Made by a program: the position numbers and the translations under genes. Below the pieces are notes generated by a model. It made no database searches and was not told where the DNA came from. It was given only the letters and a program-made list of their open reading frames with translations. Positions 1 to 64,000 of a DNA stretch of 64,000 nt are shown here, piece by piece. Within the stretch, counting starts at the first letter, position 1; every line of letters starts with the position of its first letter. Source of the DNA: Oscillospiraceae bacterium (lineage in GTDB: Bacteria > Bacillota > Clostridia > Oscillospirales > WRJC01). The stretch covers positions 1 through 64,000 of the forward strand of contig WRHM01000008.1 of the NCBI GenBank assembly GCA_009783265.1, written 5' to 3'.

Positions 1-66
1 TTTCTCCGTTCTGCCGCGAATTAATCACACGATTATATTTGTATATGAATTGCTTTTTTGTAATAT

Positions 67-81
67 TGTGATTATATCACA
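67..81. promoter_or_regulatory. Palindrome, possible operator
   Basis: A near-perfect palindrome, TGTGATTATATCACA, lies in AT-rich DNA without a gene. It has the TGTGA/TCACA half-sites typical of CRP/FNR-type operators, but with a spacer one base short. No gene in the window starts next to it, so any regulated gene would lie left of the window. This is a sequence observation only. Confidence 0.3.
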
Positions 82-171
82 CAACATTATTTTTTGCAAT
101 ATTTTTCATGCGAATCATGAAAGAAATCACAAATTATATATGTTTTTATTATGTAGGAGTAAGTCATAATC

Positions 172-191
172 TGTCCTTTATTTGTCCTTTA
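172..191. repeat. Tandem TGTCCTTTA repeat, possible integrase arm sites
   Basis: TGTCCTTTA occurs twice, at 172-180 and 183-191, an 11-bp period of one helical turn. It lies about 120 bp left of the tRNA-Glu 3'-end copy, on the side where an integrated element would lie. Short direct repeats near an element end are typical arm-type sites for tyrosine integrases. That role is inferred; no integrase gene is visible. Confidence 0.35.
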
Positions 192-308
192 AGATTACAA
201 AAAACTATGTAAAATAACTCTAAATCCCAAAACGTCAATGCCTCGAATCTCACATAAAACCTGATAAAATTCGACATTGCCATAAATCGCAAAAAGTAAA
301 AAATCCAA

Positions 309-331
309 TTCGATTCTCGTACGGGTCACCA
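309..331 (+). other. tRNA-Glu 3'-end fragment, putative attachment site
   Basis: These 23 bases match the 3' end of a clostridial tRNA-Glu: a T-loop (TTCGATT), the 3' T-stem strand (CTCGT), the 3' acceptor strand ACGGGTC, discriminator A and CCA. The bases on the left do not form the complementary T-stem, and no anticodon or D arm is present, so this is not a tRNA gene. Integrative elements that insert into a tRNA 3' end leave such a partial copy at the far end. The orientation implies that an intact tRNA-Glu and the element lie left of the window. The tRNA-Glu assignment is from memory of the family consensus. Confidence 0.55.
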
Positions 332-397
332 AAGTCATATAATCCGAACACCTTGTTTGTAGGCAAGTGCTTTGGGATTATAATAAAGTTATAATAA

Positions 398-441
398 AAA
401 AAGAACAGGATTGATGAAAAATTTCAATCCTGTTCTTTTTT
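398..441 (+). terminator. Strong rho-independent terminator
   Basis: A long stem pairs AAGAACAGGATTGA with its complement across a loop of about 8 bases, with a run of A before it and of T after it, so it could work both ways. It lies about 70 bases after the tRNA-Glu-like 3' end. It may be the original terminator of the tRNA transcript, now separated from the tRNA body by an insertion. That history is inferred. Confidence 0.75.
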
Positions 442-622
442 GTGCTAAAACCCTTAATTGAATATTTTATGAATCGTTAATCGGCATAATTACTGCTTTT
501 TACGTAAATTCATTTTTGATAATTATTCAAGTCTTAAATAACGACTTGATGCCCCGCCTATGGCTTTTAAGAATAAAAACAACATCTAAATCTGAAATAA
601 ATATAAATTACTACAAATACGC

Positions 623-700
623 TTATGATAACGCGCCAGCTTCTGTGTAATCTTGCTCAACGCCATCGCTTTCAGAATACATCCAGCCGATGTTAGTAGC
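623..700 (-). pseudogene. Remnant of a Sel1-repeat protein
   Basis: Read leftward, this stretch encodes about 25 residues ending at TAA (625-623). They include GWMYSESDGVEQDYTEA, which fits the core of a Sel1-like repeat (G-x-M-Y-x-x-G-x-G-V-x-x-D-x-x-x-A). No start codon with a ribosome site precedes it, and it abuts the stop of the upstream ATPase gene. It is best read as the last fragment of a lost or truncated Sel1 gene. A chance match is possible because the fragment is short. Confidence 0.35.
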
Positions 701-713
701 TCTTATTACTATA

Positions 714-2972
714 TTACATGTTCATGACAACAGCGTCAATCTTTCTGAACATATTTACTTCCCTCTCATGACACGTAAAAATAAATATCTGCGTTTTTCT
801 CGATATCGCGGTTAAAACTTTCAAAAGGTTGTCAAGCCTGCGTGAGTCAAGCCTCAAAAACGATTCGTCGCATATAAACGGAGGCATCTCGTCTTCAAAA
901 ATTAAATCTAACAAAGCCATTCTCAGACACAGATAAGCCGCGTCTCTCGTACCCGCAGAAAAATATTCTATTCTTCTTTTTATTGAATCTTCAGTTATTT
1001 CAAGCCCTAAATTCTTGTCTGAAATCAAATCTTCGTATTTGCCGCCCGTTATCATTTTAAACATATTTCCAGCCGATTCGCTCAGTCTGGGCGCTATACT
1101 GTTCTTTAATTCGTTGCATGAATAAACAAGCGTGTCTATCGCTAATTTTAAAGCATTATGTTTTGTCGTCAATTCCCCGATTTTTTCTTCCAAAAAATTA
1201 ATTTGACTCTCCAAAATAACCGGATCAGGAAGTTTTGCTGAAACTGCCGCTATATTCTGGCCTATCTCGTTTTCTTTTTCGCGCATGCTCTCAGTGGTCT
1301 TTGATAAAAATTCCAGTTCCCTCGCTATCTGCTTTTCGTCATAATTAGGCTTTCTTGCGGCGGCCGCAAGTTTTATTAATGCTTTTTCATCGTTTCCCTC
1401 GAGCATTGCGTCGAGTTGCATTTTATGCTTCTCGTAAAGCGAATGCGCCCTTTGTATCTCTTCCGCAGCTTCGGAAGCCAAATTCGCGTATTTAATAAAA
1501 TCCTCGGCTTTTTTATCGTCGGATTCCGGAGTTCTGTTCCATTTTAACAGCAATTCCCTCGCGTTCGAATATACTGAGTCAAATTCTTTTTCGGATTCCA
1601 GAACTATTTTTTCGTACTCGTCCAAATCAGTCTTTAAAATCTCAAGCTGGGCCTCTGTATCCGGATAATCATCAAGAACATACGCGAGATCCGCTTCGCT
1701 TTTAAAATCAAACGAAGTATATAATTCCTCTATTTCTTTCTTTTTCTTTTTTTCTGAAGACGCAAACAAAGGCGTTAAAATTGCGAATATTGCCGCTGAA
1801 GCAAACATAAACGGATTTTTAAATATATCAAAAAAATACAGAAACGCAGATAATGCCGCAGAAAAAAATATAAGCGCCGCGCATATTATTTTAAAATATC
1901 CGAACATATTCGCGTTTTTTTTGATTCTCATATAATCTTCGCCGATTTCTTCTATTCCCCCAGCATTTTCTATGATCTTAAAATTTTTATTTTTTTCAAG
2001 CGCGTCGTTATATTTTGCCAAAGATATATTTCGCTGTTCTGAGTGCGACTGCATTTTTTCTTTTTTTTCGCTGACTTCTGTCGCCATTTCTAAAAGTTGC
2101 CGCGAAAATTCCATTGTCGGGATAAATTCTTTATGGGAATATCTTGCGGCGATTTTATCGGCATTATCTTTTAATCTCTCAACTTGTTTTCTTACGTTTT
2201 CTATTTTTTGAAGCTCCTGATTTGCGTTATATGCCTTATAATTTTCAAGTTCGTCGTTAAGCTCGTTCTTTTTGGCGTTATTTGTCAGCATCTTCTCTTC
2301 CAGATCTTTTATCATGCCTTCCATTCGCAAAAGTTCCCGCTGGTCATTAACCGAAGTTTCAAAAGAGCTGACGAGTCCGTCTCTTTTATTCACAAGATTC
2401 CTGACTGCTCCGTCGCTGCCGTTTTCGTTTAACAGAATATCTTTGGCGTCTTTTAGCCTCTGCAAAGTCTTTTGTGTATTTACGTCCTCGTCTGCCGTAA
2501 ATAAAATATTTTGTATCATATTTGAAAGATTTTCCCCGCCTATTTCGCTTGTGTCAAACTGTTTTAAAAACGCAGTTTTTGCGAAAACTTCCTCGTTCAT
2601 TTTAAGAAAAAACTCACCTGGTTCCTCCTCGCCCGGAACAACTATATTCGTACTCAGATCGATTATTCTCATTTTATCTTTTGTCGCCTCAGAATACTCC
2701 CGCTCGATTTTATATTTCCTGTCTTTATAATGCACTATAATACTTCCGGCGACTTTATTTGTATTCCACGGAGTATATAATTTTCTTTCGTTTTTCCCGA
2801 ATTCGGGCTGGCTTGCCCCGATATATCCAAAAAACATGAATTTTATAAAAGCGGCAAGCATCGATTTTCCGGATTCGTTTGAGCCGTAAAACACGTTTAT
2901 TCTGTTGTTTATGGGAAAATGCATATTTTTCAGCATACCAAAACTTTCAATATCTATTCTTTCAATAAACAT
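714..2972 (-). CDS. YhaN-like AAA/SMC-type ATPase (SbcC-like)
   Basis: Predicted large ATPase of the SbcC/Rad50-related YhaN family, 752 residues. The N-terminus carries a Walker A motif GSNESGKS at residues 30-37. The ABC-like signature FSAGTRD lies at about 671-677 and the Walker B/catalytic pair ICDES at about 700-704, so both halves of the split ATPase head are present. Between them lie long coiled-coil segments interrupted by two hydrophobic segments (about 360-410), the usual YhaN arrangement, which may anchor the protein to the membrane. It sits 129 bp downstream of the metallophosphoesterase gene in the same direction, and the two products should act together as in SbcCD/Mre11-Rad50. 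The gap contains a palindromic repeat. The exact biological role of YhaN/YhaO is poorly known. Confidence 0.85.
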   Translation of the reverse strand: MFIERIDIESFGMLKNMHFPINNRINVFYGSNESGKSMLAAFIKFMFFGYIGASQPEFGKNERKLYTPWNTNKVAGSIIVHYKDRKYKIEREYSEATKDKMRIIDLSTNIVVPGEEEPGEFFLKMNEEVFAKTAFLKQFDTSEIGGENLSNMIQNILFTADEDVNTQKTLQRLKDAKDILLNENGSDGAVRNLVNKRDGLVSSFETSVNDQRELLRMEGMIKDLEEKMLTNNAKKNELNDELENYKAYNANQELQKIENVRKQVERLKDNADKIAARYSHKEFIPTMEFSRQLLEMATEVSEKKEKMQSHSEQRNISLAKYNDALEKNKNFKIIENAGGIEEIGEDYMRIKKNANMFGYFKIICAALIFFSAALSAFLYFFDIFKNPFMFASAAIFAILTPLFASSEKKKKKEIEELYTSFDFKSEADLAYVLDDYPDTEAQLEILKTDLDEYEKIVLESEKEFDSVYSNARELLLKWNRTPESDDKKAEDFIKYANLASEAAEEIQRAHSLYEKHKMQLDAMLEGNDEKALIKLAAAARKPNYDEKQIARELEFLSKTTESMREKENEIGQNIAAVSAKLPDPVILESQINFLEEKIGELTTKHNALKLAIDTLVYSCNELKNSIAPRLSESAGNMFKMITGGKYEDLISDKNLGLEITEDSIKRRIEYFSAGTRDAAYLCLRMALLDLIFEDEMPPFICDESFLRLDSRRLDNLLKVLTAISRKTQIFIFTCHEREVNMFRKIDAVVMNM

Positions 2973-3008
2973 AAAATTTTTTCTTTCTTTTTTAAAAATA
3001 ATATAAAT

Positions 3009-3080
3009 TGTAGGGCGCGACGACTCTGGCGCGCCACAAATTTGAGGTTAATTTTTATGTAATCAGCGGCGCGCCCTACA
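3009..3080. repeat. Palindromic repeat, TGTAGGGCGCG ends
   Basis: This 72-bp element begins TGTAGGGCGCG and ends with the exact complement CGCGCCCTACA. It lies between the nuclease and ATPase genes. Its left arm is almost identical to a stretch translated inside the FAD-protein gene at 26290-26324 and shares its end with the element at 29829-29856. Confidence 0.8.
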
Positions 3081-3101
3081 CATAAAATTCCGTACATATC
3101 G

Positions 3102-4214
3102 TCAAAAATCAATAATATTCAATCCTATAAACGCATTGAATCCATACTGCAAAGCAAGCCGGGCTTCTTCCCGTTCTTTTATATCCTGAGAATTTAGCCT
3201 GCTCTCTAATTTCCTGAAGAAAATCCCTTTTACTGTTTTATCGTAACGCAAAGTATTTGCGTCGATATACGGGGTGGTTTTGTTTTTAACTTCGATAAAA
3301 TTAAATCCCTTGAATTTTTCCTCGATTGAATGGGGATTAAATATAAACCCCGGACGCAATATCCCAGTAAGTTCTATCCTAAGCGCAGTATCGTCCCCTA
3401 AATTCGCCGTTGCCAGCCGAACAGCCTCGATTATCTGGTTTTCAGTCACAAGCTGTGATATATCGACTTCTATTGTTTCGTATCTTCTTTTCGAAAACCT
3501 TCTGGCTTTTAATTCGCATACGCCTTTGTCTATTTCGCCGTACATTGCGCCTCTATACCCGGGTTCGTGAAATCCCCGTCCTTCCAGACAACCCGGATAC
3601 GCAAAATTTGTGCCGCCTACTTTTAAAACGCCTTTCCCGTCGTGAAGATGCCCCAAAGCAATATAATCAAATCCGCTCCTGCCTATATCGGCTGCCGTAA
3701 TCGGGCAGAACTGCGAATCCGACGCGCTCATGTCCCCGTGGCCGACAAGAATATTTATCCTGTCCTGATTCTGGGGCTTTTTATTTGAAAACGGGTTGAC
3801 CTGAAGATTATCCGCTGTAAAAGCATAGCCGTAAACATCTGTGTTTAATTCCGGGATTTCTATTTTCATTAAATCATTAGACTTGAAAATATGCACGTTT
3901 TCAGGCCATTTCATTTGCTTATACGGGCTTTTGATATGATATGGGTCGCTGTCTCCGGGAGAGACAAAAAAACGGCAATCCGGATAAGACGCGATCTCGC
4001 GCGAGATTAAATTTGCCGTATCTTTAGATATATATTCGTCGTCAAACAAATCGCCCGCAATCAAAAATATTTTAGCCCCGTAATTTTTCGCGTACATAAC
4101 AAGCGAAGTAAACGCGCTCCTGAATTCCGTTCGCCTAAGCTCGGCGTTACGCGGGTCATTTAACGCGAACGGCGAATCAAAATGAACGTCGGCGCAATGA
4201 ATTATTTTTACCAT
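3102..4214 (-). CDS. YhaO/SbcD-like metallophosphoesterase (DNA exonuclease family)
   Basis: Predicted Mre11/SbcD-type calcineurin-like phosphoesterase, 370 residues. The conserved metal-binding series is present in order: CADVHFDSPF near the N-terminus (D-x-H), GDLFD at about residue 55, SPGDSD where many relatives have GNHD, GHGD at about 158 and ALGHLHDG at about 185. It starts at an ATG 19 bases after GAGGGGAG. The next gene on the strand is the YhaN-like ATPase, its expected partner in DNA end processing. The Asn-to-Asp/Ser change in the GNHD motif is the only departure I can see. Confidence 0.85.
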   Translation of the reverse strand: MVKIIHCADVHFDSPFALNDPRNAELRRTEFRSAFTSLVMYAKNYGAKIFLIAGDLFDDEYISKDTANLISREIASYPDCRFFVSPGDSDPYHIKSPYKQMKWPENVHIFKSNDLMKIEIPELNTDVYGYAFTADNLQVNPFSNKKPQNQDRINILVGHGDMSASDSQFCPITAADIGRSGFDYIALGHLHDGKGVLKVGGTNFAYPGCLEGRGFHEPGYRGAMYGEIDKGVCELKARRFSKRRYETIEVDISQLVTENQIIEAVRLATANLGDDTALRIELTGILRPGFIFNPHSIEEKFKGFNFIEVKNKTTPYIDANTLRYDKTVKGIFFRKLESRLNSQDIKEREEARLALQYGFNAFIGLNIIDF

Positions 4215-4242
4215 ATTTTTTATTTCTCCCCTCTTACAATAA

Positions 4243-5091
4243 TTACAGTATCCCGATAAAAGCGGCGTGCGTTCCCCTGTATTCTCCCTGCCGCCTGTGC
4301 GAAAAAAATAATTCTTCTTCGCAATATGTGCAATTCTGCGAGATTTCTATATTTTTTTCGCCAAGTAAATCAAGTAAAAGCATTTTATTTACGCCCTTTA
4401 AATCGCACATATATTTATTATTTTTATTATTGCTATTATCTTTTTCTTTAAAATATATCTTTACCCGGTCGCCGAGAATATCCGTGAAGTTTTTATAAAA
4501 TTCTCCGGATACTTCGTAACAGCATTTGGATATGCCCGGCCCTATCGCAGTTTTAAGCTTTGATAAATCCGTGTTATATAATTCGCGCATTTTCAGCGCA
4601 GTTTTTATCTGCAATTTATTCAAAGTCCCGCGCCACCCGCAGTGAGCCGCTCCGACTGCTTTATGTTCTTCATCCCAAAATAAAACCGGCACGCAATCCG
4701 CAGTCCGCGCAGTCAGCAAAACTCCGGGTGTATCCGTGACCATTGCATCGAATATATAATCATCGGGCAGGGCAAGCATATTATTTTTGTTATCCCGTGA
4801 AAATTTTTTATCGCAAATTAATACATTATCCGTATGTTTCTGGTGCGCGTATATTATATTATTGACAGAAAATCCGAGAATTTCGGCGATTATCTTATAA
4901 TTTTTTTCGACATTTTTATTATCGTCATATTTATCTTTAAATCCTAAATTTAAGCTATACAGCGGCGAACTTTTATCTTCTCCTGAACTCCCCGAAACTC
5001 CGCCCAATCTTGTAGTAAAGATTGCCGGAGTTTTTATATTTTCGGGGACAAAATATTCTAAACTGTCATGCTTTTCAAGAATTAAAGACAT
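4243..5091 (-). CDS. pgeF: Peptidoglycan editing factor PgeF (YfiH/YlmD family)
   Basis: Member of the DUF152/YfiH family (formerly called multicopper polyphenol oxidase or laccase domain), 282 residues. Zn-site motifs are all visible: AHQKHTDNV at about residue 80, TADCVPVLF at about 130 and AHCGWRGT at about 150, with the terminal SHRRQGEYRGTHAAFIGI block. The family is known to prevent misincorporation of amino acids in peptidoglycan precursors and has purine nucleoside phosphorylase-like activity. I chose the ATG at 5091, five bases after GGAG, over the TTG at 5094. It lies just downstream of the S41 protease gene on the same strand. Confidence 0.9.
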   Translation of the reverse strand: MSLILEKHDSLEYFVPENIKTPAIFTTRLGGVSGSSGEDKSSPLYSLNLGFKDKYDDNKNVEKNYKIIAEILGFSVNNIIYAHQKHTDNVLICDKKFSRDNKNNMLALPDDYIFDAMVTDTPGVLLTARTADCVPVLFWDEEHKAVGAAHCGWRGTLNKLQIKTALKMRELYNTDLSKLKTAIGPGISKCCYEVSGEFYKNFTDILGDRVKIYFKEKDNSNNKNNKYMCDLKGVNKMLLLDLLGEKNIEISQNCTYCEEELFFSHRRQGEYRGTHAAFIGIL

Positions 5092-5115
5092 CAAATCTCC
5101 TGTGCGTTTAATATT

Positions 5116-6732
5116 TTAATTAAATTCTTCGGCGTAATCTATTGCGGCCTGTTCGCCTTTTTCTATATAAACTTCTGCGCACTCAAGCTGAACGTCGCGC
5201 TCTTCATAACGGCTCACAGAATAAAAAGCCACATAATAATTCAGGTATTCCAGAAACATATAATCTATTTTTGATATTCCCACAGGCAAGTCGTTATATT
5301 TCTGGAATATCTCGACTGCGGTTATAGTTTTTTGAGTGCATTCGCTTGTAACGTCCTCAGGCGAAATATAGCCCATAGCCGCAAGACGTTGGTTTAATGC
5401 CAGAATTGCGTTATTATCCGCGTCTTTTTTGATATTAATACAGTTCACGAAATTAAGCTGCCCTAAAGTTTTTCTCTCTATATCTATGTATTCAGGTGAA
5501 ATTTTTATATCGGGTTTAACCCCGGTTTTATGATAACTTGTTCCGTTTGCCGATAAAAGCTCAAATGCCGTAATTGCCGCCGTGTCCCCGTTTGATAGAG
5601 GAACATACCATTGGCCTACGCCCTTGCCGTAAGTCTTTTCGCCTATTATAACAGCCCCGGTCAATTCTTGCAGCGACAGAGCAAATATTTCCGACGCGCT
5701 TGCGCTGCGGCCGTTTGTCAGCACGCAGATTTTTTCAAACGCAAGCCCGTCTCCCGAAGATAAGACGCTCTCGCTTTCCCCGTCCCTGTCTATAACCGAA
5801 CACAAGACCGCCCCTTCTTCAGGGACAAATATATTAAGAGTCTCAAGCATATTCCACATTTCGCCGCCGGGATTGTCGCGCAGATCAATTATAATATTTT
5901 TATAATCATTTTCGCAAAGAAAGTCATAAATATCAAATATATCATAAAGCATATATTCATCTGTAAAATTATCTATTTTAATCATTGCCGTTTTAGTCGT
6001 TTCGTCAGTGAAAAAAGACACTGCCTGAATAATCACGGTCCCCCTGTTCATAGATACAGTTATCTCTTTGCCGTTTCTCCTCACTGTCATACTGACTTTA
6101 TCAGAATATGTGGATAAAATATGCGAGACTGCGTTCATTCCTAAATTTTCTACGTTTATATTCTCTATTTTGATTATTTCGTCCCCTGCTTTAAGCCCGG
6201 CGAAAAAAGCCGGGGAGTCAACAAAAACCTGCTGTATTATAACATCGTAATAATTTCCGTCCAGCGTCTTTTTGCCTCCAAGCATAATCCCGTATCCGCG
6301 ATACGCGCTCGAAAAAAGCTCGCGGGTCGAAATATTAGCGTAATATCCCCCGAAGTTATCAAACGCGGTCAAAAGAGAATCCCCCAAATACGGCATTAAA
6401 TCAGGATAATCTATAAGAAATTTTTTAAGCATTGAAATTATCGCCTGTTCACGCGTCAAACCATACAGGCTGAGCTCTTCGTATAATTCAAGAAGCTCGT
6501 CTATCAAGGGGTTTATTGACCCGTCGTCTAATTCCGCCAGTTCGTCGTCTATATTCGCTATTAAATAATAATCTTTATATTTTTCGTCATATACAGGAGC
6601 ATGATTATAAGATTTAGATGCGTAGCCTTCGGCGGCGAAAACCAAAGATTGCAAGCCAAGCAAAACGCAAAGCAAAACGCATATAACCGCCTTTGATAAA
6701 ATTTTAAACTTTTTATTTTTTATTAATCCCAT
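5116..6732 (-). CDS. S41 family C-terminal processing peptidase with PDZ and PG-binding-like domains
   Basis: Predicted exported or membrane-anchored carboxyl-terminal protease, 538 residues. Residues about 10-33 form a signal peptide or anchor. A PDZ domain follows at about 145-235. The S41 catalytic domain holds Ser345 in NGRSASASE, Lys370 in YGKG and Gln374, spaced exactly 25 and 29 residues as in B. subtilis CtpB, so the active site is intact. The C-terminal 110 residues resemble a peptidoglycan-binding helical domain, common in clostridial CtpA/B. Substrates are unknown; CtpB-type enzymes act in sporulation signalling. It starts after AGGAG in a leftward cluster with pgeF. Confidence 0.88.
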   Translation of the reverse strand: MGLIKNKKFKILSKAVICVLLCVLLGLQSLVFAAEGYASKSYNHAPVYDEKYKDYYLIANIDDELAELDDGSINPLIDELLELYEELSLYGLTREQAIISMLKKFLIDYPDLMPYLGDSLLTAFDNFGGYYANISTRELFSSAYRGYGIMLGGKKTLDGNYYDVIIQQVFVDSPAFFAGLKAGDEIIKIENINVENLGMNAVSHILSTYSDKVSMTVRRNGKEITVSMNRGTVIIQAVSFFTDETTKTAMIKIDNFTDEYMLYDIFDIYDFLCENDYKNIIIDLRDNPGGEMWNMLETLNIFVPEEGAVLCSVIDRDGESESVLSSGDGLAFEKICVLTNGRSASASEIFALSLQELTGAVIIGEKTYGKGVGQWYVPLSNGDTAAITAFELLSANGTSYHKTGVKPDIKISPEYIDIERKTLGQLNFVNCINIKKDADNNAILALNQRLAAMGYISPEDVTSECTQKTITAVEIFQKYNDLPVGISKIDYMFLEYLNYYVAFYSVSRYEERDVQLECAEVYIEKGEQAAIDYAEEFN

Positions 6733-6765
6733 TTTTATTAATCTCCTGTAATTTAAATTTTAATT

Positions 6766-7827
6766 TTAGCTGCTTACCGGCTCAGCGTGTATAGAATACA
6801 AAACCGATTCTGTCGGCACGCCGTCTGTTTCCGTTGTGTAAGCTATTTTCATGTCACCGCCGTCAAGAGTAATATTATTCACAAGTTCCTGCGTGCTTGT
6901 AGTCGCGACTGCGCCGGAATAACGGTCTCGTATTTCGACTGATACGCGTTTTCCCTTTTCGAGGGTAAACCATGTGTCAAAAATATATTTTCTCCTGACT
7001 GTCACAATCTCTCTGTTATCGGCGCGAAACAGAAACTGGATATACGAATCTTTATATCCTGTCATTTCGCTCTCGTCGTATTTTATATCCAGCGACCCGT
7101 CGCTTGTCACGCTTATATTTCCTAAAACGCTGAAATCATACTCGACTTTGCTCATTTTATACATTTCACTGTTGAAAATATTGTTTAAAAGCAATATATC
7201 CTTGATTTCTTCATCGTCCCTGTAATCTTCGCCAATACTCTCTCCGCATTCTTCGTTTTCATCATTACCGCCGTCGCCGTATATGCCTGCAATATCTCCG
7301 CCGTCAAAATTCCCGAAGTCTTCAAAAACATTAAATCCATCAAAACTCTCAAGATTCTCAAAAATCTCCGTATGTTCAGTATATTCACCAGTTGGCTGAT
7401 TTATCTGGCTTAATTTATTTGACGGAATTACAGGCTCTGAATAGACAGACGGATTTGAAAGGCTGCTGTAAAAAACATTTTGACCGATTTCTTCACGGTC
7501 TGCGAGCATAGCCATTTCTTCCCTGAAATTTTTAATCATTTCAGCGTCGGTCGGATTATTTAAGTTTATAAACCTGCGGTATCTTTCGGGCATGTCTTCT
7601 ATTTTGTCTTTTGCCAGAATCCCGCCCGAGTAATTATTTATAAAATAAAGCTTTGATATGTAACTCGAATTTTGATATACTGACAGATCTCCGCCAAACC
7701 CGAAACCCTCGCTGAACCCCGTCCCGAAAAGATATTCGCGGCTGGCTAAATCCGTCTGCACTATTTTCACTTTAAAATTAAAATTATATTTTCCTTCTTC
7801 CGGATTTGATAACCCGCCCAATTTCAA
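6766..7827 (-). CDS. Hypothetical protein with acidic middle segment
   Basis: A 353-residue protein I do not recognise. It has no signal peptide or membrane segment. An N-terminal part (1-120) rich in aromatic and beta-type sequence is followed by a low-complexity acidic segment rich in Asp, Gly, Asn and Glu (about 160-215), then a C-terminal part that looks like beta-sandwich sequence. The reading frame starts at TTG; the TTG at 7827 is only three bases from AGGG and a second TTG at 7821 is better spaced, so the start is uncertain. It is 33 bp upstream of the S41 protease gene and probably cotranscribed with it, which suggests an envelope or assembly role without proving one. Confidence 0.6.
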   Translation of the reverse strand: MKLGGLSNPEEGKYNFNFKVKIVQTDLASREYLFGTGFSEGFGFGGDLSVYQNSSYISKLYFINNYSGGILAKDKIEDMPERYRRFINLNNPTDAEMIKNFREEMAMLADREEIGQNVFYSSLSNPSVYSEPVIPSNKLSQINQPTGEYTEHTEIFENLESFDGFNVFEDFGNFDGGDIAGIYGDGGNDENEECGESIGEDYRDDEEIKDILLLNNIFNSEMYKMSKVEYDFSVLGNISVTSDGSLDIKYDESEMTGYKDSYIQFLFRADNREIVTVRRKYIFDTWFTLEKGKRVSVEIRDRYSGAVATTSTQELVNNITLDGGDMKIAYTTETDGVPTESVLYSIHAEPVSS

Positions 7828-7958
7828 ACACCCTCTCGATTTTTATTTTTTCTTTAAATTTTAACGTCCGTTTTTAATTTTATTGCCTCAACTAATAATA
7901 ATATCAGATTTTTTATAAATAATCAATTCTTTTTTACAAAATTTATTTTACAAAACTT

Positions 7959-8795
7959 TTAATAATTTTCTATATCTATCTTATTAACTCCTGAATTTAT
8001 GTCAAATCCCAAAAACCCCGACGCAATATTTTTGAAATTCAATCCTTCGTCGCTGATATAAATATCAAGCCCGCCTTTTTCTCCTGAATTATTCAACAGA
8101 TTTTTTTTGGTCAGTTCTTGTTTTAATTTATACGCGGCTTCAAGTCCGACGTCTATTAATTCAGTTTTGCCGTTTTTATCATTTATAACTTTATCTATTA
8201 TATTTTTTATCATCGGATAATGCGTGCAGCCTAAAATCAGCGAAGATAAATTCAAATTTTTAAATTCGCTCAGATATAATTCAGCCGCTGATTTTGTTAT
8301 AATATCATCTTTATTTATATGCCCGTTTTCGACAAGAGGCACAAATAACGGACATGCTTTGCTGTAAACTTCGCAATTTAAATCAAGTTCCGAAATATAT
8401 TTTTTATACATGCCTTTAGATATTGTCGCATCTGTCCCGATAACCCCTATATTTTTGTTTTGCGTCTCTTTTGCAATCCCGACAGCTTTTTCACACGCCG
8501 TTTCGACTACCCCGATAATCGGCATACCGGGAAATATTTCTTTTAAGTAATCTATCGCCACCGACGCGACAGTGCCGCACGCTATAAGAATTATCTTTAT
8601 ATTTTTGCTTATCAAAAAATTCATGTCCTGACGCGCGTATTTTTTTATCGTCTCATACGACCTGCCGCCATACGGCACCCTGCCCGTGTCGCCGAAATAT
8701 ACTATATCTTCATCGGGCAGTATTTTCAAAGCTTCGCGTACCGCGCATAATCCTCCAAGCCCCGAATCAAAAATCCCTATTGCTTTTTTATTCAT
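7959..8795 (-). CDS. murI: Glutamate racemase
   Basis: Converts L- to D-glutamate for peptidoglycan synthesis, 278 residues, normal length. The N-terminal motif IGIFDSGLGGL is typical, and both catalytic cysteines are visible: ACGTVAS at about residue 72 and LGCTHYP at about 189. It starts with ATG eight bases inside the end of ddl (overlap 8795-8788), so translation of the two is probably coupled. D-Glu and D-Ala-D-Ala supply are thus coexpressed. Confidence 0.95.
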   Translation of the reverse strand: MNKKAIGIFDSGLGGLCAVREALKILPDEDIVYFGDTGRVPYGGRSYETIKKYARQDMNFLISKNIKIILIACGTVASVAIDYLKEIFPGMPIIGVVETACEKAVGIAKETQNKNIGVIGTDATISKGMYKKYISELDLNCEVYSKACPLFVPLVENGHINKDDIITKSAAELYLSEFKNLNLSSLILGCTHYPMIKNIIDKVINDKNGKTELIDVGLEAAYKLKQELTKKNLLNNSGEKGGLDIYISDEGLNFKNIASGFLGFDINSGVNKIDIENY

Positions 8796-9846
8796 AATCA
8801 GACCCCGCCATTTTTACAATTTTATCGCATAACCCGTTATAAGATATACCCGCCGCGTTAGCTTCCTGAGGCAATAAACTTGTAGGAGTCATTCCGGGCA
8901 GAGTATTTGCTTCAAGGCAATAAATATTATTGTTTTTATCAACCATAAAATCAATTCTTGAATAACTTCCGAGCCGTAATATTTTATGTACTTTCAAAGC
9001 TATATCCTGCATTTTACATGCGATTTTATCACACAATTCCGCCGGACAGACTTCTTTTGTAATGCCGGGCTGATATTTGTGCTTATAATCATAAAAATCC
9101 TCGTTCGGAATAATTTCGATAGCGGGCAATGCTTTATTGTCGAGAATACCGACAGAAAACTCACGCCCCTCTATCATTTTTTCAATTAATATTTTTTCCT
9201 CGTATTTTTTCGCGTATTCCAGAGCCGCAATATATTCTTCTTTATTTTTTACAATCGATACCCCAACGCTCGACCCGCAGCTGCACGGTTTTATGACGCA
9301 CGGAAAATCAACAGCCCCCTTTTGAAAGGGGGTGCCGGCAACGCCGGCGGGGGTTTGCGTAATGTTTATAATCTCCCATTCGGGCGTAAGAATATTATTT
9401 TGAATCATAAGCTTTTTTGCCAAATCTTTATCCATCGCGATTAAAGAGCCTATATATCCGGTACCTGTATATAAAATCCCATAAACGTCAAAAACCGCCT
9501 GCAATTTGCCGTTTTCGCCAATATCGCCATGCAGCGCAAGAAATGCCAGATCTGCGTTTTTGCACAGTTCAATCACATTTTTCCCGATCAGCGATCCCTT
9601 GTTATCGACTTCTTTTTTTAATTGCTCTAAATCAGGCTCATGCTGCGGGACGGCATAACTATATCTTTTACCCGATTTTAAATCAAAAAATATTTCGTCA
9701 AAATTTTTTGTTTCGACCCCCGCGTATAAATCTATCAGGCATACTTTATAACCGACGTCAATAAGCGCGTTCGCGATTAAACTTCCCGACGACAGAGAGA
9801 CGTCTCTTTCCGGGCTTAATCCCCCGGCAATAACAACAATTTTCAT
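8788..9846 (-). CDS. ddl: D-alanine--D-alanine ligase, with repeat-encoded insertion
   Basis: ATP-grasp ligase that makes D-Ala-D-Ala for cell-wall precursors, 352 residues. The N-terminal motif VVIAGGLSPERDVSLSSG, the FLALHGDIGENG block, the FPCVIKPCSCGSSVGVS ATP-binding loop and the C-terminal LEANTLPGMTPTSLLP are all present. The ATG at 9846 is preferred because the GTG at 9861 lies within GAGGTG. A short stretch just before the VIKP loop (TPAGVAGTPFQKGAV) is encoded by a palindromic repeat at 9313-9356, so this copy of Ddl carries an extra peptide in a surface loop of the central domain. It follows the radical-SAM gene closely and overlaps murI. Confidence 0.93.
   Translation of the reverse strand: MKIVVIAGGLSPERDVSLSSGSLIANALIDVGYKVCLIDLYAGVETKNFDEIFFDLKSGKRYSYAVPQHEPDLEQLKKEVDNKGSLIGKNVIELCKNADLAFLALHGDIGENGKLQAVFDVYGILYTGTGYIGSLIAMDKDLAKKLMIQNNILTPEWEIINITQTPAGVAGTPFQKGAVDFPCVIKPCSCGSSVGVSIVKNKEEYIAALEYAKKYEEKILIEKMIEGREFSVGILDNKALPAIEIIPNEDFYDYKHKYQPGITKEVCPAELCDKIACKMQDIALKVHKILRLGSYSRIDFMVDKNNNIYCLEANTLPGMTPTSLLPQEANAAGISYNGLCDKIVKMAGSDYE
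9313..9356. repeat. Double-hairpin repeat unit inside ddl
   Basis: A 44-bp unit formed of two adjacent hairpins, a CCGGC/GCCGG stem and a CCCCCTTT/AAAGGGGG stem. On the minus strand it follows the same plan as both halves of the intergenic element at 11023-11142: AAC-x-CCCG, a variable stem, CACCC-x-CTTT, a short loop, AAAG-x-GGG. It lies within the coding frame of ddl and is translated. Confidence 0.7.
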
Positions 9847-9867
9847 AGATTTATAAATCACCTCAGT

Positions 9868-10992
9868 TTATTTATTATTTATTTCGCTTTTATCCTCAAT
9901 CAAAGATAATACCGGATAAAATTCGTTATATTGCTTGTGTATAAACAATTCGTTTCTCGCCTTATACAATTTTTCGGCGATTGAATCTGCGATAGGCAGC
10001 AGAATTTGCTCGTGTATGCATTGAACAGGCGATATTTCGCCGATGCTTCCCGTTGCCTGACGGTTAAGACACCCGCATGTATGATTGCAGCGTTTATTTA
10101 TCGCGCAGTTTTCGCATTCCGGAGGATTTACCGAGCCTTTTTGTTCAATAACTTTTCTTTTATTTATATCAATTCCCGAAAAAACATCGCCCATTTCAAA
10201 TTCGGGGTCGTCTATAAACTGGACGCACGGATATAATTTGCCGTCAGGCGCGACTGAAACCTGTTTTTTCCCCAACTGGCACCTGTCCTCGCAGTATTTT
10301 TCGCCGCGTAAATGCGACAGTATTTTCATCTCAAAACATGATAAATAAAACTTCATGTTCGCTTTTGTCCATTTTATATAAAGCTCCGCGAGTTTTTTAT
10401 ACTCAGATTCAAGAACGGCAAGCGTTTTTTTGTCCCATTTGGCAGACTTGTCATAATTGGGCGATACTGTGATATACCTGAAACCTTTGTTAAACAAAAA
10501 TTCCACAGACGAAGATAATTTCTGTACTGTTTCAGGATTTACAGTGCACATAGCGACTGCATACGGCTGATATTTTAACAACATAGGGATTTTTCCCTCA
10601 AGAATATCCGCAGTACCCGAACCGTCATGAAAAACCCGGCAGTCATTTTGGGCGTGACCGTCGTGAGAAAATCCTATCATCATGTTTATATTTTTAGAAA
10701 ATTTCAAAAATTCTTCGTCCAGTAAAGTCCCGTTTGTCGTTATTTTGTAATAAAAAATCTGTCCGGTTTCTTTTTTTATTTTCTGCGAATACGCGACAAT
10801 ATCATATATAAGCTCGCGCTCAACCAAAGGCTCGCCGCCGAAAAAGATAAGTCCGCAGGGTTTCTTTTCGCTCGCGGCTAAATCAACAGCGGCAAACGCC
10901 GTCTCGCGCGTCATTGTTTTTGCGCCCTGCTCGACATAGCAGTATTTGCACCGCAGATTGCATTTGTTTGTGATATGTAGGGTCAAGTGCAT
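9868..10992 (-). CDS. Radical SAM/SPASM protein (peptide- or sulfatase-maturase type)
   Basis: Predicted radical S-adenosylmethionine enzyme, 374 residues. The N-terminus has the [4Fe-4S] motif CNLRCKYC at residues 12-19 and the FGGEPL motif at about 52. The C-terminal SPASM-type domain binds further clusters: CEDRCQLG at about 240, LYPC at about 260, then CENCAINKRCNHTCGC and a last Cys near 325. Such SPASM enzymes modify peptides or proteins (sactipeptide, thioether or formylglycine maturases). The two genes upstream on the strand encode paralogous lipoproteins with an odd conserved N-region, which makes them candidate substrates or partners. A direct link is inferred from position only, and a repeat of about 120 bp lies in between. 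Confidence 0.85.
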   Translation of the reverse strand: MHLTLHITNKCNLRCKYCYVEQGAKTMTRETAFAAVDLAASEKKPCGLIFFGGEPLVERELIYDIVAYSQKIKKETGQIFYYKITTNGTLLDEEFLKFSKNINMMIGFSHDGHAQNDCRVFHDGSGTADILEGKIPMLLKYQPYAVAMCTVNPETVQKLSSSVEFLFNKGFRYITVSPNYDKSAKWDKKTLAVLESEYKKLAELYIKWTKANMKFYLSCFEMKILSHLRGEKYCEDRCQLGKKQVSVAPDGKLYPCVQFIDDPEFEMGDVFSGIDINKRKVIEQKGSVNPPECENCAINKRCNHTCGCLNRQATGSIGEISPVQCIHEQILLPIADSIAEKLYKARNELFIHKQYNEFYPVLSLIEDKSEINNK

Positions 10993-11022
10993 AAATTTTT
11001 ATACCTCGTTTATTTTAATTCC

Positions 11023-11142
11023 AAAAACACCCGTCACTGCGGTGACACCCTCTTTAGACTAAAGAGGGTCGGGGTTAAAATCGTTCCTTCCTTACCCTCT
11101 TTGTTTTAAAGAGGGTGCCCGTCGCAACGGGCGGGTGTTTTT
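11023..11142. repeat. Head-to-head double-hairpin repeat
   Basis: Two copies of a 44-bp unit (AACACCCG, variable stem, CACCCTCTTT, loop, AAAGAGGGT) face each other across about 25 bases, so the whole element is a long imperfect inverted repeat. Each unit can fold into two hairpins and the element may stop transcription between the lipoprotein and radical-SAM genes. The same unit occurs once inside ddl. Confidence 0.8.
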
Positions 11143-11145
11143 TGT

Positions 11146-12033
11146 TTATATAATCCCCTGCCCTTGCAGCCATTCGATAAAATCACGGACTTGTTCGCGG
11201 AGGTCTTGTTCTAAAAAAGCATGCATATCTGTTTCATTCTCTACGTTGGCTTCATCCCAATATCCATAAATACGAAAAGAACCGACCGCTATCCCCTCAG
11301 AAGATATATAAGTTTCCCATGTTGAGTTACGTCTACTATACTCAACCCCGACCTGTTTTTCAACATCATATAATTTTGTTGTCACATCACTATAATAAGG
11401 GGGCGCATCTTCAAGATTCGGCGGAAGTTCTTCAAATTTTAATCCGTTTTGTTGAGCCATAACTTGAATAATTGTAAGTGCATCTGTTTCTGACAAATAT
11501 TGGAGCGGTCCCATTCCACCAGCAACAGGACCTATATATGATGTATCAAGAAAATTTCGCTCAATAGTAGTTTCTTCCGGCTCAATATAATCCTGTTCCG
11601 ATGAAAAATCATGAATAGGAGGTGCGCCCGCTAATGGGAACATTTCTTCTTCTGTATTATCCGTCGTGCATAATTCGTCTGTGACTTCCTGTTCTGTTGT
11701 GAAAACAGGCAGGGCAGGCTCGCCCTCCAACATAAATTCCTGTTCAGTCGGTATCTCCATTATTACGTCGCCGTCCAAATATCCTGTTTCGTTAATATTA
11801 TCTGTAACTTTCTGCTCCTGAAGCGCAGGATCAGAATTAGGCACGCCGCACGAAGTCAAAGTCATTGCGCCGAGCATACCCACAGCCGCGACAACTGCGG
11901 CGTTTTTCTGCCACCTTGACGGCAATTTGCGCAAAAGTTCAGGAGTGTGCGTCGCGTCTGTCCGCGTCGGATATTTTGGCGGCGCGTATTTTTTCACGGG
12001 CGTGATAAATATATCATTTACTTTCGCTTTCAT
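11146..12033 (-). CDS. Lipoprotein with long conserved N-region, paralogue 1
   Basis: A 295-residue predicted lipoprotein of unknown function. The lipobox LTSC lies at about residue 60, unusually far in. It is preceded by a conserved block also present in the next gene: PVKKYAxPKYPT, then LLRKLPSRWxKNA, VVAAVGxLGAMT. After the Cys comes an acidic, low-complexity linker, then a part shared with the paralogue (SETDALTII..NGLKFEELPPN) and an almost identical C-terminus (RDFIEWLQGQGII). A normal n-region is 5-10 residues, so the leading 40 residues likely have their own job, for example recognition by a modifying enzyme. It starts after GGAGGG. The radical-SAM gene follows. Confidence 0.7.
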   Translation of the reverse strand: MKAKVNDIFITPVKKYAPPKYPTRTDATHTPELLRKLPSRWQKNAAVVAAVGMLGAMTLTSCGVPNSDPALQEQKVTDNINETGYLDGDVIMEIPTEQEFMLEGEPALPVFTTEQEVTDELCTTDNTEEEMFPLAGAPPIHDFSSEQDYIEPEETTIERNFLDTSYIGPVAGGMGPLQYLSETDALTIIQVMAQQNGLKFEELPPNLEDAPPYYSDVTTKLYDVEKQVGVEYSRRNSTWETYISSEGIAVGSFRIYGYWDEANVENETDMHAFLEQDLREQVRDFIEWLQGQGII

Positions 12034-12056
12034 TTTTACAATCCCTCCGATTATTA

Positions 12057-12142
12057 TGTAGGGAACGCCGCCCTCGGCGTTCCGGGAATTTAAATTTACG
12101 TTGGTTTTTATCGCCGGAACGCCGAGGGCGGCGTTCCCTACA
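12057..12142. repeat. Palindromic repeat, TGTAGGG ends, between lipoprotein genes
   Basis: An 86-bp inverted repeat with arms of about 27 bases that begins TGTAGGGAACGCCG and ends with its complement. It has the same TGTAGGG/CCCTACA ends as the elements at 3009, 29829 and 38970 but a different inner arm. It lies in the gap between the two paralogous lipoprotein genes. Confidence 0.8.
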
Positions 12143-12157
12143 ATTATCTATCCGGCG

Positions 12158-13120
12158 TTATATAATTCCCTGACTTTGCAGCCACTCGATAAAATCGCGG
12201 ATCTGCGCGCGTAAATCTTCTTCTATGATAGCTTTTGTATTTTCTTCATATTCTTTTATAGCTTCGTCGTATTTTCTTCTATATTCATAAAGATCCATTT
12301 TGTCCGTATCAACAAATCCCTCGTCGTCATATATTATATGCGGTTCATAATACGTTTTATATACTTCACTTGTTTTTGTGTTATATTCCTCAAGTATCCG
12401 CTTTTGTCCATCACTCTGCCAATCCGTCCCGGGGTCATATAAAACTCCCACAGAAATATCGCCGTTCTGCTGTGAAAAATCATCGGCTGTCAATTCGGCG
12501 AGTTCTTTAGAGTGATAACTGCTCACAGACGACCACATCGTCACTTCACCGTTTTTATCCACATATCTTTCTTCCGCTTCTAGCATAGAAATATACGTGA
12601 CCGCAACGCCTTTTTTATCGTCGTATAAATCCAGACCGACGTTGCCGCCGCCCAAAACATATTTTTGATTTTCCCAACTGTATTGCGATGTTTCTTTGGC
12701 TTTGTTGTTTGTCGCGGTATATTCAGGCGGGACCGCTGAAAAATTCAGTCCCGAAGTTTCAGTTTCGCTTTTGATAATGGCGAGTGCTTCCTGTTCCGAT
12801 AAAAACACAGGCGGCGCAATCATCACGCAGCCCATTGACCCCGTGCCTTCTCCGTGAACAAATATCGGCGCGACATTCAAAAAATTTTCGCTTTCGGCAC
12901 TGTACCCTGTCCCTGTATTGTTTTTCGGCTCAAGAATCCCGCATGAAGTCAACGTCATTGCGCCGAGAAGCCCGACCGCCGCAACGACTTTTGCGTTTTT
13001 CTCCCATCTCGACGGCAGTTTGCGTAACAGCAGTGGCGCGCATTGCGCGTCCTCAAGCGTCGGATATTTCGGAAACGCGTATTTTTTTACAGGCATGACT
13101 TTAACATCAACTATTTTCAT
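12158..13120 (-). CDS. Lipoprotein with long conserved N-region, paralogue 2
   Basis: A 320-residue paralogue of the following gene. The same N-terminal block is present (MPVKKYAFPKYPT, LLRKLPSRWEKNA, VVAAVGLLGAMTLTSCG), with the lipobox Cys at about residue 57. The middle carries SEQEALAII and SGLNFSAVPPE as in the paralogue, a Tyr/Glu-rich charged stretch and the terminal RDFIEWLQSQGII. The two are clearly a duplication with diverged middles. Function is unknown. It starts with ATG after AGAGGG. The pair and the downstream radical-SAM gene form a plausible unit. Confidence 0.7.
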   Translation of the reverse strand: MKIVDVKVMPVKKYAFPKYPTLEDAQCAPLLLRKLPSRWEKNAKVVAAVGLLGAMTLTSCGILEPKNNTGTGYSAESENFLNVAPIFVHGEGTGSMGCVMIAPPVFLSEQEALAIIKSETETSGLNFSAVPPEYTATNNKAKETSQYSWENQKYVLGGGNVGLDLYDDKKGVAVTYISMLEAEERYVDKNGEVTMWSSVSSYHSKELAELTADDFSQQNGDISVGVLYDPGTDWQSDGQKRILEEYNTKTSEVYKTYYEPHIIYDDEGFVDTDKMDLYEYRRKYDEAIKEYEENTKAIIEEDLRAQIRDFIEWLQSQGII

Positions 13121-13248
13121 TTTTATAACCCTCTTTTTTTATATAATATAATATTATATATTTGACGTAAAATCCGCAAAAAAGTTCCATCATTTAAAAT
13201 AATTATAATCCAAGATTATTAATACAATATTACAATATATACTATTTA

Positions 13249-13719
13249 CTATTTAAACGTGAAAAGTTCTGTATATATGCTTAAAAGCGTATAGGGATTA
13301 TTTTCTTTCCAGAATACCCATCTCAGATAATCTTCCATCCATATTGCAAACGGCATGAGAAAAAACCACAAAATTCCGTATTGAACACAAATTTGCCCCA
13401 TAATATTGCCGAATTTACCTGTGTAATCCCAAATCCCAAGCCCAAGCCATAAATTAACTATACATCCCGAAGTAAATTCAACTGTTAAGACTATTATTGC
13501 CCCAATCAAGCTCTGCCAGACCATTTTGCATTTATAAAAATACGGCGACTGGTTGACTGCGCCGATTGCAATCCCGCAAAATCCGCCGATTGGCAGCATG
13601 ACTATATTTGTCCAGCCGCGCCAAAGCCCCTCAAGCGTAAGATATATCATGCCCAAGCACAGCCATAAAATTAATATCCTCCGGATTTTCGCGCCTTCCG
13701 TCAGTTTTTTAGCACTCAT
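13249..13719 (-). CDS. CmpB-like putative ABC transporter membrane protein (PF06541 type)
   Basis: A 156-residue membrane protein with four hydrophobic segments. The motif GLGIWDYTGKFGNIMGQICVQYG followed by LWFFLMPFAIW fits the family named putative ABC-transporter type IV (CmpB), common in Clostridia. No ATPase partner is nearby, and the family's transport role is not proven. It starts after AAGGGGAG, and a palindromic repeat separates it from the thymidylate synthase-like gene upstream. Confidence 0.7.
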   Translation of the reverse strand: MSAKKLTEGAKIRRILILWLCLGMIYLTLEGLWRGWTNIVMLPIGGFCGIAIGAVNQSPYFYKCKMVWQSLIGAIIVLTVEFTSGCIVNLWLGLGIWDYTGKFGNIMGQICVQYGILWFFLMPFAIWMEDYLRWVFWKENNPYTLLSIYTELFTFK

Positions 13720-13750
13720 AAAAAATATCTCCCCTTAAATATAATATATA

Positions 13751-13834
13751 TAGGGACATCCGTCCCCGGTCGTCCGCCAATCCACGCCGACATTGGCTTT
13801 TATCGGCGGGTGACCGAGGGCGGTCGCCCCTACA
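13751..13834. repeat. Palindromic repeat, TAGGG ends
   Basis: An 84-bp imperfect inverted repeat that begins TAGGGACATCCGTCCCCGG and ends with a diverged complement finishing CCCCTA. It belongs to the TGTAGGG family by its ends and by the GGTCGTCCGC inner sequence, which is shared with the element at 38970. It fills most of the gap between the thymidylate synthase-like and CmpB-like genes. Confidence 0.7.
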
Positions 13835-13877
13835 ATACATGATATTCTGTAATTCGGGGAGATATGATATTTCACGG

Positions 13878-14639
13878 TTATTTATTATATTTCGCTTTCT
13901 GCTCATCCACCATTTTCATAATTGACGGGATTTCTTCCTCCATCATCTCTTTGAAATCCTCTTCGTAATTATATGTTAAATTCTCGACCGCACGCTCGTT
14001 TATGCCTTTTATATATCCGGCGATCAAATCAAAATCTTTTTCATAGCAGTGCATAGAATTTGACCTGTGCGTATATGTCCCGACTTCAACGCCCAATTCA
14101 GCCGCGATTTTTTCCTGCAATCTTATCAATGCGAAAGCGTTATAGAAAAACGCTTCGGGCAAATCGTTACTCCTGAATAAAATCTTGCAATGCAGTTTAC
14201 TGTCGCGTATAAAATACTGTATCGACTGCATACAGGCGGGATCGTTATTTGCGCTGTCAATTTCAAAATCGCGTATATTCATGATTGCCCTGCGCGAATA
14301 CGGGTTGCGTTTTAATTCCGATATAATAAACGGCACCTGATAGGCGTATCTGTCATGATAAGTATATTCCCATGTGTTTTCTCCGGCGTTTATCATAAAA
14401 TCAAGAATGCCGTCAAGTATTTCAAACTCGTATTGCATAATCTCGTGCGCTCCGCCGATAATTAAACGACTGACCCTTGGTTCGGCGATTGGCTCTTCAA
14501 TAAATATAGTCATACTGCATTCTTTCTGCAACTGATTATAATCCGGGCAATCGACGATTTCGCCGTTTTCATAGAGTTCTTTTAATGCTTTGTGATACGC
14601 TTCGGGCAGGGTTTTCCCTGTGACAAAAATTTCTTTCAT
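13878..14639 (-). CDS. Thymidylate synthase-like protein
   Basis: A 253-residue member of the thymidylate synthase/dCMP hydroxymethylase fold. In order: SRRAIM at about 115 (phosphate-binding Arg pair), DPACMQSIQ with candidate nucleophile Cys136, FRSND at 155-159 (R-S-x-D), and HRSNSMHCY at about 191-199 in place of the D-x-H-x-Y element. The catalytic Cys is kept, but the usual PCH is PAC-Met and the Asp of D-x-H-x-Y is Ser. So it may be an atypical ThyA, or act on a different pyrimidine nucleotide. No dihydrofolate reductase gene is adjacent. It starts with ATG after AAAGGA. Confidence 0.75.
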   Translation of the reverse strand: MKEIFVTGKTLPEAYHKALKELYENGEIVDCPDYNQLQKECSMTIFIEEPIAEPRVSRLIIGGAHEIMQYEFEILDGILDFMINAGENTWEYTYHDRYAYQVPFIISELKRNPYSRRAIMNIRDFEIDSANNDPACMQSIQYFIRDSKLHCKILFRSNDLPEAFFYNAFALIRLQEKIAAELGVEVGTYTHRSNSMHCYEKDFDLIAGYIKGINERAVENLTYNYEEDFKEMMEEEIPSIMKMVDEQKAKYNK

Positions 14640-14689
14640 AATATTTTATATAATCCTTTCGTGTTTTTTATTTTTCTTTGATTCAGTCG

Positions 14690-15436
14690 TTAAAATTGTT
14701 GTGTGAATTGGTCTTTTATAGTTGCAATGGTTTCATGCGATATGCCAATCGACAACAAATATTGTTCCGCACTTTGATATTTCTGTTTAAAATAAATTAA
14801 AAATTCTTCCATAAATTTGGGATTTGACGATTGAGCATCATTAATTAAGCCAAGTTTTTCAACAAGCGATTTAAGATAAACGGAGGAAACCATATAATCT
14901 GCCAAAACATCAATCTCGGATACACCGCACAGCAATAATAATAACGCCGATAACACCCCCGTTCTATCCTTTCCCGCAAAGCAATTATACATTATCCCGC
15001 CATCCGCAAGCCGCCCGGCAATATACTCGAATATCTGCTTAATATTTTTTTTGCCCTTGTCAACCATGTGCATATAATAATGTCCGGTAATATCGTCATA
15101 ATTGTCAACAAATGGCATATTGATAAGTGTAATTTTATTTGCAGAAAAAACATTAAATAAATATTCTGTGTTGTTTTTTTCAAACTCTGTGCAAAAACGC
15201 AAATCAATAACAGTTCTGATTCCATATTCATATAAAAAAGCGGCGTCATGTTCAGTTACACATTCCAATCCCTCGCAACGCAAAAAAGTTTTCCATTTCG
15301 TAATGCCGTTGCCCGCCGGGTAACCGCCAATATCCCTTACATTTCTTGGTTTAAAATTATTGAACATATCTAATGGAAGCCGTTTATAATATAAATCCAC
15401 TTTTCCACCCCCAATATAAATTTTCTTTCCAATCAA
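14690..15436 (-). CDS. Tyrosine-protein phosphatase (Y_phosphatase3 type)
   Basis: A 248-residue dual-specificity or tyrosine phosphatase of the family with the NCFAGKDRTG active-site loop (Cys, Lys-Asp, Arg-Thr-Gly), here at about residue 150. The N-terminal block FNNFKPRNVRDIGGY is also typical. Relatives dephosphorylate phosphotyrosine or phosphoinositides. The start is TTG at 15436, which overlaps the stop of the epimerase gene in TTGA, so translation is probably coupled. The target is unknown. Confidence 0.85.
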   Translation of the reverse strand: MIGKKIYIGGGKVDLYYKRLPLDMFNNFKPRNVRDIGGYPAGNGITKWKTFLRCEGLECVTEHDAAFLYEYGIRTVIDLRFCTEFEKNNTEYLFNVFSANKITLINMPFVDNYDDITGHYYMHMVDKGKKNIKQIFEYIAGRLADGGIMYNCFAGKDRTGVLSALLLLLCGVSEIDVLADYMVSSVYLKSLVEKLGLINDAQSSNPKFMEEFLIYFKQKYQSAEQYLLSIGISHETIATIKDQFTQQF

Positions 15437-16245
15437 AACAAGCTCTTAATATAATCCCCGGCCTCGATATATTCTTCTTTTGAGGCTAAATGCTCTAACA
15501 TCAACGGAATATCTTTATTTAATTTACGCACTTCTTCAATTAAACATCTGTGATTGAAATTGCCTTTTCCCGCAATAATTTCGCTTATATGCGTAGTCAT
15601 ATCCTGAGACATAAATATATCTTTTACGTGAATGCTCCTGATATATCTGCCGAGCTTTTTAAAACAGCTTTTTATTATATCCGGAGTGCTGTAATATCTT
15701 ACCGGGCTGTTTATTGTATTGGCTATATCTATATGCGCGGCGAAATGTTCCCGGTCGACAGCTTTTATCAAATCAAGATAACTGTCCTCGTCAGTCGGGT
15801 ACATCCACGGCATCATTTCAAGGGTATAAAAAGTTCTTTTTGGCTTGATTGAATCTATAATCTCTCTTGTTGTTTCGACTATTAAATCAAATGCTTCTTT
15901 TGTCAGGTTTTTATTAGAGTGGCCGTCCCATCTTTCCCCTAAGTTCCCGGCTATATTTACACAGCATTCAGCCCCGATTTCATCGGCGACAAACAATTGA
16001 TTTTTGCAATGCTCTATATTCTTTTTTCTTTCTTCGGCGTCAAGAGACATGGGATTGCTCCACGCTCCGACTTCCGCGATTATAATATCATATTTTTCAG
16101 CCGCTTTTATAAAATCGTCTTTTTTATCCAAATCGTTTTTGCTGTTTATTGGTGAATAAGCCGCTCTGTAGCCGTATTTTTGGTGAAGCAGAGCCCATTC
16201 TTCACCGGTTTCGTATTTGTCAAACACAGGCGCGCCGAGTCTCAT
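15433..16245 (-). CDS. Sugar phosphate isomerase/epimerase (xylose isomerase-like TIM barrel)
   Basis: A 270-residue TIM-barrel protein of the AP_endonuc_2 family. Metal-ligand type residues appear in order: TLEMMPWMYP (Glu), HIDIANT (His-x-Asp), SIHVKDI (His-x-Lys-Asp) and the terminal LEHL (Glu). The reading frame extends 20 residues further upstream, but the ATG at 16245 has GGGAGG eight bases before it and begins MRLGAPVFD, so I use it. The substrate cannot be told. It overlaps the phosphatase gene by four bases and is the first gene of that pair. Confidence 0.85.
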   Translation of the reverse strand: MRLGAPVFDKYETGEEWALLHQKYGYRAAYSPINSKNDLDKKDDFIKAAEKYDIIIAEVGAWSNPMSLDAEERKKNIEHCKNQLFVADEIGAECCVNIAGNLGERWDGHSNKNLTKEAFDLIVETTREIIDSIKPKRTFYTLEMMPWMYPTDEDSYLDLIKAVDREHFAAHIDIANTINSPVRYYSTPDIIKSCFKKLGRYIRSIHVKDIFMSQDMTTHISEIIAGKGNFNHRCLIEEVRKLNKDIPLMLEHLASKEEYIEAGDYIKSLF

Positions 16246-16297
16246 AAAATCAAACCTCCCGGATTTTTTATTTTTTAATATATTATAATATAAAATG

Positions 16298-16326
16298 TTG
16301 AACAATTTAAAAATTTATGTTATACT
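16298..16326 (+). promoter_or_regulatory. Sigma-A promoter for DUF1292 gene
   Basis: TTGAAC at 16298-16303, a 17-base spacer and TATACT at 16321-16326, upstream of the gene starting at 16369. The same AT-rich gap also serves the divergent epimerase gene. Confidence 0.7.
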
Positions 16327-16368
16327 ATAATTAAATTTTAAAATAAATATTTTGGGAGATTTGATTTT

Positions 16369-16665
16369 ATGGATATGGATGATAAAAAAATGACGTTTAC
16401 GGTAATAAATGACGAAGACGAGGAAGTAGAGTGCGAGGTTTTATTTACTTTTGAATCGCCTAAAACAAAAAAGAACTATATTATTTATACAGACAATACA
16501 TTGGATGATGACGGCAATACTAAAGTATTTGCGTCAGGTTATAATCCGGATGCAGACGAAACAGAACTGCTGCCTATTGAAACAGACGAAGAATGGGAGA
16601 CTATCGAAAATATATTGGAAGAATTGCAGAACGAAATCCAAAAAAAAGATAACGAACCGGATTAA
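16369..16665 (+). CDS. DUF1292 family protein (YrzB-like)
   Basis: A small acidic protein of 98 residues. The motifs FTVINDEDEEVECEVLFTFE and NYIIYTDN, then EWETIENILEEL, fit the DUF1292 family, which is widespread in Firmicutes and usually near yrrK/yrzL. Its function is unknown. It starts with ATG after GGGAG. It has its own promoter and terminator and stands alone here, away from its usual neighbours. Confidence 0.85.
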   Translation: MDMDDKKMTFTVINDEDEEVECEVLFTFESPKTKKNYIIYTDNTLDDDGNTKVFASGYNPDADETELLPIETDEEWETIENILEELQNEIQKKDNEPD

Positions 16666-16689
16666 TATTATTTAATTATTTAATTGGTG

Positions 16690-16720
16690 AAACGTCTGTC
16701 CGATACGCAGACGTTTTTTA
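16690..16720 (+). terminator. Rho-independent terminator after DUF1292 gene
   Basis: The stem AAACGTCTG/CAGACGTTT with a nine-base loop is followed by a T run. It lies between the convergent DUF1292 and erm genes and overlaps the last bases of erm by three. Confidence 0.85.
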
Positions 16721-17512
16721 TATTTTGTTAAATTTACAGTAACATCGAAAAAGGCAGAGCCACTGAACATACGACATAAGCCCGGATTTTTCAATATGCG
16801 GCAGTTTTGCCAGTTTCAGGGCTGTTGAAACCTGTGTTTTTGTCAAAAAACTGTTTATACCATAATGCAGGCATTTTTCAATAAAATACGCAAAACTTTT
16901 CTGTTGGGATACGGGTATATCCGGCTGTATCTTGCGTGTAAAATGCAATAGCACAATATCAACAGAAGGCATTGGGTGAAAATCCTGCCTCTGGAAATAA
17001 TATTCGATTTTTGTCTCAAAAAAAGGCTTTATAATTATAGAAGCTGGCGTGTCGCGGGGACTACCCGTGAAGCGTTTCGCTGCGCCTTTTTCCATAATCA
17101 GCCAGATTTCCTGCGGCGGATTTTTAGCGGTAGTAAGTTTGCGGATTATATCCGAAGTTATAGAAAACGGGATGTTTGAAAATATTTTGTACGGCTCGTG
17201 TTTTGGCAAATCAGCCTTTAAGAAATCCATGTGCTTTAAATTCAAATTTTCTGTATTCCCGAATTTATTTTTTAATTTTTCATATAATATAAAATCAATC
17301 TCAAAAGCGTTTACGTCATTGCATATTTTAATAAGCTCTCTTGTGATATGGCCTTTGCCGCACCCTATTTCAATAACAAAATCATTTTTATTTATAGACG
17401 TGAGCCTTAATAATCTCTGAATTGTTTTAGAACTTGTAAGAAAGTTCTGCGATATTGAAAACGGTAAATTAATATTGCGTTTTGTCTGCATGTGAATTGA
17501 ATTTTTAGACAT
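16718..17512 (-). CDS. erm: Erm-type 23S rRNA (adenine-N6) dimethyltransferase
   Basis: A 264-residue KsgA/Erm-family methyltransferase. Motifs are FSISQNFL at the N-terminus, the SAM-binding loop VIEIGCGKGHIT at about 50, an acidic AFEID and the catalytic NIPFSIT at about 120. These are the features of Erm enzymes that methylate A2058 and give macrolide-lincosamide-streptogramin resistance. I chose the ATG at 17512, preceded by AGGGGGTG; the frame upstream of it is leader. The promoter, an eight-codon leader peptide and an attenuator hairpin precede it, so it is probably induced by the antibiotic. It is not a close match to Erm(B) or Erm(C) as I remember them. The active enzyme is inferred. 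Confidence 0.88.
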   Translation of the reverse strand: MSKNSIHMQTKRNINLPFSISQNFLTSSKTIQRLLRLTSINKNDFVIEIGCGKGHITRELIKICNDVNAFEIDFILYEKLKNKFGNTENLNLKHMDFLKADLPKHEPYKIFSNIPFSITSDIIRKLTTAKNPPQEIWLIMEKGAAKRFTGSPRDTPASIIIKPFFETKIEYYFQRQDFHPMPSVDIVLLHFTRKIQPDIPVSQQKSFAYFIEKCLHYGINSFLTKTQVSTALKLAKLPHIEKSGLMSYVQWLCLFRCYCKFNKI

Positions 17513-17558
17513 AAAAAATACACCCCCTATGGATTTTATAATCAAGAAACCATAAAAA

Positions 17559-17607
17559 GGCACACTGAAAAAAGCTGTTTTTACTTAGCTTATTTATTCA
17601 GTATGCC
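17559..17607 (-). terminator. Transcription attenuator in erm leader
   Basis: On the minus strand GGCATACTGAA pairs with TTCAGTGTGCC (one G-U pair), with a T run at 17558-17554 next to the stem. It lies four bases after the stop codon of the leader peptide and about 40 bases before the erm start. Read-through when a ribosome stalls on the leader would switch erm on. Confidence 0.75.
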
Positions 17608-17610
17608 AGT

Positions 17611-17637
17611 TTAACGAATCCTGATTATAGTTCCCAT
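17611..17637 (-). CDS. erm leader peptide MGTIIRIR
   Basis: A tiny reading frame of eight codons, ATG at 17637 to TAA at 17611, with GGGAG 13 bases upstream. It lies between the promoter and the attenuator hairpin of erm. The peptide ends in Arg-Ile-Arg, the +x+ motif at which ribosomes carrying a macrolide are known to stall (as in the ErmD leader, MRLR). Stalling at the last codons would cover the left arm of the hairpin. The role is inferred from position and motif. Confidence 0.65.
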   Translation of the reverse strand: MGTIIRIR

Positions 17638-17689
17638 GAGATGTATATTTCTCCCTGCCTGATTTAAAATATCTGCCGTTTTTATTTTT

Positions 17690-17719
17690 ATTATATCATA
17701 ATTTATACTGTATTGTCAA
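17690..17719 (-). promoter_or_regulatory. Sigma-A promoter of erm
   Basis: TTGACA at 17719-17714, an 18-base spacer and TATAAT at 17695-17690, both perfect matches. Transcription would start near 17683 and give a leader of about 170 bases before the erm start codon. Confidence 0.85.
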
Positions 17720-17777
17720 GTATTTCTCTAAAATTTGTAAAAATAATTTTTGTAATATTGAGCAAAATAAAACAAAA

Positions 17778-17811
17778 CTTACTTTTCTTTTTGCGAAAAA
17801 AGCAAAGTAAG
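17778..17811. repeat. Hairpin-forming A/T-rich repeat
   Basis: CTTACTTT and AAAGTAAG pair across an 18-base loop of T and A runs. It lies between the erm promoter and the clostripain gene. It lacks a clean T tract, so it is not a convincing terminator. Confidence 0.35.
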
Positions 17812-17882
17812 CAAAAGAAAAACGATCCATGAAAATTCTGGATTTATGTTTTATTTATTTTATTTTTACTGGAGAAAAATTT

Positions 17883-19997
17883 ATGAAAAAATACAGATTA
17901 GAATCTTTGCTTTTGACAATAATATTTATCCTGTCTTTAATTTCAAATTCAAGTTGCACTCAAACCGAAATAATTAAATATTCCGAAAATATTACAAATC
18001 CCGCGCAGCGCTCAAAATCTACTGATAAAAATAAATCAAGCAACGCAGATATTTCACAAGTTCCCTTATCAATCCAACCCAACGATTATATCTCTATGGC
18101 AAATATACCGGCTCAAGAAAAAAAAGCATATACTGTTTTGATTTACATGAACGGCTCTGATTTGGAAAGCGATTATATGGCGGCGACGATTGATATAAAC
18201 GAAATGATAGAATCAAAATTCGATGAAAAAAATATAAATCTTGTGATTTTTACGGGCGGGGCAAGAAAATGGCATACGGAGGGAATACCAAATAAAGACA
18301 ACGCTATTTTTAAACTTGAAAACGGAAAGCTGCATAAACTCGCGCAGATCGGCAGGGACCCTATGGGTTATCCTGAAACTCTGTGCGGTTTTATAAACTT
18401 CGGGTATAATATTTTTCCGGCTGATAAATATAGCTTGATTTTCTGGAATCACGGAGGCGGGGCAATAGTCGGCTACGGCTCAGACGAAAGATACGAGCAA
18501 AATCCGAATAAAGCAATGATGAAACTTGCAGAAATTGACAGCGCGCTTGCCAATAACGATTTATGCAGGAACGGTAAAAATTTTGAGTTTATAGGATTTG
18601 ACACATGCCTGATGGCGACCCTTGAAATGGCGTGTATCGCGTCAAATTACGCGAATTATATGATAGCGTCAGAAGAACTTGAGCCGGACGGTGGCTGGGA
18701 TTATAATTTTTTGCGCGATATAAAACCCGGAACATCGGGTAAAGACGCTGGCATATCAATAGTAGATTATTACGCGAATTTTTATCTGGATTCAGATATT
18801 GAAGATATTCTGACTATATCTGTGACGGATTTATCAAAAATTGAAGAAGTCGCGCATAATTTCGAAAATTTGGCGATCGCGGGAAGAAATGAGATAGCGA
18901 AGGGCAATTATCACGGTATATCGAGGGCAAGAAATAATCACAGGTCTTTCGGGAGCCGCGGGGAATTTTCAGATGAGACTGATATGATAGACGCGGCAAA
19001 TCTTGCGAAAAGTTTGGGAAATTTACTTCCCGGCGAGTCAAACGCGTTAATTCAGGCAATAAACAACGCGGTTATATACAAGTACGAAACAAATATCGAA
19101 GAACTCGGGGGGCTATCGGTTTATTTCCCGTTTGCGAACAAAACGGATTTAGCTTATTATATGGAAGTTTACAGGTCGATAAACCAGCTTCCGGAATATG
19201 TCGGTTTTATCGACAGTTTCTGCGTTGTTTTGGATTCGGAGCCTTTTGTCAGTTACAGAGGGATAGCAAGTTCAGGATTAAGCCGTGAGAATATAATAAA
19301 TTCCGTAGGGCGCGGCGCCCCCGGCGCACCGGCGAAACGCGGCGCAAATTCAACTGATTTAGACGAAGATTATAAAATAGTCCTCACGCCTGAACAATTA
19401 AATAATCTTGCCGAAATTCACCAGACAACATGGAAAAAAAGCAAAAAATATAACAACAGATATATTCAAATAGAAGAAACCCGGAAAGTCAGCGTAAAAG
19501 GCGACGGGACAGTCGAGATGAATTTCAGCGACGACTGCACGACGTTAAACGGGCATATTGTATGCCTGTACGAAACCGCTCCGGTTGGCAAAGACGGCGC
19601 AAGATACTCTATTCCTGTTAAGTTAAACGGCGAAGATGCTGATTTAATCGCGGTTTACTGCGAAAAATATCCAAACGGAAAAATAATAGGCGCAATCCCG
19701 GAGGGAGAAGATATATATAATATACTCGACAAAAAAATAGTACGCCTGCGAAAAGGCGATAAAATCCAGATATTATATTATTCTGAGCCTTTTGGCGAAT
19801 ATACTGAATCAATGAACGACGGGAAAGAAGAAATCTGGCAAAAAGGCGAAGAATTCACAATTATGACCGATAACGGCGCAGATTTGATTTTGAGCAAAGA
19901 ACCGTTGAGCGACGGAGAATATATTTATGGATTAAACTTCGTTGATTTGCAGCAGAACAAATATTACTCAAATTTTTTGTCTGTCGGGATAAAATAA
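17883..19997 (+). CDS. Clostripain family (C11) cysteine peptidase, exported
   Basis: A 704-residue predicted secreted peptidase. The N-terminus has a hydrophobic signal (about 5-25) ending at SNSSC, a weak lipobox. The C11 domain has YTVLIYMNGSDLES at about residue 75, catalytic His190 in FWNHGGG and Cys242 in GFDTCLM. These enzymes cleave after basic residues. The C-terminal 240 residues are of unknown fold. A palindromic repeat at 19307-19345 is translated within the linker between the two halves (VGRGAPGAPAKRGAN). I chose the ATG at 17883 after TGGAG over the upstream start at 17829, because it begins the signal peptide. It ends in a strong terminator. Confidence 0.88.
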   Translation: MKKYRLESLLLTIIFILSLISNSSCTQTEIIKYSENITNPAQRSKSTDKNKSSNADISQVPLSIQPNDYISMANIPAQEKKAYTVLIYMNGSDLESDYMAATIDINEMIESKFDEKNINLVIFTGGARKWHTEGIPNKDNAIFKLENGKLHKLAQIGRDPMGYPETLCGFINFGYNIFPADKYSLIFWNHGGGAIVGYGSDERYEQNPNKAMMKLAEIDSALANNDLCRNGKNFEFIGFDTCLMATLEMACIASNYANYMIASEELEPDGGWDYNFLRDIKPGTSGKDAGISIVDYYANFYLDSDIEDILTISVTDLSKIEEVAHNFENLAIAGRNEIAKGNYHGISRARNNHRSFGSRGEFSDETDMIDAANLAKSLGNLLPGESNALIQAINNAVIYKYETNIEELGGLSVYFPFANKTDLAYYMEVYRSINQLPEYVGFIDSFCVVLDSEPFVSYRGIASSGLSRENIINSVGRGAPGAPAKRGANSTDLDEDYKIVLTPEQLNNLAEIHQTTWKKSKKYNNRYIQIEETRKVSVKGDGTVEMNFSDDCTTLNGHIVCLYETAPVGKDGARYSIPVKLNGEDADLIAVYCEKYPNGKIIGAIPEGEDIYNILDKKIVRLRKGDKIQILYYSEPFGEYTESMNDGKEEIWQKGEEFTIMTDNGADLILSKEPLSDGEYIYGLNFVDLQQNKYYSNFLSVGIK
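19307..19345. repeat. GTAGGGCGCGG repeat inside the clostripain gene
   Basis: A very GC-rich 39-bp stretch in AT-rich coding DNA that begins GTAGGGCGCGGCGCC and contains the complementary GGCGC/GCGCC blocks. Its start matches the ends of the intergenic elements at 3009 and 29829. It is translated in frame. Confidence 0.55.
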
Positions 19998-20016
19998 AAA
20001 TTTGAACTAACTTATA

Positions 20017-20060
20017 AACTTATAAAGCTCCCTTTCAAAAGGGAGCTTTATAAGTTTTTT
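20017..20060 (+). terminator. Rho-independent terminator after clostripain gene
   Basis: A 19-bp perfect stem (AACTTATAAAGCTCCCTTT and its complement) with a very short loop, followed by a T run. Confidence 0.9.
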
Positions 20061-20144
20061 TAAATTGTCTTTTAATCCGTGATTATTGTTAATATATATA
20101 AAAAATTAAATTGTTAATTTTTTTAATTTTTTTATATTTTTCTA

Positions 20145-20173
20145 TTGACATTTAATATTATATGGTGTATAAT
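20145..20173 (+). promoter_or_regulatory. Consensus sigma-A promoter of the xpaC-telA operon
   Basis: TTGACA at 20145-20150, a 17-base spacer and TATAAT at 20168-20173, an exact consensus 65 bases before the xpaC-like gene. Confidence 0.9.
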
Positions 20174-20237
20174 ATTATTGCTTGTAACATAATATAAAAA
20201 TAATTATAAAATAATATAGAATAGGGGATATGCAGTT

Positions 20238-21083
20238 ATGAACAATAATATAAACAATAATCCGGAAAAAGAGAATGAAAAAAATGAAAAAACCGAAAGG
20301 AAAATGGCCGAAGTCGAAAAAAAATCTGCTCTTCCCATTCTTTCGGTAGGGATAACATGGATTGTGCTGGCAGTTTTTTGCGGGCGTATAATAAAACCTA
20401 CGACATTTGTAGTTGCGGCATGTATATTGTCTTACATAGTTTATCATATAATCAAAAAGAATTTCCCGCCGAAAAAAATCGAAATAATAATGGAGCCTGA
20501 AAAACCAAAAGCTCCGCCGAAACCCGAAAAAAAAGAGGCAGTAGCAAAAGCTGTGCCGCAGCTGAGCCCGGAAGAACTCGCGCTCAAAGATTTGAACGAG
20601 AGAATAAATTTATATTTTATCGAAATAAAACTGCTGAATGATTCTATCGGGGACGAGTTTATATCAAATGAATTAAATGAAATCGAAAATTCCCTGAAAA
20701 AAATTCAGGTTCAGTTAAACGACGCCGAAACAAAAAAATCGCAGACAAAAAAAGTCGAGCAGCTCACACAGTTTTTTGATTATTATATGCCTACGACGAT
20801 AAAAATTTTAAACAGTTACAGAAGAATCGAAAACCGGAATTTAACCGGGGAAAACGCTATGGAAACAAAAAAACGCGTCGAGGAGTCTCTGCCTTTTGTC
20901 AGGAAAGCATTTGAAAAAGAACTCGACAATATGTTCTCGGACGAAATGCTTGATATAACAACGGATATAGACGTGCTTGAATCTGTGCTTTCAAAAGAAG
21001 GGCTGATAGACAAAAATACTATCGGCGGGATCAGAAATATACAGGGCGATATAAAAAACGATTTTTTTAACGGACAAGATTGA
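20238..21083 (+). CDS. XpaC-like membrane protein (5-bromo-4-chloroindolyl phosphate hydrolysis family)
   Basis: A 281-residue protein. After a charged, Asn-rich N-terminus come two membrane segments (about 35-75), a Pro/Lys-rich linker, then a helical, coiled-coil cytoplasmic domain (about 115-281) with YYMPTTIKILNSY, the hallmark of the XpaC family. XpaC proteins almost always precede telA, as here (127 bp apart). Their biochemical role is unclear; they are linked to stress from toxic anions and envelope-active compounds. The operon starts at a perfect promoter. Confidence 0.85.
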   Translation: MNNNINNNPEKENEKNEKTERKMAEVEKKSALPILSVGITWIVLAVFCGRIIKPTTFVVAACILSYIVYHIIKKNFPPKKIEIIMEPEKPKAPPKPEKKEAVAKAVPQLSPEELALKDLNERINLYFIEIKLLNDSIGDEFISNELNEIENSLKKIQVQLNDAETKKSQTKKVEQLTQFFDYYMPTTIKILNSYRRIENRNLTGENAMETKKRVEESLPFVRKAFEKELDNMFSDEMLDITTDIDVLESVLSKEGLIDKNTIGGIRNIQGDIKNDFFNGQD

Positions 21084-21210
21084 CAAGTTCTCAATAATGC
21101 AGTATAATTGTAATTAACAATGCAGAATGCAATACGCAGAAAAAAATAAAGTGATATTTCCGGATTCTGTATTAAAATTATTAATTATATTAAATTAAGG
21201 AGATTAAAAC

Positions 21211-22380
21211 ATGTCTGATGAAATAAAAATCCCACAGCTTACTCTTACGACAAGCCTCGACGAATTAGACGAAACGGGAACCGAGGGGAAATCTGCCGAA
21301 ATAATTATTCTGGAGAAAAAAGACCCTGTAATAAAAGCCGACGAACTTGAAAAACTAACCGAAGAGGAAAAGAAGCTTGTCGATGAATTTGCCAAACAGA
21401 TAGATCTGACAAACAACAATCAGGTTCTTTTATACGGAGCCTCGGCTCAAAAGAAAATAGCGACTTTTTCGGATTCTGCCTTGGAAAAAGTACGTACAAA
21501 AGATACCGGCGAAGTCGGCAAAATACTCTCGGATTTAGTCGTTGAAATCAAAAATTTCAATAATGATACCACCGATGATAAAAAAGGCGGGTTTAAAGGT
21601 CTTTTCAGCAAAGGCAAGCAGTCTATAGATAAAATGCGGGCGACTTATACTTCTGTCGAGAAAAACGTGGATTCAATCGCCAAGTCGCTTAACGAACATC
21701 AGGGCAAATTATTAAAAGACGTTGCGGTGCTTGACAAAATGTATGAAATGAATAAAGATTATTTTAAAGAACTTACGCTTTATATTGCGGCAGGGGACAA
21801 GAAACTCTCCGCAACAAGAGAAAACGAATTAAAAGAATTACAGGAAAAGGCAAAAGCATCAGGCGAGGCTCTTGACGCGCAGTCAGTTAATGACATGATG
21901 AACATGTGCGACAGGTTTGAGAAAAAACTGTATGACTTAAAACTGACCCGCAACGTTTCTTTGCAGATGGCTCCGCAGATAAGAATGCTTCAGAACAATG
22001 ATATAATACTCGTTGAAAAAATACAGTCGTCTATCGTAAATTCGATTCCGTTATGGAAAAACCAGATAGTTCTCGCTCTCGGCATTTCAAATTCGCAGAA
22101 CGCGATGAAAGCCCAGAAAGAAGTCACGGACCTGACAAACCAGATGCTGAAGAAAAACGCCGAGATGCTGAAAATGGGCACAGTCGATATAGCCAAAGAG
22201 TCAGAGAGAGGCATAATCGACATGGAAACTCTGAAATACACGAACCAGACGCTTATCTCGACTTTCGACGAAGTGCTGAGAATACAGGAGGACGGAAGAA
22301 ACAAACGTCAGCAGGCCGAGGGCGAACTCAAATTAATCGAGGGCGAACTCAAAAATAAACTTTTAAATATGGGAAATTAG
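21211..22380 (+). CDS. TelA family toxic anion resistance protein
   Basis: A 389-residue, mostly helical, soluble protein of the TelA/KlaA family. Typical blocks are EFAKQIDLTNNNQVLLYGASAQKKI at about 60, KKGGFKGLFSK at about 130 and SIPLWKNQIVLALG at about 280. Family members were described in tellurite resistance and in resistance to cell-wall-active drugs. It follows xpaC with a good ribosome site (AGGAG) and is followed by a TPM-type membrane protein, so the three genes probably act together at the membrane. Confidence 0.9.
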   Translation: MSDEIKIPQLTLTTSLDELDETGTEGKSAEIIILEKKDPVIKADELEKLTEEEKKLVDEFAKQIDLTNNNQVLLYGASAQKKIATFSDSALEKVRTKDTGEVGKILSDLVVEIKNFNNDTTDDKKGGFKGLFSKGKQSIDKMRATYTSVEKNVDSIAKSLNEHQGKLLKDVAVLDKMYEMNKDYFKELTLYIAAGDKKLSATRENELKELQEKAKASGEALDAQSVNDMMNMCDRFEKKLYDLKLTRNVSLQMAPQIRMLQNNDIILVEKIQSSIVNSIPLWKNQIVLALGISNSQNAMKAQKEVTDLTNQMLKKNAEMLKMGTVDIAKESERGIIDMETLKYTNQTLISTFDEVLRIQEDGRNKRQQAEGELKLIEGELKNKLLNMGN

Positions 22381-22485
22381 CGATATGTTTTAATGATTCA
22401 AGAATAATAAAAAAATAATTATGCAGAGGACGGCTCTTATGTCGTCCCGCATAATAAAAAATAAAAACAGAAAGGCGGTAAAGTA

Positions 22486-23364
22486 ATGAACAACACAACT
22501 AAAATTAATAACGACAATAACTCTAACGCATATAACATAATGAAAGAAGACGCTATAAAAGAAAAGTATCTCAGATGGCACAACATGAAAATAAACGCGG
22601 CAAAAGCCGTGACAGTTTTATTAATAATTGCCGCCTTGTTTATTTCCCGGTCTGATTTTAACGGGACGATAAAGCCGGATAAATTAAAGACAGTTTACGA
22701 TAATGACCAGATATTGAGCCTTTATGATACTATTGACGTTATAGAAGCCAGAAACTCAGCGATGTCTGAGCTGACAAGAGACAGGGAAGCGAAGATTTTC
22801 GTTGTCATTGAAAAAGACAGGAGCAATTATAACGATTTAAAAAATAAAGCCGATAAATTATTCAAGAGTTATGACGCAGGCGATAACGGCATGCTGTTTA
22901 TAGTCACTGCCGCGAATAATCCTTCCTCGAATTTTTTGCAGAAATGGGGAGAATCTATCTGGGAATTTTTCGCCGATTTGTTCGGGGGCGGAACTCAGCC
23001 TTACGCATATCATAAAGGCAGAAATTTAAACAAACTTGACGACGGCAAAATAGACGAAATTATCAAGATCAATTTTGAAAACAGCCAGAATTATAAAACG
23101 GGCAATTACAGCGATGCAGTTTTAGACACATATAACGCACTCGCGGATTATTTTGACGAATATTATAATATAAACAGCAAAAATTATAAATCTGAGATTC
23201 TCGAAATTTATCCGGTTTCAGTAAAGACCGGTTCTAACGCGACAATAGTGGGAGTAATTGCCGTATTCGGGATATTCTTCGTTATTTTAGGAGTTTTGAC
23301 CAGAAAAAAAAGCTCCGAAGCTTCACGGGTTTACAAAAAGCCGTTCTGGTTCAGCATGTTTTAA
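22486..23364 (+). CDS. TPM-domain-like membrane protein
   Basis: A 292-residue protein with an Asn-rich N-terminus, a membrane segment at about 37-55, an extracytoplasmic domain and a second membrane segment at about 250-270. The outer domain looks like a TPM (YgcG) domain: the REAKIFVVIEK strand, the DAGDNGMLFIVTAAN strand and the GNYSDAVLDTYNALADY end. It lies just after telA. TPM proteins are found with XpaC/TelA-type stress modules. The assignment is by pattern and is not certain. Confidence 0.6.
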   Translation: MNNTTKINNDNNSNAYNIMKEDAIKEKYLRWHNMKINAAKAVTVLLIIAALFISRSDFNGTIKPDKLKTVYDNDQILSLYDTIDVIEARNSAMSELTRDREAKIFVVIEKDRSNYNDLKNKADKLFKSYDAGDNGMLFIVTAANNPSSNFLQKWGESIWEFFADLFGGGTQPYAYHKGRNLNKLDDGKIDEIIKINFENSQNYKTGNYSDAVLDTYNALADYFDEYYNINSKNYKSEILEIYPVSVKTGSNATIVGVIAVFGIFFVILGVLTRKKSSEASRVYKKPFWFSMF

Positions 23365-23383
23365 TAATAAAATATAAAAATCT

Positions 23384-23410
23384 GGCGGGAATTTATGTTC
23401 CCGCCTTTTT
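23384..23410 (+). terminator. Rho-independent terminator after TPM-like gene
   Basis: GGCGGGAA and TTCCCGCC form an 8-bp perfect stem with a six-base loop and a five-base T run, closing the xpaC-telA operon. Confidence 0.9.
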
Positions 23411-23425
23411 AAGGAGAAAAATAAA

Positions 23426-24277
23426 ATGGAATTAGTAACGATGAAATCAATATTATTGGAAGCGCAAAAAAAACGTTACGCCGCAGGGGCGTTCACGTTT
23501 TGTTCTCTTGATACGGCTTATGCGATAATTAATGCGGCGAATAAAGCGAATATGCCGGTGATACTTCAGGCAGGGCCGCTTGAATGCGACTATGCGGGTC
23601 TTTTCGAGCTTGCGGAAATCGCGAAATTTGCATGTAAACGCGCAAATGTTCCCGTTGCGTTGAATTTAGACCACGGCGATACGATAGACAGGGCGGAACA
23701 GGCGATAAAAGCAGGTTTTACTTCGGTTATGATAGACGCGTCCAAATGCGAATATGAGGAAAACATAAGAATTACGAAAGAAGTCGTAAAAATAGCTTCG
23801 CCGGCAAGTGTAAGCGTCGAGGCTGAATTGGGCAAAATCGGCGGAGCTGAGGGGCTTATCGACGTGAAAGATATTGAGGCGACCCAAACTGACCCTGATG
23901 AAGCGTTGGATTTTGTGAATAAGACAGGTATTGACGCGTTAGCAGTTGCGATAGGCACAGCGCACGGATTTTACAAGCAGGCTCCTGTATTAAACATAGA
24001 GCGACTTAAAAAGATAACGGCAAAGACAAATATTCCGATAGTTTTGCACGGCGGATCAGGCACTCCGGACGCACAAGTGCTTGAAGCTATAGGTAATGGC
24101 ATCACGAAAGTGAATATATGCACGGAATTTTTAGCGGCGATGGGCAAAGCGTTTATTGATTGTCAAAACGCCGAGGGGTTCAAATTCAGTTATCCTGCAT
24201 TATTTGAACCGGCGAAAATTGCGGGAAGCAAACTTGTGTATGATAAAATAAAATTTTTCGCGAATGGGTTGGTTTAG
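23426..24277 (+). CDS. Class II fructose/tagatose-bisphosphate aldolase family protein
   Basis: A 283-residue zinc-dependent ketose-bisphosphate aldolase. The motifs NLDHGDT at about residue 82 (zinc and catalytic region), EAELGKIGGAEG at about 133, GTAHGFYK at about 176 and LHGGSGTPD at about 206 are all present. It cleaves a ketose 1,6-bisphosphate to glycerone phosphate and an aldehyde. FbaA, GatY/KbaY and IolJ cannot be told apart here. Next on the strand are a small membrane protein and a URO-D methyltransferase, so this is probably not the main glycolytic copy. Confidence 0.88.
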   Translation: MELVTMKSILLEAQKKRYAAGAFTFCSLDTAYAIINAANKANMPVILQAGPLECDYAGLFELAEIAKFACKRANVPVALNLDHGDTIDRAEQAIKAGFTSVMIDASKCEYEENIRITKEVVKIASPASVSVEAELGKIGGAEGLIDVKDIEATQTDPDEALDFVNKTGIDALAVAIGTAHGFYKQAPVLNIERLKKITAKTNIPIVLHGGSGTPDAQVLEAIGNGITKVNICTEFLAAMGKAFIDCQNAEGFKFSYPALFEPAKIAGSKLVYDKIKFFANGLV

Positions 24278-24388
24278 AATAAGTGAAGAAAATTTATAAT
24301 ATTATCGGAGGGTAACATCATAGAAAAATATATATCTTTTGCTAAAAAATTTTTAGATATTGCGACAAAAATTATATATGCCATAGCG

Positions 24389-24724
24389 ATGATAGCCACC
24401 GTTATGGCGGCAATAACGACATTTGGTTCTTTAATCAGAATCGAGATTGAATCTCGCGACGCAATTCAATTTTGGGGTTTGGGTATATGGAGTTGGGTTT
24501 GTTTCGGTATATTCAAAATTAAAGAAAAAAGCGGCAAAACTCCGTTAAAAACTTTCATTTATAATATTTTGCCAGATTTTATAATTACTTTGGCAGGATT
24601 TATATTTATGTTCTTAAGCGGAAATTTGTATATGATAATAATGTTTTATATTATTTTAGTATGTTTTTGGGTGAAGTTAGCTGCGTTTATTATTAAAGTA
24701 AATACTACAAAGGCGGGTGAATAA
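24389..24724 (+). CDS. Small hypothetical membrane protein, uncertain start
   Basis: At least 111 residues with three or four hydrophobic segments and no family I recognise. The first ATG in frame is at 24389 and has no ribosome site. An open frame of 23 further codons runs up to ATC-ATA at 24317-24322, which sits four to seven bases after a perfect GGAGGG (24307-24312). The encoded extension (amphipathic, Lys and aromatic rich) looks like a natural N-terminus, so the true start may be a rare ATA or ATC codon, or an ATG lost by mutation. It is four bases from the methyltransferase gene and probably cotranscribed. Confidence 0.6.
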   Translation: MIATVMAAITTFGSLIRIEIESRDAIQFWGLGIWSWVCFGIFKIKEKSGKTPLKTFIYNILPDFIITLAGFIFMFLSGNLYMIIMFYIILVCFWVKLAAFIIKVNTTKAGE

Positions 24725-24727
24725 AAA

Positions 24728-25759
24728 ATGACAGGGTTTGATAGAACAATGGCGGCTCTCAATAGGGAAAAAACAGACAGGCCTCCGTTTGATTTTTGGG
24801 CGGAAGAACCTACGCTCAACAGGTTATTTGCGTATCTGGGGCACAGTGATCTGGAGCGCTTTCTCGATGAAATGCAGATTGATATAAGAGCTTTTAACGC
24901 GGGTCAGCCTGAAAATAAAAGTCTCGGAAACGGCGTGTTTGAAAATATGTGGGGCGAGAGGTTTGTCTTTCGCGAAACCGGGTGGGGCCCGATCCGTGAA
25001 GATACTTACGGAGCGTTATATTTCGCCGAAAGCTTAGACGAAATCATGGCTTTTGACTGGCCTGATAACGACGTGATGGATTATAGTAAACTCAAAGAAC
25101 AATGCCGTGAGGCACGGGATAAAAAGCTTGCGATTCGCTACGGCTTCGGCGATATATGGCAGCGTCCGTCTCTGGTTCGCGGCCTTGAAAATCATCTTAT
25201 AGACATGGCAGTAAATCCTGACTGGGTGCATTATTTAAGCAAATTATTCACTGATTTTTATGTGGAAGATTATAAGCGCGCATGGGAATATTCGGACGGA
25301 AATATAGATATATTTTTGATTGTCACAGACTTGGGCACTCAGAGAGGACCACTTATATCTGTGGATATGTTTAGAGAATTTGTCGGCCCGTATCTTTCGG
25401 AAATAGCGCAGACAGTTCATAAATTCGGGGCAAAACTCATGTTTCATTCGTGCGGCAATATCTCAGAATATATCCCGTCGATGATAAACTGCGGGATTGA
25501 TATACTCAACCCGATCCAGCCTGTCGGCGCATACGAAATGTCCCCGGAATCGCTCAGGCAGTATTTAGATAAAATTTGTTTTCACGGCGGTATGGATGTG
25601 CAGCGGCTGCTGCCGTTCGGGAATGCTGACGAGATAAAACGCGAGGCAAAGCATTATGCCGAAACTTTCGGTACAGGATATATTTTATGCCCGGCGCATC
25701 TTTTTCAGCCCGATACACCCGCAGAAAATATAATCGCGTTATATCAGTCGTTTAATTAA
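24728..25759 (+). CDS. URO-D family methyltransferase-like protein
   Basis: A 343-residue member of the uroporphyrinogen decarboxylase superfamily. The N-terminus reads FDRTMAALNREKTDRPPFDFW, as in the many clostridial paralogues. Later blocks include VTDLGTQRGPLISVDMFREFVGPY at about 205, KLMFHSCGN at about 240 and CFHGGMDVQRLLPFG at about 285. The HSCGN His and Cys are the zinc ligands of corrinoid:cofactor methyltransferases, so a methyl transfer role is more likely than haem synthesis. No corrinoid protein gene is nearby. Its end lies two bases from that of the convergent FAD-protein gene. Confidence 0.85.
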   Translation: MTGFDRTMAALNREKTDRPPFDFWAEEPTLNRLFAYLGHSDLERFLDEMQIDIRAFNAGQPENKSLGNGVFENMWGERFVFRETGWGPIREDTYGALYFAESLDEIMAFDWPDNDVMDYSKLKEQCREARDKKLAIRYGFGDIWQRPSLVRGLENHLIDMAVNPDWVHYLSKLFTDFYVEDYKRAWEYSDGNIDIFLIVTDLGTQRGPLISVDMFREFVGPYLSEIAQTVHKFGAKLMFHSCGNISEYIPSMINCGIDILNPIQPVGAYEMSPESLRQYLDKICFHGGMDVQRLLPFGNADEIKREAKHYAETFGTGYILCPAHLFQPDTPAENIIALYQSFN

Positions 25760-25761
25760 AT

Positions 25762-27717
25762 TTAATTAATAAAATCGCTCCAGACATTCTCGAACCAGCG
25801 CGGAGCGTCCGGTATCGGGCGGCGTTTACGCCATGTTATTTTGATTTCATCGCCTGTAAGCAATATCTCCTGAATCATATCGCTGAAATTATTTGTTTCG
25901 TCGCACGGGATATATCTGAACGGCAGCTTTTCGTGGATTTTTTTGCCGCTTTCTGTTTCGGTTTCTATTATATATGAACCCCTGCTTACGCCGCCGTGGC
26001 TGATATAATCAAGCATTGCGTTTAAATAAACATACTGCGCAATCAGCAAATCCCGATTTGATAACGCTACCGGCAGTTCGCTGATATTGCTTAGATTTAA
26101 ATTCTCCCAATAGTTCAGGTATTTTTCTTTTGTTATTTTTATGCTTTCGCGAATATTTTTAATATTTCTTATATGCGCCGCGTTTCCGCTCATTATTTCG
26201 CCGATTTGCTTTTTTGTATCTTCAATGTTTGATATATCTGATATATTTGAAATAGATTTGTCTATTTTTTGAATTATATCGATAACTCCCGTCAGCGGCG
26301 CGTCGGGGTCGTCGCGCCCTACATAACGTGAACGGTTTTTCGCGATAAACATCGCCGCTCTCATTCCGCCGCATTGCCCTGAATTTAACGCGCTTCCGCC
26401 GGGCCTGTATATCCCGTGTGTCCCGTTGACTTCTCCAACGGGGAAAAATCCTTTGATATTACTTTCCCACCACATATCACCGCATAAACCGCCGTTGTTA
26501 TGCTGTGCGCACACGGCTATTTCAAGCGGTTCGTTATATAAATCAATATTATTATTTTTATATAAATCTATCGCGGCGGGATTCATGTGATTTAAACGCT
26601 CAACCGGGGTTTTCAGCGATAACGCGCCCGAATTATTAAGATATTCAAAGCATTCTTTGCCGACATTTGAAAAATCTGATTTAAGCCCAGACGGGTTTTT
26701 TCTGAAATCAAGAAAAACGCGTCTTTTTTTATTTGCTGTCTCGTTATAAACTAACGCGTCAATCATAGACGAGCCGTAATTATCAAGTTTGCGCGGGTCA
26801 AAGGGCCACTGATAGCCTTTTAGAAAAACGCAGTTTAAAAGCTGTTCGCCTGTTTCAAAATATTCATTGAGAAATTCCACCGGGTTTTCGCCGTTTAAAT
26901 CAGTCGAAATATAAGCCGGGAGAACCTGCTGATATGTTCCGGAAAGATTCCATCTGAATTTTACAGAGGCTATGCCGTACTGCCATTCAGTCAGATTTTT
27001 GCCCGCAACTCCCGCTTCAAACGCTATCCCCGACGCCCCATTCTGGCTTTCAGGATAAACGGAATTTGCGTAAAGTCCCGCAGGCCCGCCGACTGCGTAT
27101 ATCACGTTTGTCGAATAAAATAAAATATAACGCTTATCTTTATCGTTTAATTCGTTTAAATTTAAACAGAAAACGCCGTGACAAACGCCGTTATCAACCA
27201 AAATTTTTATTGCCATATAGCCGTCATATACCGGGATATTTTTTAATTTAATTTGTTCGAGCAGTTTTTCGGTCATATATTTAGACGTGAGCGGCCCTGC
27301 CGAAGTAGCGCGGCTTCTTGGGTCATGGTCGGTTTTATATCCTACATATTCGCCGTAATTATTATGCGGGAACGGCACGCCGATTTCGGCGAGTTTATAA
27401 AAGCATTGCGCGGACAGAGCCGCTTCGCATAGGGCAATATCGCCGTCCATCGCCCCGCCGTTATATAAAGTCTCGGCCATTGCGACAACGCTGTCGGGTT
27501 CGCCGCCTGACAGCGTGAGTTTATAATATGTCTGTTTATCCGAGCCGGTGTTGCGGCTTGTGCCTTTTGTCAAGCCCTCGGTTATTACTGCAATATCATG
27601 CTGACCGTAAGAATAAAGCCTGTCGGCGGCGTTCAATCCCGCCGCTCCGCTGCCGATTATGACGGTATTTTTGCGTATGATTTGTATTTCGTTCCCGGAT
27701 ATTTTTATGTGTTCCAT
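25762..27717 (-). CDS. FAD-dependent oxidoreductase, fumarate reductase/aspartate oxidase-like
   Basis: A 651-residue flavoprotein. The dinucleotide-binding motif VIIGSGAAGLNAADRL is at about residues 19-34 and the FAD-family block GGLCGDMWWESNIKGFFPVGEVNGTHG at about 405, followed by GGSALNSGQCGGMRAA. The layout matches FAD_binding_2 proteins such as succinate/fumarate or adenylylsulfate reductase flavoproteins. The C-terminal helical part ends in RPIPDAPRWFENVWSDF. The substrate is unknown. A palindromic repeat (26290-26324) is translated as VGRDDPDAPLTG between the FAD domain and the C-terminal helices. A start at ATG 27717 follows AAAAGG. Confidence 0.85.
   Translation of the reverse strand: MEHIKISGNEIQIIRKNTVIIGSGAAGLNAADRLYSYGQHDIAVITEGLTKGTSRNTGSDKQTYYKLTLSGGEPDSVVAMAETLYNGGAMDGDIALCEAALSAQCFYKLAEIGVPFPHNNYGEYVGYKTDHDPRSRATSAGPLTSKYMTEKLLEQIKLKNIPVYDGYMAIKILVDNGVCHGVFCLNLNELNDKDKRYILFYSTNVIYAVGGPAGLYANSVYPESQNGASGIAFEAGVAGKNLTEWQYGIASVKFRWNLSGTYQQVLPAYISTDLNGENPVEFLNEYFETGEQLLNCVFLKGYQWPFDPRKLDNYGSSMIDALVYNETANKKRRVFLDFRKNPSGLKSDFSNVGKECFEYLNNSGALSLKTPVERLNHMNPAAIDLYKNNNIDLYNEPLEIAVCAQHNNGGLCGDMWWESNIKGFFPVGEVNGTHGIYRPGGSALNSGQCGGMRAAMFIAKNRSRYVGRDDPDAPLTGVIDIIQKIDKSISNISDISNIEDTKKQIGEIMSGNAAHIRNIKNIRESIKITKEKYLNYWENLNLSNISELPVALSNRDLLIAQYVYLNAMLDYISHGGVSRGSYIIETETESGKKIHEKLPFRYIPCDETNNFSDMIQEILLTGDEIKITWRKRRPIPDAPRWFENVWSDFIN
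26290..26324. repeat. Palindrome arm inside the FAD-protein gene
   Basis: On the minus strand this reads TGTAGGGCGCGACGAC then CCCGACGCGCC, differing at about three positions from the left arm of the intergenic element at 3009-3080. It is a far more GC-rich stretch than the surrounding codons and is translated in frame. Confidence 0.7.
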
Positions 27718-27797
27718 AAATATTAAATTTACCTTTTAATTAATTTTAAAACTATTATATCATATTTTTTTTATTCTTTCAAATTTTTTGTTAATTA

Positions 27798-27826
27798 TTG
27801 ACTTTGTATCGGAGTTATGGTATTAT
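27798..27826 (+). promoter_or_regulatory. Sigma-A promoter of the nuclease-like gene
   Basis: TTGACT at 27798-27803, a 17-base spacer and TATTAT at 27821-27826, 34 bases before the ATG at 27860. Confidence 0.7.
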
Positions 27827-27859
27827 AAATTATATAAAAATTTTATGCGGAGGATTTTT

Positions 27860-28354
27860 ATGCCATTATTTAAAATACCTAAGATCAACAGAAGTACCTC
27901 AAATGCCATCGAATTGCGTGAAATGTGGTCAAACGAAGTTTATTTTTCAAAATGGCTTTCCGAAAAGGAAAATCTTCGGATTCTTAGTAACGCTATTGGA
28001 ATAAATATCGTTTTTGAGGAACTTGAATCTGCTGTTGGAAGCCTTAGTGTTGATTTATACGCAATTGAAAAAGAAACTGGCAAAAAAATTATTATTGAAA
28101 ATCAGCTTGAGAATGCCGATCCTGATCATTTTGGTAGAATTATCATATATGCTGCCGGAAAAGAAGCTGAGATTGTCATATGGATTGTTAAAGATGCCAG
28201 AGATGAATATATACAAGCTATCAAATGGTTGAACAAACAAATGAACAAAGATATTGGCTTCTTTCTTATAGAAGTTATAGTATGGAAATCTGATAATTTG
28301 CCCCCTATACCAGAATTTCGTATAATTGAAAAACCTTGGAAGTTTTATACATGA
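27860..28354 (+). CDS. DUF4268-like PD-(D/E)XK nuclease-fold protein
   Basis: A 164-residue protein. The pattern SVDLYAIEKETGKKIIIENQLEN gives the Asp and the E-x-Q of a PD-(D/E)XK core, followed by HFGRIIIYAAGKEAEIVIWIV and IKWLN, the blocks typical of DUF4268-type proteins, usually annotated hypothetical. A nuclease role is plausible but the family is also found alone, as here. I use ATG 27860, nine bases after GGAGG; the reading frame extends 24 codons upstream across the promoter. Confidence 0.75.
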   Translation: MPLFKIPKINRSTSNAIELREMWSNEVYFSKWLSEKENLRILSNAIGINIVFEELESAVGSLSVDLYAIEKETGKKIIIENQLENADPDHFGRIIIYAAGKEAEIVIWIVKDARDEYIQAIKWLNKQMNKDIGFFLIEVIVWKSDNLPPIPEFRIIEKPWKFYT

Positions 28355-28393
28355 AAAGTCAAAAAGTATATTAGAAGAAAGGTGATAAAAATC

Positions 28394-29707
28394 ATGTCCA
28401 ACCCATATAAATATGATTTTAAAAGCGTTGACGACATAAAATCCAAAGCCACTGAACTGAACGTAAATATCGGTTTTTCTGATAATTACGAGGTTTTTTC
28501 GCGCAAAATAGAAGTAGAGCCGGGTTTTACTCTCAAAAATTCCCTCGCCGTCCACCCGATGGAAGGTTTTGACGGTAAAGCAGACGGCTCGCCCGATGAA
28601 CTCACAATCAGGCGTTATAAAAGATTCGCCGAAAGCGGCGCGGGACTGCTCTGGATTGAGGCGGTCGCCGTTCAGCCGGACGCGCGAACTTCCGCGCGCC
28701 AGCTTATGATTACCGATAAAAATCTTGACGAATATAAAAAACTTGTCGAGACAATAAAAAATATAGCGGGCAGCGATACGAAAATAATTATTCAGCTAAC
28801 ACATTCAGGCAGATTTTCCAAGCCTCCGGTTATTACCCGGCACAATAATACGCTCAACGAGCGCATGAATCTTGACCCGTCTTATCAATGCGTATCGGAC
28901 GATTATCTCAAAAAAGTCGAGGAAACATTCGAGAACGCGGCGTATCTATCGTATCAGGCAGGGGTTGACGGAATAGATGTGAAAGCGTGCCACGCTTATT
29001 TGTTTGACGAATTATTATGCGCCTATGACCGCGAGGGCGAGTACGGCGGCTCTTACGAAAACAGGTCGCGTATATTTAAAAACACTATCAAGCGAATAAA
29101 AAACCGTCTCGGAAATTCAAAAAACTCCCCGATCGTCGCTTCAAGGTTCGGGCTTTCTTATGTTATCCCGTATCCCGACGGGTTCGCCACTACTTCAGAC
29201 GGCGAGGTTGAGTTAGAAGAATCAATCAGGCTTATCGGCGAAATTAACCGGCTCGGGGTTAATTTAATAAACGTGACGATGGGAACGCCGTATTATAACC
29301 CGCACATAAACCGGCCGTATGATTATAACGTCGGACGGACTAATCCGCCGTCCCACCCGCTTATAAATCTCAGCAGTTTTATAAATCATATCGGCACAGT
29401 TCAAAAAATTTACCCCAATATGACTTTTATAGGCACGGGATATAGCTATCTGCGTCAGTTTGCGATTGGCGCGGCGGCTTATTCTCTCGAAAATAACTTA
29501 GCGAAAGTGATAGGGTTCGGCAGGGGCGCGTTCGCGTATAAAGGTTTTGCACACGATATGCTTAACGGCTTTATGGATTCAAAAAAATGCTGTTTGGCGT
29601 GTTCGAAATGCACTGAGCTAATGCGCGCGGGAGCAACAACAGGATGTCCGGTCCGCGACAGCGAAGTTTATATGCCTATATATAAGCAATATTGCGTAAA
29701 AAATTGA
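28394..29707 (+). CDS. Old Yellow Enzyme-type NADH:flavin oxidoreductase
   Basis: A 438-residue FMN TIM-barrel oxidoreductase. The blocks SLAVHPMEGFDG near the N-terminus, QLTHSGRFSKP at about 135, GVDGIDVKACHAYLFDELLCAYDREGEYGGSYENR at about 195 and the CCLACSKCTELMRAGATTGCPVRD C-terminus are clear. The last Cys-rich part recalls the [4Fe-4S] site of the 2,4-dienoyl-CoA reductase/trimethylamine dehydrogenase group, though the C-terminal FAD/NAD domain of those is absent. Substrate unknown; reduction of an enone or enal is likely. I prefer ATG 28394 after AAAGGTG. Confidence 0.88.
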   Translation: MSNPYKYDFKSVDDIKSKATELNVNIGFSDNYEVFSRKIEVEPGFTLKNSLAVHPMEGFDGKADGSPDELTIRRYKRFAESGAGLLWIEAVAVQPDARTSARQLMITDKNLDEYKKLVETIKNIAGSDTKIIIQLTHSGRFSKPPVITRHNNTLNERMNLDPSYQCVSDDYLKKVEETFENAAYLSYQAGVDGIDVKACHAYLFDELLCAYDREGEYGGSYENRSRIFKNTIKRIKNRLGNSKNSPIVASRFGLSYVIPYPDGFATTSDGEVELEESIRLIGEINRLGVNLINVTMGTPYYNPHINRPYDYNVGRTNPPSHPLINLSSFINHIGTVQKIYPNMTFIGTGYSYLRQFAIGAAAYSLENNLAKVIGFGRGAFAYKGFAHDMLNGFMDSKKCCLACSKCTELMRAGATTGCPVRDSEVYMPIYKQYCVKN

Positions 29708-29828
29708 GATATATTCAGATATTTTTATTGGCAAATATTATTATTAACGCAAAAAACTCTTTACTTTTCCGGAGATTTATGCGATAATAATAAATATTAA
29801 GCGATTGCGAAACGGGGAAGCCCCGAAA

Positions 29829-29856
29829 GTAGGGCGCGTCGAGTCGCGCGCCCTAC
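29829..29856. repeat. Short palindrome GTAGGGCGCG
   Basis: GTAGGGCGCG and CGCGCGCCCTAC face each other across about six bases, the shortest form of the TGTAGGG family in the window. It lies 90 bases before the DHH phosphoesterase gene, just after another small GC hairpin at 29813-29826. Confidence 0.75.
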
Positions 29857-29947
29857 AAAAATGGTTCAAAAGTGGAGGAAAATCAATTTTTATAATTAAA
29901 AATAATAAAGAGAAATAAAAAATATAATATAACGGAGGAATATAATT

Positions 29948-30859
29948 ATGAATTTAGTAACTCGTTCAGATTTTGACGGACTTGCATGCGCGACTGTTTT
30001 AAAAGAAATAGGCTTGATTGACACATGGACTTTCGTACACCCGAAAGATTTGCAGGACGGACTCGTGAAAGTCACGGAAAACGATGTGCTGACGAATGTC
30101 CCGTATGTTCCCGGCTGCGGAATGTGGTTTGACCATCATTCAAGCGAAAAAGAAAGAATAAAAGATGTCGAATACAAAGGCGAGAGCCGCCATGAAAAAA
30201 GCGCGGCGCGCATAGTTTACGAATATTATGGCGGCAAAGAAAAACTTCCGCATTTTGCCGAAATGATAGACGCGGCGGATATTGTGGATTCGGGCGAACT
30301 TGAAATTGACGATATATTAAACCCGGACGGCTGGGTTCTTTTGGGATTTCTGATGGATCCGCGCACGGGATTGGGAAGATTCAGGGATTTCAGAATAAGC
30401 AATTACGCTCTTATGGAGAAGCTGATAGAAGAGTGCAGAATTAAAAAAATAGCTGAAATTCTGGAGGATTTTGACGTAAAAGAACGGGTGGAAAAATATA
30501 GAGAACAGGATATTTTATTTAAAGAAATGGTTTCTGCCCATACTAAAATTTATTCAAACGCCATTGTGACAGATTTGCGCGATGTTTCGCCGATATATAC
30601 CGGAAACAGGTTTTTGATATACGCGATGTATCCCGAACAGAATATATCCCTGTGGGTAGTTGACGGGAGAAACAAACAAAACGCCCCTATCGCGGTAGGT
30701 CACAGCATATTAAACAGGACGTCTAAAACAGACGTCGGATCGTTATTGTTAAAATACGGAGGCGGCGGCCATAAACAGGTCGGGACCTGTCAGGTTCTGT
30801 ATGACGACTGCGACAAGACGCTTAAAGAACTTTTGGAAAAAATAAACGCAGACGGATAA
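29948..30859 (+). CDS. DHH family phosphoesterase
   Basis: A 303-residue DHH/DHHA1 phosphoesterase. The N-terminal TRSDFDGLACATVL gives the D-x-D metal site, MWFDHHSSE the DHH motif at about residue 60, DAADIVDSG a further Asp, and GGGGHKQVGTCQV near the C-terminus the substrate-binding DHHA1 loop. Relatives are nanoRNases, pAp phosphatases and c-di-AMP/pGpG phosphodiesterases; the exact substrate cannot be told from sequence. It starts after GGAGG and stands alone. Confidence 0.85.
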   Translation: MNLVTRSDFDGLACATVLKEIGLIDTWTFVHPKDLQDGLVKVTENDVLTNVPYVPGCGMWFDHHSSEKERIKDVEYKGESRHEKSAARIVYEYYGGKEKLPHFAEMIDAADIVDSGELEIDDILNPDGWVLLGFLMDPRTGLGRFRDFRISNYALMEKLIEECRIKKIAEILEDFDVKERVEKYREQDILFKEMVSAHTKIYSNAIVTDLRDVSPIYTGNRFLIYAMYPEQNISLWVVDGRNKQNAPIAVGHSILNRTSKTDVGSLLLKYGGGGHKQVGTCQVLYDDCDKTLKELLEKINADG

Positions 30860-30903
30860 ATTTACGCAATATATAATCGTTAAACTTGAAAAGCGTCCCG
30901 CTC

Positions 30904-30963
30904 ATGTCACCCTGAGCGTAGCGAAGGGTCTTTAAGATTCTTCACTTCGTTCAGAATGACATT
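30904..30963. repeat. Repeat with CACCCTGAGCG/CGTTCAGAATGAC arms
   Basis: A 60-bp inverted repeat: ATGTCACCCTGAGCGTAGCG on the left and a complementary arm ending CGTTCAGAATGACAT. This exact kind of repeat is well known to me from many unrelated Clostridia and Bacteroidetes genomes, where it is intergenic and mobile-looking. It is a different family from the TGTAGGG elements. Confidence 0.75.
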
Positions 30964-31056
30964 GGTTTCTTTTATATTAGAATTACTATAATACAAAAAA
31001 GGTCAAAAAGTAAAAATTAATTTCTAAAAATATAAAAAACGAAAGGTCAATAATTT

Positions 31057-31701
31057 ATGTCTTATCTAAAAGAATATGAAAATTCCACTATCTCAGAGCT
31101 TGAAACATTGGCTGCAAACAATAATACAGACGCTATGATAGAATTAGCGTATGCGTATGATTCAAAAGGCAATGAATTGATTGCAATACAGGAAGGCGAC
31201 GATGCGTTTGAATTATATGAATTGGCGGAATCATGGTTTGAAAAGGCTTTTTCCAATGGCGAAAACCGTCAAAAACACTCTCAGGCATTAAGTAAATTAT
31301 ATAGTATTTTGAGTCAATGCAACATGGCTTATGAACTTTATGATAAAGCCATAAAATATGCAGACAAATCTAATGAGCCATACGCAAAAATAATAAAATT
31401 TGCATGTTTATGCAGTTCGGTAGGCGACCTCGGCAGTCTTTCTGCCGAAGAAAAAAACAGGATATTCAACGAATTATCAGAAGCAGTTACAAGCTCAGAA
31501 CTTGCAGATCATGAACTCTCGCAGGGATATGACGGGTTAAGTATGTTATACAGATATGGAATAGGCACAAAAATTGACGATAATGTTTCGTATGAATGTC
31601 TTGTACGAGCTGCCCAGTTAGGCTCTGAACGAGCAAAAAAATTGATGGGAAAATATAAAAAGAAATTGTTTGGCGGATACCAGTATATCGGGAACCGGTA
31701 A
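31057..31701 (+). CDS. Sel1/TPR-like repeat protein
   Basis: A 214-residue helical repeat protein without signal or membrane segment. Sel1-type repeats are seen near the N-terminus (DAMIELAYAYDSKG), at AESWFEKAFSNGENRQ and at the C-terminus (YDGLSMLYRYGIGTKIDDNVSYECLVRAAQLGSERAKKLM). Such proteins are scaffolds for protein contacts; the partner is unknown. A Sel1 remnant also lies at the left end of the window. It starts with ATG after GAAAGG and is convergent with bioY. Confidence 0.75.
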   Translation: MSYLKEYENSTISELETLAANNNTDAMIELAYAYDSKGNELIAIQEGDDAFELYELAESWFEKAFSNGENRQKHSQALSKLYSILSQCNMAYELYDKAIKYADKSNEPYAKIIKFACLCSSVGDLGSLSAEEKNRIFNELSEAVTSSELADHELSQGYDGLSMLYRYGIGTKIDDNVSYECLVRAAQLGSERAKKLMGKYKKKLFGGYQYIGNR

Positions 31702-31716
31702 AAAAATAATACGCAA

Positions 31717-32289
31717 TTATAGCAGCAATTTACTTTTTATAAGAATTTTTTTGACGCTTATCCCGAAAATTCCGGATAAAATTATTTTAACAACAGCCGT
31801 GGGAATATACGGGAGAACGAACAAAAGAAACGCGTCCCGCATACTGCATGTCAGAAAAAATTTTCCCCATAGCATGCCGGATATATAATTAATTACCGCG
31901 CCCAGAATAAGCCCGCCTGCGAGAATTGCGTTTTTAATCCAGATATTTTTGATTTTAACGTTTTCGTACAAATCAGAACTTATTCCCGCGCATAAAGCCA
32001 TTACCGGGAAAGAGATTATATATCCCCCGGTTTTGCCGAATAGAACGGCGATTCCGCCGGAAAATCCCGTGAATACCGGAACGCCGGATATACCGAGAAA
32101 TATATAAACGCTTGCAGACAATGTGCCGCTTTTCGCTCCGAGTATAATTCCGGCAAGCGGGATTGCGAAAGTTTGCAGGGTAAAAGGTACCCCTGTTGGA
32201 TTTGGTATGCTTATTTGGGCGCAGACTGCGGTAATTGCCGTAAAAATTGATATAAAGCAAATATTGCGTATATTTATTGCCAGCTTCAT
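31717..32289 (-). CDS. bioY: Biotin transporter BioY
   Basis: The substrate-binding membrane subunit (S component) of a biotin ECF transporter, 190 residues with six hydrophobic segments. Typical BioY motifs are IPNPTGVPFTLQTFAIPLAG near residue 30, GVPVFTGFSGG at about 68 and GKTGGYIISFP at about 86. Energy-coupling subunits (EcfAAT) are not in the window. It has its own sigma-A promoter. I see no convincing two-half BirA operator. It starts with ATG after AAGGAG. Confidence 0.93.
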   Translation of the reverse strand: MKLAINIRNICFISIFTAITAVCAQISIPNPTGVPFTLQTFAIPLAGIILGAKSGTLSASVYIFLGISGVPVFTGFSGGIAVLFGKTGGYIISFPVMALCAGISSDLYENVKIKNIWIKNAILAGGLILGAVINYISGMLWGKFFLTCSMRDAFLLFVLPYIPTAVVKIILSGIFGISVKKILIKSKLLL

Positions 32290-32319
32290 GGAGTCTCCTT
32301 ATTTTGCGTACTTTTAAAT

Positions 32320-32349
32320 ATTATATATCTTTCAAAAACTATTTGTCAA
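32320..32349 (-). promoter_or_regulatory. Sigma-A promoter of bioY
   Basis: TTGACA at 32349-32344, an 18-base spacer and TATAAT at 32325-32320. Confidence 0.8.
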
Positions 32350-32354
32350 CAATA

Positions 32355-32390
32355 AAAAACAGACGGGGATTTATTTCCCCGTTTGTTTTT
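32355..32390 (-). terminator. Rho-independent terminator after SASP gene
   Basis: On the minus strand AACAAACGGGG pairs with CCCCGTCTGTTT around an eight-base loop, and a T run follows. It separates the spore-protein gene from bioY. Confidence 0.85.
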
Positions 32391-32409
32391 ATATAATCTA
32401 CAAATTTAC

Positions 32410-32604
32410 TTATTTGTTTTTCATAGCGTTTTCAGCGTCTCTGATCATTTTTTTAACCATTTGACCGCCGACTGAACCAGCCTGACGTGCTGTTAAATCG
32501 CCATTATAACCCTGAGATAAATTTACGCCTACTTCGCTTGCAGCTTCCATTTTGAATTTATTGAGAGCAGCCTTAGCTTCAGGTACAAGAGTTTTCGATG
32601 CCAT
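32410..32604 (-). CDS. Alpha/beta-type small acid-soluble spore protein
   Basis: A 64-residue SASP that coats and protects DNA in dormant spores. The conserved C-terminal core GYNGDLTARQAGSVGGQMVKKMI is clear, as is ALNKFKMEAASEVGVNLS. The germination protease (GPR) site region reads ME-AAS where many relatives have E-I/F-A. It starts after AAGGAG. I could not place a sigma-G promoter with confidence. It shows that the organism belongs to a spore-forming lineage. Confidence 0.95.
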   Translation of the reverse strand: MASKTLVPEAKAALNKFKMEAASEVGVNLSQGYNGDLTARQAGSVGGQMVKKMIRDAENAMKNK

Positions 32605-32839
32605 TTTAAAATCTCCTTATTAATTTTATTTCGTCATGTATTACCGAAATCAGTGTTTATTAACTGCTGAAATCACGTAATAAATCTTCTTTGAGCTTAA
32701 AAAAATTTTGTTTTAATAAACTCTAACGTTAGTTTTAGCTTGTTATGCAATTTTTATTACTGAAAATTTTTGCCATTCAATATAATTCATTATTTTTTTC
32801 AAATATAAGTTTTGCCATTTTTATCAGCTCCGTTTATTT

Positions 32840-34141
32840 TTATTTGTAACTAATTTTCAAAATAACCGGGTGGTCAGTCAGATTAAGGCTGAGCGTCTTT
32901 TTTAATTCAAGCGATTTAACAGGCGCTAATCCCTTTACTACATCATATATTTTTATGTTTTTCGGGATTTCCGCAAATTCGATTTCAACTTCGTCTTTTC
33001 CTCCTGTAAAACGTTCGTCCCACAGAATCATATAAAACTCGCTTTTATTTTTTTGCAGCAGCAGTTCATGCACAGTTTCGGATACATTACGGATTGTATA
33101 TCTTAATTCTTCGGTTATAATTATATTTACCTCATTGTTCATATTCAGAATATCAGCCATATTATGCAGGTAATGCGCGGCTTTTCTTGGGGTGTTCTGC
33201 GGAGTGAAAAGCCCGAATGTCTGATTGCCCTCCTCGTCAACCCTGTCGCGCAGGATATACAACGCAGTATATTTATAATTATTCTTAAATTGCGATAGAT
33301 ACATACTTACAATAAGTTTGCCGTGCAAATCTTCTGTGACCTCGCCGTTATATGATCCAATCGTCACGCCGGTTTCGGTCGTAACCCTCGGCAGGTCTAT
33401 AAGTTCGCTTTTGGAATATCCGTCGAAACGCCCGCCGCCCCACATTTTGCCGTAGTTTCCGTATAAATTGTCAAATTTGCCGCCGTTGCCGGGGACTGTT
33501 TCGAGTACAGGATCTGCCGCGTGCCATGTTATATTGTCGATAAGCCTGCCGACTGACGGGTGACAAAAATAATTGTGAACGTTCGCGAAATCTGCATATA
33601 CTGTTCCGGCAGGCATGACAGTGTCCGCATTTTCAGGGATTTTCAGATATTGCAGCCCGCAGTTGTCAGTCTGTGCTCCGCTCTCGCCGCCTATGTGAAA
33701 AACAGGATAGTTTTTTAATTTGGGATTGTTTTTTACGGTTTTATATAAATCGCTCTGCAATTCCGCGACTGCCCGCCATGAATGATTCCGGCCGCCCCCG
33801 ACTCCGTTATATTTGACGCTCCAGTTATTCGGCTCGTTCGGTCCCTCAAGGGCTATCAAAGCTCCAGCGTCCGCGAGTTTTTCCGCGCCTTTTATAAGCC
33901 GCGGAATATCACTTCCGCCGCTCGCAAGTCCATAAGAAAACATTACCCCGGTCAGTTTGTGCAGTTCTATAAGTTTTTCTGTCTCAATATCGCTTTCATA
34001 TCCCAGCCTGAACCAGCTTATACCCGCGTATTTTGTAAACTCAACCGTATTTTCAAGCGATTCGCCTCTCCTGTGAACGGCTGAATTTGCGCCTATACTC
34101 AAAAGAAAATCAGATAATTTCAATGCTTTTGTGCTATTCAT
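32840..34141 (-). CDS. Glycoside hydrolase-like protein (clan A fold)
   Basis: A 433-residue predicted cytoplasmic or secreted-without-signal protein. The sequence LIALEGPNEPNNWS at about residue 130 fits the acid/base Glu after Asn-Glu of clan A glycosidases, and LPRVTTETGVT at about 285 offers the nucleophile Glu on the next strands. The order of the two and the terminal beta-rich domain suit GH5/GH39-like enzymes. No signal peptide is visible. I use ATG 34141, eight bases after GGAGG. It is divergent from the HyuA-type gene, and the two share a 47-base leader and a tightly palindromic promoter between them. Confidence 0.65.
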   Translation of the reverse strand: MNSTKALKLSDFLLSIGANSAVHRRGESLENTVEFTKYAGISWFRLGYESDIETEKLIELHKLTGVMFSYGLASGGSDIPRLIKGAEKLADAGALIALEGPNEPNNWSVKYNGVGGGRNHSWRAVAELQSDLYKTVKNNPKLKNYPVFHIGGESGAQTDNCGLQYLKIPENADTVMPAGTVYADFANVHNYFCHPSVGRLIDNITWHAADPVLETVPGNGGKFDNLYGNYGKMWGGGRFDGYSKSELIDLPRVTTETGVTIGSYNGEVTEDLHGKLIVSMYLSQFKNNYKYTALYILRDRVDEEGNQTFGLFTPQNTPRKAAHYLHNMADILNMNNEVNIIITEELRYTIRNVSETVHELLLQKNKSEFYMILWDERFTGGKDEVEIEFAEIPKNIKIYDVVKGLAPVKSLELKKTLSLNLTDHPVILKISYK

Positions 34142-34154
34142 ATATATTACCTCC

Positions 34155-34201
34155 AAACAAATAAAAAATATAAGTATTATTATACTATAATATAAATTCG
34201 C
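34155..34201. repeat. 47-bp inverted repeat, left copy
   Basis: This copy lies directly before the ribosome site of the leftward glycosidase-like gene. Its exact reverse complement is at 34367-34413, before the rightward HyuA-type gene. Read in the sense of each gene both copies begin GCGAATTTATATTATAGTA, so both transcripts carry the same leader. Alternatively these are the ends of a 259-bp MITE-like element; I see no target duplication. Confidence 0.85.
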
Positions 34202-34230
34202 TGTTAATAAAGCGTGGGATTTTGATTTTT

Positions 34231-34263
34231 ATTATACGGTATTGACACAAATATGTCAATACC
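34231..34263 (-). promoter_or_regulatory. Consensus promoter overlapped by a perfect palindromic operator
   Basis: On the minus strand TTGACA (34259-34254), 17 bases and TATAAT (34236-34231) form an exact consensus promoter pointing to the glycosidase-like gene. A perfect palindrome with 10-base arms, GGTATTGACA and TGTCAATACC at 34238-34263, covers the -35 box and spacer. A repressor bound there would block RNA polymerase; the repressor gene is not evident. A second small hairpin, GTGTGGA/TCCACAC, lies at 34270-34295. Confidence 0.75.
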
Positions 34264-34366
34264 ATACGTGTGTGGAGTTTTCATTTTATCCACACTTGAT
34301 TATACTCGCGTTAATATTTGTGAATTATATTGTATTTGCTTACGCTCAGTTTCAGTTTTTGGCGAA

Positions 34367-34413
34367 GCGAATTTATATTATAGTATAATAATACTTATAT
34401 TTTTTATTTGTTT
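34367..34413. repeat. 47-bp inverted repeat, right copy
   Basis: Exact reverse complement of 34155-34201, 53 bases upstream of the HyuA-type start codon. No substitutions are visible between the two copies, so the duplication is recent or kept by conversion. Confidence 0.85.
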
Positions 34414-34465
34414 TTATGCGTTATGCTGTTTCTCAATAAAAATAATATATAATAAAAGGTGATTT

Positions 34466-36493
34466 ATGAAAATAGGAATCGGAATAGATACCGGAGGAAC
34501 ATACACAGACGCTGTGGTTTATGATTTTCAAAACGGAAGCGTCTTGGGCAGCGCGAAATCTCTCACAACAAAAGAAGATTTGACAATCGGCATATTAGGC
34601 GCGCTTGACGGATTACCCGGCGATTTGTTAAGTAAAGCCGAGTTTGTATCGCTTTCAACGACGCTCGCGACAAACGCCTGCGTCGAGGACAAAGGCGGAA
34701 AAGCGAAACTCATATTTTTCGGCGGCGACAGGAAAGTCATCGCCGAAAACGGCGGAAAGTATGGATTGCCTGATGTTGACGAGATATATATTCAGGAGAG
34801 TTACACAGATTTTTGGGGCGGCAAAGAAAGAGAACCTGACTGGGAACTTTTTTCTGAAAATATAAAAAAAGAATTTAATGATTTGGACGGCGCGGGCATA
34901 ATCGAGATGAATGCGATGAAAAACGGGGCTATAGTCGAAAAAAAAGCGAAAAAAATATTCACGCAAAAACATGATATACCGGTTGTGTGCAGCCATGAAT
35001 TATTTTCGGAATTGAATTGCTTACAGCGCGGTTCGAGCACTTTGCTCAACGCCGGATTGTTTCCTGTCATAAAAGAATTTCTGGACGCGATAAAGATCGC
35101 TATTAAAAAGCGCGGCATAAACGCTTCGGTAGTGATCGTTCGCAGCGACGGCAGCCTGATGTCGGAAGAATTCGCGTCTGTGCGTCCTGTTGAAACGTTA
35201 CTGTGCGGCCCGGCAGCAAGCGTGATAGGCAGTACGAGGTTGTCCAGCGAATCTAACTGTGTAGTCATAGACATGGGCGGCACGACAACAGATATTGCAC
35301 TTGTGAGAAATAACATACCCGTCACAGCGATTGACGGGATAAGCATAGGCAAGTGGAAAACTTTTGTAAACGGGTTATATGTGAAAACATTCGGGCTTGG
35401 CGGCGACAGCGCAATTCATCACGGTGAAACCGGATTGATTTTAGAGGATTACAGGGTAGTGCCTCTGTGCATCGCCGCAGAAAAATATCCGGTTATCGCA
35501 GACAATTTGCGTAAGCTTCTGGCGGGTATAGAGAACCGGCACATGAAATATCTGCACGAGCATTATATTTTAATCAAAGACATAACCGGAAGTTCGCGTT
35601 ACACAGATGAAGAAAAAAGATTTTGCGACGCGTTAAAAGATAATCCCTTAATTTTGAAAGCCGCCGCCGCCGCTGTGGGCAAAGATATATATACGCTCAA
35701 TATTTCGCGGCTGCTCAAAGAGGGAATTGTGCAGATGTGCGGGCTTACCCCGACGGATATAATGCACATAAAAAAAGATTTCAGCCGGTATTGTGATTCT
35801 ATAGAGGCGTCTATTCTCGGAGCAAAATTTGTCGCGTTTAATTTAGATGTATCGGTTGATGAATTGTGCGATATGGCATATGATGAAATCAAACGCAAAA
35901 TATATCTCAATGTCGTAAAAGTCATGCTTGAAAATAATGATTTGTATTATATGAAAAACGGTGTAAGCAAAGAAATTGAACGTTTTATCAATGAAAGTTA
36001 TCAAACGGCAAAATCCGGGAAAAAAGATAATATTGTTTCTTCTATATTTAAAACAGACTTTTCGCTTGTAGGTATCGGCGCGCCAATTCACATATTTTTA
36101 GACGACGTCGCGAAAATGCTTGGGACAAAAGCCGTAGTGCCGAAATATGCAGGAGTGGCGAACGCTCTGGGCGCGGTCGCGGGAAATATATGCGCGAATT
36201 ATACTGTCGAGATAAAGCCCAATTACAGTTCGGGCGGAATCACGGGATATACTGTGTTCGGCGGTAACGTGAAAACTTTTGAAAAGCTGGAGGAAGCCGA
36301 AGAATTTGCCATTTCCGAAGCAAAAGAGATAGCGTATGAAGAGGCTGTTAAACGCGGGGCACAGGGAGAAATAACGGTTACATGCGAACTTAACACGAAT
36401 AAAGCTCTCGGAAAAAATGTCGCGGTACACTTGAATACTTTCGCGGTGGCTCAGGCTGTCGGCTCCGGTGGGTTTGGTAATGCGTTATCTTAA
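34466..36493 (+). CDS. Hydantoinase/oxoprolinase A family protein (HyuA-like)
   Basis: A 675-residue ASKHA-fold protein of the hydantoinase A/acetone carboxylase beta family. The N-terminal IGIGIDTGGTYTDAVVYD is the phosphate-1 ATP motif, LSTTLATNACVEDKGGKAK is the typical HyuA block at about 63, and CVVIDMGGTTTDIAL at about 268 the second ATP motif. Members are ATP-dependent ring-opening enzymes for hydantoins or oxoproline. The usual HyuB partner is absent: a NodB-like gene follows. The C-terminal half from about 450 has no clear match. It starts with ATG after AAAAGGTG. Confidence 0.85.
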   Translation: MKIGIGIDTGGTYTDAVVYDFQNGSVLGSAKSLTTKEDLTIGILGALDGLPGDLLSKAEFVSLSTTLATNACVEDKGGKAKLIFFGGDRKVIAENGGKYGLPDVDEIYIQESYTDFWGGKEREPDWELFSENIKKEFNDLDGAGIIEMNAMKNGAIVEKKAKKIFTQKHDIPVVCSHELFSELNCLQRGSSTLLNAGLFPVIKEFLDAIKIAIKKRGINASVVIVRSDGSLMSEEFASVRPVETLLCGPAASVIGSTRLSSESNCVVIDMGGTTTDIALVRNNIPVTAIDGISIGKWKTFVNGLYVKTFGLGGDSAIHHGETGLILEDYRVVPLCIAAEKYPVIADNLRKLLAGIENRHMKYLHEHYILIKDITGSSRYTDEEKRFCDALKDNPLILKAAAAAVGKDIYTLNISRLLKEGIVQMCGLTPTDIMHIKKDFSRYCDSIEASILGAKFVAFNLDVSVDELCDMAYDEIKRKIYLNVVKVMLENNDLYYMKNGVSKEIERFINESYQTAKSGKKDNIVSSIFKTDFSLVGIGAPIHIFLDDVAKMLGTKAVVPKYAGVANALGAVAGNICANYTVEIKPNYSSGGITGYTVFGGNVKTFEKLEEAEEFAISEAKEIAYEEAVKRGAQGEITVTCELNTNKALGKNVAVHLNTFAVAQAVGSGGFGNALS

Positions 36494-36568
36494 GTTATAT
36501 CTTTTGCGCTATATTAAAACTGAAAAGATTATTAATATAATATAAATAAAAATTAGGAGAAATATAAA

Positions 36569-37939
36569 ATGGATATAAAAATTATGCTGTGGTATGACGT
36601 TGAGGATTATATAACGCCGGAATCGGACGACGCGCTTGATAAACTTATAGATATGATGGACAAACGGGGAATAGTATCGTCGCTGAAAGTCGTGGCGGAT
36701 AAGGCGAGAGTATTAAGAGACAGGGGCAGATTTGATATAATCAATAAATTTTCGGGGCATGAAATCTGTTATCATACTGATAACCACAGCCGTCACCCTA
36801 CAATGACCGAATATCTTGAAAGCTATGGTTTCGCGGACGGAGCGGAAGAGTTTATGCGGCGTGAAGAAAAAGGGCTGCGCGACGTTACGGATATAACGGG
36901 TCAGTTTTCTTCGAGTTATGGTCAGCCGGGAGCATCGTGGGCTTCGCAGACTTTTCCCGTATTGCGCAAATGGGGCATACCGACATATCTTGACTCTCAC
37001 GATATAATTGATTTAAACGGTAAGCCTTTTTGGTACGGAGGTATATTAAATCTCACATGTTTAAGCGCGACAATGCGAATGAATCTTAACGGCGGAGAAA
37101 ACGATTTGGATACGGCGAAAAAAGAATTTGATATTTTATGTGCTGAAACTGAAACCGAACGCACTCTTTTAATCAGCATTTTCTATCACCCGTGCGAATT
37201 TTCCTGCACTGAGTTCTGGGACGGCGTAAATTTTGCCTACGGAAAAAACAGGCCTAAATCTGAATGGAAGCCTTCTGAATTGCGAAAACCGGGCGAAATG
37301 GAAATTTTGATAGACAGGCTCGGCAGATTTATTGATTATACTTTATCAAAAGAAAATGCCGAATATATAACGGCTTCACAGTCGCTTGATTATGAAATAA
37401 AAAGTAAATCTAAAATAACCTGCAAGCAAATAAAAGAATTTGCCGCCGGCGTAAAAAATAAAATAAATTTCGCCGAGATTGCCGGAAACTGGCACGCGCC
37501 GTCTGAATTATTGCCGCTTATGGCAAAATACATAAACAAAAAGCACTTGATTCCCAATTTGTCATACGGTCCGGAAAAATGCTGTAAATCCTGTGTTGAC
37601 GGTCCGGTAAAAATAAAAGATATTGCAATGGCATTCGAGCAGCAATACAATAAAGTTTTCGGGTATAAGCAGCTTCCTGATTTATATAAATTAAATAACG
37701 GAGTTATTAATCCCGCCGATATGTTCTGTACTCTTGCGGCGGCAATATCAAAAGGACTTTCAGAAAACGAAAATATTGATTTGATTAACGGCGAACTTAC
37801 GACAGAAAAATATGTCAAAAACAATACAGACTGGAGCGGCAGGCATAGCTGGATTATATTCCCCGATGAATTTAAAGTCCTCAATACTGTAAGAATGGCT
37901 AAACTCCAGACATGGACGCTCAAGCCCGCGCATTATTAA
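36569..37939 (+). CDS. NodB-like polysaccharide deacetylase-related protein
   Basis: A 456-residue protein without a signal peptide. The N-terminal half looks like a carbohydrate esterase 4 barrel: WYDVEDY at residue 8 supplies the first Asp, HEICYHTDNHSRHP at about 67-80 the H-x-x-x-H type metal site and LISIFYHPCEF at about 205 the last His. The C-terminal half has two short cysteine pairs (CCKSC at about 338) and a helical repeat-like sequence. The substrate is unknown. It starts after AGGAG, 75 bp behind the HyuA-type gene. Confidence 0.6.
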   Translation: MDIKIMLWYDVEDYITPESDDALDKLIDMMDKRGIVSSLKVVADKARVLRDRGRFDIINKFSGHEICYHTDNHSRHPTMTEYLESYGFADGAEEFMRREEKGLRDVTDITGQFSSSYGQPGASWASQTFPVLRKWGIPTYLDSHDIIDLNGKPFWYGGILNLTCLSATMRMNLNGGENDLDTAKKEFDILCAETETERTLLISIFYHPCEFSCTEFWDGVNFAYGKNRPKSEWKPSELRKPGEMEILIDRLGRFIDYTLSKENAEYITASQSLDYEIKSKSKITCKQIKEFAAGVKNKINFAEIAGNWHAPSELLPLMAKYINKKHLIPNLSYGPEKCCKSCVDGPVKIKDIAMAFEQQYNKVFGYKQLPDLYKLNNGVINPADMFCTLAAAISKGLSENENIDLINGELTTEKYVKNNTDWSGRHSWIIFPDEFKVLNTVRMAKLQTWTLKPAHY

Positions 37940-38015
37940 AATATATTTGGCGCGTTGATCAATAATCAAAAATCATAAATTTTTTATTTTATGAAATAAA
38001 GTTAAAAAAAAACAC

Positions 38016-38043
38016 TTGAAAAAAATAAAAAAAGATATATACT
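38016..38043 (+). promoter_or_regulatory. Promoter of the amino-acid ABC transporter operon
   Basis: TTGAAA at 38016-38021, a 16-base spacer and TATACT at 38038-38043, followed by an AT-rich hairpin (AAAAAAGATAT/ATATCTTTTTT, 38027-38065) that could also stop the upstream gene. An AGGAGG ribosome site precedes the first gene. Confidence 0.6.
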
Positions 38044-38112
38044 ATAAGTATAATATCTTTTTTTGTTGCATATTGCATTAAAAAGATAAATTTTAGGAGG
38101 TATATTAAAATT

Positions 38113-38928
38113 ATGAAAAAAGTATTTGTTTTATTGGTATCTGTTGTTTTATTGGCAGCTTTATTGACAGGCTGTGCAGGTTTATCCAAAGAAAAATTGA
38201 AAGTCGGCATGGAATGCGACTACGCCCCGTTCAACTGGACACAGACCGACACAAAAAACGGAGCTATTGCCATAAGCAACGATTCCACGGGGTTCGCCGG
38301 TGGTTATGACGTTCAGATAGCGAAAAAAATTGCCGACGCTCTCGGCATGGAGCTTGAAATTGTCAAAACAGACTGGGACGGGTTGATTCCCGGACTGACT
38401 TCCGACAAATTAGATTTAATTATAGCGGGAATGTCCCCGACAGACGAGCGCAAAGAAGTCATAGATTTTTCAGATTATTATTACGAATCTGATTTGGTGA
38501 TCGTAGTAAAGTCAGACGGACCGTATGCCGGCGCGACTTCTATCGCGGATTTTTCCGGAGCGAAAATTACGGCTCAGCTCAATACCACGCATTATGATGT
38601 TATCGACCAGATAGCCGGGGTAGATAAACAGGAAGCCCTCCCGGATTTTTCGTCAATGACAAACTCTCTGAAATCAGGCTTTATCGACGGATATGTTTCA
38701 GAAAGTCCGCATGCAGTTGCAGTCTCCGGAGTGCATGCTGATTTGACTTATATCGCATTTGACAAAGACAAAGGCTTTAATTATGACGTGAATGAGTCTA
38801 ATATATCAATAGGCATGAAAAAAGGCAGCGATTTAAAAAATAAAATAAACGATGCGCTTGCTAAAATCAGCAAAGAAGAACGCGAGCAACTTATGATAAA
38901 AGCCATGGAAGATTCGGCTGAGGATTAA
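38113..38928 (+). CDS. Polar amino-acid ABC transporter, substrate-binding lipoprotein
   Basis: A 271-residue family 3 solute-binding lipoprotein. The signal ends in LLTGC at residue 21. KVGMECDYAPFNW, GGYDVQIAKKIADALGMELEIVKTDWDGLIPGL and the ISGMSPTDERKEVIDFSDYYY block are hallmarks of the His/Gln/Arg-binding group (the window has IAGMSPT). The following permease and ATPase complete the importer. It begins 11 bases after AGGAGG. Confidence 0.93.
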   Translation: MKKVFVLLVSVVLLAALLTGCAGLSKEKLKVGMECDYAPFNWTQTDTKNGAIAISNDSTGFAGGYDVQIAKKIADALGMELEIVKTDWDGLIPGLTSDKLDLIIAGMSPTDERKEVIDFSDYYYESDLVIVVKSDGPYAGATSIADFSGAKITAQLNTTHYDVIDQIAGVDKQEALPDFSSMTNSLKSGFIDGYVSESPHAVAVSGVHADLTYIAFDKDKGFNYDVNESNISIGMKKGSDLKNKINDALAKISKEEREQLMIKAMEDSAED

Positions 38929-38969
38929 AGTTTTTGTATTTGGCAGGCAGAACGTGAAAAAATAATGAT

Positions 38970-39047
38970 GTAGGGGCGACCCTTGGTCGTCCGCGTAAAA
39001 ACGTCAATTTTATGTTGGCTTGCGGACGCGCAATGCGCGCCCCTACT
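38970..39047. repeat. Palindromic repeat, TGTAGGGGCG ends, within ABC operon
   Basis: A 78-bp imperfect inverted repeat starting GTAGGGGCGACC and ending GCGCCCCTAC. It shares GGTCGTCCGC with the element at 13751. It lies between the binding-protein and permease genes, a place where a hairpin could set the high binding-protein to permease ratio. Confidence 0.75.
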
Positions 39048-39064
39048 GTAAGGATTCTTAAATT

Positions 39065-39823
39065 ATGAACATAATCATAAATATAATAAAATTAAACGCG
39101 GCGGGATTTCTCGCGGGGGCCTTGACTACTATGCAGGTCGCTCTTATGGGGACAATATTCGGGTCGGTTATCGGGCTGCTTATCGGCGTTGTCAAGACAA
39201 TCCCGGTCAAAAAAACGGATCTGTTCGCCAAACGCGTTTTCTTTAAAATAATAAACGCCCTGCTGACAATATATATCGAAGTGTTTCGCGGAACGCCGAT
39301 GATAATTCAGGCGGTGGTTATTTATTACGGCTCGGCGGAGTGGTTCAATTTACACATGAGTCCGTTTTTTGCGGGAATTTTTGTTGTTTCGATTAATACC
39401 GGCGCATATATGTCCGAGATTGTGCGCGGGGGGATAAACTCTATCGACAACGGGCAGTTCGAAGCGGCGCACGCCATAGGAATGTCGCACGGGCAGACTA
39501 TGTTTAATATTATCCTGCCTCAGACTATACGCAATATACTCCCGGCGACCAGCAACGAATTTGTGATTAATATAAAAGACACGGCGGTGCTGAACGTAAT
39601 AAGCTTGTCTGAATTATTTTTTAAGACAAAAGGCATATACGGCAAAAACTTTTATTATTACCAGACTGCTTTGATTGCCTGCGCCATATATTTTGTCCTG
39701 ACTTTCGCCACTACGAGATTACTGCGCTTTATCGAGAAAAAGTTGCGCGGCTCGGAATCTTATACTGTGCTTGGGTCAAAGGCAAAACGGCTTGAAGACA
39801 TGAAAAGTCCGGAGGTGAAATAA
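39065..39823 (+). CDS. Polar amino-acid ABC transporter permease
   Basis: A 252-residue HisM/GlnP-type permease with about five hydrophobic segments. [19 protein letters not shown] and the EAA-loop [44 protein letters not shown] are diagnostic. It forms the membrane channel with the ATPase encoded two bases downstream. The gene begins ATGAACATAATC; the spacing behind the repeat at 38970 is small. Confidence 0.93.
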
Positions 39824-39824
39824 T

Positions 39825-40565
39825 ATGGCGGTTGTTCAAATCAAAGAACTCATAAAAAATTTCGGCGACAATGAAATATTAAAAGGCATTGATTTTTCTA
39901 TCGAAAAAGGCGAGGTAGTTTGTATTATAGGCGCGTCGGGTTCGGGCAAATCGACTTTACTGCGCTGTATTAACTTACTTGAAACACCGACCGGCGGGCA
40001 TATATTATTTCATGGCGAGGATATAGCCGAAGCAAAAACACCGCCAACACTTCTGCGAACTAAAATGGGAATGGTGTTCCAGCAGTTTAATTTATTCAGC
40101 AACTTATCGGTTTTAGGCAACTGCGTGGTAGGGCAAATCAAAGTGCTGGGGCGAAAAAAAACAGACTCAAAAAAAATAGCGCTGCAATATCTCGAAAAGG
40201 TCGGAATGGACCAGTATATCAACGCCAAGCCTCACCAAATATCCGGCGGGCAGAAACAACGGGTCGCAATCGCGCGCGCTTTATCGATGGAACCGGAAGC
40301 TTTATTATTCGATGAGCCGACTTCTGCCCTTGACCCTGAAATGGTCGGAGAAGTTTTAAAAGTCATTCGCGATCTTGCCGACAGCGGCCTTACAATGATT
40401 ATTGTGACCCATGAGATGGATTTTGCCCGCGAAGTTGCCGACAGGGTTATATTTATGGCAGACGGCGTAATAGTTGAAGAAGACACGCCCGATAATATCT
40501 TCGGCAATCCCAAACAGGAAAAAACCCGGGCTTTTCTTACCCGGATACTTAACAGGGATAATTGA
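39825..40565 (+). CDS. Polar amino-acid ABC transporter ATP-binding protein
   Basis: A 246-residue GlnQ/HisP-type ATPase. Walker A is GASGSGKST at about 35, the Q-loop FQQFNLF at about 83, the signature [15 protein letters not shown] at about 138, Walker [13 protein letters not shown] at about 158 and the switch His in VTHEMDF at about 198. It overlaps the expected end of the operon, which stops at a terminator at 40602. Confidence 0.95.
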
Positions 40566-40601
40566 TTTTATATATTATATATATTGCGCAAATATAATCG
40601 T

Positions 40602-40624
40602 AAGGGCGGGGTTTTCCCGCCTTT
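40602..40624 (+). terminator. Rho-independent terminator after ABC operon
   Basis: GGCGGG and CCCGCC form a six-base stem with a short loop, followed by a T-rich stretch. It lies between the convergent ATPase and hydrolase genes. Confidence 0.7.
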
Positions 40625-40645
40625 ATATATTTTATGCTACGCGTA

Positions 40646-41419
40646 TTATAATTCTATAATATCGCCTTTAACCGGCATTAATATTTGCCCGTCAAATTTG
40701 TTTTTGGCGGCATTGAAACACTCAGTCCTGATTTTTGCGGGATAGTGAACAAGCGCAAGAGCTTTTACCCCTGCCCCTGCGGCAACAGCAGCGGCTTCTT
40801 CGGCGTCTGAGTGAAGATACATATTTTCACCTGTGTGCCTGCCTCCCAGCGAGCATTCATGAATCAACAAATCGCAGTTTTTGAAAAATTCTGTTTCATC
40901 GGGATTATACGCAGTATCGCCGGAAAATCCTGTTTTTTTATGCGTGAGCATATCTGTGACGTTATAATACCTGCCATCGACAGGGTGTATTGATTTATGA
41001 GATTCTATATATAAATTTAAACTATCAAGCGTAATATTTTCGCCGGGTTTTATCTCTATGCATTTTGGACAACCCGCATTTCCATAAAATCTTGATATTT
41101 GCAAAAAATTCATCGCAAGATTTAATATAATATTTAATTCACCCGGACCGATAAAAGTCAGTTCGTTTAAAGATCTGCCCTCGTTAAGATAATAAAACAA
41201 AAACTGAGGCAGCGCAAGATAATGGTCATGATGTAAATGCGTAAATAAAATTGTTTTGAAATCTGCCGGATTTAAGTTTAAATCCAATATATTCTCAACT
41301 AAATTCCAGCCGGTATCGACAATAATTTTATTGTTTATCAGATAGCTTGCCGTATCGTTGCCGTAATCATATCTGCATCCTGACGAGCCTAAAACAGTAA
41401 TAAAAGTGCTATCCGGCAT
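40646..41419 (-). CDS. Metallo-beta-lactamase fold hydrolase, RNase Z-like
   Basis: A 257-residue MBL-fold enzyme. The metal-binding series is visible: TVLGSSGCRYD at the N-terminus, ILFTHLHHDHYLALPQF with H-x-H-x-D-H at about 63, FSGDTAYN at about 165 (Asp), LIHECSLGG at about 180 and LHSDAEEAAA at about 200. The layout resembles the ElaC/RNase Z group without its exosite arm, so it is more likely a small-molecule hydrolase. It follows a second MBL gene by 21 bases on the same strand. Confidence 0.85.
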   Translation of the reverse strand: MPDSTFITVLGSSGCRYDYGNDTASYLINNKIIVDTGWNLVENILDLNLNPADFKTILFTHLHHDHYLALPQFLFYYLNEGRSLNELTFIGPGELNIILNLAMNFLQISRFYGNAGCPKCIEIKPGENITLDSLNLYIESHKSIHPVDGRYYNVTDMLTHKKTGFSGDTAYNPDETEFFKNCDLLIHECSLGGRHTGENMYLHSDAEEAAAVAAGAGVKALALVHYPAKIRTECFNAAKNKFDGQILMPVKGDIIEL

Positions 41420-41440
41420 AAAATTTATTCTCCTTAAATT

Positions 41441-42262
41441 TTAAATATACGGATAATCTATAACAAGACCGTCATACGCAAGTTTTAATCCGTTATTTTC
41501 CGCAACAGGCTTGTATTCGTCATAAGGCGGGCAATTAAACGGTGCAACGTGCGTTATATAATAATCCGGCGTATTTTTCCATAATTTATTTTTATTGAAA
41601 AAATCAAGCAAACGCAGATTATCGTCAAGCCCCATGTGACCGCCTGAACCCGCTCCGGGGCCGTGCGTATTTTCTGTAATTATAAAATCATATTTATAGT
41701 TTGCAATCGCTTCAAGGGTTTTCTCAAAAGGCCAGCCCGTATCGCTCAAATAGAGAAAAGTGCGGTTTTTACGTGTGATTATATAATTTATCGCGTGAAT
41801 TTCGCCGTCGGGGTGATTTCCGTCCAGCGTATAAATTTCAATGTCGCCTGCGCGATATTTTTTGTAAAATTCTATAATATTAAAATTAATGCGCCAATTC
41901 TCACTGTTATACCTGTCATTGTTTAAAAGAGTTTCATGTACTTGCCTGCTGCCGAAAATATCTAAATAAGGCAGCGGCACAGATACAGCCCATCGTGTCC
42001 AGAGAGTGTGCGTATTAAAATGGTCTTTGTGCGAATGGGTCACAAGCAGGGTTTTTATTTCGCGTATATTAATCCCGAAGCGTTCAGCCTGAATATGCGC
42101 CGTTTTGCCTATATCTATCATTACGTCGCCGTCCAGTATAACCGAGCTGTTGCGCCGGATATTTTTACCGCCCCATTTTCGCGCTTTTGCGCAATTCTCG
42201 CATTCGCACCATATACAGGGATATTCTTCCCCGGCGGAAGTGCCTAAAAACGTTATTTTCAT
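41441..42262 (-). CDS. Metallo-beta-lactamase fold hydrolase, PhnP-like
   Basis: A 273-residue MBL-fold protein. FLGTSAGEEYPCIWCECENCAKARKWG carries a Cys-rich zinc-like insertion as in PhnP. LLVTHSHKDHFNTH gives H-x-H-x-D-H at about 78, LSDTGWPF the Asp at about 163 and ITENTHGP and THVAPFNC the later His. PhnP hydrolyses cyclic phosphodiesters, so such a role is plausible. It ends 21 bases before the next MBL gene and starts three bases after the end of the FTR-like gene upstream. Confidence 0.82.
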   Translation of the reverse strand: MKITFLGTSAGEEYPCIWCECENCAKARKWGGKNIRRNSSVILDGDVMIDIGKTAHIQAERFGINIREIKTLLVTHSHKDHFNTHTLWTRWAVSVPLPYLDIFGSRQVHETLLNNDRYNSENWRINFNIIEFYKKYRAGDIEIYTLDGNHPDGEIHAINYIITRKNRTFLYLSDTGWPFEKTLEAIANYKYDFIITENTHGPGAGSGGHMGLDDNLRLLDFFNKNKLWKNTPDYYITHVAPFNCPPYDEYKPVAENNGLKLAYDGLVIDYPYI

Positions 42263-42265
42263 AAT

Positions 42266-42463
42266 TTATATAATATCCCCTGACGCTTTTGATTTTACAA
42301 AAAGATTGCATCTGCAGATTTGCTGCTCCATAAATTCGTCGCACGGACAAAGCGTGCTGTCGTCAGAATTTACCCTGCACGGACAATGCCCGTTTTTCTT
42401 GTAAATGCCCGCTATTATTTTACTGACGTAATTTTCGTCTTCGTTTAATTTATATCCCTTCAT
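42266..42463 (-). CDS. Ferredoxin-thioredoxin reductase catalytic subunit-like protein
   Basis: A 65-residue protein (72 if the GTG at 42484 or ATG at 42481 is used). It carries CPCR at about 28, CPC at about 40 and CRC at about 51, the six-cysteine pattern that binds the [4Fe-4S] cluster and active-site disulphide of FTR beta. The start at 42463 is preferred because AAGGGA lies nine bases before it. FTR passes electrons from reduced ferredoxin to thioredoxin. A thioredoxin gene is immediately upstream, and no FTR alpha subunit is present, as in other anaerobes. Confidence 0.8.
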   Translation of the reverse strand: MKGYKLNEDENYVSKIIAGIYKKNGHCPCRVNSDDSTLCPCDEFMEQQICRCNLFVKSKASGDII

Positions 42464-42490
42464 ATCATAAAATCCCTTCATCACGCAAAA

Positions 42491-42799
42491 CTACGCGTTT
42501 TTTTCTATAAACTCAGATAATTTGGCTTCGTCCATAAATCCGACTGCTTTGTCCGCGACTTCACCGTTTTTTAAAATAATGAGCGTCGGAACATGCGTGA
42601 CTCCGTATTTTTGCGCTAAATTAATACTTTCGTCAATGTCTATCTTATAAAAATTCATTTTGTCTTTGTGCGTCTCGGCAACTGTTTCAAGTACCGGGGC
42701 AAGCATTTGGCACGGCGGACACCATTCCGCAGAGAAATCTATCAGGCATGTCTCAAATTCTTTTTCTTCAAATTCTTTTTCGGTTAAATGCAGTATCAT
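42491..42799 (-). CDS. Thioredoxin
   Basis: A 102-residue thioredoxin with active site WCPPC (rather than WCGPC), preceded by FETCLIDFSAE and followed by VTHVPTLIILKNGE containing the cis-Pro. It is transcribed with the FTR-like gene seven bases downstream, which suggests reduction by ferredoxin. A promoter (TTGCTT, 17 bases, TATAAT at 42867-42862) lies 63 bases upstream and the ribosome site is AGGAGG. Confidence 0.93.
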   Translation of the reverse strand: MILHLTEKEFEEKEFETCLIDFSAEWCPPCQMLAPVLETVAETHKDKMNFYKIDIDESINLAQKYGVTHVPTLIILKNGEVADKAVGFMDEAKLSEFIEKNA

Positions 42800-42861
42800 T
42801 TTAATATAACCTCCTGTAATTTTAATATTTCCGTTGTTTTTTCAACCGGTTAATTTTTTAT

Positions 42862-42890
42862 ATTATACTACAATAATATTATAAAAGCAA
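42862..42890 (-). promoter_or_regulatory. Sigma-A promoter of the trx-FTR-MBL group
   Basis: TTGCTT at 42890-42885, a 17-base spacer and TATAAT at 42867-42862, upstream of thioredoxin. The group of four leftward genes after it has gaps of 3 to 21 bases. Confidence 0.7.
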
Positions 42891-42911
42891 GAGGAGATAT
42901 AAATAAATCAA

Positions 42912-42940
42912 AATAAAATAAAAACGGGCATAAAACCCGT
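42912..42940 (-). terminator. Rho-independent terminator after the membrane/propeller gene
   Basis: On the minus strand ACGGG and CCCGT form a stem around TTTTATG, followed by a T-rich tail. Confidence 0.65.
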
Positions 42941-42951
42941 CTCTGTTGCGT

Positions 42952-44988
42952 TTACTGCCAAAATATATATGGGCCGGCGTTAGAATTTATTTTTATCCGC
43001 GCAAGTGTTTTAATATTATTTTTTACATATAAAACTGCATATACGCAATCATCTTTTACGCTCCATTCGCCGAAAAAATCTCCCGGTTCAAGCCTGTAAA
43101 CTACCGTTGGATTAGCAAAATCCACGTATGTCACCTGATTTTCATAATCTGTGTACTCACCGTCAAGTTTCACCCTGTATATCTCTCTGCCTCCAAACAC
43201 AGTATAATACATCATATCGCCGTCTATATAAAATTCCGATAAATTATTACACAATCCTTCTTCTTTTTTCTGCATTTTCGTATTATACCTGCAAAGCCCG
43301 TTGCCCATATTGTCAATATAATATATATATTCGTTATATATATCAAGTTCCAGTGCGTTGATTGAAACATATTCGACAGTAAGTCCTGTAACTGCGTCTA
43401 TTCTTGTAATATACCCCAGATCCAATACAGCATTGAAACTTTTCATATCCGCGTCGCATTTGTATATAACCCCGCCCACAGGCACCATCGTAGGTGTGAC
43501 GACTATAGTTTCAGCCGGGATAGAACCGTAAAAATAACCTTCATAAAAGCGCGTCAGGTTTAATATCTGTTCTTTATTGCGGGATTCTTCCGAATATATA
43601 ATACGGCCGTTTCCACCCCTCAAATCTATTTTTACGACTGACAAGTCCATCATGTCTGAGGCTGACTCTGCTTCTTTTTGCAGATATTCGTCGTATCCGG
43701 CAGAAACCCACGCATATAAATTTTCGCCGTAAACCATCATATTGCGTATAAATACGTCATCGTCGCCCATTTCAAACTCGATTAACTTATCGAGTTCATT
43801 CGAGACTATGTCATACCGGATAATATAGCTTTTTAATATTTTCATTGTGTTTTTATAAGTTGACCAATACTGCCGGACTCCGTATAAAACTCCGTCCGAA
43901 TAACAGCCGTCAGCGACAAAATTCGGCATGTGCCCGCAGTATTCATCAGGATTATTACGGCAGTATTCATATATACACAATCTTTCGGTTTTGCCGCCGT
44001 CTGTCAAACGTATAACCGAGTCTTTTATTTTGTCATAATATATCACAGAATCGTCGTCGTTGCAGTAAATTATATTGCGTCCCGCAAGAATTTCACAGCC
44101 TGTGTAATCCGGGATAAAATTATCATTATCATAATTTGAATATGTATCTCCGCCGTATTTTTTTATTGCGGGATTCATCGCGTCGCAATATTCAAGATAA
44201 TTTTCAAAATCTTCGGGATCGGGATTATAAAATATTTCTTTATTTAATATAAAATTATTTAATAAAACAAACAACAGCCCCGCTATAATTATAACAGCGC
44301 AAATTATTTTTGTAAAATGCTTGGGAATTTTTATTGATTTTTTGAATTTATGTAATTTTTCTTTTATTATATCAGAATATACTTTACGCTTAATAGACTC
44401 TTTAGAATATAAAGACAAGCTATATACATGTTTGTTCATGGCAATATATTCGGCGTTATATCTTATTTTAAGAAATAAAACATAAATTACAAGCGTCAAA
44501 TCAAACGACATAAAAAACGACATGACAACAGCCAGAATCAATAAATTTATGTTCCCGCCCGATATGATGCTCACTATACAAATCAGAGGGTACATGAAAA
44601 TCATCGGTATTAAATAAATAATAATTATCTGCCATGTTTTAAACGCATCCCTGTAAGCGTTTATGGGCATTTCAACATTTGTATACAGCTTCATTTCTGT
44701 AGCTCCGCTTTTATCAGAACCCAATATATAAGTCAGAATTTCTTTGAGTAAAAAATATATGACAGGGGCGGCTATAAAAATAAAATTTAATATCATTATG
44801 TTAAATTCAATATAAGGCAGCGGCAGATTCAGGCTTTCAATAGCTTCGGTAAATATAGCAAAATAAAGCAATAAAGCCGGCACTATAAAGAGTGCCGCAA
44901 AAACAAACCATATTAAATTTATTATTATTTTTTTTGGCTCAACTATTTCAAAATGATAATTTTCGTCTAACAAATCGTTTCGGAGCAT
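42952..44988 (-). CDS. Multi-pass membrane protein with extracytoplasmic propeller-like domain
   Basis: A 678-residue protein I cannot place in a named family. Residues about 20-185 hold four to five membrane segments, followed by a basic loop and another segment at about 225-245. From about 260 onward comes a large domain of repeated strands rich in Tyr, Asp and Gly (GYYDK-, YIDNMGNGLCRYN-, GGREIYRVKLDGEY-type units), like DUF5050 or six-bladed propellers. Similar proteins report on extracellular conditions. It has a consensus promoter with a palindrome at its start site, so it is regulated. Confidence 0.65.
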   Translation of the reverse strand: MLRNDLLDENYHFEIVEPKKIIINLIWFVFAALFIVPALLLYFAIFTEAIESLNLPLPYIEFNIMILNFIFIAAPVIYFLLKEILTYILGSDKSGATEMKLYTNVEMPINAYRDAFKTWQIIIIYLIPMIFMYPLICIVSIISGGNINLLILAVVMSFFMSFDLTLVIYVLFLKIRYNAEYIAMNKHVYSLSLYSKESIKRKVYSDIIKEKLHKFKKSIKIPKHFTKIICAVIIIAGLLFVLLNNFILNKEIFYNPDPEDFENYLEYCDAMNPAIKKYGGDTYSNYDNDNFIPDYTGCEILAGRNIIYCNDDDSVIYYDKIKDSVIRLTDGGKTERLCIYEYCRNNPDEYCGHMPNFVADGCYSDGVLYGVRQYWSTYKNTMKILKSYIIRYDIVSNELDKLIEFEMGDDDVFIRNMMVYGENLYAWVSAGYDEYLQKEAESASDMMDLSVVKIDLRGGNGRIIYSEESRNKEQILNLTRFYEGYFYGSIPAETIVVTPTMVPVGGVIYKCDADMKSFNAVLDLGYITRIDAVTGLTVEYVSINALELDIYNEYIYYIDNMGNGLCRYNTKMQKKEEGLCNNLSEFYIDGDMMYYTVFGGREIYRVKLDGEYTDYENQVTYVDFANPTVVYRLEPGDFFGEWSVKDDCVYAVLYVKNNIKTLARIKINSNAGPYIFWQ

Positions 44989-45019
44989 TTAAATTTACCT
45001 TCTCTTTTCGCTGTTTTTT

Positions 45020-45053
45020 GCTGTCTACAACAGTAGACTGCATATATATTCTA
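45020..45053 (-). promoter_or_regulatory. Promoter (-10) and start-site operator of the membrane/propeller gene
   Basis: TTGACA at 45076-45071, 17 bases and TAGAAT at 45053-45048 form the promoter on the minus strand. A palindrome, GTCTAC-TGTT-GTAGAC with TGC/GCA flanks (45041-45020), lies exactly at the expected transcription start. The TAC/GTA half-sites resemble BlaI/MecI-type operators, which bind between -10 and +20. The regulator is unknown. Confidence 0.6.
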
Positions 45054-45124
45054 CCACAGTACGCCGGTTTTGTCAAGCGCTTTAAATATTCAAATGTAAA
45101 TTTTTCTGAAGATTTCGTTTATGC

Positions 45125-45153
45125 TTGATAATTTTAGTAATCAAGTATATAAT
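45125..45153 (+). promoter_or_regulatory. Sigma-A promoter of sugar-binding lipoprotein gene
   Basis: TTGATA at 45125-45130, a 17-base spacer and TATAAT at 45148-45153, with a long AT-rich leader to the start at 45247. Confidence 0.7.
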
Positions 45154-45246
45154 AGCTATATAATTTAATAGCCTGTAAAGCATTTTTATTATATATTAAA
45201 TTTTAATCTTGTAATATTTTAAATCTTGTAAAGAGGTGTAATATTT

Positions 45247-46344
45247 ATGAAAAATTTTTTTCTTTCAAAAATTTCAATAATATCAACGGTTCTTTTAGCG
45301 GCTTTAATATCAACTTCGTTATTTATTTCCGGCTGTAATTTTGGAAATCAAAATAAAATTATCGGCGTTTCAATGCCGTCAAAAGAACAGCAGCGGTGGA
45401 CTCAGGACGGGGATAACATAAAAAAGCAACTCCAGGCAAAAGGCTATAAAGTCGAACTGAGAAACGCCGAGGGCGATATTGATAAACAAATTGCGCAGGT
45501 TCAGGAATTAATAGATAAAGACTGCGCGGTGATAGTTATTACGGCAATTGACGGGGAAAGCTTCACGGAAGTATTAAAAAACGCCGAAAAAAAGAAAATA
45601 ACTGTTATATCTTATGACAGGCTGATTTCAAACACGCCTACGATGGATTATTATTTGACTTTCGACAATGTCGAAGTTGGGGTAATGCAGGCTGAATATA
45701 TAGAAAATGCGTTTAATCTCAAAGACGGGAATAATACGATCGCTATCGAAATATTCTCCGGCGCTATGGACGACAGCACCACGCCTGATTATTACGAAGG
45801 GCAAATGAGCATTTTAAGAAAATATATTGACAACGGTCAGGTAATTATAAGAAGCGGGCAAACCACGCTTGAGCAAACGGCAACTTTTGACTGGAGCGGC
45901 GAAGCGGCTGCGGAACGCCTTGAAAAAATAATCGCTGATTATTATAATAACGGCGCAAAAATAGACGCGGTCCTTTCGACTTATGACGGTATGTCGATAG
46001 ATATGATAGATACGCTAAAAGCGGCGGGTTACGGCATATCATCTGATAAGCCATTGCCTGTTATGACCGGTCAGGATTGCGATAAAGCGAGCGTTATTTC
46101 AATAATGAACAACGAACAGTCTATGTCAGTATTTGTCGATACAAGAACCCTTGCGTCAAGAACAGTTGAAATGATAGATGATATTATGGTCGGTAAAAAG
46201 CCCGCCATAAACGACAGCAACAGATATAATAACGGTGTAAAAAATGTGCCTGCGGCTATATGCAGCCCTGTTCTTGTGGATAAAGAAAATTACAGGCATG
46301 TGCTTATAGACAGCGGTTATTATAAAGAATCCGATTTAAAATAA
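45247..46344 (+). CDS. Sugar-binding lipoprotein (ChvE/XylF-like, periplasmic binding 4)
   Basis: A 365-residue lipoprotein. The signal ends at ISGC (Cys30). The core has IIGVSMPSKEQQRWTQDGDNIKKQL and AQVQELIDKDCAVIVITAIDG, the typical start of the ChvE/multiple-sugar binding group, and DAVLSTYDGMSIDMIDTLKAAG later. No permease or ATPase is adjacent. Instead the next gene is a hybrid sensor kinase, so this protein may deliver sugar to the sensor rather than to a transporter, as ChvE does for VirA. It has its own promoter. Confidence 0.85.
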   Translation: MKNFFLSKISIISTVLLAALISTSLFISGCNFGNQNKIIGVSMPSKEQQRWTQDGDNIKKQLQAKGYKVELRNAEGDIDKQIAQVQELIDKDCAVIVITAIDGESFTEVLKNAEKKKITVISYDRLISNTPTMDYYLTFDNVEVGVMQAEYIENAFNLKDGNNTIAIEIFSGAMDDSTTPDYYEGQMSILRKYIDNGQVIIRSGQTTLEQTATFDWSGEAAAERLEKIIADYYNNGAKIDAVLSTYDGMSIDMIDTLKAAGYGISSDKPLPVMTGQDCDKASVISIMNNEQSMSVFVDTRTLASRTVEMIDDIMVGKKPAINDSNRYNNGVKNVPAAICSPVLVDKENYRHVLIDSGYYKESDLK

Positions 46345-46433
46345 ACTGACGGCAAGTCAAATCAAACGGAAATAATCGTCCCTGCTTGGTTATTGCCGCG
46401 GGGACTGGATTTATATACGGTTATTAAAATAAT

Positions 46434-49046
46434 ATGGTGGTGAAACGGTTGGGGCTTTTTGATAAATTCGGAAAAACAATAAGCATAAAATTAATTTCGG
46501 TTATTCTCATAGGCATTATTTTGCTTGCCGTAATTTTGACTGCGGCAAGTACGATACTGATACGGTCAATTTTTGAACAGTTATATACAGAAAAGCTGAT
46601 GACTGCGGCTCATGTTTTACTGGCTCAGTACACGCCTGATGATTTTTTGCCTTTTATTGAAAGTCTAAAATCAAGCGAAAGTTTTGTTGAATCCGCGGAA
46701 AAATATCTGGAAGATAAATTATATGTTGCTGAAATAGAAAAAGCAGAAAAATATGACGACTTGAATTTAACAGAAGATTATTATGACGCCAAAACCCGTA
46801 TGGCTGAATATCGAAAAACGCTTGCCGCATTAAAAGACGAAGATTATTATTCTGTATATAAACGTCTTTTGGAAGTGCGCGTAGGCACCGGTGTTAAATA
46901 TCTGTATGTTATCGCGGATTTGGGTTTTGACGAAATGTATGTATATCTTTTCGACGCGGTTTTTCAGGGTGATACTGTCAATGCCGACAACAACGATTTC
47001 GGGACTGTCGGATTTAAATCTAATTATCCCCAAATCGAAAAAGTCTTTGAAACGGGCGAAGCCGTTTTAGAGTACGGCAGCTACCGCGGCGATCATTCAG
47101 GATCTTTATGCTATTCTTACACCCCTCTTCTCGACGACTACGGCAATGTTATCGCTGTAATAGGAGCGGATATAAATCTTCAGTCTTTAAACAGCCAGCT
47201 TAATAATTTTTTAATATCCAGTATAACACTGGTGATATTAATCACGGTTATTATTACTGTGGTAATTATTATAATGCTCAGGGAAATAATTATTAAACCG
47301 GTCCGAAAACTGACGGATATATCAAGCGAAGTCGCAGTCGGGAATATTTATAATTCGATTCCTGACTGGATTATCAAAAGAAACGATGAAATGGGGATAC
47401 TGGGCAGGTCGTATGAATCTATGAATACTGTTCTTCAGGATGTATATTCAAATAACAGCATGCTGTTTGAGGCGGCAATATCAGGGAAATTAGACACGCG
47501 TATTAATCCTGCGCCGTTTAAGGGGCTTTTTGCCCAGCTCGTTGAACAAACAAATAATACGCTTGATATAATCGGCGTTTATCTCGACAGTATCCCGGGC
47601 TCGCTTGTTGTGCTTAACAGCGATTATGACGTTGTTTATACCAATCAGCATTATAAACAGATATTTTCCGGATTTACGACGAAATTTATCTGGCAGAAGA
47701 TACTTGACGATATGGAAAACGACGATATTGATTTATTAAAGAAAAAATTTGCGGATATTATTAGAAACGGAAAATATACAGCCATTGCGTCTTTTGAAAT
47801 CGAAGAAGAGACACGCTGGTTTTCGTTTATGTGCAATCAAATTGAAAACAATAACGGTTCTGTGGTTATTATTTCGGACAACACAGAGTTAGTGCTGAGC
47901 AAAGATAAAGCCCTTTTGGCAAACAAATCAAAAAGCGAGTTTTTATCAAGGGTCAGTCACGAGCTGCGTACGCCGATGAACGTTATAACGAGCATGGCTA
48001 AATTCGGCATGAATGATATTGATATAGAAAATAACAGGAGCAGGTTTATTAAAATTGTTTCAGCGTCGAATCATTTGGCCCAGATAATTAATAATGTATT
48101 GGATATGTCGAGAATGGAATCGGGCAAAACCGAAATCAGATACGCGCCAATGAACCTGAATAATACGGTTAAGACATGCATAGATTTGCTTATGCTTAAA
48201 GCGGTCGAAAAAAACCTTGAATTTACGTTTTATATAAATTCTGCGATACCGGATGAACTTATAGGCGACGAATTTCGTATCCGGCAGATACTGATTAATT
48301 TAATATCCAACGCAATCAAGTTTACAGATTACGGTCAGGTATCTGTAGATGTCGCGTTAGTGAGCGAGAAAGACGATAAAACCGAAATTTCTTTCACGGT
48401 TACTGATACCGGAGTCGGTATGTCTGAAGAATTTCTTGAAAAGATATTCACACCGTTTGAACAGGAGGATTTATTTCTTAACAGGAGATATGAGGGTACG
48501 GGGCTGGGGCTTTCTATCAGCCATGATTTAGTTTTGTTGATGGGAGGCACTATGGAAGTCGAAAGCAATCTTGGCAAAGGCAGTAAATTTAATTTTAGTA
48601 TCCCGTTTACAAAATCATTTGTACAGACCGAAGAATATAAAACAAAAAAGAACGACAAAACATCGCTTGCGGGAAAGAGGATTTTATTGGTTGACGATAT
48701 TGACATAAACAGGATAATCGTCCGTGAAATTTTGGCGGATTTTAAAATAAAAATAGAAGAAGCGGTAGACGGACAGGATGCTTTTGAAAAATTCAAAAAA
48801 TCGCCTCCGGGTTATTATGACTGCATACTTATGGATATTCAAATGCCGGTAATGGACGGGTATGAGGCGACAAGAGTTATCCGAAACAGCGACCGCGAGG
48901 ATAATAATATTCCAGTTATCGCAATGACAGCCAACGCACTGAAAGAGGATGTAGAAGACGCGCTTAACTGCGGCATGAACGATCATATTGCGAAACCATT
49001 GGATTTCGATGAAGTTTTGACTAAACTTTGCGCATATCTGGCTTAA
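46434..49046 (+). CDS. Hybrid sensor histidine kinase with receiver domain
   Basis: An 870-residue membrane kinase. A first membrane segment at about 15-38 and a second at about 258-285 flank an extracytoplasmic sensor domain with coiled-coil ends. HAMP (about 286-340) and a PAS-like domain (about 385-490) follow. The HisKA motif SRVSHELRTPMN holds His509; N-box NLISNAIKF, DTGVGMS and GTGLGLSI form the ATPase. A C-terminal receiver (about 750-868) has DD near RILLVDDIDI and phospho-acceptor Asp801 in LMDIQMPVMDG. It lacks a DNA-binding output. The start has no clear ribosome site. Ligand is probably presented by the adjacent binding protein. Confidence 0.88.
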   Translation: MVVKRLGLFDKFGKTISIKLISVILIGIILLAVILTAASTILIRSIFEQLYTEKLMTAAHVLLAQYTPDDFLPFIESLKSSESFVESAEKYLEDKLYVAEIEKAEKYDDLNLTEDYYDAKTRMAEYRKTLAALKDEDYYSVYKRLLEVRVGTGVKYLYVIADLGFDEMYVYLFDAVFQGDTVNADNNDFGTVGFKSNYPQIEKVFETGEAVLEYGSYRGDHSGSLCYSYTPLLDDYGNVIAVIGADINLQSLNSQLNNFLISSITLVILITVIITVVIIIMLREIIIKPVRKLTDISSEVAVGNIYNSIPDWIIKRNDEMGILGRSYESMNTVLQDVYSNNSMLFEAAISGKLDTRINPAPFKGLFAQLVEQTNNTLDIIGVYLDSIPGSLVVLNSDYDVVYTNQHYKQIFSGFTTKFIWQKILDDMENDDIDLLKKKFADIIRNGKYTAIASFEIEEETRWFSFMCNQIENNNGSVVIISDNTELVLSKDKALLANKSKSEFLSRVSHELRTPMNVITSMAKFGMNDIDIENNRSRFIKIVSASNHLAQIINNVLDMSRMESGKTEIRYAPMNLNNTVKTCIDLLMLKAVEKNLEFTFYINSAIPDELIGDEFRIRQILINLISNAIKFTDYGQVSVDVALVSEKDDKTEISFTVTDTGVGMSEEFLEKIFTPFEQEDLFLNRRYEGTGLGLSISHDLVLLMGGTMEVESNLGKGSKFNFSIPFTKSFVQTEEYKTKKNDKTSLAGKRILLVDDIDINRIIVREILADFKIKIEEAVDGQDAFEKFKKSPPGYYDCILMDIQMPVMDGYEATRVIRNSDREDNNIPVIAMTANALKEDVEDALNCGMNDHIAKPLDFDEVLTKLCAYLA

Positions 49047-49085
49047 AAAAAATTTATATATTTTATATATATGGAGAATATTATA

Positions 49086-49769
49086 ATGATACGAAAATTG
49101 GATAATATACCCGTTACAATTACTTTTGATAAAGTTTTGAAAAGACTTAAAATAGAAGATGATGAAGATATAGCGTTAATTTCCGGACTTTTTGAAACGG
49201 CAAAAGAAACAGCGAAGCCAAAAGTTTTATACAGCGAGGCTTATGTTGAAGAAATATCAGAAAATAATGTCAAAATAAACGGCGTTTGTTTTGAAAGCGG
49301 CGTATTGGTGGCAACTTTAAAAAATGTGCACAGGGTATTTGCGTATGTATGTACCTGCGGCACAGAAGTGGACGACTGGTCGCATAACGAAAAAGATTAT
49401 GTAGTGTCTTTATGGCTCGATATGATAAAAGAAATGTTTTTGCATGAAGCAAATATTTTTTTCAGGGAACATATAAAAAATTCTTATAAACTCGAAAAAT
49501 TTTCGTCAGTCAATCCCGGATCGGGCAACGAAGATAATTGGCATATTTCACAGCAGGCGCAATTATTTGCTATGATAGGCGGCGTAAAAAATGAAATCGG
49601 GGTTACGCTTACCGAATCGTTTTTGATGATACCGACTAAATCTACGTCGGGACTGCTTTTTCCGTCGGAAACAGAGTTTGTGAACTGCGCGTTGTGCGGA
49701 CGTGAGAAGTGCCCCGGGCGCAGGGTGGAATTTGACAGCAAGCTTTATTCTCAAATATTTAGCGGCTGA
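49086..49769 (+). CDS. MetH activation-domain-like protein
   Basis: A 227-residue protein resembling the vitamin B12-dependent methionine synthase activation domain. The C-terminal block FVNCALCGREKCPGRR and GVTLTESFLMIPTKSTSGLLF are the marks of the family seen alongside clostridial corrinoid methyltransferases. Such proteins help to keep corrinoid cofactors reduced and methylated. The downstream URO-D methyltransferase (51508) fits this, but no corrinoid protein is in the window. I use ATG 49086, nine bases after GGAG, over the ATG at 49071. Confidence 0.78.
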   Translation: MIRKLDNIPVTITFDKVLKRLKIEDDEDIALISGLFETAKETAKPKVLYSEAYVEEISENNVKINGVCFESGVLVATLKNVHRVFAYVCTCGTEVDDWSHNEKDYVVSLWLDMIKEMFLHEANIFFREHIKNSYKLEKFSSVNPGSGNEDNWHISQQAQLFAMIGGVKNEIGVTLTESFLMIPTKSTSGLLFPSETEFVNCALCGREKCPGRRVEFDSKLYSQIFSG

Positions 49770-49912
49770 GCGAAATCCAAAAGTGCCGCCTTATGGTTTT
49801 AAACAACGGCGGCAGTTGGCAAAAAATGACTATGAAATTTCATAAAAGTATGATATAATATAAACGATAAAATAATTATATAAACCAAATATATCAGAAA
49901 GGCGTGAAAGAT

Positions 49913-51448
49913 ATGAAAAACAAAGCTATACTAAGAATTATTTTGATGATATTGATTTCATGTGTTGTATTTTTGGCGGTTTCATGCTCGCAGAACAGCA
50001 ATGCTGACAGTAATACCAGAGAGAACGCGGCGGAAAACGCCGGAGATTCTGAGGGTGATGTACAGGACGAAGATACGGAAATTGAAGGCGAAACAGAGCA
50101 GCCGAGAGTATATACCGAAGCACCCGTGAATGATTACGGCGGATATAAACTGAGGATTCTGTCGAAGCCGTCAAGCACGGTAGACCATCACTGGGACGCG
50201 AGAGATATAGACGCGGAGGAGGAGAACGGTGATATAATCAACGACGCGGTATACAAGAGAAACACGGCGGTAAGCGAGAGATATAACATAGAGATAGCGC
50301 GGACTGAGAGCGAGAACCCGGGGAGTATGGCGTCAAAAGCGGTGAGGTCAGGGAGCGACGAGTACGATGTGATGTTTTCGAATCTTGACGATATTATCTC
50401 ACCGGCGCAGAGCGGCTGTTTCGTGAACTTGAAAACTGTGCCGTATCTTGACTTGCCCAAGCCGTGGTATGACCAAAAATCGAACGAGCAGTTGTCGATA
50501 GGGGGCAAGTTATATATGACGTTCTGCGACTTCACGATACTGGACAAGGACGCGACATGGGTGTATCTGTTCAACAAAAAGCTAATTCAGGAGATGCAGC
50601 TTGACGACCCGTACCAGATAGTGAAAGAGGGAAAATGGACGATAGATAAGCTCTACGATATGTGCAAAGACGCGGCGAAAGACCTTGACGGCGACGGAAT
50701 CATGACATGGCACGACCAGTTCGGGTGGCAGGGAGAGTCGGGAAATATGTACATGGGAATTGTAGCCTCAGGGGTACAAATGACAGCAAAAAATAGTGAT
50801 GATCTGCCGGAATATCTGGGATTGGGAGAGAAGGGAATGACTGCGTTCACGAAACTGCTGAGGGTGTTCGGCGACAAGTCAATATCTCTGAGGGTCGACG
50901 ATGTAACGGGCTTTTCGGGCGATGTATGGACAGACGTCATGGACGCGAGTTTCATCGAGGGCAGAATATTATTTTTGTACGCTGGAATGAACAGGGTCAC
51001 CCTGTTCAGGAGCATGGATACTGATTTCGGCATAATCCCATCGCCGAAAGTGGACGAAATCCAGCCTGAGTACTGCAGCACGGTTTCGGGCTGGGCCGCG
51101 ACTCCGCTGACTATACTGACGACCGTGACTGATCTGGAGAAGATAGGGATACTGATGGACGCGCTCTGCGCGGAGTCGTCATATACGCTTATTCCTGCGT
51201 ATTACGATGTTCAGTTGAAAACGAAGTTGGCAAGGGACGACGAATCTGCGGAAATGCTCGATTTGATCTTCGGCAGGCGGATATATGATCTGGGCAGGAT
51301 ATACGGTTGGGGCGGCTTGAACACGATATTCGCGAATGCGATGACGAAAAACGACTCTAACATAATGTCAGCGATTGAAAAAGCTGAGCCGAAGTTCATC
51401 AGCGCGATGGAGAAAACTGTTGCCGCTTTTGACTCTCTTGATCATTAA
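49913..51448 (+). CDS. Extracellular solute-binding lipoprotein, orphan
   Basis: A 511-residue ABC-type solute-binding protein (family 1-like). The lipoprotein signal ends FLAVSC at about residue 25, followed by an acidic Asn/Asp/Glu-rich linker. The core has DYGGYKLRILSKPSSTVDHHWDARD, DDPYQIVKEGKWTIDKLYDM and GRIYGWGGLNTIFANAM. No transporter genes follow. From about 50160 on, codon use shifts to many AGG/GAG/GCG/ACG codons and higher GC than its neighbours, suggesting a gene of different origin or under different expression. I use ATG 49913 after AGAAAGG. Confidence 0.82.
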   Translation: MKNKAILRIILMILISCVVFLAVSCSQNSNADSNTRENAAENAGDSEGDVQDEDTEIEGETEQPRVYTEAPVNDYGGYKLRILSKPSSTVDHHWDARDIDAEEENGDIINDAVYKRNTAVSERYNIEIARTESENPGSMASKAVRSGSDEYDVMFSNLDDIISPAQSGCFVNLKTVPYLDLPKPWYDQKSNEQLSIGGKLYMTFCDFTILDKDATWVYLFNKKLIQEMQLDDPYQIVKEGKWTIDKLYDMCKDAAKDLDGDGIMTWHDQFGWQGESGNMYMGIVASGVQMTAKNSDDLPEYLGLGEKGMTAFTKLLRVFGDKSISLRVDDVTGFSGDVWTDVMDASFIEGRILFLYAGMNRVTLFRSMDTDFGIIPSPKVDEIQPEYCSTVSGWAATPLTILTTVTDLEKIGILMDALCAESSYTLIPAYYDVQLKTKLARDDESAEMLDLIFGRRIYDLGRIYGWGGLNTIFANAMTKNDSNIMSAIEKAEPKFISAMEKTVAAFDSLDH

Positions 51449-51507
51449 TTGGTTTTTAGGTTGAAAAGTTTATATTTTAATAATTATAAATAAACGGGGC
51501 TGAATTT

Positions 51508-52602
51508 ATGAAAAGCAGGGAGAGAATACTTGCGACTTTGCTGGGCAAAAAAACCGACCGCGCACCATATACTTCAGGAATGGGAATGTGGCATTCGACA
51601 TTTGAAAGATGGCGTGAAGAATCCGGCGATAAAAACTTAGATATACAGGAATATTTCGGGTTTGACGAAGGGATAAGCTATACGGCAGACTGGGTTATGA
51701 GACTCGGAGTAAATCCGTGGTTTACCGAAGAGATATTAGAAACGAGGGAAAATTCTGTTGTAAGGCGCGCCGCCAACGGCGTTGTCAGGGAAGAATTAAA
51801 AAGCAATCTGGGAGAAACCCTGCCGAATTATCTTGATTATCCGGTCAAAGACTGGGACAGCTGGAAAAAACTCAAAGAAGAAAGGCTAAATCCCGAAAAC
51901 CCGACGCGCATTCCGGAAAATATAACAGAACTCGCCGGGAATTTAAACAACGGCAGTTATTTTCTCGCTTTAGGAGGCTATCCCTACGGGCTTTTCGGAA
52001 CGTGCAGGGAATTTATGGGGGTCGAAGGGCTTCTTATCGCATTTATCGAAGAACCGGAACTTGTTTTTGACATGATGAATCATCTTACTGATTTATGGCT
52101 TTATGTTTACGCAGAAGCTGTAAAATATATAAAATTCGATATGATTCACATCTGGGAGGATATGTCCGGAAAGCAGGGCTCGCTTATTTCCCCTGAGATG
52201 ATAAAAAAATTCATGCTGCCGAATTACAGGCGTATCTCACAGTTCTGCAAAGACAACGGAATAGAAATATTATCTGTAGATACCGACGGAAATGTCGATG
52301 AATTAGTGCCGTTGTTTATGTCAGCCGGAGTAAATTTTATATATCCGTTTGAAGTTGCGGCAGGCAGCGATATTTTAGAATTCAGGAAAAAATATCCTGA
52401 GCTTGCTATTATGGGCGGCATAGACAAGCGCGAAATAGCGAAAACAAAAAAAGAGATAGACAAACAAATGGAGATAATCTGCGAAATGCTGGGTTACGGC
52501 AGATATATCCCCTCGGTCGATCATCTTGTTCACCCGGAAGTATCATGGGAAAACTTTTGTTATTTTAACAAATGCCTGAAAGAAATCACGCATAATGGAT
52601 GA
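51508..52602 (+). CDS. URO-D family methyltransferase-like protein
   Basis: A 364-residue uroporphyrinogen decarboxylase-superfamily protein with the standard opening SRERILATLLGKKTDRAPY. LDYPVKDWDSWKKLKEE at about 111, IHIWEDMSGKQGSLISPEMI at about 212, GIEILSVDTDGN at about 250 and IMGGIDKREIAK at about 300 follow. The His-Cys metal pair of the other copy (24728) is replaced by the DTDGN sequence, so the two copies probably differ in substrate. It overlaps the kinase gene that follows. Confidence 0.85.
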   Translation: MKSRERILATLLGKKTDRAPYTSGMGMWHSTFERWREESGDKNLDIQEYFGFDEGISYTADWVMRLGVNPWFTEEILETRENSVVRRAANGVVREELKSNLGETLPNYLDYPVKDWDSWKKLKEERLNPENPTRIPENITELAGNLNNGSYFLALGGYPYGLFGTCREFMGVEGLLIAFIEEPELVFDMMNHLTDLWLYVYAEAVKYIKFDMIHIWEDMSGKQGSLISPEMIKKFMLPNYRRISQFCKDNGIEILSVDTDGNVDELVPLFMSAGVNFIYPFEVAAGSDILEFRKKYPELAIMGGIDKREIAKTKKEIDKQMEIICEMLGYGRYIPSVDHLVHPEVSWENFCYFNKCLKEITHNG

Positions 52603-53347
52603 CGAAAAAATAATATATAATTTTAACGTAAATTCTTTTAATATAAAAGCCGAATATTATAATCGCGATATAAACGATATTTTTATCCCGTTGGTTCGGC
52701 GGCTTGATAAGATCAGACAAAACTCCGGACGAAGAATAATCGTTTATTTGGCCGGACCGTGCGGCTCAGGCAAAACAACGATTTCGCTTCTGCTTGAATC
52801 ATTGGCTCTCGCCAATACGGGCAGTTCCGCACAGGCTGTAGGCATAGACGGGTTTCATTTCTGCACAGAATATCTGAACAGTCATTATTTATACAAAAAC
52901 GGCAATAAAATATTGATGCGCGATATAAAAGGCAGCGCGGAAACGTATGATTTTGAAAAATTGCATAATAAAATAATCGGGTTAAAACACGGCGATATAT
53001 ACTGGCCGTTTTATGACAGGAATATTCATGATGTTGTTGAAGGTGCTACTTTTGTAAACGGACAAATTATAATTATCGAAGGGAACTGGCTTTTGTTAAA
53101 CGAACCACCTTGGCGGGAACTTGTAAAGTTATGCGATTACAGTATATTTATTGAGGCGGCTTGGAAAACGCTTATCAGCCGTCTGACTGATAGAAAAATA
53201 ATGGGCGGATTGAACGCAGAAACAGCAAAAAAATTTGTGATGCGGAGCGACGTCGATAATATAAAGCGAATATTAAACCGCAGGCTTGAATGCGATTTTA
53301 AATTGCAAATGCAGGAAAACGGCAGTTTTGCCATAAACAACAGTTAA
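52595..53347 (+). CDS. Nucleoside/phosphoribulokinase-type P-loop kinase
   Basis: A 250-residue protein with Walker A motif LAGPCGSGKTTIS at about 49-61, GIDGFHF at about 85 and IIIEGNWLLL at about 150. This is the pattern of the phosphoribulokinase/uridine kinase/pantothenate kinase family, and of related bacterial fructose-linked kinases. The substrate is unknown. The start at 52595 lies eight bases inside the URO-D gene, so both are translated together and may serve the same pathway. Confidence 0.82.
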   Translation: MDDEKIIYNFNVNSFNIKAEYYNRDINDIFIPLVRRLDKIRQNSGRRIIVYLAGPCGSGKTTISLLLESLALANTGSSAQAVGIDGFHFCTEYLNSHYLYKNGNKILMRDIKGSAETYDFEKLHNKIIGLKHGDIYWPFYDRNIHDVVEGATFVNGQIIIIEGNWLLLNEPPWRELVKLCDYSIFIEAAWKTLISRLTDRKIMGGLNAETAKKFVMRSDVDNIKRILNRRLECDFKLQMQENGSFAINNS

Positions 53348-53386
53348 TCTATTTGTTTATTTTTGAAAGCATAAAATTTTCTTTTT

Positions 53387-55795
53387 TTACATCACACGAT
53401 ATACTCTCAGCCCCACGTTTTGTAACTGAGGTATAATATTTTCAGCAATATCGCGGTCTTTTTTCTTTTCTTCTTCAGGCAGTTCTTCCCAGGATAATAG
53501 GCACGGGTGCGTCGGATTTGGTTTGGCGTCAGGGTCTTTCACGAGACCGTATACCCAGCCGTCGATTATTTTTCCGTTCATCCAAACTTCATGCGCGCGG
53601 ATTGCCAGCCGTTCAATTTCGTTTGAATTAAAATTGTCCACAGTCTCAAAAATAGTCTTAGCCTTAGGGTCGGCGGCGTCATAATCACAGACAATCACAT
53701 CTAAAAACTGCGGGATTTCCTGTGCCTGACGGCGGTTATCTTCCTGTATATTTCCCGGCAGCTTTTCCCATGCCATATTATTGCTGCTATCCGGATTTTC
53801 TTCACAGAATGCCGAATGGATCTTCTTTGCGAGATCCTCCAGTTTGCTTTGCAGAGTGACGTCTTTTTGTACCAGCGCGAGAAAAGCCCTGCCGTCAACA
53901 TGCAAATTTAATTGGGCTTCGCTGGGCAGGCAAGCGGCATTGATCATACCGTCAACTGAATGGCTCATATCTAAAATCTGTTTCATGCTCCTTGCCCCAT
54001 GACGGTATTCCGGAATAAGCAGCATAGCTTCACGAACGTTTTTAGAAAGCCTTAGTTTAGCCTGTGCAAGTTGCCCATTTAGCAAAACAGCGCGGCGCAG
54101 CAAAAAGTTAGAATCTTTTACATCGCGCTTATTAGGTCCGAGAATATCCAGCGTTCCACGCAGGCGGCTGACAAAATCCGGTCCTTTCGCGTTTTTGAAT
54201 TTTATATACTCCGGATTATCTTCTTTCAGGTTCATGGGTCTTTCAAAATCGGCAAAGCAGGATTTTGTTCCTCCGGCAAATACCAGTATGCACTTACCGA
54301 TAGGGTGGGTGCCGGTTCCGTCATTCATCAGGCCGTCCTGCATAGGCATGAGAAAACTTTTCAGCCAGCCCAATTCCACATCGCCCCGGCGAGAATCGAA
54401 TTCATCAAAAAACACCAGCGGCAGCTTGCCCTGCAAAACAAGACTGCGCACATCCTGAAATGCCCTTGCGACATCGTCCTCGCTGCGGAACTGTGAAACG
54501 TTATATTCTTTTTTGACTATATTTTTAGATAAAGCCCCTGCAATTTGTTTAACGCCAAAAGATTTCCCCGCTCCGGGAGGACCAAATACCGCAAGCGATA
54601 ACGGGCATATATCGTCGTTTTCGCCGAAGTTTTTTTCCGCGTATTCTTTTATTGCGCTATAAATATCCTGATAAGACTCTATTTCCCGGCGATCGACAGT
54701 AGTCAGATAATTGAATGTCAAACGAGGTAAAGCAGTGGGCGGGCCATCTTCAAAAAAGTTGTATTCACGAATCATATCCCACATTGAGCGGAATCCTGAA
54801 ATAGAATCACGCGCGATACACCAGTCGGCATCCACTTCGCCGCTTGTTTTATCAACAGGGATTTCGATGGCTTTATTTCCGGCCGGCGAACCTTCGCCAG
54901 CAAAAATCAGCCCTTCAGTACCGGATTTTTCAAATAATTGAATTTCGTCGTTATTCAGTACATATCCGCACCCCAGCAGCTTGCCGCCAACCCGCAGGAT
55001 TCGATGCACATCATCAATCTCATTCATAGCATTAAACTGCCGTGCGGCTTCCGCCGCCATCACCGTAAAGGCGTCGGGCATTATTCCGGGCGATTTCTCA
55101 TGGTCATAACGCTGTGCGCCCTCGCTTAACCCGTTGTGCAGATACAACTCAGCAACTGTACCGCTATTTTTATTTTTTAGTAATATTGCTCCGTCTTCCG
55201 AGAAGAGAATTAATATCTCCGGTACTTGCAATAATGTCATCAAATCTGCATTGTTGCGTAACTGGCGCAGCAAATCAATAACTGTGCGCTCCCACGAAAT
55301 CCCTCTGCTGATCATCGCGCCGTTGCGCCATTGCCGCAGTAAATCCGCGTCTAATACAAGAGTATCGATATTTCTGATTTGCTTTTCATCGGGTAATGCG
55401 TTTTGGGATACCCACAATACCGGGCCGGTATCCGGCAAAGACAGCTTGCTCCAATCGCAGGGATCTTCAGCCCAAGCAATGATTTTCTGTCCATCTGTCC
55501 CGAACAAAACAGGCACACGGCTGCCTTCTATGAAGCCTTCCTGACAGTGCACGGCATAATAGTCGCGGTCACCGCCTTTTTTTTGTTTGATTTTATATCT
55601 ATAAAGTCGCAGACGCTCACGGGTCGCATTGTTATCAAGCTTAGCCTCAATCCCCAATAATTGCGCCAACAAAGCCGCACCGCCGGGCATGTGAAATTCC
55701 CGGCATTTATAATTTGAATTATATTGTTTGAGTTCAGTATATGAAAATATTTTATCCCATGCGTGCCCAATAATTATATAATCCGTATTTATCAT
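53387..55795 (-). CDS. Ribokinase-like + AAA+ ATPase + RyR domain fusion
   Basis: An 802-residue fusion. Residues about 1-270 look like a PfkB/ribokinase-type domain: an N-terminal GGAALLAQLL, ISRGISWERTVIDLL, then ILFSEDGAILL and GIMPDAFTVMAAEAARQF in the place of the ATP loop, without the usual GDxF motif. A AAA+ ATPase spans about 370-620 with Walker A FGPPGAGKS (Lys411), Walker B LVFFDEFD (Asp464-Glu465) and an LVFAGGTKS sensor-like strand. Residues 725-802 match the RyR repeat: AIRAHEVWMNGKIIDGWVYG, HPCLLSWEELPEEEK and DRD. It has no signal peptide, stands alone, starts after GAGGAG, and its GC is higher than that of its neighbours. A sensor or defence role is inferred. Confidence 0.85.
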   Translation of the reverse strand: MINTDYIIIGHAWDKIFSYTELKQYNSNYKCREFHMPGGAALLAQLLGIEAKLDNNATRERLRLYRYKIKQKKGGDRDYYAVHCQEGFIEGSRVPVLFGTDGQKIIAWAEDPCDWSKLSLPDTGPVLWVSQNALPDEKQIRNIDTLVLDADLLRQWRNGAMISRGISWERTVIDLLRQLRNNADLMTLLQVPEILILFSEDGAILLKNKNSGTVAELYLHNGLSEGAQRYDHEKSPGIMPDAFTVMAAEAARQFNAMNEIDDVHRILRVGGKLLGCGYVLNNDEIQLFEKSGTEGLIFAGEGSPAGNKAIEIPVDKTSGEVDADWCIARDSISGFRSMWDMIREYNFFEDGPPTALPRLTFNYLTTVDRREIESYQDIYSAIKEYAEKNFGENDDICPLSLAVFGPPGAGKSFGVKQIAGALSKNIVKKEYNVSQFRSEDDVARAFQDVRSLVLQGKLPLVFFDEFDSRRGDVELGWLKSFLMPMQDGLMNDGTGTHPIGKCILVFAGGTKSCFADFERPMNLKEDNPEYIKFKNAKGPDFVSRLRGTLDILGPNKRDVKDSNFLLRRAVLLNGQLAQAKLRLSKNVREAMLLIPEYRHGARSMKQILDMSHSVDGMINAACLPSEAQLNLHVDGRAFLALVQKDVTLQSKLEDLAKKIHSAFCEENPDSSNNMAWEKLPGNIQEDNRRQAQEIPQFLDVIVCDYDAADPKAKTIFETVDNFNSNEIERLAIRAHEVWMNGKIIDGWVYGLVKDPDAKPNPTHPCLLSWEELPEEEKKKDRDIAENIIPQLQNVGLRVYRVM

Positions 55796-56015
55796 TTTTA
55801 CTCCTCTATACAGTTTTCAGTTTTGATAATTTTATAATAGATATTTTATCATATTTTTTATATTTATGCAAGAGGCATATTTTTAATAAATTATTTAATT
55901 TAAAGAAATTTCACAAAAAATGCTTTACTTGTGTTTTAAATATCATATATAATTTATAATCGATATATGGATTAAAATAAACAAATTTACAGGAATTTAA
56001 CGAGGTTATTCAGCT

Positions 56016-56516
56016 ATGAAAATAACAGAATGCGACGAAAATCAATTTGTTGCCGATTTTTTCCCGATGATAGTGGATTTATGGTATGCTGACAAATATA
56101 ATCCCAAAAACGAACAGCATGTCGCATGGGTAAAACGAAAAATCCACGTCACATTCGAGGATTTCAGCGTGGCTTTGTGTGCATACACAGATGAAAATGA
56201 GCCGATAGGATTTTTCTGGTATAAACATGACACAGGGTTAGAAAACGTAAGATTTTGCGGGAAAGACGCGCATATAATTTCCTGCGGACTGTTTGATAAA
56301 TTCCAGAGGCGGGGCATCGGAACAATATTACTTGACGAAGTATGCAAAAGAATAAAAGAAAACGGCGGCGAATGCTTATATACAGACACATATACGGCAA
56401 ACGACGATTCTATGATGTTTTATATAAAACGCAAGTTTATACCCGTGGCGTTGCTTCCGGGACTGAACGGAATCGACGACGACGGTCAGGTATTTATGTA
56501 TAAAAAGTTAAAATAA
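56016..56516 (+). CDS. GNAT family N-acetyltransferase
   Basis: A 166-residue GCN5-related acetyltransferase. The acetyl-CoA motif reads FDKFQRRGIGTILLDEVCKRI at about 92-112, where R-R-G-I-G is the R-x-x-G-x-G/A loop. SVALCAYTDENEPIGFFWY and DDSMMFYIKRKFIPV fit the fold on either side. The acceptor is unknown. It starts after CGAGG, in a gap of 220 bp behind the divergent RyR gene. Confidence 0.85.
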   Translation: MKITECDENQFVADFFPMIVDLWYADKYNPKNEQHVAWVKRKIHVTFEDFSVALCAYTDENEPIGFFWYKHDTGLENVRFCGKDAHIISCGLFDKFQRRGIGTILLDEVCKRIKENGGECLYTDTYTANDDSMMFYIKRKFIPVALLPGLNGIDDDGQVFMYKKLK

Positions 56517-56553
56517 GAAAATTTAAAAAAATCAAGAAAATAGGAGTGTTCGC

Positions 56554-57408
56554 ATGTATAAGTCACTAAACACCGGCAATGTAAATATAAACGCAAACGG
56601 TTTTGCGCAGACGCTTGCGTTAGCGCGCAATCATGGTTTCGGCGCAGTAAGCTACAGCCCGGCTTCATTAGAAGCAGAAAAGATCGACACTTTTGAAGCT
56701 TTAGACTTAATGGGGCAATACGGCATGATTATTTCTGATTTCGGACTGCCTGTGCAGATAAAAAGCAAAGATGAATTTGACAAGAGTTTTTCATCGCTGG
56801 AGCCCGTAGCCCGCGCGGCTTCCAGACTGGGAATACGCCGTTGCTGCACATGGATGTTAAGTTTCTCCAATGATTTTGAATACGCCGAAAATTTTACGCG
56901 TCATACCGATATGTTCAGGCTTATATCAGAAGTGCTTAACGAATATGGTATTTTATTCGGCGTTGAATTTTTAGGTCCAAAAACTATAATTAAATCCGGC
57001 AAATATCCGTTTATACATACTCTTGAGCAATTAATGGAATTATGCGACGCAGTCGGAACCGGTAATATGGGCGTATTGCTTGATGCGCACCATTGTTACT
57101 GCTCAGGATTAAAAGGCGGGGATTTTACTAAATATATCCGTAACGAGCGTGAAATAGTTCTGGTGCATTTGAATGACGACGCGCAGAATATGCCAATAGA
57201 AGAAATAAAAGATTCGCCGCGTTATTACCCCGGCGAGCCGGGAAGCGGCGGCAATGATCTGCGCGGATTTATGAATGCTTTAAAACAGATAAAATATACC
57301 GGCCCAATAATAGTCGAACCTTTCAGCGAGGCTTTAAAAGAAATGCAAGACAATGATAAAATTGCACAAATAATATCCGAAAGCATTGATTCTGTATGGC
57401 CTCTATAA
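56554..57408 (+). CDS. Sugar phosphate isomerase/epimerase (xylose isomerase-like TIM barrel)
   Basis: A 284-residue TIM-barrel protein with the metal-site series GVEFLGPKT (Glu) at about 135, LLDAHHCYCSG (Asp-x-H) at about 172, LVHLNDDAQN (His-x-Asp) at about 195, and IIVEPFSEAL (Glu) near the end. The GEPGSGGNDLRGF loop is typical of inosose/hydroxypyruvate isomerase relatives. The substrate cannot be determined. It starts after AGGAG, 37 bp behind the acetyltransferase gene. Confidence 0.85.
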   Translation: MYKSLNTGNVNINANGFAQTLALARNHGFGAVSYSPASLEAEKIDTFEALDLMGQYGMIISDFGLPVQIKSKDEFDKSFSSLEPVARAASRLGIRRCCTWMLSFSNDFEYAENFTRHTDMFRLISEVLNEYGILFGVEFLGPKTIIKSGKYPFIHTLEQLMELCDAVGTGNMGVLLDAHHCYCSGLKGGDFTKYIRNEREIVLVHLNDDAQNMPIEEIKDSPRYYPGEPGSGGNDLRGFMNALKQIKYTGPIIVEPFSEALKEMQDNDKIAQIISESIDSVWPL

Positions 57409-57424
57409 AACCAAGCCTTTGAAA

Positions 57425-57470
57425 TAAAAAAATTCCGGTACACTTTTTGGGCAGTGCGCCGGAATTTTTT
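57425..57470. terminator. Bidirectional rho-independent terminator
   Basis: AAAAAATTCCGG and CCGGAATTTTTT enclose a small inner hairpin; there is an A run before and a T run after, so it can serve both the epimerase gene and the convergent BlaR1-like gene. Confidence 0.9.
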
Positions 57471-57485
57471 CGGATAATTATTACT

Positions 57486-58532
57486 TTAATTCTGTTCGTC
57501 ATAAAAACTTCTTTCCCATTTCGCGAGGTCAGATACGGCGGCGGTTAAAGTTTCGTTCTCCCATTCGGAATGAGATCTACTCGATAATAAATCGCGCTCA
57601 ATAATATCATTTACAGCACACGCCGCGATATTGCCGCGCAAACCCCTGTCGCCCATATTTAATATATCTGTCAGAGCCGGTAATGCGTTTATTCCCATAT
57701 CTAAAATCGCATCATATTCTGTTTGGTGTTCTCTGATATAATTTCCGGTAGCGGACGACATCATTGGCGAGGACATAATAATTTCAAGATTGCGTTCGAT
57801 TATTTCGGCAATACTTTCAGCAGCAAACAGTAACGTTGCATCGTCGGAAGCACCGGAAACATACCGCGCGCCTTTGTCAGCGTATAACGGCACGGTCGCC
57901 GAACGGAATATTAACGCGCCGTCGTCGGCAATATCGAATCGGGCGATTTCTTCGCCGCTCCCATACTTGACTAATAATTCATTGCCAGTAAACGAGTAAA
58001 AACATGGGAATACCAACGCAAAACTGCTGATAGGCGGCGTAGAGAGCCTTGCCGTTCCGTCGTTATACAGCGTAACCGACAACATTTTAGTAAAACTGTC
58101 ATGTTCGGTCGCGTTTTCAAGAATATATTGTCTAAACGGCTTTTCGGGCGGATTACTGCTCATCACCCGCCATACATCATCGCTTTCAACTGCCAGCAGA
58201 TAATCGCGTCCGTGCCCTTTGAGTTCATAAATACGCCATGTGCTGATTTCATCAGTCGCATAACCAATTTCCCTGCCGCGTATTTTATTGGCATTATAAT
58301 TTTCAATATGCGCGACGAAATAATCGGTATCATCCCAAACCAGCTTCATATCTTTAAACCAAAAGGCCGGATTATCCTCATATACCATTTTCATTTCAAT
58401 AAGCGGTTTTGCAGTAGCTTTGTTTACCGCAAATCCAACGCTCAAAGCTGCTACGAGCACGACAGCCGCAATGATAATTATTATTCGCGACGGCTTTTTG
58501 AAATTCAACCAAGAGTGAAATAATTTTTTCAT
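57486..58532 (-). CDS. BlaR1-tail-like membrane protein
   Basis: A 348-residue protein with a short basic N-terminus and one membrane segment at about 20-40 that leaves the rest outside. The stretch ISTWRIYELKGHGRDYLLAVESDDVWRVMSSNPP at about 90-125 is very like the conserved block after the BlaR1/MecR1 sensor domain in Firmicutes. The kinase/peptidase part of BlaR1 is absent. C-terminal repeats of helix type (INALPALTDILNMGDRGLRGNIAACAVNDI) recall a HEAT unit. Function is unknown; a role in envelope sensing is inferred. I prefer ATG 58532 after GGGGGCAG. Confidence 0.6.
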   Translation of the reverse strand: MKKLFHSWLNFKKPSRIIIIIAAVVLVAALSVGFAVNKATAKPLIEMKMVYEDNPAFWFKDMKLVWDDTDYFVAHIENYNANKIRGREIGYATDEISTWRIYELKGHGRDYLLAVESDDVWRVMSSNPPEKPFRQYILENATEHDSFTKMLSVTLYNDGTARLSTPPISSFALVFPCFYSFTGNELLVKYGSGEEIARFDIADDGALIFRSATVPLYADKGARYVSGASDDATLLFAAESIAEIIERNLEIIMSSPMMSSATGNYIREHQTEYDAILDMGINALPALTDILNMGDRGLRGNIAACAVNDIIERDLLSSRSHSEWENETLTAAVSDLAKWERSFYDEQN

Positions 58533-58576
58533 TACTTCTGCCCCCTTTTTCATGTTCTTCTATGTGATATATTATA

Positions 58577-59104
58577 TCATTCTGCTATGCCTGCCTGATG
58601 TTTTAATAAATACCCATGTTCTTCTTTGATAAGTTTCTTGATTTCGCTTATATCATTTGCTTTAATATCCGGTATTTCGAGCGCGACTGCGCCGCAATGC
58701 GACTTGGTTTCGCCGTTGGAAAATGTGTATTTATATACGTGAGTATCAGGCTCTCCCGCGCAATAATCGCACTTGCCGCTCAGACAATTCGCATCGGAAA
58801 AACCCTCTTCCGATATAGCCGCGCATATAATATCGGCGAATCTTTGTGAATACTCCCGGCAAGCTGAAAATCTCAGGGCGAAAAACGGCGATTTGTCTTT
58901 GTTGATTCTTATGCCCGTTTTCGCCATTTGCTTATTGTGCAGGTCATGCTTGAATACTATGTATGACCTTTGTTTGTGCGGATTATATCCCAGTTCCGAC
59001 AAATAAATTATGATTTCATGATATACCGGTCCGATTTCGTCTCCGAACACTGACAGACTCGATAAAAACGAATTTATGAGTTCTTCCTGTTTTTTTGTTT
59101 TCAT
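58577..59104 (-). CDS. Hypothetical protein with CxxC motif
   Basis: A 175-residue soluble protein. Four cysteines lie at CLSGKCDYCAGE (about residue 120), a zinc-knuckle-like arrangement, followed by HVYKYTFSNGETKSHCG. The N-terminal helical half carries many Lys, Tyr and His residues. No known family comes to mind. I choose ATG 59104 after AAAGGA over the earlier ATG at 59131. The neighbours, a BlaR1-tail protein and a divergent APH-like kinase, give no clear hint. Confidence 0.6.
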   Translation of the reverse strand: MKTKKQEELINSFLSSLSVFGDEIGPVYHEIIIYLSELGYNPHKQRSYIVFKHDLHNKQMAKTGIRINKDKSPFFALRFSACREYSQRFADIICAAISEEGFSDANCLSGKCDYCAGEPDTHVYKYTFSNGETKSHCGAVALEIPDIKANDISEIKKLIKEEHGYLLKHQAGIAE

Positions 59105-59318
59105 GCAGATTCGCGTCCTTTCATATTTCATAATAGAAATTATATTTTTATTATAATATATTTATCATAATTTATCAAGCACAACTTGCCTATTAAAAAA
59201 AATTCTCAATTTAAGTGTTTTTTCATTCCGAAAAAATAATTATAATTATTTTTTATCTTTTATTTTTGATTTTATTCTGATATAATAAAAATAAACAAAA
59301 GCGAGGGGATTGCTATTT

Positions 59319-60341
59319 ATGGATATTAATAAAATAACGCTTCTAAAAGCATTGGATAACATGTTCGGTGCTACCGTAACTGATACAATATTCCAAGCCG
59401 AAAAATTACACGGGGGAACTGTCGGAGCCGTTTGCAAAATAAACGGAGAAGCCGTAATTGGCGATAATTCCAAGCGATTATATACTCTTGTGTTAAAAGA
59501 ACAAAAAAAGTGGGAACGCAACGACGACCCTAATTCATGGCGCAGGGAATACGATATTTATCAAAAAATCGGAGATTTATATTCTGTTCTGCCTGATAAT
59601 ATCCGGTTGCCGAAATGCTGGCACGCAGAAGAATTTATGATCGGCGAAACGCCGGCATGGCAAATGTATATGGAATATCTTGACGGTGTGTCGGGTAAGA
59701 ACTTAACTATTGAAATGCTTGAATATGTTATGACGGAATTGGGAAAATTTCAAGGGAATGTGTGTAAATATAAACCAGCCGCACTGCAAAATATCAGTTG
59801 TTTCAGTTCGGACGAATCTTATTATAAAAAAGAAAGATTTATATTTCAGATTAACGAAGTGGCTGAAAATATAAATTCCGATGACTGTGATATGATTCCA
59901 AAACATATACGCGATATGCTCACAAATACAAATAATATAGAAACTACAATGTCATGCATAAAAAATTTCCCGGTGACGTTATGCCACAGGGATATGTGGC
60001 ATACAAACGTTTTTGTTTCAGGCGATATAATCACCCTGATTGACTGGGACTGCACAGGGTGGGGATTTTTAGGCGAGGACGTAATTCAAATGCTCGGCGA
60101 ATTGTTTGACGATAAAGTTTTTGATATTGCTTATTTTGAAGATTACAAAAAACGGCTGTTTTCGGCGTATAAACGCGGGGCTTCGGATTATATCAACATG
60201 GATTTTCTCACGGATAAAATTGTCCGGGATATATATTTTTTATGGGGGAGCGGAATATTCTGGCGGTATAAATATGCCGAAAAAACAGAAGAAAAAAAGC
60301 GTTATATAGATATACTGCAAAAATTTTATGAAATATATTAA
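59319..60341 (+). CDS. Aminoglycoside phosphotransferase-fold kinase
   Basis: A 340-residue protein-kinase-fold phosphotransferase of the APH/choline kinase group. The catalytic loop TLCHRDMWHTNVFV (H-R-D-x-x-x-x-N) is at about 230 and the Mg-binding IDWDCTGWG at about 250. The N-terminal lobe has LHGGTVGAVCKI and TLVLKEQKKW. It may inactivate an aminoglycoside or phosphorylate a small metabolite such as choline or a sugar; it is not close to any named APH I know. I use ATG 59319, ten bases after GAGGGG. Confidence 0.78.
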   Translation: MDINKITLLKALDNMFGATVTDTIFQAEKLHGGTVGAVCKINGEAVIGDNSKRLYTLVLKEQKKWERNDDPNSWRREYDIYQKIGDLYSVLPDNIRLPKCWHAEEFMIGETPAWQMYMEYLDGVSGKNLTIEMLEYVMTELGKFQGNVCKYKPAALQNISCFSSDESYYKKERFIFQINEVAENINSDDCDMIPKHIRDMLTNTNNIETTMSCIKNFPVTLCHRDMWHTNVFVSGDIITLIDWDCTGWGFLGEDVIQMLGELFDDKVFDIAYFEDYKKRLFSAYKRGASDYINMDFLTDKIVRDIYFLWGSGIFWRYKYAEKTEEKKRYIDILQKFYEIY

Positions 60342-60356
60342 AAATAATCGCGTTAT

Positions 60357-60390
60357 ACAGAGACGGACGGTGTTCGTCTCTGTTATGTTT
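60357..60390 (+). terminator. Rho-independent terminator after the APH-like gene
   Basis: ACAGAGACG and CGTCTCTGT pair around a nine-base loop, followed by a T-rich tail. Confidence 0.8.
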
Positions 60391-60434
60391 ATACAAATCT
60401 GACAAAAGATATTTTGTAAATTTTATATATGCTA

Positions 60435-60463
60435 TTGACATCAGCACAAGAGAATGTTATAAT
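60435..60463 (+). promoter_or_regulatory. Consensus sigma-A promoter of the NuoE/NuoF-like operon
   Basis: TTGACA at 60435-60440, a 17-base spacer and TATAAT at 60458-60463, an exact consensus, 28 bases before the first start codon at 60491. Confidence 0.9.
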
Positions 60464-60490
60464 TTTAACAAAGGAGCGTGATTAATTATC

Positions 60491-61048
60491 ATGGAACGTA
60501 ATTTCACTTGCACTTGTCCGGCAGAGCAAACAGATCAAATGCAAATATATAAATTTTCAGATCCTGCAATAGATATAACATTGCTGGAACCTTATCTTAT
60601 AAAATACGCGGGAACAGAGGGCAGCTTGATTACTGTCCTGCAAAAAGCGCAGGATATATACGGCTATCTTCCCGTGGATTTATTGGCGTACATATCACGT
60701 AGAACCGGTATAAAACCCGCAAAAGTTATGGGCGTGGTTACGTTTTATACGCAGTTCAGAACAAAACCGGTGGGCAAAAACTTGATTTTGCTTTGTCAGG
60801 GTACTGCGTGCCATGTAAACGGCTCGTCAGATATTGAAGCAGCCATCAGGGATTATTTAAAAATTGAAGAAGGCGAAATCTCAGAAAACGGCTTATTTAC
60901 TTATAATAACGTAGCGTGTCTGGGCTGCTGCAGCCTGTCGCCGGTTATGATGATCGGTGATAAAACCTACGGTAAATTGACAAAAGACAGCGCGGTAAAA
61001 ATTCTTAAAGAAATTGCGCAACAAGAACAAAAGGAGGCGGTCGAATGA
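60491..61048 (+). CDS. NuoE-like NAD(P)H oxidoreductase subunit, [2Fe-2S]
   Basis: A 185-residue thioredoxin-fold iron-sulfur subunit (NuoE/HydC/HndA family). IYGYLPVDLLAYISRRTGIKPAKVMGVVTFYTQFR is at about 55-90, and the four [2Fe-2S] ligands are CQGTAC (about 100 and 105) and CLGCC (about 140). It passes electrons between flavin and ferredoxin-type clusters. It is the first gene of an operon with NuoF- and GltD-like genes; the next ATG overlaps its stop in ATGA. Confidence 0.9.
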   Translation: MERNFTCTCPAEQTDQMQIYKFSDPAIDITLLEPYLIKYAGTEGSLITVLQKAQDIYGYLPVDLLAYISRRTGIKPAKVMGVVTFYTQFRTKPVGKNLILLCQGTACHVNGSSDIEAAIRDYLKIEEGEISENGLFTYNNVACLGCCSLSPVMMIGDKTYGKLTKDSAVKILKEIAQQEQKEAVE

Positions 61049-62784
61049 AAATAACGGTTGGAAAAGGCAGTTGTGGCATTGCCGCCGGAGCCGGCGAAAT
61101 ATTTAGTTTGCTTGAACAAAAAGCTCCTGCCGGATGCCCTGTAGTTGTGACAGGCTGTATTGGGATGTGCTATCTGGAGCCTATAGTAAATATCGAAACA
61201 GACGATAAAAATATTACGTTTGTTAAAGTAAATGCCGAAGCGGCCGATGAAATCCTGAAATATATAAACGGCGAAGAAAATAAAGCCTCGCAATATATCA
61301 TAGAACGTGAAGATTTGGATAATTTAAATTCACAGCAGCGTATCGCGTTGCAAAACTGCGGCATTATCGACCCTGAAAATATCGGCGAATATATTGCGCG
61401 GGAAGGCTATAAAGCGGCGGAAAAATGCATTAAAGAATTAACGCCGGAGCAGGTTATAGACGAAATAAAAATTTCTGGGTTAAGCGGCAGGGGCGGCGCG
61501 GGATTTTCGACTGCGTTCAAATGGAACGCGGCGCGCAGTTCAAAAGGCGATAAAAAATATGTTATTTGCAACGCCGACGAGGGCGACCCCGGCGCATTTA
61601 TGGACCGCGCCGTTATCGAGGGCGACCCACACGCTGTAATCGAGGGTATGCTGATTGCGGCATACGCAATAGGCGCGGACGAAGGAATTGTTTATGTCCG
61701 GGCAGAATATCCTCTGGCAATTATACGGCTGGAGCTGGCGTTAAAACAGGCGCGTGAAAAAAATTTGCTCGGTGAAAATATTTTCGGGTGCGATTTTTGC
61801 TTTGATATAAGAATAAAAGCGGGCGCGGGCGCGTTTGTATGCGGAGAAGAAACTGCTCTGATCGCTTCTTTGGAGGGCGAACGCGGAATGCCCCGACTTA
61901 AACCGCCGTTCCCCGCTGAAAAAGGTTTCTGGAAAAAGCCCAGTAATATAAACAACGTCGAAACTTACTCGAATGTACCGTGGATTATCCGCAACGGAGG
62001 CGCGGCTTTTGCTTCGATGGGAACAGAAAATTCCAAAGGCACGAAAGTATTTGCGTTGACCGGTAAAATCGCCAAAGGAGGGCTTGTCGAAATTCCCATG
62101 GGAAAAACAATCTATGACGTCGTTTACGGCGTAGGCGGCGGAATAAAAGACGGCAAAAAATTCAAAGCCGTGCAAATGGGCGGACCTTCGGGAGGCTGTA
62201 TCCCGGCAGAGCTTATTGATACGATGATTGATTATAAAACGCTTGTCGCCGCAGGGGCGATGATGGGTTCAGGCGGCATGGTCGTCATGGACGAAACTAC
62301 TTGCATGGTCGATATGGCAAGATTCTTTCTTGATTTCACGGTCAAAGAGAGTTGCGGTAAATGTATCCACTGCAGGATAGGCAATCAAAGAATGCTGGAA
62401 ATACTCGATAGAATTTGCGACGGAAACGGTCGTGAGGACGATATTGAGCTGTTAAGCGATTTAGCTTTACAGATAAAAGACGGCTCTCTGTGCGCATTGG
62501 GCCAGACTGCGCCTAATCCTGTATTGACTACTCTGCGTTATTTCCTCAACGAATATGAAGACCATATAAAAAATAAAAAATGCACGGCGCATCAATGCAA
62601 GGCTTTATTGACTTATTTTATTGACAATGACAAATGCACAGGTTGTACGTTATGCGCGAAAAAATGTCCGAACAAAGCTATTTCGGGCGAAGTCAAAAAA
62701 GCGCACAGTATCGACATGGAAAAATGTATCAAGTGCGGGAAGTGCGCCGATGCGTGCAGGTTTAAAGCAGTAGTCGTGGATTAG
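61045..62784 (+). CDS. NuoF-like flavin/iron-sulfur oxidoreductase subunit
   Basis: A 579-residue NuoF/HydB/HndC-type subunit. An N-terminal thioredoxin-like [2Fe-2S] domain (about 1-80) precedes the NAD(H)- and FMN-binding core, with GRGGAGFSTAFKW at about 150 and FVCGEETALIASLEG at about 260. A [4Fe-4S] site follows at CGKCIHCRIGNQRMLEIL (about 435). Two more [4Fe-4S] clusters lie in a bacterial ferredoxin tail (CTGCTLCAKKCP and CIKCGKCADACRF, about 530-570). It oxidises or reduces NAD(H) and would exchange electrons with ferredoxin in an electron-bifurcating complex. Overlap with the NuoE-like gene is four bases. Confidence 0.92.
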   Translation: MKITVGKGSCGIAAGAGEIFSLLEQKAPAGCPVVVTGCIGMCYLEPIVNIETDDKNITFVKVNAEAADEILKYINGEENKASQYIIEREDLDNLNSQQRIALQNCGIIDPENIGEYIAREGYKAAEKCIKELTPEQVIDEIKISGLSGRGGAGFSTAFKWNAARSSKGDKKYVICNADEGDPGAFMDRAVIEGDPHAVIEGMLIAAYAIGADEGIVYVRAEYPLAIIRLELALKQAREKNLLGENIFGCDFCFDIRIKAGAGAFVCGEETALIASLEGERGMPRLKPPFPAEKGFWKKPSNINNVETYSNVPWIIRNGGAAFASMGTENSKGTKVFALTGKIAKGGLVEIPMGKTIYDVVYGVGGGIKDGKKFKAVQMGGPSGGCIPAELIDTMIDYKTLVAAGAMMGSGGMVVMDETTCMVDMARFFLDFTVKESCGKCIHCRIGNQRMLEILDRICDGNGREDDIELLSDLALQIKDGSLCALGQTAPNPVLTTLRYFLNEYEDHIKNKKCTAHQCKALLTYFIDNDKCTGCTLCAKKCPNKAISGEVKKAHSIDMEKCIKCGKCADACRFKAVVVD

Positions 62785-62808
62785 AAATTTATCAGGAGGA
62801 TTATATAA

Positions 62809-64000
62809 ATGAGTGAAATCAGATTAAATATAGACGGAATTGAAGTCACAGGCTTTAAAGGGCAGACTATTTTGGATATTGCGAAAGAAAATGGCATTGA
62901 TATTCCCACGCTCTGCCATGATGAACGGGTTGAAATATACGGTTCGTGCGGGCTGTGCGTAGTCGAAGCCGAGGGAACCTCGAAATTGCTGCGCTCATGT
63001 TCGACTTTTGCCGCAAACGGCATGATTATTAAAACAAATACTGACAGAACCCGTAAAAACCGCCAAACGGCATTAGAATTGCTTCTTAGCGATCATACAG
63101 GCGACTGCCGCGCCCCGTGCGTTCTCGCGTGCCCGGCGCAAACTGAGTGTCAGGGTTATGTTAAATTTATCGCCGAAGGCAAATATGACGAAGCGGTAAA
63201 ATTAATAAAAGAAAAAATCCCCTTTCCTTCGTCTATCGGGCGCGTTTGCCCTCACCCGTGCGAAGAGGCGTGCCGCCGTGAACTGGTCGAAGAACCTATA
63301 TCTATTTGTTCGCTGAAGCAATTTGCCGGAGATATTGATCTTGATAAAGATGAATTATATACGGCAGAAGCCGGAAACCCCACAGGCAAAAATGTCGCAA
63401 TTATAGGAGGAGGGCCCGGAGGTTTAACAGCGGCGTATTTTCTCAGGTTGCAGGGGCACGGAGTTATTATATATGACGCAATGCCGCAAATGGGAGGCAT
63501 GCTGCAATACGGTATACCGGAATACAGGCTGCCTAAAAAAATTCTTCAGGAAGAAATCAAATCTATCGAAAAAATGGGCGTGATTTTCAAGAATAATATA
63601 AAAATCGGGCGCGATATTACGTTAGATTATCTGCGCAATAATTACGACGCGGTTATTGTAGCCGTTGGAGCTTGGACAAGCACAGGGTTAAGGTGTAAAG
63701 GCGAAGAGCTTGACGGCGTAGTCGGCGGCATTGATTTTCTCAGAGGCGTTGCAACTACTACTGATAATAATTATGATTTTACCGGATGTAAAATCGCTAT
63801 CGTAGGCGGAGGAAATACTGCTATGGACGCGTGCCGCACGGCTGTACGTTTAGGGGCGGCTGAAGTATATAATATCTACCGCCGGACTAAAAACGAAATG
63901 CCCGCCGAACAAATCGAAATCGAGGAAGCCGAAGAAGAAGGCGTAATATTTAAGAATCTCACGAATCCTATCGAGATTACAGGCGATAACGGCAAAGTAA
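62809..64000 (+). CDS. [2Fe-2S] ferredoxin + GltD-like NAD(P)H oxidoreductase (5' part)
   Basis: A third gene of the operon that runs off the window; the first 397 codons are visible. The start is an ATG after AGGAGG. An N-terminal [2Fe-2S] ferredoxin domain has CHDERVEIYGSCGLCVVEAEG (about 40-60). A DPYD/GltD-type [4Fe-4S] part follows with CRAPCVLACPAQTECQGY and CPHPCEEACRR. Then comes an FAD site, VAIIGGGPGGLTAAYFL, and a NAD(P) site, IAIVGGGNTAMDACRTAV. Such a NuoE-NuoF-GltD trio matches transhydrogenase complexes of the Sporomusa type (StnABC), or complexes with a hydrogenase or formate dehydrogenase further on. The continuation is needed to tell. Confidence 0.85.
   Translation, partial: MSEIRLNIDGIEVTGFKGQTILDIAKENGIDIPTLCHDERVEIYGSCGLCVVEAEGTSKLLRSCSTFAANGMIIKTNTDRTRKNRQTALELLLSDHTGDCRAPCVLACPAQTECQGYVKFIAEGKYDEAVKLIKEKIPFPSSIGRVCPHPCEEACRRELVEEPISICSLKQFAGDIDLDKDELYTAEAGNPTGKNVAIIGGGPGGLTAAYFLRLQGHGVIIYDAMPQMGGMLQYGIPEYRLPKKILQEEIKSIEKMGVIFKNNIKIGRDITLDYLRNNYDAVIVAVGAWTSTGLRCKGEELDGVVGGIDFLRGVATTTDNNYDFTGCKIAIVGGGNTAMDACRTAVRLGAAEVYNIYRRTKNEMPAEQIEIEEAEEEGVIFKNLTNPIEITGDNGKV

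Follow-up and report, generated by a model that had tools for sequence, protein, structure and literature searches.

A pseudo-ribokinase/AAA+/RyR protein from an Oscillospiraceae bacterium as a putative receptor in TIR-linked, NAD-derived nucleotide signalling

Burroughs and co-workers reportedly proposed in 2015 that RyR domains act as nucleotide sensors in conflict systems. In Thoeris, where a TIR gene adjoins the effector gene, the known effectors carry SLOG-SIR2, Macro or caspase-type parts. A 2026 preprint describes phage RyR domains that bind or cleave the TIR-made signals 2′cADPR and 3′cADPR via H75, W78, H100 and D117 (PMC13232231); in RyDEP with 3′cADPR, H75 and D117 lie at the terminal ribose, W78 at the adenine and H100 at the phosphates, and RyDEP itself, a small protein of phages, acts in counter-defence by degrading cADPR or soaking it up (PMC13232231). 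Animal ryanodine receptors provide the second precedent: Repeat12 binds AMP-PCP and ADP, and in RyR3 the adenine stacks on W880 (W881 in human RyR1), whereas the phosphates are contacted by K884 and R895 (R885 and R896 in RyR1) (PMC12627627). The excerpted text of Schaeffer et al. (2020) deals with the eukaryotic calcium-store system and does not discuss bacterial RyR domains, and our literature search found no binding data for cellular bacterial RyR proteins. On the side of signal production, recent work established that DUF4062 is an NADase resembling TIR, the DUF4062 proteins of the Swarozyc group being NADases themselves (PMC13174449).

The gene described in the present study occupies positions 53387–55795 on the minus strand of the window, i.e. 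the whole 64000-nucleotide stretch of DNA that was analysed, and consists of a single 802-amino-acid ORF with an ATG start and zero internal stops. An earlier reading made from the sequence only had described a ribokinase-like/AAA+/RyR fusion, and our analysis confirmed this domain make-up, with the RyR part extended to a tandem. The features are as follows.

53387–55795, minus strand: whole gene, encoding a pseudo-ribokinase, an AAA+ module and a tandem RyR (R12-type) clamp (Pfam, structural model and a full-length homologue, 40% identical, in a congener)
54938–55795, minus strand: N-terminal ribokinase-like (PfkB-fold) domain, approximately residues 1–286, predicted to be catalytically dead (Foldseek, alignment)
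53861–54703, minus strand: AAA+ ATPase module, approximately residues 365–645, with ClpB D2, Skd3, ClpX and Vps4 as the closest folds (Pfam, alignment, Foldseek)
54560–54583, minus strand: Walker A, GPPGAGKS, residues 405–412 (G405, P407, G408 and G410–S412 invariant, n=67)
54395–54415, minus strand: Walker B, VFFDEFD, residues 461–467 (invariant, n=67)
54164–54166, minus strand: R544, invariant arginine in GPDFVSRL, a candidate arginine finger (alignment; putative role)
53675–53842, minus strand: divergent short RyR repeat, approximately residues 652–707, first half of the R12-type clamp (Foldseek, alignments)
53396–53626, minus strand: canonical RyR repeat, residues 724–800, with H735, W738, K742, K753, H763 and D780 (Pfam, alignments)

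To judge from these features and from the genes that accompany its relatives, we lean towards the view that the protein is an AAA+ receptor/effector gated by an ADPR-type nucleotide and acting in TIR/NAD-derived signalling, probably against phages.

The C-terminal RyR repeat that had been recognized from the sequence matched PF02026 with 48.9 bits over residues 727–798 (gathering threshold 27.4; 51.6 bits in the search of the genome). Foldseek aligned the C-terminus of the model with human RyR3 Repeat12 over approximately 190 columns (TMt 0.55–0.58), and because this match spans both repeats, the tail is a RyR tandem and not one repeat. As in animal Repeat12, the tandem would form an adenine-nucleotide cleft, but it belongs to an ATPase instead of a channel (PMC12627627), and its first repeat is short and divergent. 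Human RyR1 W881, R885 and R896 correspond to W738, K742 and K753, with no gap in the alignment between these positions. The likeness to RyDEP covers the R12-type fold and the H, W, H and D residues at matching spacing (H–W 3, H–D 17), by which H75, W78, H100 and D117 correspond to H735, W738, H763 and D780, so that all four are kept; three of them, H735, W738 and D780, remain unchanged when the protein is aligned with RyR proteins from Ruegeria and Pectobacterium phages, with a stand-alone RyR protein from a bacterium and with the TIR-RyR protein of the same genome. Within the family, position 738 is W, F or Y in 54 of the 58 members with a residue there and position 742 is K or R in 55 of 57, whereas H735, an aromatic residue at 738 and D780 are all retained in 35 of 67.

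The same residues bear on the idea that the RyR tandem quenches a signal in the manner of phage RyDEP, hydrolysing or soaking up the cADPR made by TIR and so serving as a ring-nuclease-like off switch, with the AAA+ part coupling signal removal to remodelling. The glycosidase dyad of RyDEP, H75 and D117 (PMC13232231), is indeed kept as H735 and D780, and the three-residue set is found in the 35 members just mentioned; however, other tested RyDEP homologues, although highly conserved, did not cleave (PMC13232231), and it is not obvious why a dedicated quencher should require a pseudo-kinase domain together with an intact AAA+ ATPase, so that we consider this explanation improbable. RyDEP also differs in setting, as the clamp of the present family is fused to AAA+ and ribokinase-fold domains in a cellular genome and relatives of the gene adjoin TIR genes.

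The AAA+ assignment was borne out by PF00004, which matched residues 403–471 with 27.6 bits (gathering threshold 21.2), and by Walker A and Walker B motifs that are intact in the window protein and essentially invariant across the 67 aligned members. A full-length AlphaFold model built from this 67-member alignment had a pLDDT of 89.5 and a pTM of 0.86, and Foldseek against the PDB placed its middle part with the AAA+ modules of ClpB, Skd3, ClpX and Vps4. The protein thus shares with the ClpB/Skd3/ClpX type the module fold, the Walker motifs and the arginine-finger-like R544, but carries different N- and C-terminal domains.

The N-terminal domain had been read as a ribokinase fold with no evident catalytic loop, a view that is upheld by fold comparison. 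In a separate AlphaFold model of this domain (pLDDT 86, pTM 0.89), all 50 of the 50 best PDB matches found by Foldseek were ribokinase-like kinases, with E-values of 1e-6 to 1.6e-4 and modest TM-scores of about 0.31–0.48. Sequence profiles did not reproduce this result: no Pfam family exceeded its cut-off in the first 390 residues, PF00294 (PfkB) matched none of the 59 N-domains (the window protein and 58 aligned relatives), and hhalign against the genome's own PfkB kinases gave no usable match with what was a shallow profile. Of the two checks that had been suggested for this region, the structure prediction therefore supported the fold and the PfkB profile search did not. PFKB signature 2, which holds the catalytic GAGD, is absent in 59 of 59 members, on which ground the absence of an evident catalytic loop stands, and the expected position of the catalytic Asp at the helix start, equated here by sequence alignment and not by superposition, is mostly S, A or T. 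Since R154, S167, W168, E169 and E225 are invariant in the family, the domain does have some conserved site.

A scan of approximately 85000 species genomes yielded at least 138 related loci, the best 80 of which were analysed. These 80 come from some ten phyla, archaea included, and comprise Bacillota, Bacteroidota, Actinomycetota, deltaproteobacterial lineages, Planctomycetota, Hydrogenedentota, Aminicenantes, KSB1, Zixibacteria, a Treponema and Methanosarcinales archaea. The family occurs patchily, being present in eight of 391 genomes of the same class, and its tree mixes phyla, with near relatives from unrelated phyla grouping together, which fits what transfer would be expected to give. 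An origin of the full protein from phages or plasmids was considered and rejected, as the phage matches listed covered only residues 571 onward and the match of one Streptomyces plasmid was restricted to residues 159–644. In a Clostridium group (L050–L094) and a Defluviitaleaceae group (L032–L043) the RyR part is degenerate, with no equivalent of D780, or absent, and these members have no signal neighbours; they have perhaps been re-purposed.

We labelled the ORFs around the 80 loci and in the window using TIR, DUF4062, SLOG, TrkA and RyR seeds, and checked the neighbour classes on representatives with Pfam and NCBIfam. At 34 of these 80 loci (the best 80 of at least 138), a TIR, DUF4062, SLOG or additional RyR gene is found no more than 4 kb away, with TIR at 12, DUF4062 at 11, SLOG at 11 and TrkA-type genes, mostly fused to RyR, at seven. 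The association is operon-like, the gap between the family gene and the signal gene often being less than 35 nucleotides on the same strand. The SLOG-type neighbours score near or below the cut-offs of the YspA/SLOG, DUF4231 and SLATT models, and for this reason their label rests partly on an ITGHR-type motif. Of the 369 ORFs lying up to 2.5 kb away, 47 received a signal-gene label, compared with two of the 447 ORFs that are more than 4 kb away (Fisher's exact test, 5e-15), a comparison that is partly circular since the seeds were drawn from the same loci. For this reason we repeated the test on a separate set of 20 RyR loci from the same class, where TIR or SLOG labels fell on nine of 87 near and two of 103 far ORFs (p = 0.025). 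The glutamate at the TIR catalytic position is conserved in all 12 aligned TIR domains, i.e. those of 11 partners and the genome's own. With DUF4062 being a TIR-like NADase, the neighbours belong mostly to NAD/ADPR signalling or nucleotide sensing. This agrees with the earlier expectation of defence genes beside homologues, as TIR, DUF4062-STAND, SLOG and RyR genes adjoin them in place of a fixed, unrelated core neighbourhood. At the 11 loci mentioned (among the best 80 of at least 138) the family thus resembles Swarozyc in having a DUF4062 gene no further than 4 kb from the AAA-RyR gene; it differs in that the NADase of Swarozyc is the DUF4062 protein itself (PMC13174449) and that the window genome has no DUF4062.

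Signal neighbours were present for 28 of the 35 members with H735, an aromatic residue at 738 and D780, compared with none of the 32 others. We examined whether RyR residues and neighbours have been lost together and rejected such a correlation as a result in its own right (sign test, p = 0.25); with only four changes of RyR state along the tree, the link between the ligand set and signal neighbours across the family is suggestive only.

The neighbourhoods also bear on a second alternative, in which the protein is an energy-status ATPase whose RyR tandem senses ATP/ADP, the defence-type neighbours being incidental since such genes cluster in islands. Although animal Repeat12 does bind AMP-PCP and ADP (PMC12627627) and approximately half of the aligned members lack signal genes, including the Clostridium and Defluviitaleaceae groups, the neighbours that do occur are NAD/ADPR-signal families, often less than 35 nucleotides away on the same strand, the family occurs patchily (8/391) and its tree mixes phyla; we therefore judge this alternative to be unlikely.

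The window copy departs from its relatives in several respects. It is monocistronic, with the end of the convergent neighbour at 53347 and the start of the divergent neighbour at 56016, and no TIR, SLOG or DUF4062 gene adjoins it. The description of a stand-alone gene with no adjacent partner accordingly holds for this copy but not for the family, in which 34 of the 80 loci have such a neighbour. Two ORFs of 355 and 184 amino acids elsewhere in the window (57486–58553 and 58577–59131, minus strand) have no Pfam, NCBIfam or PADLOC match. As to the window protein itself, no NCBIfam model exceeded its cut-off and no PADLOC defence family matched, the best E-value of 0.003 covering only 37 P-loop residues. 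The sequence-only reading had also taken the raised GC content as a sign of a mobile defence gene. The GC content is indeed higher (46.1%, against a mean of 40.9 and an S.D. of 3.4; third of 51 ORFs), whereas its GC3 ranks only seventh, and we set the mobile-element reading aside because the excess is only 1.5 S.D., no tRNA occurs in the window and the repeats near the gene are short and imperfect.

The TIR-beside-effector arrangement of Thoeris, which is absent at the window gene, is found in the congener G002, where two same-strand TIR genes accompany a full-length copy, 40% identical and with its RyR tandem doubled, the nearer TIR gene being approximately 23 nucleotides from the AAA-RyR gene. 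The likeness to Thoeris thus lies in relatives having one or more TIR genes immediately next to a gene whose product carries a nucleotide-binding sensor domain, and the difference in the use of RyR as sensor and AAA+ as output, as well as in the isolated position of the window gene. The congener locus (contig C33, L010:4351–11945) forms an operon-like row of the two TIR genes and the AAA-RyR gene; both TIR proteins contain DUF5050 and one also DUF6273.

In the window genome, the single TIR protein is at the same time the only other RyR protein, encoded on contig C1 at approximately 72.8–74.8 kb (L011:9796–11805) with no other recognized signal gene beside it. It combines a TIR domain with two RyR repeats and a hydrophobic N-terminal stretch, and its RyR tandem is 37% identical with that of the window protein over 153 amino acids. 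As the sole TIR protein is also the sole other RyR protein, the two proteins may work as a pair in trans, and we regard the TIR-RyR protein as a candidate partner. The window protein forms the longest branch of the family tree and is changed at 15 of the 125 columns that are strongly conserved, the median for members being 3, a divergence that could reflect relaxed constraint; nevertheless, every motif and ligand residue is intact. That the family is a TIR-linked effector family of which this copy is a partnerless, drifting relic would accord with the changed columns, the long branch and the empty neighbourhood, but 802 codons with neither stop nor frameshift, the intact motifs and ligand residues and the existence of a TIR-RyR protein on contig C1 make it doubtful.

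In the receptor/effector mechanism that we favour, a TIR or DUF4062 partner, whose gene is a close neighbour in many relatives and which in the window genome is possibly the TIR-RyR protein, would make an ADP-ribose-type nucleotide such as 2′cADPR, 3′cADPR or a relative. This nucleotide would enter the cleft that the two RyR repeats of the C-terminus form between them, where W738 is predicted to stack on the adenine, the phosphates to be contacted by K742, K753 and H763, and the terminal ribose by H735 and D780. Closure of the RyR clamp would then switch the AAA+ module, which is probably oligomeric, and the dead kinase-like N-domain may serve as a second binding or output module, for a second ligand or a target. 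The earlier suggestion of a ligand-gated ATPase is thus retained, with the sensor moved from the kinase-like domain, for which nucleotide binding is a guess, to the RyR tandem as the best-evidenced site.

Already known are the nucleotide-sensing proposal for RyR domains and the binding of TIR signals by those of phages (PMC13232231). Our search of the literature turned up neither a pseudo-ribokinase/AAA+/RyR family nor its linkage to TIR, and a 2025 preprint by Yirmiya et al. may already describe one. We tentatively suggest that the family could represent a widespread, as yet unlisted branch of TIR immunity, in which a pseudo-ribokinase-headed AAA+ machine uses a cADPR-type messenger in an RyR-type clamp as its switch. 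If this is right, an AAA+ output would be added to TIR immunity, and bacterial RyR domains would have a concrete and testable job, namely reading TIR-made, NAD-derived messengers; a named multi-phylum family, a congener operon, exact residues and a short list of candidate ligands are at hand for such work. Cellular RyR domains would then be receptors for TIR signals, from which role the phage RyR decoys, and perhaps animal Repeat12, would derive, explaining the decoys and touching on the long-standing question of direct cADPR sensing by ryanodine receptors.

Some loci of relatives showed further arrangements. At L028:2975–4474 and L030:921–2408, proteins of approximately 495 amino acids with an HTH-like start, that at L028 having no Pfam match, are encoded by ORFs that share a few nucleotides with the 5′ end of the AAA-RyR gene. 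At L079, an 859-amino-acid ORF located 147 nucleotides downstream of the AAA-RyR gene resembles, by eye, a fusion of a RelA/SpoT-type alarmone synthetase with RyR. Finally, at L134 and L135 (genomes G412 and G347), a different RyR protein of 575–578 amino acids is encoded approximately 25 nucleotides from a TIR gene, in one case also near SLOG, and might be another RyR effector.
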